From the IMG/VR virus record IMGVR_UViG_3300025112_003255, positions 1 through 24,181 of that record: a DNA stretch of 24,181 nt; one strand, 5' to 3'. Of this stretch, positions 1 through 24,181 are shown piece by piece. Both the position numbers and the translations under genes were made by a program. How positions within the stretch are numbered: the first letter of the stretch is position 1; each line of letters begins with the position of its first letter. The notes below the pieces were generated by a model. That model ran no database searches and was not told the origin of the DNA. It saw only the letters and a list, made by a program, of their open reading frames with translations. The stretch comes from a virus.

Positions 1-1
1 T

Positions 2-1681
2 CAAGGGTTAATGAATTGTTTCGTCTTACAACCAGATGATTCTGTACCAAGCATTAAGGAGTTTTTGGGGGATATTTATACTATTTCATGTGCTGGGGGA
101 GGGATTGGAATAAACTTTAGTAAGATCCGCCCCAGAGGTGATGATATTGCTAACATTAAAAATTCTGCCCCAGGATCAGTTGAGCTTATGCGTCTTGTTG
201 ATAAAATTGGGGATCATGTCCGTGCTGGTAAATCACGAAGAGCAGCCCTTTTGGCTACTTTGGAGATAACTCACCCAGATTTGATGGATTTCCTCTTTGT
301 AAAATTAGAAAAGGGTGAACTTACTAATTTTAATATTTCTGTATCAATTACGGATAGGTTCCTAGAGGCTGTAGAGGCTGATGATGATTGGTACTTTGTA
401 TTTAATAATAAGAAGTATTTTCCTTATGTCTTTAAAAGAGTAAGTGAGGGTGGACAATCAGATGAGATTACTATTCTAGGCTTTGATAAGGAGGATGCTT
501 TAGGTCGAGCAAAGGAGCAGTATAGAAAGCATTGGAATGATACCTTTGAGTATGTTCGTGAAGATGTAATTAAGGCTAAAACTCTGTGGAATACTATTTG
601 GGAGAATTCAGTTATTTCTGGGGAGCCAGGAATCCTTAATATTGATTTTGCTAACTCTTATACTAATGTTTCCTATTTCTCTAAACTTGTTTGTGTTAAT
701 CCTTGTGGGGAGCTATGGTTAGAGAATGGAGAAGCTTGCTGCCTAGGTAATATTAATCTAGCTAACATGGTTCTAGAGGATGGATCAGATTTGGATTGGA
801 AGAGGCTGGCTAAATCAATCAGACTTGGGGTTAGATTCTTAGATAATATTCTAACGGTAAATACTTACCCTCTGGATAAATGTAAAAAGACACACCATAA
901 TACCAGGAGGGTAGGTTTAGGAGTGATGGGGCTTCATTATATGCTCATTAGATTAAACCTCGTCTATGGTAGTGATAAGTGTTTAGAGTTTCTTGAGAGA
1001 TTATTTACAACCATCAGGGATGAAGCCTACATGACCAGTATGTATCTTTCTAGGGACAAATCCCCCTTCCCAGCATTTGAATCCAAGGAATACTTAAAAG
1101 AGCAGTTTGCTAAAACACTCCCAGCCAGAATTAGGATGCTTATTAAGCGATATGGGATTAGAAACGCTACTCTTCTAACAGTCCCCCCTACGGGCACAAC
1201 TTCTATGCTTATGGGTGTATCTACTGGAATTGAGCCAATCTTCTCCGCTATGTACAAGAGACGATATCGAGAGGGGAATGTCATTAAAGAAACTATTGTG
1301 GTTGACCCCATGTTTAAACGATGGTATGAAGAGGGTAAGCCTTTAGATGCCTTTGTTGGGGCTTATGATGTCTCCCCAGAGAATCATATTAGAGTTCAGG
1401 CTACAATCCAGAAATGTATAGATTCCTCTCTATCAAAAAGCATTAATCTCCCAAAGGATTATCAAGATGAGAAACTTGCTGACATGATTTTTGATTATAT
1501 CCCCTACCTTAAAGGGTTGACCCTATATAAAGCGGGATCTAGAGAGAATGAACCGCTGGAGGCTATCCCTCTAACCCAAGAAAATGTAACTAAGTATATG
1601 TCAGAAGTAAAAGAAGAAAAGGCTGAAGAGGCTGTAGCAGATGGGACGGTTTGTAGCTTGGCTGGGGGGGGTTGTGGGTAG
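2..1681 (+). CDS. nrdJ: Ribonucleotide reductase large/catalytic subunit, probably class II (NrdJ-like), 5' partial
   Basis: Reduces ribonucleotides to deoxyribonucleotides for phage DNA synthesis. The frame is open to the left edge (codons Q-G-L precede the first Met at 11), and the following N-C-F-V matches the conserved internal N-C-[FV] region of the family. The Met at 11 is therefore internal, and the true start lies outside the window. Numbering from that Met, C3 matches one redox cysteine, N230-P-C232-G-E234 is the Asn/thiyl-Cys/Glu catalytic set, and C243 or C244 (before L-G-x-I-N-L) matches the second redox cysteine. A PPTGT nucleotide-binding segment lies near residue 396. The C terminus has the redox pair C548 and C555. 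The sequence style (D-S-V-P-S-I, then C-A-G-G-G-I-G-I-N-F-S) suggests the adenosylcobalamin-dependent class II type. No radical-generating small subunit or activase is seen here, but that is weak evidence. RNR identity is near certain; the class is an inference. Confidence 0.93.
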   Translation, partial: QGLMNCFVLQPDDSVPSIKEFLGDIYTISCAGGGIGINFSKIRPRGDDIANIKNSAPGSVELMRLVDKIGDHVRAGKSRRAALLATLEITHPDLMDFLFVKLEKGELTNFNISVSITDRFLEAVEADDDWYFVFNNKKYFPYVFKRVSEGGQSDEITILGFDKEDALGRAKEQYRKHWNDTFEYVREDVIKAKTLWNTIWENSVISGEPGILNIDFANSYTNVSYFSKLVCVNPCGELWLENGEACCLGNINLANMVLEDGSDLDWKRLAKSIRLGVRFLDNILTVNTYPLDKCKKTHHNTRRVGLGVMGLHYMLIRLNLVYGSDKCLEFLERLFTTIRDEAYMTSMYLSRDKSPFPAFESKEYLKEQFAKTLPARIRMLIKRYGIRNATLLTVPPTGTTSMLMGVSTGIEPIFSAMYKRRYREGNVIKETIVVDPMFKRWYEEGKPLDAFVGAYDVSPENHIRVQATIQKCIDSSLSKSINLPKDYQDEKLADMIFDYIPYLKGLTLYKAGSRENEPLEAIPLTQENVTKYMSEVKEEKAEEAVADGTVCSLAGGGCG

Positions 1682-2118
1682 TGGCTATCTTTGAGTATGC
1701 TTGTGATAAATGCAGCATCTTTTGGGAAAGGGAAGCTGGAGTAGGCAAGGCCCCGAAGTGGACAAAATGCCCAGAGTGTGGTAAGAGGGGCAATAGATAT
1801 TTTGGATCAGCACCTAATGTTCAGTTCCGGGGGAAGAACCTGTACGAGTTTCATACTAACAGGAGTAGACTACAAAAATTTGCTGAAGATGGTTGGGATA
1901 AAGATACGGCAGATAGGTATTATAATGAGCATATTGCTGAGTCTAAACGGGCTATGCAGAATCAGGGGCAGGCGTATGCTAGGTATGAACCCAATATAGA
2001 AAAATTAACACAAGAGGGAAGTATTAAAAAGCTTTCTCAAAAAGAGTTTTCAGAAAAAGATAAACAAGCACAACAAATAGCAACTAAACACTTTGAACTA
2101 ATGCGACGAAAAAAATAA
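1681..2118 (+). CDS. FmdB-like zinc-ribbon protein
   Basis: Small protein of 145 aa starting M-A-I-F-E-Y-A-C, the usual opening of the FmdB/CxxC_CxxC_SSSS zinc-ribbon family (typically M-P-x-Y-E-Y-x-C). Two Cys pairs, C8/C11 and C30/C33, would bind one zinc. The rest, about residues 45-145, is charged, predicted helical and without a recognisable domain. I chose the GTG at 1681, which shares its G with the RNR stop TAG, because it puts the conserved M-x-I-x-E-Y at the N terminus. An upstream TTG at 1672 would add three residues. FmdB-type proteins are loosely called regulatory proteins and are common in phages near replication genes, but their function is unproven. The position between RNR and helicase suggests a role in DNA metabolism or transcription. 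Confidence 0.75.
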   Translation: MAIFEYACDKCSIFWEREAGVGKAPKWTKCPECGKRGNRYFGSAPNVQFRGKNLYEFHTNRSRLQKFAEDGWDKDTADRYYNEHIAESKRAMQNQGQAYARYEPNIEKLTQEGSIKKLSQKEFSEKDKQAQQIATKHFELMRRKK

Positions 2119-3422
2119 TGTACGAATTTGCTGAGAACATTCAACGAGGTATTATTTATCTACTAAAGTCTGATGATGATTTTTATTGTCAGATTGTGAA
2201 CTTAGTTAAGGGAGAGTATTTTGAATTCCCTGTTCACGAAAATATATTTTCTACAATTACAGATTACCATGAGAAGTATAGGCAACTTCCTAGTGATGAT
2301 CTTATTCTAGAGGATGTAAAGAAGAAGAAGCGGCAGTCTGAGGATCTTTCTGATTACGAGGATGAGCTTATTTATATTAATTCCTTAGATACTTCTACAA
2401 TTAATAACAAAGATTATTATGTAGATCTTATTGAGGATTTTGCCAAGCGTGAGGCTATGAAAAATGCCATCAAGGATTGCTTGGTACTTATTAAAGAAAA
2501 TAGGGTAGAGGAGACTGAGGAAGTTGTCAGAAAAGCTCTAACCATTAGTCGATCAGTAGATAATGGGTTGAATTATTTCCCCTCCGTAAAAGAACGGTGG
2601 GAGAGAATTCTTAATAATGATGATACTGATAAGTTTAGAACTCCTTTCACTTCTTTGAATCGTGTTCTAGAGGGAGGACTGAGTGCTAAGGAGCTTGGCA
2701 TGGTAGTTTCACCAGCAGGGGTTGGAAAATCACTATTCCTGGTTAATCAAGGAGTTGAATCACTTATTGAGGGGAGAAAGGTCTTATATGTTTCTCTAGA
2801 GATGAGTGAGGATAAGATTGCTCAAAGATTTGATTCAATCATGACACTTATTCCTCAGTCTAGACTAAAGAGTAACCAGCTAACTTTGCATGAAAGGCTA
2901 CAGGTCTTTCAGGATGAGTTCCCAGGAAGTAAACTTATGATTAAAGAGTTTCCTACTGGTCTAGCAAATGTTAATACTTTGCGTGTGCTTCTAAATCAAC
3001 TAAAAAACTTTGAGGATTTCACCCCAGACATTATTATTGTGGATTACCTTGAGTTGCTTCGTCCTACTACAGAAGGTATGGCAGAGTATCAGGCACAACA
3101 ACGGGTAGCGGAAGAACTTAGAGGATTAGGTGTAGAAAATAACTGTTTGATCTGGACTGCAACCCAGACGAATAGGCAGGGTAGAACTGTAAATATTATT
3201 ACGGACGCTGAACTTGCTGATGCGTATGGAAAAATTCGCACTTGTGATTTTGCTATTTCATTAAACCAGACTGAGGAAGAGTTTGATAATGGTAGAATGC
3301 GGGTATATGTTATGAAATCTAGGAATAGTAGACAACGCTTTATTGTTCCTGCAATAGTGGATTATAATATTCTTAGAATGTCAGAGTCTACGGAAGAGTT
3401 TGAAGATAGTGAAGAAGGATAG
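2118..3422 (+). CDS. Replicative DNA helicase, DnaB/T4 gp41-like
   Basis: Likely the hexameric 5'-3' helicase of the phage replisome. The 434-aa protein has an N-terminal helical domain (about 1-150) of the kind that contacts primase. Its C-terminal RecA-like ATPase (about 170-425) carries Walker A P-A-G-V-G-K-S near 199-205, the V-S-L-E-M-S strand with catalytic Glu near 228, and Walker B D-I-I-I-V-D-Y near 304-310. A T-A-T-Q-T-N-R segment follows near 347-353, matching the sensor region of DnaB helicases. The fold and length fit T4 gp41 and other phage DnaB relatives. The ATG shares one base with the stop of the zinc-ribbon gene (TAATG), indicating translational coupling. No intein or primase fusion is seen. 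The acidic C-terminal tail (E-E-F-E-D-S-E-E-G) could be a protein-contact tail. Confidence 0.92.
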   Translation: MYEFAENIQRGIIYLLKSDDDFYCQIVNLVKGEYFEFPVHENIFSTITDYHEKYRQLPSDDLILEDVKKKKRQSEDLSDYEDELIYINSLDTSTINNKDYYVDLIEDFAKREAMKNAIKDCLVLIKENRVEETEEVVRKALTISRSVDNGLNYFPSVKERWERILNNDDTDKFRTPFTSLNRVLEGGLSAKELGMVVSPAGVGKSLFLVNQGVESLIEGRKVLYVSLEMSEDKIAQRFDSIMTLIPQSRLKSNQLTLHERLQVFQDEFPGSKLMIKEFPTGLANVNTLRVLLNQLKNFEDFTPDIIIVDYLELLRPTTEGMAEYQAQQRVAEELRGLGVENNCLIWTATQTNRQGRTVNIITDAELADAYGKIRTCDFAISLNQTEEEFDNGRMRVYVMKSRNSRQRFIVPAIVDYNILRMSESTEEFEDSEEG

Positions 3423-3786
3423 TCTTTTAAAAAAGTTACCTACCCATATGACAGTAGGATGGGCCGAGTTTACTTTTAAATTTAAGAAGAATTTAACTGA
3501 CGGAGAAGGTTCTAAGTGCTACGGGATAACAGATTTTAATGAGAATGTTATAACTTTAGAAGAAAATATGCCAGATTCTGTAGCTCATGCCACTATAATA
3601 CATGAGATATGCCACGCGCTCTTAGAAACTTTTGGCTTAGGTGGAGACCATGATAAAGAAGAGGATGTTCTTACTTCTTCAAATGAGTTTATTACAGAAG
3701 CCTGTTGCAGATCAATGCTTATGCTTAGGAATTTAAACCCCAACCTCTGGAAACTATTATTTATTGATTATTATGAACAAAGCTGA
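3400..3786 (+). CDS. HExxH-motif putative zinc metallopeptidase
   Basis: Protein of 128 aa with H-E-I-C-H at residues 68-72 in a predicted helix (A-T-I-I-H-E-I-C-H-A-L-L), the classic zincin core. The third zinc ligand is uncertain; E97 or E100 about 25-28 residues downstream would fit a gluzincin-like arrangement. N-terminal strands resemble the compact fold of phage SprT/ImmA-like proteins, but I cannot assign a family. The start is ambiguous: TTG at 3400 and GTG at 3409 are in frame, both inside the end of the helicase gene and preceded by G-G-A-A-G-A-G at 3392-3398. It lies between the helicase and the UvsY/SSB genes, so a link to replication or host-protein turnover is plausible. Proteolytic activity is inferred from the motif alone. 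Confidence 0.6.
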   Translation: MKIVKKDSLLKKLPTHMTVGWAEFTFKFKKNLTDGEGSKCYGITDFNENVITLEENMPDSVAHATIIHEICHALLETFGLGGDHDKEEDVLTSSNEFITEACCRSMLMLRNLNPNLWKLLFIDYYEQS

Positions 3787-4222
3787 AACACTACTGGTTG
3801 CATTTAGGGATCTTAATTGGGAGAATTATATTGAGATTTCTGATGCTATTGTTAGATTTGATAAAAACAATGTCGAGGGCGAACTTATTGAGCAAGCCTC
3901 TATTTATTCTTACTATCAGGGTCTTCTAACTGTAGCCAAGCGTGAGTATGATAAGTCTCAACTTGATCTAGCACAATTTGTTGCTACTTCTAGAAAGGAT
4001 GAGCAGGAAACTTGTCTAAAAACTGGTAGGAAGGCTACTGAGAAATCCTTAGAGGCTTTTGTTATCTCCTTGCCTGATTACAAAGAAAAAACTGAATATG
4101 CTATCGAACTATCGTATAAATTAAGTTTACTAAAAGGACTTGTTGAAGCCCTTCAACACAAGAAAGATATGCTGGTGCAGATCTCTGCTAATACTAGGGC
4201 TGAAACAAAACTTTATTCTTAA
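3773..4222 (+). CDS. Helical protein, possible UvsY-like recombination mediator
   Basis: All-helical, charged protein of 149 aa using the ATG at 3773; a TTG at 3764 would add three residues. The reading frame begins inside the preceding metallopeptidase gene, overlapping it by 14 nt. T4 UvsY (137 aa) loads the recombinase UvsX onto gp32-coated DNA. The present protein has similar length, basic/acidic helix content, and a C-terminal helix in which a hydrophobic run (L-S-L-L-K-G-L-V-E-A-L) leads into a K/R-rich segment, resembling the end of UvsY. It also sits directly upstream of a gp32-type SSB gene, its expected functional partner. The primary-sequence match is weak by eye, so this is mainly inference from architecture and context. 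Otherwise it is an unknown coiled-coil-like phage protein. Confidence 0.4.
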   Translation: MNKAETLLVAFRDLNWENYIEISDAIVRFDKNNVEGELIEQASIYSYYQGLLTVAKREYDKSQLDLAQFVATSRKDEQETCLKTGRKATEKSLEAFVISLPDYKEKTEYAIELSYKLSLLKGLVEALQHKKDMLVQISANTRAETKLYS

Positions 4223-4306
4223 TTTGTGGAACATTTTGTTCCGAAACCACTATAACTAACTAAAGGCTTTTGCCTAACCAAACAACTATTAACTAAAGGA
4301 TAACTA
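4223..4306 (+). promoter_or_regulatory. Leader of SSB gene: hairpin plus TAACTAA repeats, candidate autogenous operator
   Basis: The 84-nt gap holds a hairpin GGAAC-ATTTT-GTTCC (4228-4242), with an alternative outer pairing GTGG 4226-4229 / CCAC 4247-4250. A second small hairpin, AGGC-TTTT-GCCT, lies at 4264-4275. Four copies of TAACTAA begin at 4253, 4257, 4290 and 4301, the last running into the start codon. The stretch between hairpin and start is A-rich and mostly unstructured. In T4, gp32 represses its own translation by binding a structured nucleation site followed by an unstructured A/U-rich repeat region reaching the ribosome site. The arrangement here is the same in outline. Neither hairpin is followed by a T run, so terminators are less likely. 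Confidence 0.45.
4295..4300 (+). promoter_or_regulatory. Ribosome binding site of SSB gene
   Basis: AAAGGA lies 6 nt before the ATG at 4307 and overlaps the third TAACTAA heptamer, so a protein bound to the repeats would block ribosome entry. Confidence 0.65.
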
Positions 4307-5047
4307 ATGGCTATTGATCTAGATGCTCTACGAGCAAAACACGCTGAACTTACTAAGGCTGCTGGAGGTGGAAACAGCAACGATTTTCTAAATAATTTCT
4401 ACCAAGTTCAAGAAGGTACTAATGTTATTCGCATTCTCCCCTCTGCATCAGAGGATAAGGAGTTTTATGCGGAAACTAAGATTCACCGAGTACCTGATAA
4501 TGAAGGTAACATTCGTAACCATCATTGTATGCGTCACCAAGGGGAAAATTGCCCCCTATGTGATACTTATTTTGCGCTGTGGAAGACTAAGCGCAAAGAA
4601 GACGAGGATACTGCCCGTCAAATCAAGCCTCGCTCTCGTTACTACATGAATGTTGTAGATCGTGAGTCTGGGGAAGTTAGGATTCTCTCAATTGGTGTAA
4701 TCCTCTTTCAGAAGATTATTGGTGCCATGTTGGATGAGGATTATGGGGACATTACCGATCCCGAAAATGGTCATGATTTCAAGATCATTAAAGTTATGGA
4801 TGGTAAATGGCCAAAGTATGACCAATCACAACCTCGACCTAAGCCTTCCCCTACGGGATCGAAGAAAGAGGTTGCGGAATGGATGGAAAGTCTGCATGAT
4901 ATCTATGCCTTGGTAAAGAAGGAAGATTACGCAGATCTTAAGAAGGTAGCCGAGTGTGTTATGCCTTCTACTCAAGGTAGTCCTGTCCCAGAAGACACTA
5001 GTGAAGATGTTTCTGATAACGACTACCTCTCAAAACTTAAATCTTAA
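4307..5047 (+). CDS. Single-stranded DNA-binding protein, T4 gp32-like
   Basis: Coats ssDNA in replication, recombination and repair. The 246-aa protein has a basic, flexible N terminus (about 1-30; gp32 uses this for cooperativity) and an OB-fold core (about 30-215). A zinc site is made by H72/H73, C74, C82 and C85 (H-H-C, then C-P-L-C), as in the His-Cys-Cys-Cys site of gp32. The segment Y-Y-M-N-V-V-D after it matches the core strand of phage gp32 proteins. The C-terminal tail (about 222-246) is rich in Asp/Glu/Ser, like the tail gp32 uses to recruit partners, although it ends L-S-K-L-K-S. It lies downstream of a possible UvsY-like gene and behind a repeat-bearing leader, consistent with autogenous control. 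Its start is supported by the AAAGGA ribosome site. Confidence 0.9.
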   Translation: MAIDLDALRAKHAELTKAAGGGNSNDFLNNFYQVQEGTNVIRILPSASEDKEFYAETKIHRVPDNEGNIRNHHCMRHQGENCPLCDTYFALWKTKRKEDEDTARQIKPRSRYYMNVVDRESGEVRILSIGVILFQKIIGAMLDEDYGDITDPENGHDFKIIKVMDGKWPKYDQSQPRPKPSPTGSKKEVAEWMESLHDIYALVKKEDYADLKKVAECVMPSTQGSPVPEDTSEDVSDNDYLSKLKS

Positions 5048-5049
5048 TT

Positions 5050-5583
5050 ATGAAAAAATTTATTGTTGCATCGGTCCTAGCCTTCGGTCTTTTCTCCTGC
5101 CAAGCTGTTAGTGATTTCTTTGGTGGAGAAGAGATGGTAGTTACTACCGCAGATAATGTAGTAGAAGGTTCTACTGCCGCACCAGTCCCCGTTAGTGAGT
5201 TGCCCGAAGAAATTCGGGATATGATTCCTGAGGGTATGGAAGTAGTGATTGCTCCTAAGTCTGATCTAGTTAGTGGCGATGCCTCACATATTCCCTTCAT
5301 GGGAGAATTTGGTGATACTGCTATCGCAACAGCTTTTGATGCTGGGATGCATATCGCAAAAACATTTGTTCCTGGTCTAGCTGGGTGGGAGGCTCTTTTA
5401 GCTCTTCTATTCGTAAGAAAGCGCAAGCACTATGTTAACGCTTTTAAGGCTGTTATGCCCTTGGATAAGAATGTGGATCTTGGGGGTGCTGTATCTAGTG
5501 TTACTGCTGCCCTGGGGATGACCCACTCTTCGGAAACTACCGAAGCTGCTTGGGTCGAAGAGGAAGAATACGAAGAAGAATAA
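5050..5583 (+). CDS. Predicted lipoprotein with internal membrane segment, unknown function
   Basis: The 177-aa protein begins with a lipoprotein signal peptide: K2 K3, a hydrophobic run, and L-F-S-C with the lipidated Cys at 17. A Pro/Ala/Thr/Glu-rich linker follows to about residue 75. A hydrophobic segment at about 107-122 ends in R-K-R-K, which could be a transmembrane or amphipathic helix. A second, weaker hydrophobic helix lies near 147-157, and the tail is E-E-E-E-Y-E-E-E. It starts 2 nt after the SSB stop and is the last gene before a terminator. I do not recognise the family. Possible roles are a virion or lysis-associated envelope protein or a superinfection-exclusion lipoprotein; none is supported by a specific motif. 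Confidence 0.7.
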   Translation: MKKFIVASVLAFGLFSCQAVSDFFGGEEMVVTTADNVVEGSTAAPVPVSELPEEIRDMIPEGMEVVIAPKSDLVSGDASHIPFMGEFGDTAIATAFDAGMHIAKTFVPGLAGWEALLALLFVRKRKHYVNAFKAVMPLDKNVDLGGAVSSVTAALGMTHSSETTEAAWVEEEEYEEE

Positions 5584-5606
5584 AATCTCCTGAGTAAACA
5601 ACTATA

Positions 5607-5641
5607 ATAAGGAGAGGTTAATAAACCTCTTCTTATTTTTT
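5607..5641 (+). terminator. Rho-independent terminator after replication block
   Basis: A long hairpin has core stem AGAGGTT (5613-5619), loop AATA (5620-5623) and AACCTCT (5624-5630). It extends outward with G-T, G-C and A-T pairs to about 5607/5636 and runs into six T residues (5636-5641). It lies 24 nt after the lipoprotein stop and separates the replication block from the glycan array. The opposite strand lacks a comparable T run, so it acts mainly on the + strand. Confidence 0.8.
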
Positions 5642-5653
5642 ATACTTATAATT

Positions 5654-6061
5654 ATGAAGCAAAAAATTAAATCAACATTGGGTTTTGGAGGATTAGTACT
5701 GGGCATTTTAATCATGCTTTCTGCTGTGTATCCAGTCCAGGGGGGATCCCTTAGTCTTGGTCCATTGAAGAAGCTTGCGACCTTTAAGGGGGATGAATTC
5801 GCCTCTTTTTCAGAGTTTCGGGTGCAAGACATCGCCTTCGATAAGAAGACTGGTGTGCCTCAATTAGTAGGTTCCGAGCCTTATGATATCCTTCTAAATA
5901 TTACAACTATTTCCAGGGTTTACAGATATCGGGATAGCGCAGGAAAAGAATATTCTACTATTATGTATCTTAGGCATTTAGAAGATCCTCTGTTAGTTAG
6001 AGAGCCCTATAAAGAAGTAGTCTCTTCTATAAAAAAGGCGGCAGGTGCTATGACAAAATGA
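5654..6061 (+). CDS. Membrane-anchored or secreted protein of unknown function
   Basis: The 135-aa protein has an N-terminal hydrophobic helix (about residues 8-27) preceded by K2/K5/K7 and followed by V-Q-G-G-S, either an uncleaved anchor or a signal peptide cut near A-V-Y-P-V-Q-G. The remaining ~105 residues are soluble, mixed alpha/beta, and end in a basic helix (K-K-A-A-G-A-M-T-K). I recognise no family. It is the first gene after the terminator, with no obvious Shine-Dalgarno site, and its stop overlaps the next glycosyltransferase start by ATGA, so it is co-translated with the glycan genes. An envelope role linked to the glycan produced downstream is a guess from position only. Confidence 0.6.
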   Translation: MKQKIKSTLGFGGLVLGILIMLSAVYPVQGGSLSLGPLKKLATFKGDEFASFSEFRVQDIAFDKKTGVPQLVGSEPYDILLNITTISRVYRYRDSAGKEYSTIMYLRHLEDPLLVREPYKEVVSSIKKAAGAMTK

Positions 6062-7254
6062 GCGATAAATTAAAGATTTTATCTTGTCCTGCAAATGAGG
6101 GTGGCTGTGCGTTTTACAGGGCTATAGATCCATTTAAAAAACTTCAAGAACTTTACCCAGATAAAGTAGAATTAAGAATTAGTCTTAATCCTTTGGGTAT
6201 GGACAAAGAAGCTGGTAAGTGGACACCAGACTGGGATTTTGAAGATATGAAGTGGGCAGATGTTATATCTACACAAAACATATCAAATTTTGGTGGCCCT
6301 TATACTGCTAGAATTGTTGGTAAGGCTAAAGAGTTTGGTAAGTTTGTTCATTACGATACTGACGATTTGCTAACTGAACTTTATAAGGGTCATAGATTAG
6401 AGAAGGTTTACAAGGATAAGGGACTTAGTGATCTAACAAAGTTTATTTATTATAATTCTGATTTAGTGACGGTAACCCAAAGAAAGTTTGCTGAGAGGAT
6501 AAAGTCTTTTGTAGGAACTGGGGTTTTAGCAGTAATTAAAAATGCTATTGATTATAACCTCCCCTGTTGGAATGTACCTAAAACTGCTCCTTTGAGAAAG
6601 AAGTTAGTTAGGGTTGGTTGGGCAGGGGGTATTCATCACGAAGAAGATGTAAAAGAGTTTGCAGGAATCCCCCATTTTGTTAATCAGAGGGTTGGAAGAG
6701 AGAATGTACAATGGAATTTCTATGGAAGACCCCCAATAGACCCTAAAAATCCTGGGGATTGGCAACAAGAAGTCTGGAATAATTATCAAAAAATCCTAAC
6801 CTCTGGATTTAAAGGAGCAAAGAATTGGAACATTCATCCAGCCTTACCTACCGATAGATATGGAATGATGTTTGCTCACATGGATGTTGCTATTGCTCCT
6901 CTACAAATGAATAACTTTAATGATAGCAAATCAGAAATTAAGGTAGCAGAGTGTGGCAGATATAAAGTTCCTTTGGTTGCTTCTAATGTAGGCTGCTACG
7001 ATGAGACCATAATTAATGGGGAAACAGGCTATTTACTTGACCCAGAAGCCCCGAAGAGTGAGTGGGTGAGGATACTTACCAAGGTTATTAAAAATCACAA
7101 ACTACGCAAGAAAATGGGCGAAAATTTACACAAGACCACAGAAGAATATTTCGATCTTAACAAAGTAGTGGGGAATAGGCTGGATTTATATGGGGAATGT
7201 TTTTCTAATTATTCTGGAGAAGCTAACTTTAATGTAGGCTGGAGAAATGAGTAA
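6058..7254 (+). CDS. GT-B glycosyltransferase (GT4-like)
   Basis: Probably transfers a sugar from a nucleotide donor onto a glycan acceptor. The 398-aa protein has two Rossmann-like halves. The N-terminal acceptor domain opens with K-I-L-S-C-P and contains Y-D-T-D-D-L-L at 99-105. The C-terminal donor domain starts at V-R-V-G-W-A-G-G (about 184-191) and carries the family signature S-E-I-K-V-A-E-C-G (292-300) followed by V-P-L-V-A-S and N-G-E-T-G-Y-L-L (320-327). That E-rich segment is the EX7E-type nucleotide-sugar site of GT4 enzymes. No membrane segment is seen. The start overlaps the previous stop (ATGA), and the end overlaps the next glycosyltransferase by 8 nt. Donor and linkage cannot be predicted. 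Confidence 0.85.
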   Translation: MSDKLKILSCPANEGGCAFYRAIDPFKKLQELYPDKVELRISLNPLGMDKEAGKWTPDWDFEDMKWADVISTQNISNFGGPYTARIVGKAKEFGKFVHYDTDDLLTELYKGHRLEKVYKDKGLSDLTKFIYYNSDLVTVTQRKFAERIKSFVGTGVLAVIKNAIDYNLPCWNVPKTAPLRKKLVRVGWAGGIHHEEDVKEFAGIPHFVNQRVGRENVQWNFYGRPPIDPKNPGDWQQEVWNNYQKILTSGFKGAKNWNIHPALPTDRYGMMFAHMDVAIAPLQMNNFNDSKSEIKVAECGRYKVPLVASNVGCYDETIINGETGYLLDPEAPKSEWVRILTKVIKNHKLRKKMGENLHKTTEEYFDLNKVVGNRLDLYGECFSNYSGEANFNVGWRNE

Positions 7255-8044
7255 AATTAAAATTATTAGTGGTTGGTCTAATCCTGGTGGTTCTACGACA
7301 TCATTTATTAACCTATGTAATCTTTTTAATGAAAATGGTCTTGATTGTACTTTTTACGGTCCTCATGAGTGGCATTTAGATAAATGTAAGAGTGGTAGAT
7401 TTCCAGAGGCACAACCTTTGGACCCTGAGGATACAGTTATTATGCATTTCTTTCGTGTAAAAGAAAGGCCCCCAGTGAAGAGATTTATGTTATCTTGTCA
7501 TGAAACTAATTTATTCCCTTTAAAGAGTATGGATTTTAGTTTTTATGATACAATACATTTTGTAAGTAACTTTCAGAAGGATTGGCATTCTATTAATCAT
7601 CCTTCAATAGTTATTCCTCCCATTGTCCAGAAAATAGATTGGGAAAACCCTAAGAATAATACAGCGGGGGTTATTGGTAGTATAGATTCTCATAAACAGA
7701 CTCACCTTTCAATAAAGAAGGCTATAGATGAAGGCTGGGAGAAAGTTTTATTATTTGGAGTACCATCAGATCCAGAGTATATTACTGATTTTATTAAACC
7801 TTGGGTAGAGTCTGGGCAAGTTATAATGATGGGTCATGAGGATAGTAAGGAAGCTATGTATTCTAAGATTTGTATGGTTTATCATTCCTCAAAAAGAGAG
7901 ACTTACGGATTAGTTGAGGCAGAATGTAAGTTAGCAGGAATCCCATTTATTGGTCCAAGTAATGATCAGGATATTTTAGATGAGGAGGAGATTTTAGAGA
8001 GATGGGAAAGGGTGTTTAATGAAGATCATAGTAGCAGTAAATAA
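7247..8044 (+). CDS. Short GT-B glycosyltransferase
   Basis: The 265-aa protein opens with I-I-S-G-W-S-N-P-G-G-S-T-T-S-F, resembling the Gly-rich loop at the start of GT4 acceptor domains. It ends with a donor-domain element, R-E-T-Y-G-L-V-E-A-E-C-K-L-A-G-I-P (about 219-236), an EX7E-like motif. At 265 aa it is shorter than typical GT4 enzymes (350-400), with both halves trimmed rather than one domain missing. The start lies 8 nt inside the upstream glycosyltransferase gene. The gene ends with a 26-nt overlap into the next gene. It is most likely an active minimal phage glycosyltransferase, though a non-catalytic partner cannot be ruled out. Confidence 0.75.
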   Translation: MSKIKIISGWSNPGGSTTSFINLCNLFNENGLDCTFYGPHEWHLDKCKSGRFPEAQPLDPEDTVIMHFFRVKERPPVKRFMLSCHETNLFPLKSMDFSFYDTIHFVSNFQKDWHSINHPSIVIPPIVQKIDWENPKNNTAGVIGSIDSHKQTHLSIKKAIDEGWEKVLLFGVPSDPEYITDFIKPWVESGQVIMMGHEDSKEAMYSKICMVYHSSKRETYGLVEAECKLAGIPFIGPSNDQDILDEEEILERWERVFNEDHSSSK

Positions 8045-8927
8045 GACCCTAATTAGAGGGGGTAAGCATGAGTTGGATACTGGTTTCCATTATTTGTATG
8101 AACCTCTTATAGAGTTGGGTCATGAAGTATATTTTTATGATACGGTAGCTCCTACGGAACCAGATTTTGATGAGGTTGTAAGAAATTTTAATCCCGATTT
8201 AGTATTTTGTTGTTTTACCGGAAATCCTCAAATAACTCCTTTTGAGCCTTGGGGTAGTATTTTACGATTAACTAGATTAGGAAAGGTAAAAACTTTTAAT
8301 TGGTTTTGTGATGATACATGGAGGTTTGAAAACTTTTCTAGTAAGGTGTGTTGGTACTTTGATTATTGCTCTACTCCTGAGCCCAGTTATGTGAGCAGGT
8401 TTAAAGATGTGGGATACAAAAATATCCTTCTAGGAGCGTGGCATGTTAATAGCAAATACTATCCTCCAACTAAAAAAGAGATAGATATTTCGTTCGTGGG
8501 GGGAATGAACCAGGAACGAGAATCATTCTTTTCTAACTTGGGAATACCTGTAACCCTTTCAGATGGACTTACTATCGAACAACTATTTGATTTTTACTGT
8601 AGATCTAGGATAGGCATTAATCTTAGTGTAAATGCTAATGATCCGCAAAGGAAAACACAAATGAAGCAAAGAATATTTGAGTTGGCTGCTGCTAATTGTG
8701 TAGTTTTAACTGAATATCATAAAGGGATCGAAGCCTTTTTTGAGATAGACAAGGAGATTATTACTTTTTCTGGGAAAAAGGATTTTACAGAAAAAGTAAA
8801 GTACCTACAAGCGAACCCTGCTATAGCTAAAGAAGTTGCTTTCAATGGTTATACGAGATTTATGAAGGATCATGATTCCAAAGTGAGATTGAGTAGGATT
8901 TTAGGAGAACTTTTTAATGAAGCTTAA
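8019..8927 (+). CDS. CgeB-like glycosyltransferase
   Basis: The 302-aa protein resembles the CgeB/Glyco_trans_1_2 group of GT-B proteins. It begins K-I-I-V-A-V-N-K, has I-S-F-V-G-G-M (about 158-164) opening the second Rossmann domain, and then Q-R-I-F-E-L-A-A-A-N-C-V-V-L-T-E (about 215-230), matching the conserved R-x-F-E-x-x-x-x-x-G/C-x-x-L segment. N-terminal N-W-F-C-D-D-T-W is also typical of the group. It overlaps the preceding gene by 26 nt and the following one by 11 nt. CgeB itself is a Bacillus spore-maturation protein. Phage relatives are presumed glycosyltransferases, so the activity is inferred. Confidence 0.75.
   Translation: MKIIVAVNKTLIRGGKHELDTGFHYLYEPLIELGHEVYFYDTVAPTEPDFDEVVRNFNPDLVFCCFTGNPQITPFEPWGSILRLTRLGKVKTFNWFCDDTWRFENFSSKVCWYFDYCSTPEPSYVSRFKDVGYKNILLGAWHVNSKYYPPTKKEIDISFVGGMNQERESFFSNLGIPVTLSDGLTIEQLFDFYCRSRIGINLSVNANDPQRKTQMKQRIFELAAANCVVLTEYHKGIEAFFEIDKEIITFSGKKDFTEKVKYLQANPAIAKEVAFNGYTRFMKDHDSKVRLSRILGELFNEA
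8903..8908 (+). promoter_or_regulatory. Ribosome binding site of second CgeB-like gene
   Basis: AGGAGA inside the end of the upstream coding sequence, 8 nt before the ATG at 8917. It supports that start despite the 11-nt overlap. Confidence 0.6.
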
Positions 8928-9819
8928 AGAAGTTTATATTAAATATCATTCTGGGGGAGCAGGAAAGTGGATTTATGAAGGTTATAAGAGGGCTTGGGAA
9001 AGCTTAGGGCATGAAGTAAAGTATTATTCTTCTTTAGATGAAGTAGATGCGGAAGAAGGGTCATATTATTTAATGGCAATAGATGGGGATGTGAATAATG
9101 CAGAGGCTATGAGTAAAGTAGTAGCGTCTTTTAAAACATTTCTTTATGCTCAACCTAATGCGTTCCCCAACCCCTGGGGGACTCACCCTAATTTCCAATG
9201 TCACTGTCCCCCAGAGTTCATATGCAAACTTAATGAATTGGAAAATGTTTTGTTATGGTCTTTTGGGCGTGGATCTGAGTATTATACAAAATGGAAAAAA
9301 GTTTATTACATCCCCTTAGCTTATGATCATATAGGTTATGTGCCTCATAAGGATAATACTTATGAGTATGATGTTTGTTTTGTAGGGGGTTGGGCTGATA
9401 ATGGATTTAATGAAAAGATGAAAATTATGGTTTCACACTTTGAAGAATTAAAGAAACTTAATTTAAATTTAGGAATTTCTGTAAATGGAGGAATTTCTGA
9501 TCAGGATGAGGCTAACCTATTGTATAATAGCAAAATTTCTATTAATATTCATGATGAATATCAAAGAGTTTTTGGTAAGGATTCTAATGAGAGAACTTTT
9601 AAATCTTTAGGTCTTAATGGGTTTTTAATTTGCGATGACATTTTAGAGGTTAAGAATTTATTTCCTACTGTTCCTACTGCAAAAACTCCAAAACTATTTG
9701 CAAGTCTTGTAAAAGAATATATGAATATAGATTTAGATAATATTAAAGAAAAAAATAGGGATAACATTTTAAAAAACCATACTTATATTAATAGGGTCAA
9801 CTCCTTACTAGAGCTATGA
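8917..9819 (+). CDS. CgeB-like glycosyltransferase, second copy
   Basis: The 300-aa protein shares the layout of its upstream neighbour. The second Rossmann domain opens with Y-D-V-C-F-V-G-G-W (about 149-157). The late signature N-E-R-T-F-K-S-L-G-L-N-G-F-L-I-C-D-D (about 224-241) is a clear match to the R-x-F-E/K-x-x-x-x-G-x-F-x-I-x-D core of Glyco_trans_1_2/CgeB proteins. The N-terminal domain begins with I-K-Y-H-S-G-G-A-G-K, a Gly-rich turn. The two neighbours appear to be diverged paralogues rather than recent duplicates, since little identity is visible outside the core. Its stop overlaps the HAD gene start (ATGA). Donor and acceptor are unknown. Confidence 0.78.
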   Translation: MKLKEVYIKYHSGGAGKWIYEGYKRAWESLGHEVKYYSSLDEVDAEEGSYYLMAIDGDVNNAEAMSKVVASFKTFLYAQPNAFPNPWGTHPNFQCHCPPEFICKLNELENVLLWSFGRGSEYYTKWKKVYYIPLAYDHIGYVPHKDNTYEYDVCFVGGWADNGFNEKMKIMVSHFEELKKLNLNLGISVNGGISDQDEANLLYNSKISINIHDEYQRVFGKDSNERTFKSLGLNGFLICDDILEVKNLFPTVPTAKTPKLFASLVKEYMNIDLDNIKEKNRDNILKNHTYINRVNSLLEL

Positions 9820-10109
9820 TTATTTATATAGATATAGATAATACCATCTGTAGAACTCTGGATACTAGTGATTATTCTAAATCTGTTCCTCTTATAGAAA
9901 ATATTGAAAAGGTTAGACATTTGGTTGACGCTGGAAATGATGTTTCCTTTTGGACAGCCCGTGGAACTCTGTCTAAGATAGATTGTAGTGAGCTTACTTT
10001 ACGCCAACTAGAAGAGTGGGGAGTAGGTGACATTCCTGTAATTTTTGGTAAACCTTATTTTGATTTGTTTATTGATGATAGGGTTTTGAATGTAGAGGAT
10101 TGGGTGTGA
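9816..10109 (+). CDS. Mini HAD-superfamily phosphatase
   Basis: A very short (97 aa) HAD protein with the core motifs: D6-I-D8-N-T10 (motif I, nucleophile and acid/base Asp), F-W-T-A-R-G near 45-50 (motif II Thr), a Lys in G-K-P, and F-I-D-D near 85-88 (motif III/IV acidic pair). No cap domain is present, as in the small polysaccharide-biosynthesis phosphatases. In glycan clusters such enzymes dephosphorylate sugar phosphates, for example during NeuB-type or heptose pathways. Here it lies a few hundred bases upstream of a NeuB-like gene. Its start overlaps the upstream stop by ATGA and its stop overlaps the GT2 start by GTGA. The substrate is not predictable. Confidence 0.75.
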   Translation: MIIYIDIDNTICRTLDTSDYSKSVPLIENIEKVRHLVDAGNDVSFWTARGTLSKIDCSELTLRQLEEWGVGDIPVIFGKPYFDLFIDDRVLNVEDWV

Positions 10110-10843
10110 AGTTAACGGTTGTAATCCCAACTTATAATTCCATGAAATATGTTGATCAGTGCTTAGATTCTGTTTTAGCACAAACATATGAAGATATGGA
10201 AATTCTTGTATATGATAATGAAAGTAATGATGGAACTTATGAGCATCTTCTTGAACTAGAAGACGAAAGATTTATCCTAATCAGTATACCTAATGTAGAG
10301 CCTAATGGCTATAGGGAGGCTATGGATCATGTCTTTGAGAATTCAAAAAGTGATTATGTAACCTTTATATCGTCAGATGATTATGTTGATAAAGATTATA
10401 TCAAGAGAAATATGGAAGTAATTGAATCTGTAAAAGAGCCTATTATGTGCTTGCAGAGTGGCATGATTTGGGTCAACGCAGTAGGAAAATCAGTTAACGA
10501 GACAATCCACACCTATGATTCACTAGAACAATATAAAGCACTACTTATACAACATTGTCCTGTGCATAATCCAACGGTTTTTTATTACAAGAGCATCTGG
10601 CCTATTTTGAGTGAATGTAGAGAAGCACATTTTTCCAATAATGTTCAAGACATGGGGGCGGGAGACTATGATATGTGGTGCGGGTTAGCAGATCGAGGAA
10701 TCGCTGTTATACCTATCAACGCACAGTTAGGCTACTTCTACCGATGGCATGAAGAACAAGCTACTTGGAAAATCCACAGTAACCCAATAAAATACGATAA
10801 AATAATTCAAGACTACTGGAGAGACAAATGGACAAAAAATTAA
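10106..10843 (+). CDS. Family 2 (GT-A) glycosyltransferase
   Basis: Inverting GT-A enzyme of 245 aa from the GTG at 10106, which overlaps the HAD stop as GTGA; a TTG at 10100 would add two residues. The N terminus L-T-V-V-I-P-T-Y-N-S is the GT2 nucleotide-binding strand, followed by S-V-L-A-Q-T-Y and Y-D-N-E-S-N-D-G-T, both hallmarks of the family. The metal-binding acidic motif is I-S-S-D-D-Y-V-D (about 91-98). A later W-C-G-L-A-D-R-G segment, preceded by D-Y-D-M, fits the acceptor region with the catalytic base. No membrane helix is present, so it is a soluble enzyme using a lipid- or protein-linked acceptor. The end overlaps the NeuB-like gene by 16 nt. Confidence 0.88.
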   Translation: MKLTVVIPTYNSMKYVDQCLDSVLAQTYEDMEILVYDNESNDGTYEHLLELEDERFILISIPNVEPNGYREAMDHVFENSKSDYVTFISSDDYVDKDYIKRNMEVIESVKEPIMCLQSGMIWVNAVGKSVNETIHTYDSLEQYKALLIQHCPVHNPTVFYYKSIWPILSECREAHFSNNVQDMGAGDYDMWCGLADRGIAVIPINAQLGYFYRWHEEQATWKIHSNPIKYDKIIQDYWRDKWTKN

Positions 10844-12327
10844 TCATCTTTGAAATGGCAAATAATCACATGGGAGATGTGGATCATGGCAAACTTATCA
10901 TTGAAGAGTTTGCAAAAGTTAAGGACAAGTACCCTGATTTCCACTATGGTATTAAGTTCCAATTTAGGCATATTGAAACTTTCATTCATCCCCACTTCCA
11001 AAATCGGATGGAGATCAAGTATGTAAAACGGTTTAAAGAGACTCAGCTAACTGATAGTGAGTTTATGGAACTAAAACGGCTTGCTGAAGCGAAGGGGTTC
11101 ACTACCATTTGTACTGGATTTGATGAGAGATCAGTAGATAGAATTGAGAGTATGGAGTTTCCAATCATTAAAGTAGCAAGTTGCTCATTTACTGATTGGC
11201 CTTTACTTAACCGTATCGCTGCTACTAATGTTCCAATTATAGCCTCTACCGCAGGAGCCAGTCTAGAGGATATTGATAATGTTGTTTCTTTCTTCTTGAA
11301 CCGAAAGAAAGACTTAACCATCATGCACTGTATTGGTGAGTATCCCACTAAAGAAGAGGGTATGCAGCTTAACCAGCTAAAGCTTCTCAAGGATAGGTAT
11401 GCTGGAATCAAGGTTGGTTATTCCACCCATGAAGATCCAAGTACTTTCGATATGGCTGCTATAGCAATAGGTATGGGTGCAGAGATTATTGAAAAACATA
11501 TAGGAGTTGCTACAGAGGACTACGATTTGAATGTTTACTCTGTTAGTCCTGGGCAGATGGATAAGTGGTTGGAAAACACCTCCCGAGCCGTAAGGGCTTG
11601 TGGTATATCCACGGGTCGCCATACCGCAACGGATAAGGAGCTATCAGACCTCCGTACATTTAAGCGAGGGGTTTTCTTAAATCGAGATATAGTTGCTGGA
11701 GAAATAATCACAAAAGACGATATTTATTATGCTTTTCCATGCAAAGAGAAGCAAATATTAGCTAATGATATGAGTAAGTATGTGGGCTACACCGCTAAAG
11801 TTGACATAGCGAAAGATGACGGCCTGTTTCATTATGGAGTTAATCAGGTGAATACTCGACAAGCCGTGTTAGACATTAGGAATAAAGTTAACCATTTGCT
11901 TAATAGGTCTAATGTGGTAGTTCCAAAGGACGCTCCTTTAGAGATCTCTCACCATTATGGGATTAAGAACTTTTATGAGACTGGACTATGTATGGTTACT
12001 GTAGTAAACGAGGGATACTGCAAGAAACTTTTGATCTCTCTCGCTAATCAGGAACACCCCACACAGTACCACAAGCAGAAGACAGAGACTTTTGTTATTC
12101 TTCATGGCAAAGTTAAGATGTTTCTCAATGGCGAGGAAAGCACTCTGTTTCCTGGAGAAGTAGTTACGATCAAGCCTGGAGTAACCCATCGCTTTATTGG
12201 TGGTCCAGAGGGTTCGATTGTTGAAGAGATTTCGACAACTCACTTTATTGATGATTCGTATTACGAGGATGAATCTATATCAAAGAATAAGAATAGGAAA
12301 ACAATGGTAAGTTATTGGATTAATTAA
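10828..12327 (+). CDS. NeuB-family synthase fused to SAF and C-terminal cupin domain
   Basis: Likely condenses phosphoenolpyruvate with a hexosamine-type sugar to give a nonulosonic acid, or a related reaction. The 499-aa protein has a NeuB TIM barrel (about 4-275) with E-M-A-N-N-H near 9-14, F-P-I-I-K-V-A-S near 111-118, Y-S-T-H-E near 198-202 and I-I-E-K-H-I near 220-225. An antifreeze-like SAF domain follows (about 276-340, with R-G-V-F-L and A-G-E-I-I-T). A cupin domain (about 370-499) has metal ligands H410, H415, E420 and H454. Classic NeuB enzymes are near 340-350 aa, so the cupin is an extra module, perhaps a sugar isomerase or epimerase. No partner NeuA (CMP transferase) or NeuC is seen in the window. 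Confidence 0.82.
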   Translation: MDKKLIIFEMANNHMGDVDHGKLIIEEFAKVKDKYPDFHYGIKFQFRHIETFIHPHFQNRMEIKYVKRFKETQLTDSEFMELKRLAEAKGFTTICTGFDERSVDRIESMEFPIIKVASCSFTDWPLLNRIAATNVPIIASTAGASLEDIDNVVSFFLNRKKDLTIMHCIGEYPTKEEGMQLNQLKLLKDRYAGIKVGYSTHEDPSTFDMAAIAIGMGAEIIEKHIGVATEDYDLNVYSVSPGQMDKWLENTSRAVRACGISTGRHTATDKELSDLRTFKRGVFLNRDIVAGEIITKDDIYYAFPCKEKQILANDMSKYVGYTAKVDIAKDDGLFHYGVNQVNTRQAVLDIRNKVNHLLNRSNVVVPKDAPLEISHHYGIKNFYETGLCMVTVVNEGYCKKLLISLANQEHPTQYHKQKTETFVILHGKVKMFLNGEESTLFPGEVVTIKPGVTHRFIGGPEGSIVEEISTTHFIDDSYYEDESISKNKNRKTMVSYWIN

Positions 12328-12828
12328 ATGCAGGAAATTGTAAAAAAAAGCGGGTTACGAGTTATCCCAATGAAGGAGGGGTCTGGGAATTCTCCTAGGG
12401 TGGGGCAGGTTGTACTAGCTCACTATGAAATTTATTTTGGAGAAGGGGCTTCGACCTCTAATTATGATTATGAGAGAGACGAGTATGTGGAGGATCAGTA
12501 TGATAGTACATACGAGGAAAAACCTTTCAGCGGACCCGTTGAGTTTGTGATAGGTCAGGAAACCGCTAAAGATGACACATATACTAAAGGGGATTCTATT
12601 GCTGGATTCGACCAAGCTTTTTTGGAGATGAAAGTGGGGGATCAAGTAAAGCTATTTATTCCTGCTGCTCTTGCTTATGGAGAAGAGGGAGCGAGTAGCT
12701 TCCACGCCTTCTTTGGCTATCGGATCCCTCCGAACAGGGATTTAAATTGTATCCTTGAGCTTGTAGAAATAAAAGGAGATGAGAAAGTATCCACTAATCC
12801 CGAAAGAGGCCCAGCTTACGAAGGGTAA
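12328..12828 (+). CDS. FKBP-type peptidyl-prolyl cis-trans isomerase
   Basis: The 166-aa protein has an FKBP fold: V-G-Q-V-V-L-A-H-Y-E near 25-34, F-D-Q-A-F-L-E-M-K-V-G-D-Q near 93-105, L-F-I-P-A-A-L-A-Y-G-E-E-G near 108-120, I-P-P-N near 132-135 and C-I-L-E-L-V-E-I at the end of the domain. This order is diagnostic. An acidic Tyr/Asp insert at about 43-62 interrupts the N-terminal strands, where canonical FKBPs have a short loop. No signal peptide is seen, so it is cytoplasmic. The ATG follows directly after the NeuB stop. Prolyl isomerases are rarely part of sugar operons. It may help fold the neighbouring enzymes, or act on host or virion proteins. Confidence 0.88.
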   Translation: MQEIVKKSGLRVIPMKEGSGNSPRVGQVVLAHYEIYFGEGASTSNYDYERDEYVEDQYDSTYEEKPFSGPVEFVIGQETAKDDTYTKGDSIAGFDQAFLEMKVGDQVKLFIPAALAYGEEGASSFHAFFGYRIPPNRDLNCILELVEIKGDEKVSTNPERGPAYEG

Positions 12829-12831
12829 CTT

Positions 12832-14628
12832 ATGGTTAAGGTTTCTGATTATGTCGTTGATTTCATTAAGCGACAAGGGGTAGAAGATATATTTCTATTG
12901 CCTGGGGGAGGTTGTATTCATCTTATAGACTCCATTGGGAAGAGTGACTTGAATTTTGTTTGCAACTTGCATGAGCAAGCCTGTAGTATTGCTGCTGATG
13001 CTTATGGACAATACACAGACAATTTAGGTGTTTGCTTAGTTACAACGGGGCCTGGAGGGACGAATGCGCTAACTGGTGTTGCTGCTGGTTGGTTGGATTC
13101 TACGCCAATGTTGATTGTATCAGGTCAAGTACAGAAGAAAGATATGATTAATGAAAGAGGAACCAGACAAATCGGTTTCCAGGAACTTGACATGGTTAGG
13201 TTGGCTAAACCCATCACTAAGTACGCAGTCACGGTAAAAGACCCAGATACCATCAGGTATCACTTAGAGAGGGCGTTGTATCTAGCTCAGAACGGTCGCC
13301 CTGGCCCTGTGTGGCTTGACATACCTCTAGATGTTCAAGCGGCTGATGTAAATCCTGAGACTTTAGAGGGATACTATAAGGTCTTTTCTTTGGGAGACTG
13401 TCCCGAAGCCACCGTGAATCCTCCTATATCTAGAATAATTGAAGATTTAAATAATTCAAATAGACCTGTAATATTAGCAGGGAATGGTGTGCGTTTATCG
13501 GGAGGCATTTCGCAATTCAAAGAGCTTTGTGATGTATTACAAATTCCTGTTCTACTGACATGGAAGGCCATTGATTTCTTAGAGGAAAAACACCCATTAT
13601 TTGTAGGTAGACCTGGGGGAGTTGGACAGAGAGGAGCAAATTTCTCTCAACAAAATTCAGACTTTTTACTTAGCTTAGGAGCTAGACTAGATCACGGACA
13701 AACTGCATATCAACACAAGTACTTTGCTAGAGAAGCTACAAAAGTTATTGTTGATATTGATAAATCGGAGATTGATAAACTGGATATGGATATTAAATAT
13801 CCTATGGTTGTAGACTGCAAGGAATTTATTGAGGATTTACTGAAACACAAGGACTTGATTAACCCAGCACCTAAATGGTGGCTCTCTCAATGTAAAGGGT
13901 GGCAGAGTAAATATCCTGTTGTTCTTCCTGAACATTACGAAGAAGAGGGGTGCATTAACAATTATGCTTTTATAGATATCTTGTCAAATGTATTGCCTGA
14001 GAATGCTTTAATCATTCCAGGCAGCTCTGGGGGTTGCAGCGAGGTGACTATGCAAGCCTTTAAGATCAAGAAAGGCCAAAGGATGTTCAACAGCGAAGGT
14101 TTGGGGCCGATGGGTTTTGGTATTGCAGCCGCAATAGGAGGCTGTATTGCTTCTGGAAAGCAACCAACAGTTTGTATTGACGGTGATGGTGGATTCATTA
14201 TGAACATTCAAGAACTTGAGGTAGTGAGGAGATTGAACCTTCCTATTAAGTTCTTTGTATTAAATAATAATGGCTATGTTTCGATTCGTAATACACAAGA
14301 GACACACTTTGATAAACGCTTTGTTGCTAGTGGAGAGAAGAGTGGACTAACCCTTCCTAGTCTCCAGAAAAACGCACAGGCTTACGATATTCCCTATCGT
14401 AGACTTGAGACCACTGAGGATTTGGATGCTATAGAGGGCATCCTAGATCAAGAAGGTCCGCTTATTTGTGAGGTTATGTTACCAGAAACCCATGTGACTG
14501 CACCTAAGGCGAGTGTATATAAGAATAAGGATGGACAGTTTATGGCAAAGCCCATGGAAGATCTGGCTCCGTTCTTAGATCGAGATGAGTTTAAAGCCAA
14601 TATGTTTATTGAAACTATAAATGACTAA
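12832..14628 (+). CDS. ThDP-dependent acetolactate-synthase-like carboligase
   Basis: The 598-aa protein has the three-domain layout of the acetolactate synthase group. The N-terminal PYR domain (about 1-175) has catalytic Glu E48 in N-L-H-E-Q-A and T-G-P-G-G-T-N-A near 82-89. A central FAD/Rossmann-like domain spans about 195-335. The C-terminal PP domain (about 370-560) has the ThDP/Mg signature G-D-G-G-F near 451-455 and N-N-N-G-Y about 26 residues later. In glycan clusters this type includes YerE, which adds an acetyl branch to a 4-keto-dideoxysugar in yersiniose synthesis. The co-resident E1-type dehydrase, SDR and C-methyltransferase favour a sugar-branching carboligase over branched-chain amino acid synthesis. 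No small regulatory subunit is present. It overlaps the downstream SDR gene by 8 nt. Confidence 0.85.
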   Translation: MVKVSDYVVDFIKRQGVEDIFLLPGGGCIHLIDSIGKSDLNFVCNLHEQACSIAADAYGQYTDNLGVCLVTTGPGGTNALTGVAAGWLDSTPMLIVSGQVQKKDMINERGTRQIGFQELDMVRLAKPITKYAVTVKDPDTIRYHLERALYLAQNGRPGPVWLDIPLDVQAADVNPETLEGYYKVFSLGDCPEATVNPPISRIIEDLNNSNRPVILAGNGVRLSGGISQFKELCDVLQIPVLLTWKAIDFLEEKHPLFVGRPGGVGQRGANFSQQNSDFLLSLGARLDHGQTAYQHKYFAREATKVIVDIDKSEIDKLDMDIKYPMVVDCKEFIEDLLKHKDLINPAPKWWLSQCKGWQSKYPVVLPEHYEEEGCINNYAFIDILSNVLPENALIIPGSSGGCSEVTMQAFKIKKGQRMFNSEGLGPMGFGIAAAIGGCIASGKQPTVCIDGDGGFIMNIQELEVVRRLNLPIKFFVLNNNGYVSIRNTQETHFDKRFVASGEKSGLTLPSLQKNAQAYDIPYRRLETTEDLDAIEGILDQEGPLICEVMLPETHVTAPKASVYKNKDGQFMAKPMEDLAPFLDRDEFKANMFIETIND

Positions 14629-15520
14629 AATTTTAGTCACAGGAGGGAATGGCTTTTTTGCTCGTAGTCTGTATGAGTCGTTAAGCAATTCCTACTTCCA
14701 CCCATTGGAGGCGACAGTTGTTTCTCTTACCAGACAAGACTTGGATCTGCTTGATGCATACAAGGTAAGAGACTACCTTAAGAATAATTGGTTTGATGTA
14801 GTAATTCATACAGCAAATCATGACGCTGCTCCTACCTTTACTGATAAGAAGCGTGAAGATGTTTTAGATATAAACTTGCGTATGTTTTTTAATATAGCAT
14901 CGTGTTCAGATTATTTCGGTAAGATGTTGTATTTTGGGTCAGGCGCAGAGGCAGAACGGGATAAATGGGGGTTGGAAATGTCAGAGGACTATATTGAGAG
15001 TTGTATCCCTAATGATCCTTACGGGTATTCAAAACATATTATGAATAAACACGCTAAACTGAGTGATAACATTTATAATTTGCGGGTTTTTGGTGTGTTT
15101 GGTAAGTTTGATGATTGGAGATATAGGTTTATCCCTACCACTTGTTGCAAGGCAGTCCTAGGAATGCCAATAACCAGTAAGAGTAACGCAATGTTTGATT
15201 ATTTGTATATGAATGATTTAATAAAAATTGTTAACTGGTTTATTGTTAATACTCCTAAACAGCATTCCTATAATATTTGCACAGGAAAGACTCATACTTA
15301 TTTAAAAATAGCTAAAAAAGTAGTGAAAGCTTCTAAGAAAGAGTTGTCCATCTTTTTAGAAGATGAGAACATAAGTGTAAAGTATAGTGGAGATAACTCT
15401 CGCTTTATTAAGGAGTGCGGCGGGTTTGATTTTACTCCTATGGACGAAGCAATTTCCGAGTTATATTCTTGGTATGATAAAAATTCTTCTATTATTGTGA
15501 AGGAGGACTTCTTATATTGA
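14621..15520 (+). CDS. NAD(P)-dependent sugar epimerase/reductase (extended SDR)
   Basis: The 299-aa protein has an N-terminal Rossmann fold with I-L-V-T-G-G-N-G-F-F-A-R near 4-15, a G-x-x-G-x-x-A variant of the usual G-x-x-G-x-x-G. The catalytic Y-x-x-x-K is at Y-G-Y-S-K near residues 137-141, with the expected Ser in F-G-S-G-A-E at about 105-110. F-D-Y-L-Y-M-N-D-L matches the late extended-SDR segment. The strand with I-H-T-A-N-H replaces the usual H-L-A-A. Overlap with the ThDP enzyme gene suggests co-production, so it may reduce the ketone left after carboligation, as YerF does for the YerE product. An epimerase or 4-ketoreductase on another sugar is also possible. Confidence 0.8.
   Translation: MTKILVTGGNGFFARSLYESLSNSYFHPLEATVVSLTRQDLDLLDAYKVRDYLKNNWFDVVIHTANHDAAPTFTDKKREDVLDINLRMFFNIASCSDYFGKMLYFGSGAEAERDKWGLEMSEDYIESCIPNDPYGYSKHIMNKHAKLSDNIYNLRVFGVFGKFDDWRYRFIPTTCCKAVLGMPITSKSNAMFDYLYMNDLIKIVNWFIVNTPKQHSYNICTGKTHTYLKIAKKVVKASKKELSIFLEDENISVKYSGDNSRFIKECGGFDFTPMDEAISELYSWYDKNSSIIVKEDFLY
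14622..14639. repeat. Perfect 18-bp palindrome over the SDR start codon
   Basis: TGACTAAAATTTTAGTCA equals its own reverse complement. It contains bases 2-3 of the SDR ATG and the stop TAA of the ThDP gene. As RNA it can form a 7-bp stem with an AATT loop that would hide the start codon until a ribosome ends the upstream gene. Confidence 0.6.
15501..15506 (+). promoter_or_regulatory. Ribosome binding site that decides the TTG start of the C-methyltransferase
   Basis: AGGAGG is a full Shine-Dalgarno core placed 10 nt before the TTG at 15517. It supports the non-ATG start that overlaps the upstream stop as TTGA. Confidence 0.75.
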
Positions 15521-16641
15521 TTTGTCGAGTGTGTAATGGGGGATTGCAGACCCTTCTACAATACGAAAATATGCCGAAAGCTGCTCAGAACTTTCCTGAG
15601 TATAAGGATTTACCTACTGAGAAGGGGGTTGATTTAGAAGTCTGTGAGTGCGAAGTTTGTGGTCTTGTTCAATTGAGTAATAAACCTGTTCCCTACTACA
15701 AAGAGGTTATTAGAGCGGTAGCATTTTCTGAAGAGATGAAGCAGTTTCGAGTAACGCAGTTTACTAATTTTGTAGATAAGTACTCTCTTCTAGGAAAGAA
15801 GGTTATTGAAATTGGGTGTGGGAAGGGGGAGTTTTTACAACTAATGAAGGACGCAGGTACTGATGCATACGGAATCGAATACTCGGATGATTCGGTGCAG
15901 TTCTGTAGAGATCAGGGGCTCCAAGTTGAGAAAGACTATATTCTATACGCTCACGATCTGTTAAAGAACCAACCATTCGATTGTTTTTTTATTCTCAATT
16001 TTTTTGAGCATTTACCAGACCTTAACAGCACCCTCCAAGCCCTTCATAATAATTTGACTGACGAAGGTATAGGTATTATCGAGGTTCCTAATTTTGATAT
16101 GATTATTCAGGAAAACCTGTTCTCTGAATTTATTAATGATCATCTTTATTATTTTACTGAGGATACCTTACGAGCGGTTCTTAGTAGACATGGTTTTGAA
16201 GTTATCGAGACCTCTCAAGTGTGGCATAACTATATTATTTCTATGGTAATACGGAAGAAGCAAAGTTTAGACCTTTCTTCGTTTAAAGATCACCAGGAAA
16301 AGGTTACTAAAGAGCTTCAAGATTACATCTCTAGGTATGAGGCTGGATCTGTCGCTATCTACGGTGCAGGACACCAAGCACTAGCTGTGATCTCATTGGC
16401 AAAGCTTGGAGATAGCATAAAATATGTTTTGGATGATGCTCCATTTAAGCAAGGGAAGTACACTCCTGCGACACATATTCCCATAGTTTCATCGGAAATG
16501 TTAAGAAAGGATCCCCCCCACGCTATAATAATTATGGCTGCAAGCTATTCAGACGAAGTAGCGAGGAAGCTTGAACAAGCAAATTTGGGAATTAATTTGT
16601 CAATTTTACGAGATAACGGTCTACATATAATAGAAAAATGA
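15517..16641 (+). CDS. SAM-dependent sugar C-methyltransferase (NovU/TylCIII type)
   Basis: Probably methylates a carbon of a 4-keto nucleotide sugar. The 374-aa protein has the three modules of this family. An N-terminal zinc-binding part has C3/C6 and a later C-E-C-E-V-C-G cluster near 43-49. A SAM-binding Rossmann domain carries V-I-E-I-G-C-G-K-G-E-F near 95-105. A C-terminal Rossmann domain begins at V-A-I-Y-G-A-G-H (about 281-288). The conserved active-site stretch is present as N-D-H-L-Y-Y-F near 207-213, where most members have H-E-H-x-x-Y. The His is kept but the preceding Glu is Asp. It starts with TTG behind a strong ribosome site. It offers one-carbon branching beside the two-carbon branching of the ThDP enzyme. 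Confidence 0.88.
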   Translation: MICRVCNGGLQTLLQYENMPKAAQNFPEYKDLPTEKGVDLEVCECEVCGLVQLSNKPVPYYKEVIRAVAFSEEMKQFRVTQFTNFVDKYSLLGKKVIEIGCGKGEFLQLMKDAGTDAYGIEYSDDSVQFCRDQGLQVEKDYILYAHDLLKNQPFDCFFILNFFEHLPDLNSTLQALHNNLTDEGIGIIEVPNFDMIIQENLFSEFINDHLYYFTEDTLRAVLSRHGFEVIETSQVWHNYIISMVIRKKQSLDLSSFKDHQEKVTKELQDYISRYEAGSVAIYGAGHQALAVISLAKLGDSIKYVLDDAPFKQGKYTPATHIPIVSSEMLRKDPPHAIIIMAASYSDEVARKLEQANLGINLSILRDNGLHIIEK

Positions 16642-17036
16642 AGAAGAAAAAAGATTTCGTTTCAAATGTTACGGGCGAAGAGTGGTTTAAGCATAACTCT
16701 ATTATTTGGAAAAAAGTTATCAATCAGGTTGGTGTAGTTAAAGAGGATGAAATTCACCAAGGTAAGTATGATCAGCCTGTTACCTTAAAAAAGGGTAGTC
16801 GTATCATTATTGATGACATTAGAGGGCGCATTAAGCCCCAGTATCGCGTCATTGACGAGAGCGGTAAGATTTGGTTTGTTTCCGCATTGAACTTAGATAT
16901 ATTAGAAGATAAAAACCGAAAAGCTGATGCCTCACAGCATAAATACAAGGGAGGGGTTCGCCAGGATAATAGCGAAGCTGCTCCCTATCGCTATGCTGTT
17001 AGCAAAACAACTGAAGAGGAAATAAAAGATAAATAA
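16638..17036 (+). CDS. Conserved-looking small basic protein, unknown function
   Basis: The 132-aa soluble protein starts M-K-K-K-K-D and has no signal peptide, membrane helix or cysteine pair. The central part (about 45-90) reads as several beta strands with K-K-G-S-R-I-I-I-D-D-I and K-I-W-F-V-S-A, compatible with a small SH3-like or OB-like barrel. The last ~40 residues are polar and likely disordered, ending in charged T-E-E-E-I-K-D-K. I do not recognise a family. It overlaps the C-methyltransferase stop (ATGA) and shares a base with the radical SAM start (TAATG), so it is tightly coupled to both. Such a small unknown next to a radical SAM gene could be a partner or substrate, but no precursor-peptide features stand out. 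Confidence 0.65.
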   Translation: MKKKKDFVSNVTGEEWFKHNSIIWKKVINQVGVVKEDEIHQGKYDQPVTLKKGSRIIIDDIRGRIKPQYRVIDESGKIWFVSALNLDILEDKNRKADASQHKYKGGVRQDNSEAAPYRYAVSKTTEEEIKDK

Positions 17037-18403
17037 TGGCAAATTCGAATAGTACAATGTTTCAAAGCCCCTTAGAGGGAAATGACAAGGATCATGTTCT
17101 TCCTTGGTCTGAAAAAGAACTACAAGATCTTCTAACAGAGAAATCAGCCGACGAGCTAAAAGATATTGCTGAAGGGAAGGTCATGCAACACACCACGGTC
17201 AAAGAGGAATCTCTTAGACAAAACTGGCTCAAGTCTTATAAACCTCAGGTTTATGAGAAAATGATCAAGTATCCTCAAAAAATTGCCAACGGAGAAAGCA
17301 TTGCAATTATTCAGTTTCAGTACGATTATCTTTGTAACTTTGATTGTGAGCATTGTTGCATTGATAAGTTCTATGTTCCTAAAAGTTGGGAGAAAGAGAG
17401 TGGTCGTAGAAAGTTTGAGTTGGAGGATGTTAGACGATTAGCTGACGAATGCCATGAGTTGGGATTAGCCAACTTCGTTATTACAGGTGGAGAGCCCCTC
17501 CTTCTAAAAGAATTCGATGAATTAGTTGAAGCCATCGGACCAGACAGGTTCTATTTGGTAACAGATTCCAACGGTTGGAATCTTGATCTTGAGAAAGCGA
17601 AGCACCTTAAAGCGATTGGTGTAGATAAAGTTCAACTCAGCCTTGACGGAGCCGACGAAGAAAGCCATGATACTTTCCGTCGAGCCCCTGGATCCTGGAA
17701 GAGAGTTATGAGAGCTATTGACGCTTGCAAAGAAGCGGATCTCCATGTTATTCTTTCTACCGTTATCTGGAAGGATCGCATCTACACAGAGGAGTGGAAA
17801 CAATTCCTAGACTACGCTAAGTCTAAGGATGTGGGAACCTATGTGGTGTACGCAAAGCCTGTGGGCGCATACGAAGGTGTCACAGAGCAAATGATGACCG
17901 AGAAGGAAGGTAAGATCCTCCAGCAGTTTGAGGAAGACTATGATATTTTTACTCACATGACTCCCTCTTACGGTAGAGATATTGGTTGCATTGCTGTTAA
18001 ACGAATGGTCCCTATAACTAGATACGGAGATATCCTCCCATGTCCCTACCAGCACATTTCTTTGGGCAACTTCTTTGAAGAACCCTTGGCCGATATTATT
18101 GGACGAGGCTTAAATATCAAGTGGTTTGATCCTAGAAAGAATATGCCTTGTATTTGTGGTGTGGATAAAGGCTTTATTGAGAATGTTATCTCTGAGTCGT
18201 ATGGTGATTCAGAAGTTCCTGTTCGCTATGATAAAGTATTCACTTCGGATGATTTCATGAACCAAGAGAATATGGGGGATGTAGATAAAGAAAGTGGGTC
18301 AGGTGAGGAAGTAGAGACCTGGGCTAATGCCCCACTTATTACTCTTAAAGGCTCTAAGCTTAAGAAGTTTGATGCTATCGAAGATTCAACGAGGGGAGCT
18401 TAA
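17036..18403 (+). CDS. Radical SAM protein with C-terminal SPASM/twitch-like region
   Basis: The 455-aa enzyme is predicted to cleave S-adenosylmethionine with a [4Fe-4S] cluster. The cluster motif is C100-x3-C104-x2-C107 (C-N-F-D-C-E-H-C), followed by G-G-E-P near 148-151 for SAM binding and V-Q-L-S-L-D-G near 200-206. After the barrel, extra Cys residues occur in G-C-I-A-V near 321, L-P-C-P-Y-Q-H near 336-342 and M-P-C-I-C-G near 371-376, typical of SPASM or twitch domains that hold auxiliary clusters. About 90 N-terminal residues precede the barrel, and the tail is acidic. Neighbours are an A-type Fe-S carrier and an Fe-S sugar dehydrase, so a sugar substrate is plausible. Peptide modification is the main alternative. 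Confidence 0.88.
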   Translation: MANSNSTMFQSPLEGNDKDHVLPWSEKELQDLLTEKSADELKDIAEGKVMQHTTVKEESLRQNWLKSYKPQVYEKMIKYPQKIANGESIAIIQFQYDYLCNFDCEHCCIDKFYVPKSWEKESGRRKFELEDVRRLADECHELGLANFVITGGEPLLLKEFDELVEAIGPDRFYLVTDSNGWNLDLEKAKHLKAIGVDKVQLSLDGADEESHDTFRRAPGSWKRVMRAIDACKEADLHVILSTVIWKDRIYTEEWKQFLDYAKSKDVGTYVVYAKPVGAYEGVTEQMMTEKEGKILQQFEEDYDIFTHMTPSYGRDIGCIAVKRMVPITRYGDILPCPYQHISLGNFFEEPLADIIGRGLNIKWFDPRKNMPCICGVDKGFIENVISESYGDSEVPVRYDKVFTSDDFMNQENMGDVDKESGSGEEVETWANAPLITLKGSKLKKFDAIEDSTRGA

Positions 18404-18720
18404 TGGTTATATTCACAGAATCCGCAGTTGATTATTTAAAAGAAGCTTTGGACACAGGAGAAATCCTCCGAATGCGTGTGAAAGGAGGAGGCTGCTCTGG
18501 CTTTCAGTACGATCTGGAAGTGCAAGAAGAGGAGCAGATTGCTGACGATGATGTTCTCACAGAGGAGCATGGATTTAAAGTTGCCATAGACAGAAAAAGT
18601 TCTTTCATGTTAGATCAGACGCAAATAGATTACCAAAGTACTCTAAGCCAATCGGGGTTTAAGTTTTCAAACGCGAAGGCAACTAAAACTTGTGGTTGCG
18701 GAATTTCGTTTTCTTGCTAA
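18403..18720 (+). CDS. A-type iron-sulfur carrier protein (IscA/ErpA/HesB family)
   Basis: The 105-aa protein is of family length (about 105-120) with the three conserved cysteines: C31 in G-G-G-C-S-G-F, and C97 and C99 in T-C-G-C-G-I-S-F. An additional Cys105 ends the protein. The V-K-G-G-G-C-S-G-F-Q-Y stretch and D-x-x-S-x-x-x-L-D region are textbook. A-type carriers accept clusters from scaffold proteins and hand them to apo-enzymes. The gene shares one base with the radical SAM stop (TAATG) and lies 30 nt before the E1-type [2Fe-2S] dehydrase, so both neighbours are potential clients. No other Suf/Isc component is present, and the phage would depend on the host for sulfur mobilisation. 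Confidence 0.93.
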   Translation: MVIFTESAVDYLKEALDTGEILRMRVKGGGCSGFQYDLEVQEEEQIADDDVLTEEHGFKVAIDRKSSFMLDQTQIDYQSTLSQSGFKFSNAKATKTCGCGISFSC

Positions 18721-18734
18721 GAATCAACCTTGTC

Positions 18735-18751
18735 TGCTCTATAATAGAGCA
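18735..18751 (+). promoter_or_regulatory. Hairpin covering the start of the E1-type dehydrase gene
   Basis: TGCTCTA-TAA-TAGAGCA gives a 7-bp stem with a 3-nt loop, its last base being the A of the ATG at 18751. No Shine-Dalgarno site is visible in the 30-nt gap. The centre contains TATAAT, but no matching -35 lies at the proper distance. A translational control element, or a weak attenuator without a T run, are possible readings. Confidence 0.45.
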
Positions 18752-20070
18752 TGGTGACAAAGAGAGAAATTCTAAATCTTGTACAAGAGTATGTAACTAC
18801 TAAGCAGTCGGAGCAGACTTGGAATAAGGGTGAGGACTGGGTAGAGTACTCTGGTCCTAATTGTGACTATAAGGAGTTTGTCGCCGCAGTAGAAAATCTT
18901 CTTGATGGTTGGTTTATTTTTGGGAAAAAGGGCCGGGAATTTGAGATCGAATTCCCCCAGCATCTCGGTATGAATTATGGGGTTCTAACAAATTCAGGAA
19001 GTTCAGCTAACCTTTTAATGGTAGCTGCTACTACTTCACGAAACTTGTACAACCTTCCGAAAGGTTCAAAGTTTATTACTCCTGTTGTTTGCTTCCCTAC
19101 TACTATCAATCCAATTATCCAGCATGGGTTTGAGCCTGTTTTTGTTGATGTTGAGTTACCTAGCGTCAACCTAGATCTAGATAAGGTCGAGCAGAAACTT
19201 GAAGAAAATTCTGATATTCGGGGCATCATTTTTGCTCATGTTTTAGGCAATCCTCCTGATATGGACAGGCTTATGGGCCTAGTCGAGAAGTATGATCTTA
19301 TCTTCTTAGAAGATGCTTGTGACGCACTAGGATCTTACTATGACGGTAAGAAGCTTGGCTCCTACGGTCATATGTCTACCTGCTCTTTCTTCCCTGCTCA
19401 CCATATGACACTTGGCGAGGGAGGTTTTATTGCCACAAACAATAATAAAGCTAGAACTGCGCTTGCAAGTTTTCGAGATTGGGGTAGAGGGTGTTATTGC
19501 AATAGCATGAAGCCAGGATCTGTAACAGGGGGAAGTGCTTGCGGTAACAGATTTAAGAATTGGCTCCCAGGTATGCCTGATGCACTTTACGATCATCGGT
19601 ATGTATTCAATGAGATTGGATATAACTTAAAACCTCTAGAACTACAAGCTGCTTTAGGTCTTGAGCAACTTAAAAAGCTTCCTGAAATGGATTCCGCAAG
19701 ACGGAAAAACCACAACAGGCTGAATGAAATTTTTAAAAAGTATGAGGATTATTTCTACCTTCCTGAAGCTACGCCAAAGGCAGACCCATGTTGGTTTGCT
19801 TATCTTCTAACGCTTAAGACTGATAAGTTTACTCGTAATGATTTTGTCCAACATCTGGAGGACGCTAAGATTCAGACTAGATCTTATTTTAGTGGTAACA
19901 TTCTTGCCCACCCAGGATACCGCCTAGTTAAAGAGAATGAGACTGATTCCTTCCCTGTCGCTAATAAGGTTACTATGGATTCTTTCTTTCTTGGGACATT
20001 TATTGGTCTTACTGCTGAGAAGCTTGATTATATTGAAGAAGTGGTAGACGCTTTCTTCATTGCGCTATGA
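18751..20070 (+). CDS. rfbH: RfbH/DdhC (E1)-type [2Fe-2S] PMP-dependent sugar 3-dehydrase
   Basis: Predicted to remove the C3 hydroxyl of a 4-keto-6-deoxyhexose nucleotide. The 439-aa DegT-fold protein matches RfbH length (about 437). The PLP-binding Lys of aminotransferases is replaced by H217 (P-A-H-H-M-T-L-G-E-G-G), the hallmark of dehydrases such as E1 and ColD. Iron-sulfur ligands follow E1: C190, C248 and C250 give exactly C-X57-C-X-C, with H217 27 residues after C190 as in E1 (C193 and H220). The fourth Cys, C264, is 13 residues after C250 rather than 7, in a C-G-N-R-F context, suggesting a 6-residue loop insertion. N-S-G-S-S-A-N near 81-87 binds cofactor phosphate. The E3-type reductase partner is not present. 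It lies directly downstream of the Fe-S carrier gene. Confidence 0.92.
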   Translation: MVTKREILNLVQEYVTTKQSEQTWNKGEDWVEYSGPNCDYKEFVAAVENLLDGWFIFGKKGREFEIEFPQHLGMNYGVLTNSGSSANLLMVAATTSRNLYNLPKGSKFITPVVCFPTTINPIIQHGFEPVFVDVELPSVNLDLDKVEQKLEENSDIRGIIFAHVLGNPPDMDRLMGLVEKYDLIFLEDACDALGSYYDGKKLGSYGHMSTCSFFPAHHMTLGEGGFIATNNNKARTALASFRDWGRGCYCNSMKPGSVTGGSACGNRFKNWLPGMPDALYDHRYVFNEIGYNLKPLELQAALGLEQLKKLPEMDSARRKNHNRLNEIFKKYEDYFYLPEATPKADPCWFAYLLTLKTDKFTRNDFVQHLEDAKIQTRSYFSGNILAHPGYRLVKENETDSFPVANKVTMDSFFLGTFIGLTAEKLDYIEEVVDAFFIAL

Positions 20071-21017
20071 AGATTATATATGTTACAGGCTGTTTAGGTT
20101 TTATTGGTTCCTATTTTACTAGAAAAGCTCTTGATCGTGGGTGGTATGTTTATGGTGTTGATAAGATGACCTACGCTGCCAGCAAAAAGACTTTGGTTGA
20201 GTTTCTTAATTATGATAATTTTACTTTTCTAAAAGAGGATATCAAAGACTTAAAACATCTCTATGATTGTGATTATGTTGTTAACTTTGCTGCTGAGTCT
20301 CATGTCGATAATAGTATTGTTAATAGTGACGAGTTTATGAACAGTAATATTCTTGGGGTTAAGAATCTTCTTGATCTTGTTAGGTTTAAAAACACTAATG
20401 CAGGACTGCGCCCTGTGTTCTTTCAGATTAGTACTGATGAAGTCTATGGTGATTTAGCTTCAGGCTTTCATTTGGAATCAGATATGTTGAAGCCAAGTAA
20501 TCCTTATTCTGCATCAAAGGCAGCAGCCGATATGTTAGTAACTGCGTGGTCTAGAACATATGATCTAGACTATTTAATGCTTAGACCAACGAATAATTAC
20601 GGAATTGGGCAGTATCCTGAAAAGCTTATCCCTATTGCAGTCAAAGCACTTCAAAGAGAGAGAAAGATTAGTCTCCACAATCAAGGAACTCCAATAAGAA
20701 ATTGGCTCCACGCTGATGATACAGCAGAAGCTGCACTTCTATTGATTGAAAAAGAGGCAAGGAACGAGATTTTTAATGTCGCAGGAGGGTACGAGCAAAC
20801 TAACGCTGATACAGTCCTAAAAATCTTGAGGGCGTATATTGGAAAAGAAGTTGATTTAAGAGATTTTGTAAACTCTTCTGATGAACGGGATGGACAAGAT
20901 ATGCGTTATGCATTAGATGATTCAAAGCTTCGGTCTTTGGGATGGAGCCCACAGAAAAATTTTGATAAGGAGATTGTTGATATTGTAAAACATTATAGGG
21001 AGAATTTTATATGGTAA
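20067..21017 (+). CDS. rfbB: dTDP-glucose 4,6-dehydratase-like (RmlB/RfbB family)
   Basis: Makes 4-keto-6-deoxyglucose nucleotide from an NDP-glucose. The 316-aa extended SDR has T-G-C-L-G-F-I-G near 7-14. The catalytic T123-D124-E125 (S-T-D-E-V-Y-G) and Y147-S-A-S-K151 are complete, and L-R-P-T-N-N-Y-G and P-E-K-L-I-P follow as in RmlB. Later D-E-R-D-G-Q-D-M-R-Y-A corresponds to the family's D-R-P-G-H-D-x-R-Y-A. The acidic D-E pair is typical of dTDP-glucose enzymes, whereas CDP-glucose dehydratases (RfbG) normally carry a Lys in the corresponding motif. It is about 35-45 residues shorter than bacterial RmlB. Its ATGA overlap with the E1-type gene argues for the same pathway. UDP or CDP specificity cannot be excluded. 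Confidence 0.88.
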   Translation: MKIIYVTGCLGFIGSYFTRKALDRGWYVYGVDKMTYAASKKTLVEFLNYDNFTFLKEDIKDLKHLYDCDYVVNFAAESHVDNSIVNSDEFMNSNILGVKNLLDLVRFKNTNAGLRPVFFQISTDEVYGDLASGFHLESDMLKPSNPYSASKAAADMLVTAWSRTYDLDYLMLRPTNNYGIGQYPEKLIPIAVKALQRERKISLHNQGTPIRNWLHADDTAEAALLLIEKEARNEIFNVAGGYEQTNADTVLKILRAYIGKEVDLRDFVNSSDERDGQDMRYALDDSKLRSLGWSPQKNFDKEIVDIVKHYRENFIW

Positions 21018-21916
21018 AAACAGCAGTTGTTATACATTGGTGGGGGGAGGAGTATGAGCAGTTAGGAACCTGTGCTATAAAGAGTTTTAAAAAATTTCAT
21101 CCTGACATTGAGGTTTACCATATCAGCGATAAAAATGAACACACCTTTAAATATCTGGCAAAATCGACTGTAGTTGGAGCAGCTAAGAGACTTCTGGCAG
21201 CCCAAGAATTAATGAGAGAGCGTGGGTACGAGAAAGTAATAATATTAGGAGCGGATACTATTACTTGTGCTAGGTTGGAGGAATTTCTTACTGGTAAAGA
21301 AGATATCTTGGCAACTTTGGATTACGATTATCCTTTAATGACAAGAAGGTTTATGACGAATATATATCAGCAACACATAAATGCAGATGTAGTTTGTTTT
21401 AACAATGTGGTAGCTATTGATAAAATACTAGAGGTACTACCACATTACCCAGAGGAGCAGTATGGTGAGCAGGGCGCATTGAATGAAGTCTATCATGATC
21501 ACACCAACGGTATAACTGGTGAGTATGTGGAGGGACTTCCTCCAATCTTAAGTTTTTATACGGGGGGAAGAGAGTATTATAAATCGTGCTGCTACAATGT
21601 AAGATCAAAAAGTACTTATTTTACAGACGAGAGAGATGTGCATGGTAATAGGCATTTTCAGTATAACAAGGTGATTTGCGAGTCTGCTGATAAACCGTGG
21701 ACTCCTTATGTTAGTAAATTCAAGGTTGTTGTTGATAAGTTATATACGGGAGATGATAGGCAAATAAAAGTATGGCATTATTGTGATGGTTTTGGGAGTG
21801 GGGGTGTGGATATGGAGGGGCTAATCAATAAATGGAAAACAGAGATCTTTAATGAGGAAACAAAAAAGTTCTTTAGAGAGCATTGTGATTGCGCCGAGTT
21901 CTTCCCAGAAGAGTGA
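21011..21916 (+). CDS. GT-A-fold glycosyltransferase (GT8-like)
   Basis: The 301-aa protein begins with V-V-I-H-W-W-G and shows the nucleotide-sugar strand K-V-I-I-L-G-A-D-T-I near 75-84. Here the usual D-x-D of GT8 enzymes is reduced to G-A-D, keeping only the second Asp (D82). N-A-D-V-V-C-F-N-N near 123-131 and Y-G-E-Q-G-A-L-N near 150-157 match the later GT8-like motifs, and a V-W-H-Y region near 255-258 fits the metal-binding His. No membrane segment is visible. It overlaps the RmlB-like gene by 7 nt and the fucose synthase gene by one base (TGATG). The acceptor is unknown. It is the only glycosyltransferase within the sugar-nucleotide part of the array. Confidence 0.72.
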   Translation: MVKTAVVIHWWGEEYEQLGTCAIKSFKKFHPDIEVYHISDKNEHTFKYLAKSTVVGAAKRLLAAQELMRERGYEKVIILGADTITCARLEEFLTGKEDILATLDYDYPLMTRRFMTNIYQQHINADVVCFNNVVAIDKILEVLPHYPEEQYGEQGALNEVYHDHTNGITGEYVEGLPPILSFYTGGREYYKSCCYNVRSKSTYFTDERDVHGNRHFQYNKVICESADKPWTPYVSKFKVVVDKLYTGDDRQIKVWHYCDGFGSGGVDMEGLINKWKTEIFNEETKKFFREHCDCAEFFPEE

Positions 21917-22818
21917 TGAAGGTTATAGTAACAGGAGGATCGGGGTTTGTAGGTACAAGGCTCAAGCTTATTAGACCTAGTTGGATTTACCTATCGTCTA
22001 AGGATGTAGACTTGATGGATTACTGGTCCTTACGAGCTTACCTATCCTACAATAAGCCTGATGCAGTTGTTCACCTTGCAGCTAAAGTTGGGGGAATAAA
22101 AGATAATGCTGAGAACCCTGCTGATTTTTACTTTAGGAATAGCACCATTAATACTAATGTTGTTCATGCTTGCAAGGAGATGGGGGTGAAGCGGCTACTA
22201 GCATCCCTTAGTACTTGTGCATTTCCAGATGTAGTAAAAGATTACCCATTTAAGGAGTGTAATATTTTTGATGGACCTCCTGCTGAAACCAACAGAGCAT
22301 ATGGCTACACTAAACGAGGTATGTATGTTCATATATTATCTTGTAGAAAGCAGTACGGTTTAGATTATTCCTGTTTTGCTCCATCTAATCTGTATGGGCC
22401 AGGAGATAACTTTGACCTCGAAAGTTCTCATTTTGTTGCGGCTGCTATTCGTAAACTTCATGAGGCTAAAGATTCTGTTGAATTTTGGGGAACTGGAAAG
22501 CCTAAGAGGCAGCAATTATTTGTTGATGATCTTTGTAGGGCTATCCCATTATTACTGGAGAAGCATACAGGAGTAGATACAGTTATAGTTGCACCAGACG
22601 AAAATCTAAGTATATCAGAGATGGTGGGTATTATCAAGTCTATAATAAATCCTACAGTTCGTGTAAGTTTTAATGGAAATTTAGATGGGCAGTACAGAAA
22701 AGACGGGTCAAACGAACTATTTAAGGGATTGTTCCTAGGGACTCAGTTTACTTCATTCGAAGAGGGGATTAAAAAAACATATGAGTGGTACAAAGAGAGC
22801 ATTAATAACAGGAATTAG
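21916..22818 (+). CDS. fcl: GDP-L-fucose synthase (GDP-4-keto-6-deoxymannose epimerase/reductase)
   Basis: Converts GDP-4-keto-6-deoxymannose, the product of Gmd, to GDP-L-fucose using NADPH. From the ATG at 21916 it is 300 aa, close to the family's 310-320. Motifs are T-G-G-S-G-F-V-G near 6-13, H-L-A-A-K-V-G-G-I near 52-60, a Y-G-Y-T-K catalytic pair near 134-138, N-L-Y-G-P-G-D-N-F near 163-171, S-S-H-F-V near 175-179 and F-W-G-T-G-K-P-K-R near 194-202. All are diagnostic of Fcl. The usual G-S-S-C-I-Y-P is S-T-C-A-F-P here, keeping the catalytic Ser/Cys position. I preferred 21916 (TGATG overlap with the upstream stop) over a TTG at 21889, which would add nine basic residues not found in the family. 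Confidence 0.92.
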   Translation: MKVIVTGGSGFVGTRLKLIRPSWIYLSSKDVDLMDYWSLRAYLSYNKPDAVVHLAAKVGGIKDNAENPADFYFRNSTINTNVVHACKEMGVKRLLASLSTCAFPDVVKDYPFKECNIFDGPPAETNRAYGYTKRGMYVHILSCRKQYGLDYSCFAPSNLYGPGDNFDLESSHFVAAAIRKLHEAKDSVEFWGTGKPKRQQLFVDDLCRAIPLLLEKHTGVDTVIVAPDENLSISEMVGIIKSIINPTVRVSFNGNLDGQYRKDGSNELFKGLFLGTQFTSFEEGIKKTYEWYKESINNRN

Positions 22819-23758
22819 TGGGCAGGATGGTTCTTACTTAGCTGAGTTATTATTAAGTAAGGGTTATGAGGTATGGGGATTGCTTCGGAGGCATTCTGTA
22901 CCAGAAAACCAAACTAATAGGTTAGAAGAGGTTGGAATAAAAAAAGATCTCAATTTGATTTACGGTGATATTACTGATTTACCCTCATTACTGTATGTGT
23001 TAAAAGAATCTAAACCAGATGAGATTTATAATCTTGCGGCACAGTCCCATGTAAGAATCAGTTTTGATCAACCAGCGTTTACTACCCATGCTGATGCGGA
23101 AGGAGTATTAAATCTTTTAGAGGCAGCTAGAATAATGTGCCCAGAGGTTAGAATATATCAAGCAGGATCTTCTGAAATGTTTGGTAATGAATGTGATAAG
23201 GATGGCTACAGAAGAGAAACTACACTTATGCGCCCAGTTAGTCCTTATGGGTGCGCTAAATTATATGCTTTCAATTTATGCAGAACATACCGTACCTCTT
23301 ATAATATGTTTATTTCTAATGGTATCTTGTTTAATCATGAATCTCCCAGAAGAGGACTAAACTTTGTTTCAAATAAAGTAGTAGATGGTGCTGTTAAAAT
23401 ATCTAGACAAGAACAGGACACTCTTCCATTAGGTAACTTGGAAGCTACTAGAGATTGGGGTCATGCTAAAGATTATGTCCGTGCTATGTGGATGATTCTT
23501 CAGCATGATAAGCCTGATGATTTTGTTTGTGCTACAGGAGAGTCTCATTCAGTTAGAGAGTTATGTGAAGAAGTGTTTGCTGAACTAGACTTGGATTATT
23601 TAGATCATGTTACTGTTGATCATAAGTATTTTAGACCAACAGAGTTAGATGATCTTAAAGGAGATTGTACTAAGCTAAGAGAGGTTTTAGGTTGGGAACC
23701 AACTTATACTTTTAGAAGTATGTTAGAAGAAATGATTAAATATAGATTAGAAAAATGA
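22781..23758 (+). CDS. gmd: GDP-mannose 4,6-dehydratase
   Basis: Converts GDP-mannose to GDP-4-keto-6-deoxymannose, the first step to GDP-fucose, GDP-rhamnose and GDP-perosamine. The 325-aa protein contains the diagnostic Gmd series: T-G-I-S-G-Q-D-G-S-Y-L-A-E near 10-22, A-A-Q-S-H-V near 86-91, the catalytic G-S-S-E-M-F-G near 128-134, S-P-Y-G-C-A-K near 152-158, I-L-F-N-H-E-S-P-R-R-G near 182-192 and E-A-T-R-D-W-G-H-A-K-D-Y near 223-234. It is slightly short against bacterial Gmd (340-370). The gene begins 38 nt inside fcl and no later start fits, so the overlap is real. Gene order fcl-gmd is the reverse of the common gmd-fcl order. Confidence 0.96.
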   Translation: MSGTKRALITGISGQDGSYLAELLLSKGYEVWGLLRRHSVPENQTNRLEEVGIKKDLNLIYGDITDLPSLLYVLKESKPDEIYNLAAQSHVRISFDQPAFTTHADAEGVLNLLEAARIMCPEVRIYQAGSSEMFGNECDKDGYRRETTLMRPVSPYGCAKLYAFNLCRTYRTSYNMFISNGILFNHESPRRGLNFVSNKVVDGAVKISRQEQDTLPLGNLEATRDWGHAKDYVRAMWMILQHDKPDDFVCATGESHSVRELCEEVFAELDLDYLDHVTVDHKYFRPTELDDLKGDCTKLREVLGWEPTYTFRSMLEEMIKYRLEK

Positions 23759-24075
23759 ATTTAAATAAATATCAAGAAGAGGCTGTGAAAACAGCAATTT
23801 ATCCTCAGCAAATCGTCTACCCAGCCTTGGGTCTAGCTGGTGAGGCTGGGGAGTGTTGTGAGAAGGTGAAGAAAGCTTTACGCGATAATGATGGAGTTTT
23901 CGATGATGAACGCAGAGAGGAGCTAAAAAAGGAAGTTGGTGATGTATTGTGGTATCTTGCTAATTTAGCGAATGATTTGGGTTATTCTTTAGAAGAAGTA
24001 GCTCAGGTTAATTTGGATAAACTAAAGAGCAGGCAGGATCGCGGAGTATTAAAAGGTAGTGGCGACAACCGATAA
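23755..24075 (+). CDS. MazG-like nucleotide pyrophosphohydrolase
   Basis: The 106-aa all-alpha protein has the MazG acidic motif: E30-A-G-E33 with E36, then E60-V-G-D63 in K-K-E-V-G-D-V-L-W-Y-L, which hold Mg for (d)NTP or (p)ppGpp-type substrate hydrolysis. It is a single-domain MazG, like those frequent in cyanophages and other marine phages, where it is thought to cleanse noncanonical nucleotides or tune host alarmone or dNTP levels. The start overlaps the gmd stop (ATGA), so it is transcribed with the sugar genes although its role belongs with the RNR at the other end. The substrate cannot be told from the sequence. Confidence 0.88.
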   Translation: MNLNKYQEEAVKTAIYPQQIVYPALGLAGEAGECCEKVKKALRDNDGVFDDERREELKKEVGDVLWYLANLANDLGYSLEEVAQVNLDKLKSRQDRGVLKGSGDNR

Positions 24076-24089
24076 ACCTAAATACTAAT

Positions 24090-24181
24090 ATGTGGAAATA
24101 TCTACTACTTATATTATTACTAGCTTGTCAGGGAAAAACAGTCCCCTCGGACCATACTAATGACAATGATCAAGAGGAGGA
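24090..24181 (+). CDS. Predicted lipoprotein, 3' partial
   Basis: An ATG at 24090 opens a frame that runs off the right edge after 30 codons. The visible N terminus is a compact lipoprotein signal: M-W-K, then a Leu/Ile run, then L-L-A-C with the lipidated Cys at residue 13. A polar, Asp/Asn/Glu-rich stretch follows, as expected after the anchor. It starts 14 nt after the mazG stop. The short signal peptide resembles phage outer-membrane spanin subunits or other small phage lipoproteins, but the remainder is missing and nothing more can be assigned. Confidence 0.6.
   Translation, partial: MWKYLLLILLLACQGKTVPSDHTNDNDQEE

Follow-up and report, generated by a model that had tools for sequence, protein, structure and literature searches.

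A phage gene array predicted to build a branched higher-carbon sugar with a YerE-type carboligase and a NeuB-cupin fusion

What does an acetolactate-synthase-like enzyme make in a phage that surrounds it with nucleotide-sugar genes? The question is raised by a 24,181-base IMG/VR virus record from a marine phage, which is the window analyzed here. The window carries phage replication genes (encoding ribonucleotide reductase, a DnaB-like helicase, a single-strand binding protein, and a MazG-like protein) and an array of genes that all lie on the + strand, most of them touching or overlapping (Table 1). The initial annotation of this locus proposed yersiniose-like branching, in which the ThDP enzyme would add a two-carbon acetyl unit from pyruvate. 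The observations on which that proposal was built were correct in coordinates and gene types. The ThDP and SDR open reading frames overlap by 8 bp; the genes flanking the ThDP gene encode the FKBP-like protein and the SDR, neither of which is an ACT-domain IlvN regulatory subunit; and an E1-type 3-dehydrase, with its four cysteines and His, and a 4,6-dehydratase are encoded further along.

Table 1. Genes of the array, with positions in the window
Product	Position	Strand	Domains, motifs, and context
Small HAD phosphatase, 97 aa	9816..10109	+	Motifs DIDNT, TARG, GKP, DD; weak TIGR01689 match (capsule-biosynthesis phosphatase)
GT2	10100..10843	+	
NeuB + SAF + D-lyxose-isomerase-like cupin fusion, 499 aa	10828..12327	+	Pfam NeuB, SAF, Lyx_isomer
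FKBP-like protein	12328..12828	+	PF00254; recurs in other phage arrays
YerE/JanthE-like ThDP carboligase, 598 aa	12832..14628	+	TPP_enzyme_N, M, and C domains
SDR, Epimerase family, 299 aa	14621..15520	+	PF01370
SAM methyltransferase, sugar C-methyltransferase type	15517..16641	+	Pfam Methyltransf_13/23/14
Conserved protein, 132 aa	16638..17036	+	Immediately 5' of the radical SAM gene; kept with it in phages
Radical SAM/SPASM enzyme	17036..18403	+	PF04055 + PF13186
A-type Fe-S carrier, IscA-like	18403..18720	+	PF01521
RfbH/E1-type NDP-4-keto-6-deoxyhexose 3-dehydrase	18751..20070	+	NF011936
NDP-glucose 4,6-dehydratase, RmlB-like	20067..21017	+	TIGR01181

The entire gene order was found again in independent viral contigs, indicating that the array is not a chance assembly; the searches were started from patterns and may have missed distant relatives. 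Between the window and one viral relative (L002), synonymous sites of the array genes were near saturation (pS, 0.56 to 0.86) while pN was low (0.04 to 0.22), which indicates that the genes are under purifying selection. When 12 carrier contigs were sampled, 5 had a T4-type Gp23 capsid gene, which identifies these, at the least, as tailed phages. The ThDP frame is split in some viral contigs. A scan of promoters and terminators gave no signal exceeding shuffles.

The catalytic Glu48 and the GDG...NN ThDP motif are intact in the phage ThDP enzyme. When its sequence was compared with all solved structures, the best match was 8rph (411 bits), followed by 5ahk (277 bits) and by plant and bacterial AHAS (235 bits and below). 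The 5ahk entry is annotated as acetolactate synthase II large subunit, and we regard it as the PpYerE structure to which a review refers (PMC12247030). The 8rph structure is that of JanthE, a YerE-like enzyme (PMC12188165). In a 39-row tree, the phage enzyme grouped with PpYerE and JanthE (97/93), apart from IlvB, IlvG, IlvI, and plant AHAS, and a 96-row tree agreed, placing it with the YerE-like group (SH-aLRT, 89). The phylogenetic check against YerE and IlvB clades suggested with the initial annotation thus came out on the YerE side; placement with IlvB was not seen. In the phage enzyme, DHGQ stands in place of the AHAS motif FDDR, which contains the substrate Arg, and NTQ in place of QWQ, the region of the AHAS Trp. 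An RQxGFQELD insertion missing from AHAS is present.

JanthE, from Janthinobacterium sp. HH01, is the closest solved homologue and belongs to the same broad clade. It shares with the phage enzyme the C-terminal PK..DG..PxEDL tail, including Lys567. Mutational work on JanthE has covered this residue and Tyr297, both retained in the phage enzyme, as well as Val121, Tyr268, and Pro293, which are Phe, Val, and Gly in the phage enzyme. The ThDP motif of JanthE is CDG rather than GDG. The natural substrates of JanthE are reported as unknown (PMC12188165).

An ordinary auxiliary metabolic gene, encoding an acetohydroxyacid synthase that boosts branched-chain amino acid synthesis in the host, is the explanation suggested by the Pfam domains and by the best NCBIfam name, acetolactate synthase. 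The score of 366, however, falls well short of the cut-off of 538 for the AHAS large subunit. On this score, the tree, and the lost substrate residues, an AHAS or IlvB identity was rejected. With no small subunit adjoining and nucleotide-sugar genes on all sides, a role in amino acid synthesis is extremely improbable. Contamination by a host IlvB gene was likewise rejected: matches in named phage records were at about 31% or lower, were IlvB- or pyruvate-oxidase-like, included several bacterial contigs, and did not represent this enzyme. The sequence comparisons support the assignment of the phage ThDP protein as a YerE-type carboligase in an NDP-4-keto-3,6-dideoxy-sugar pathway.

The genes expected to make the acceptor of such an enzyme are in the array. 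The phage RfbH scored 450 bits against its curated model (cut-off, 423). It has His (PAHHMT) where the PLP Lys would be, and cysteines at the four positions that hold them in Fe-S-dependent E1 3-dehydrases; some other phages have instead a DegT-family enzyme with the His present and the cysteines absent. The 4,6-dehydratase gene adjoins that for RfbH in phage arrays. The best model for its product was that of dTDP-glucose 4,6-dehydratase, at 293 bits and below the cut-off of 365, while the CDP-glucose 4,6-dehydratase model TIGR02622 gave 83 bits against a cut-off of 278. No E3 reductase match (E < 1e-5, single E3 reference) and no sugar-1-phosphate nucleotidylyltransferase (cytidylyltransferase) was found in the 24-kb window, so the phage would need the host's genes or genes outside the fragment. 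The array shares with the yersiniose pathway a ThDP enzyme, a reductase, and a 3-dehydrase, but its dehydratase is dTDP-glucose-like rather than CDP-glucose-like, and E3 was not found. Bacterial clusters with relatives of the ThDP enzyme carry glucose-1-phosphate cytidylyltransferase, CDP-glucose 4,6-dehydratase, and RfbH, and the representatives tested scored above curated cut-offs. One viral contig (L084) has homologues of the full CDP set beside NeuB-cupin and ThDP genes.

For the donor side, the NeuB-cupin fusion is the pertinent neighbor. In an AF2 model (pLDDT, 91), Foldseek assigned the N-terminal part to the NeuB/PseI family and the C-terminal part to D-lyxose isomerases. The NeuB barrel conserves the invariant His and Glu and is accompanied by a SAF domain, as is characteristic of the NeuB family. 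The cupin part superimposed on the isomerases 2y0o and 7nzq with an rmsd of 2.2 Å (some 170 aligned columns), and in sequence most of the domain can be aligned with these two proteins. Of its metal ligands, His415, Glu420, and His454 are invariant, and one of the two His residues of PEHRH is Gln in most members.

NeuB and ThDP genes are inherited together. A sample of 398 Pseudomonadota genomes was drawn once, and its nine best ThDP matches came from the same nine genomes that encode a 45 to 49% NeuB-cupin fusion; some of the nine are closely related, so they represent fewer than nine independent events. In all but one (L082) of the 22 loci measured, that is, in 21, the NeuB gene lay upstream of the ThDP gene on the same strand, the two being separated by -8 to 812 bp. 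ThDP-linked NeuB proteins form a single clade (96/90), and unlinked forms fall outside it. The pairing recurs in dozens of other viruses.

Acetyl branching as in yersiniose would account for the ThDP enzyme if it took two carbons from pyruvate while NeuB belonged to a different, sialic-acid-like pathway encoded by the same array. The enzyme types match those of the yersiniose pathway, and JanthE takes pyruvate among other donors in vitro (PMC12188165). A sialic-acid-like pathway of this kind would call for a CMP-sugar synthetase gene close to NeuB. In the DISCRIMINATING test, the CMP-sugar synthetase family PF02348 (CTP_transf_3) was sought on contigs with NeuB. Neither the window nor 19 of 20 viral contigs with ThDP-linked NeuB carried this family; in the remaining contig it exceeded the gathering cut-off. 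Among viral contigs with NeuB-cupin and no ThDP gene, which are longer on average (several ThDP-linked contigs exceed 100 kb), it was matched in 8 of 8 (E < 0.001), above the gathering cut-off in 6 and more weakly in 2. In a bacterium whose NeuB-cupin is not ThDP linked (G240), a CMP-sugar synthetase-type gene lies about 700 bp from NeuB. Because the CMP-sugar synthetase is missing, an independent sialic-acid-like pathway for the phage NeuB was rejected.

The NeuB, HpcH/HpaI, DmpG-like, and PanB families all form 4-hydroxy-2-oxo acids. A ThDP-alignment scan yielded 77 viral loci with a ThDP open reading frame, and neighbors within 6 kb were counted. A donor enzyme from one of these four families was present in 55 (NeuB in 41, HpcH/HpaI aldolase in 9, DmpG-like HMGL aldolase in 3, and PanB in 2), and none was recognized in 22. 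Removal of near-copies left 57 loci, with NeuB in 32, HpcH in 7, PanB and HMGL in 2 each, and none in 14. Viral NeuB proteins near ThDP are either cupin fused (about 500 aa) or about 350 aa long without a cupin. Bacterial relatives display the same swapping, with NeuB-cupin, an HpcH-like enzyme, or HpaI plus DmpF/DmpG. In viral control loci picked through GDP-mannose dehydratase, which were not matched to the ThDP loci in every respect, donor enzymes were found in 0 of 80 and a ThDP gene in 0 of 80. Donor labels on the ThDP tree required 20 changes (all labels) versus 47.7 in shuffles, indicating strong clustering yet several switches. Judging from family chemistry, donor types appear to swap between ThDP clades while the product class, a 4-hydroxy-2-oxo acid, would stay constant.

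Donors of this class have been reported for characterized enzymes. ErwE of the erwiniose pathway refuses pyruvate and prefers 4-hydroxy-2-oxo acids, and MMAR_2332 of the pathway to caryophyllose is similar (PMC12247030); caryophyllose has 12 carbons, six of them in its branch (PMC7821131). Both enzymes, compared here by description only, thus resemble the phage system in that their reported donors belong to the class predicted for NeuB, HpaI, DmpG, and PanB. They differ in that the literature covered mentions no NeuB donor for either.

The inheritance of NeuB and ThDP as a pair, the occupation of NeuB's place by other makers of 4-hydroxy-2-oxo acids in relatives, and the CMP-sugar synthetase counts all argue against acetyl branching, which we consider unlikely. 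Of the initial proposal, the YerE-type carboligase in an NDP-4-keto-3,6-dideoxy-sugar pathway held up on tree, residues, and gene cluster. The two-carbon branch from pyruvate is probably wrong, since the presence of NeuB-cupin next door, and of other enzymes forming 4-hydroxy-2-oxo acids in its stead in relatives, suggests that the donor is a dedicated and longer one.

The direct observations concern which genes the array holds and in what order, their families and catalytic residues, their co-inheritance, and the replacement of donor enzymes. From these, we conclude that the array probably specifies a pathway with two branches that leads to an NDP-linked higher-carbon sugar branched at C4, in which the ThDP enzyme would couple a NeuB-made acid to NDP-4-keto-3,6-dideoxyhexose. 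On the acceptor branch, families and catalytic residues suggest that the RmlB-like dehydratase and the RfbH-type 3-dehydrase yield NDP-4-keto-3,6-dideoxyhexose, the nucleotide presumably being dTDP or CDP. On the donor branch, NeuB would, from its family chemistry and gene pairing, convert PEP and an aldose to a 3-deoxy-2-ulosonic acid, which is a 4-hydroxy-2-oxo acid; the aldose may be supplied by the lyxose-isomerase-like cupin, and the HAD phosphatase may trim it. By analogy with JanthE, YerE, and ErwE, the carboligase would decarboxylate this acid and attach the remaining acyl unit at the ketone on C4. The product would have a tertiary alcohol and a side-chain ketone, the latter of which the SDR would reduce. 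The C-methyltransferase and radical SAM enzyme would tailor the product, and the phage glycosyltransferases of the window would transfer the finished sugar. In terms of carbon, condensation of a Cn aldose would produce a C(n+3) acid, and decarboxylation would then leave n+2 carbons for the branch. With a pentose as the NeuB substrate, the branch would contain 7 carbons and the sugar 13; with a hexose, 8 and 14.

The NeuB acid might instead be joined by the ThDP enzyme to another ketone or aldehyde, with RfbH and RmlB feeding a different sugar. Broad acceptor tolerance of JanthE in vitro (PMC12188165) would allow this, as would the 15 of 77 viral ThDP loci without a recognized 3-dehydrase or 4,6-dehydratase within 6 kb. 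However, one or both enzymes are encoded in the other 62, and many bacterial relatives carry the CDP-dideoxysugar set; a different acceptor is accordingly very unlikely.

The remaining genes fit the two-branch pathway to different degrees. The SDR has intact TGGNGF and YGYSK motifs with a conserved YxxxK, and the folds nearest to its AF2 model (pLDDT, 91) are GDP-fucose synthase and other keto-sugar reductases; it is the predicted ketoreductase of the side-chain ketone. The HAD gene lies upstream of NeuB in phages and is fused to an SDR gene in bacterial clusters, and its product may act as a phosphatase on the product or substrate of NeuB. The SDR domain of the bacterial fusion was rejected as the counterpart of the phage SDR, as only the HAD part matched the window; homologues of the phage-type SDR were located in L039 and L040. 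Homologues of the methyltransferase (46 to 51%) lie close to the ThDP gene in bacteria, and those of the radical SAM enzyme (51 to 54%) adjoin it. The radical SAM enzyme, which is 93% conserved between phages, probably catalyzes a late tailoring step; its PDB sequence matches are generic (SkfB, cytosylglucuronate decarboxylase, and MoaA) and indicate no substrate. An IscA-like gene is directly 3' of the radical SAM gene in other phage arrays that have the latter and are of sufficient length, and the carrier probably serves the radical SAM enzyme or RfbH. The 132-aa protein had no Pfam or PHROG match. This protein, the FKBP-like protein, and the radical SAM enzyme fall outside what the proposed pathway accounts for, which was counted against it, as were the 22 viral ThDP loci with no recognized donor enzyme, the failure to find E3 and nucleotidylyltransferase genes in the window, and the in vitro use of pyruvate by JanthE.

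Like the phage array, the yersiniose A system of Yersinia pseudotuberculosis combines a ThDP carboligase acting on NDP-4-keto-3,6-dideoxyhexose (YerE) with an RfbH-type 3-dehydrase and a reductase. YerE, however, uses pyruvate, whereas the phage array has a dedicated NeuB-cupin, an RmlB-like rather than CDP-glucose-type dehydratase, and no E3 seen. YerE and YerF were compared by description and the homologue PpYerE by sequence. The phage NeuB has the fold and the invariant His and Glu of the NeuB/PseI nonulosonate synthases but is fused, and nearly all ThDP-linked viral contigs lack the CMP-sugar synthetase partner of that pathway. D-Lyxose isomerases are closest to the phage cupin, which differs in its fusion to NeuB. 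The array is best read as a new variant of YerE-type branching that is widespread in viruses. Because the literature search was incomplete, the NeuB link can be called new only provisionally; the search returned no report linking NeuB with a D-lyxose isomerase or with a marine phage, and earlier mention of NeuB in such clusters is possible.

On balance, we lean toward a broader reading, in which a modular route to giant branched sugars (about 13 to 14 carbons for the NeuB type) is widespread among viruses. A YerE-type carboligase would be combined with interchangeable donor makers (the NeuB/lyxose-isomerase fusion, plain NeuB, HpcH/HpaI, a DmpG-like aldolase, or PanB), and the donor enzyme would set the length and shape of the branch. 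If so, the NeuB family would have a new function, supplying a ThDP carboligase rather than a CMP-sugar synthetase, and enzymatic sugar branching would gain a new donor class. The adjoining gene would predict the donor of uncharacterized YerE-like enzymes, so that the natural donor of JanthE could be predicted and the prediction tested. The enzymes might also serve as biocatalysts in making tertiary alcohols that bear polyhydroxylated side chains. Finally, phages would carry complete pathways for unusually large sugars, presumably altering the host surface or the virion.

The radical SAM/SPASM enzyme was the most conserved of the proteins encoded by the sugar gene array (93% versus L002; L numbers denote other viral loci compared with the window). 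A phage-encoded A-type Fe-S carrier gene (IscA-like) lies directly 3′ of it, and the same gene pair was found again in other phages. The sugar operon also includes a gene for an FKBP-like protein, which recurs in other phage arrays at variable positions, either in the interval between the NeuB and ThDP carboligase genes or before the gene for the 132-aa protein. At the contig edge, the ribonucleotide reductase large-subunit gene starts within the barrel domain and was probably severed by the fragment end.

In phages L085 to L092, which lack ThDP, the NeuB-cupin belongs to a second clade (~40% identity), and the contig also carries CMP-sugar synthetase homologues. On the acceptor side, a DegT-family protein takes the place of the 3-dehydrase RfbH in L079, L096, and L097. 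This protein keeps the His and lacks the four Fe-S cysteines (SHxITAGGTGG), and is possibly an Fe-S-independent 3-dehydrase.

In a separate viral ThDP clade (L149, L155, L159, L161, and L163), no donor or acceptor genes were recognized, but the ThDP neighbourhood includes a gene for a radical SAM/SPASM protein, which immediately precedes ThDP in L155, L159, L161, and L163. In L164, L165, L167, L173, L179, and L180, the ThDP gene appears either shortened or broken into two or three parts, which may reflect assembly error, decay or an insertion.

Coordinates and placement of genes in the window and other viral loci
Gene	Locus	Coordinates	Placement
Ribonucleotide reductase large subunit	Window	11-1681	Contig edge
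FKBP-like	Window	12328-12828	Sugar operon
Radical SAM/SPASM	Window	17036-18403	Sugar array
IscA-like	Window	18403-18720	3′ of radical SAM/SPASM
PanB-like	L122	9799-10719	3′ of ThDP
3-Dehydroquinate-synthase-like	L124, L130, L169, L170		Before ThDP
3-Dehydroquinate-synthase-like	L160, L174, L177		After ThDP

A PanB-like ketopantoate hydroxymethyltransferase is encoded one or two genes 3′ of the viral ThDP carboligase in L122 and L168. In seven loci, a 3-dehydroquinate-synthase-like protein is encoded no more than two genes from ThDP, with HpcH or NeuB alongside; the L130 protein matched TIGR04425, an AroB-related sugar phosphate cyclase. These arrangements suggest a carbocyclic branch.
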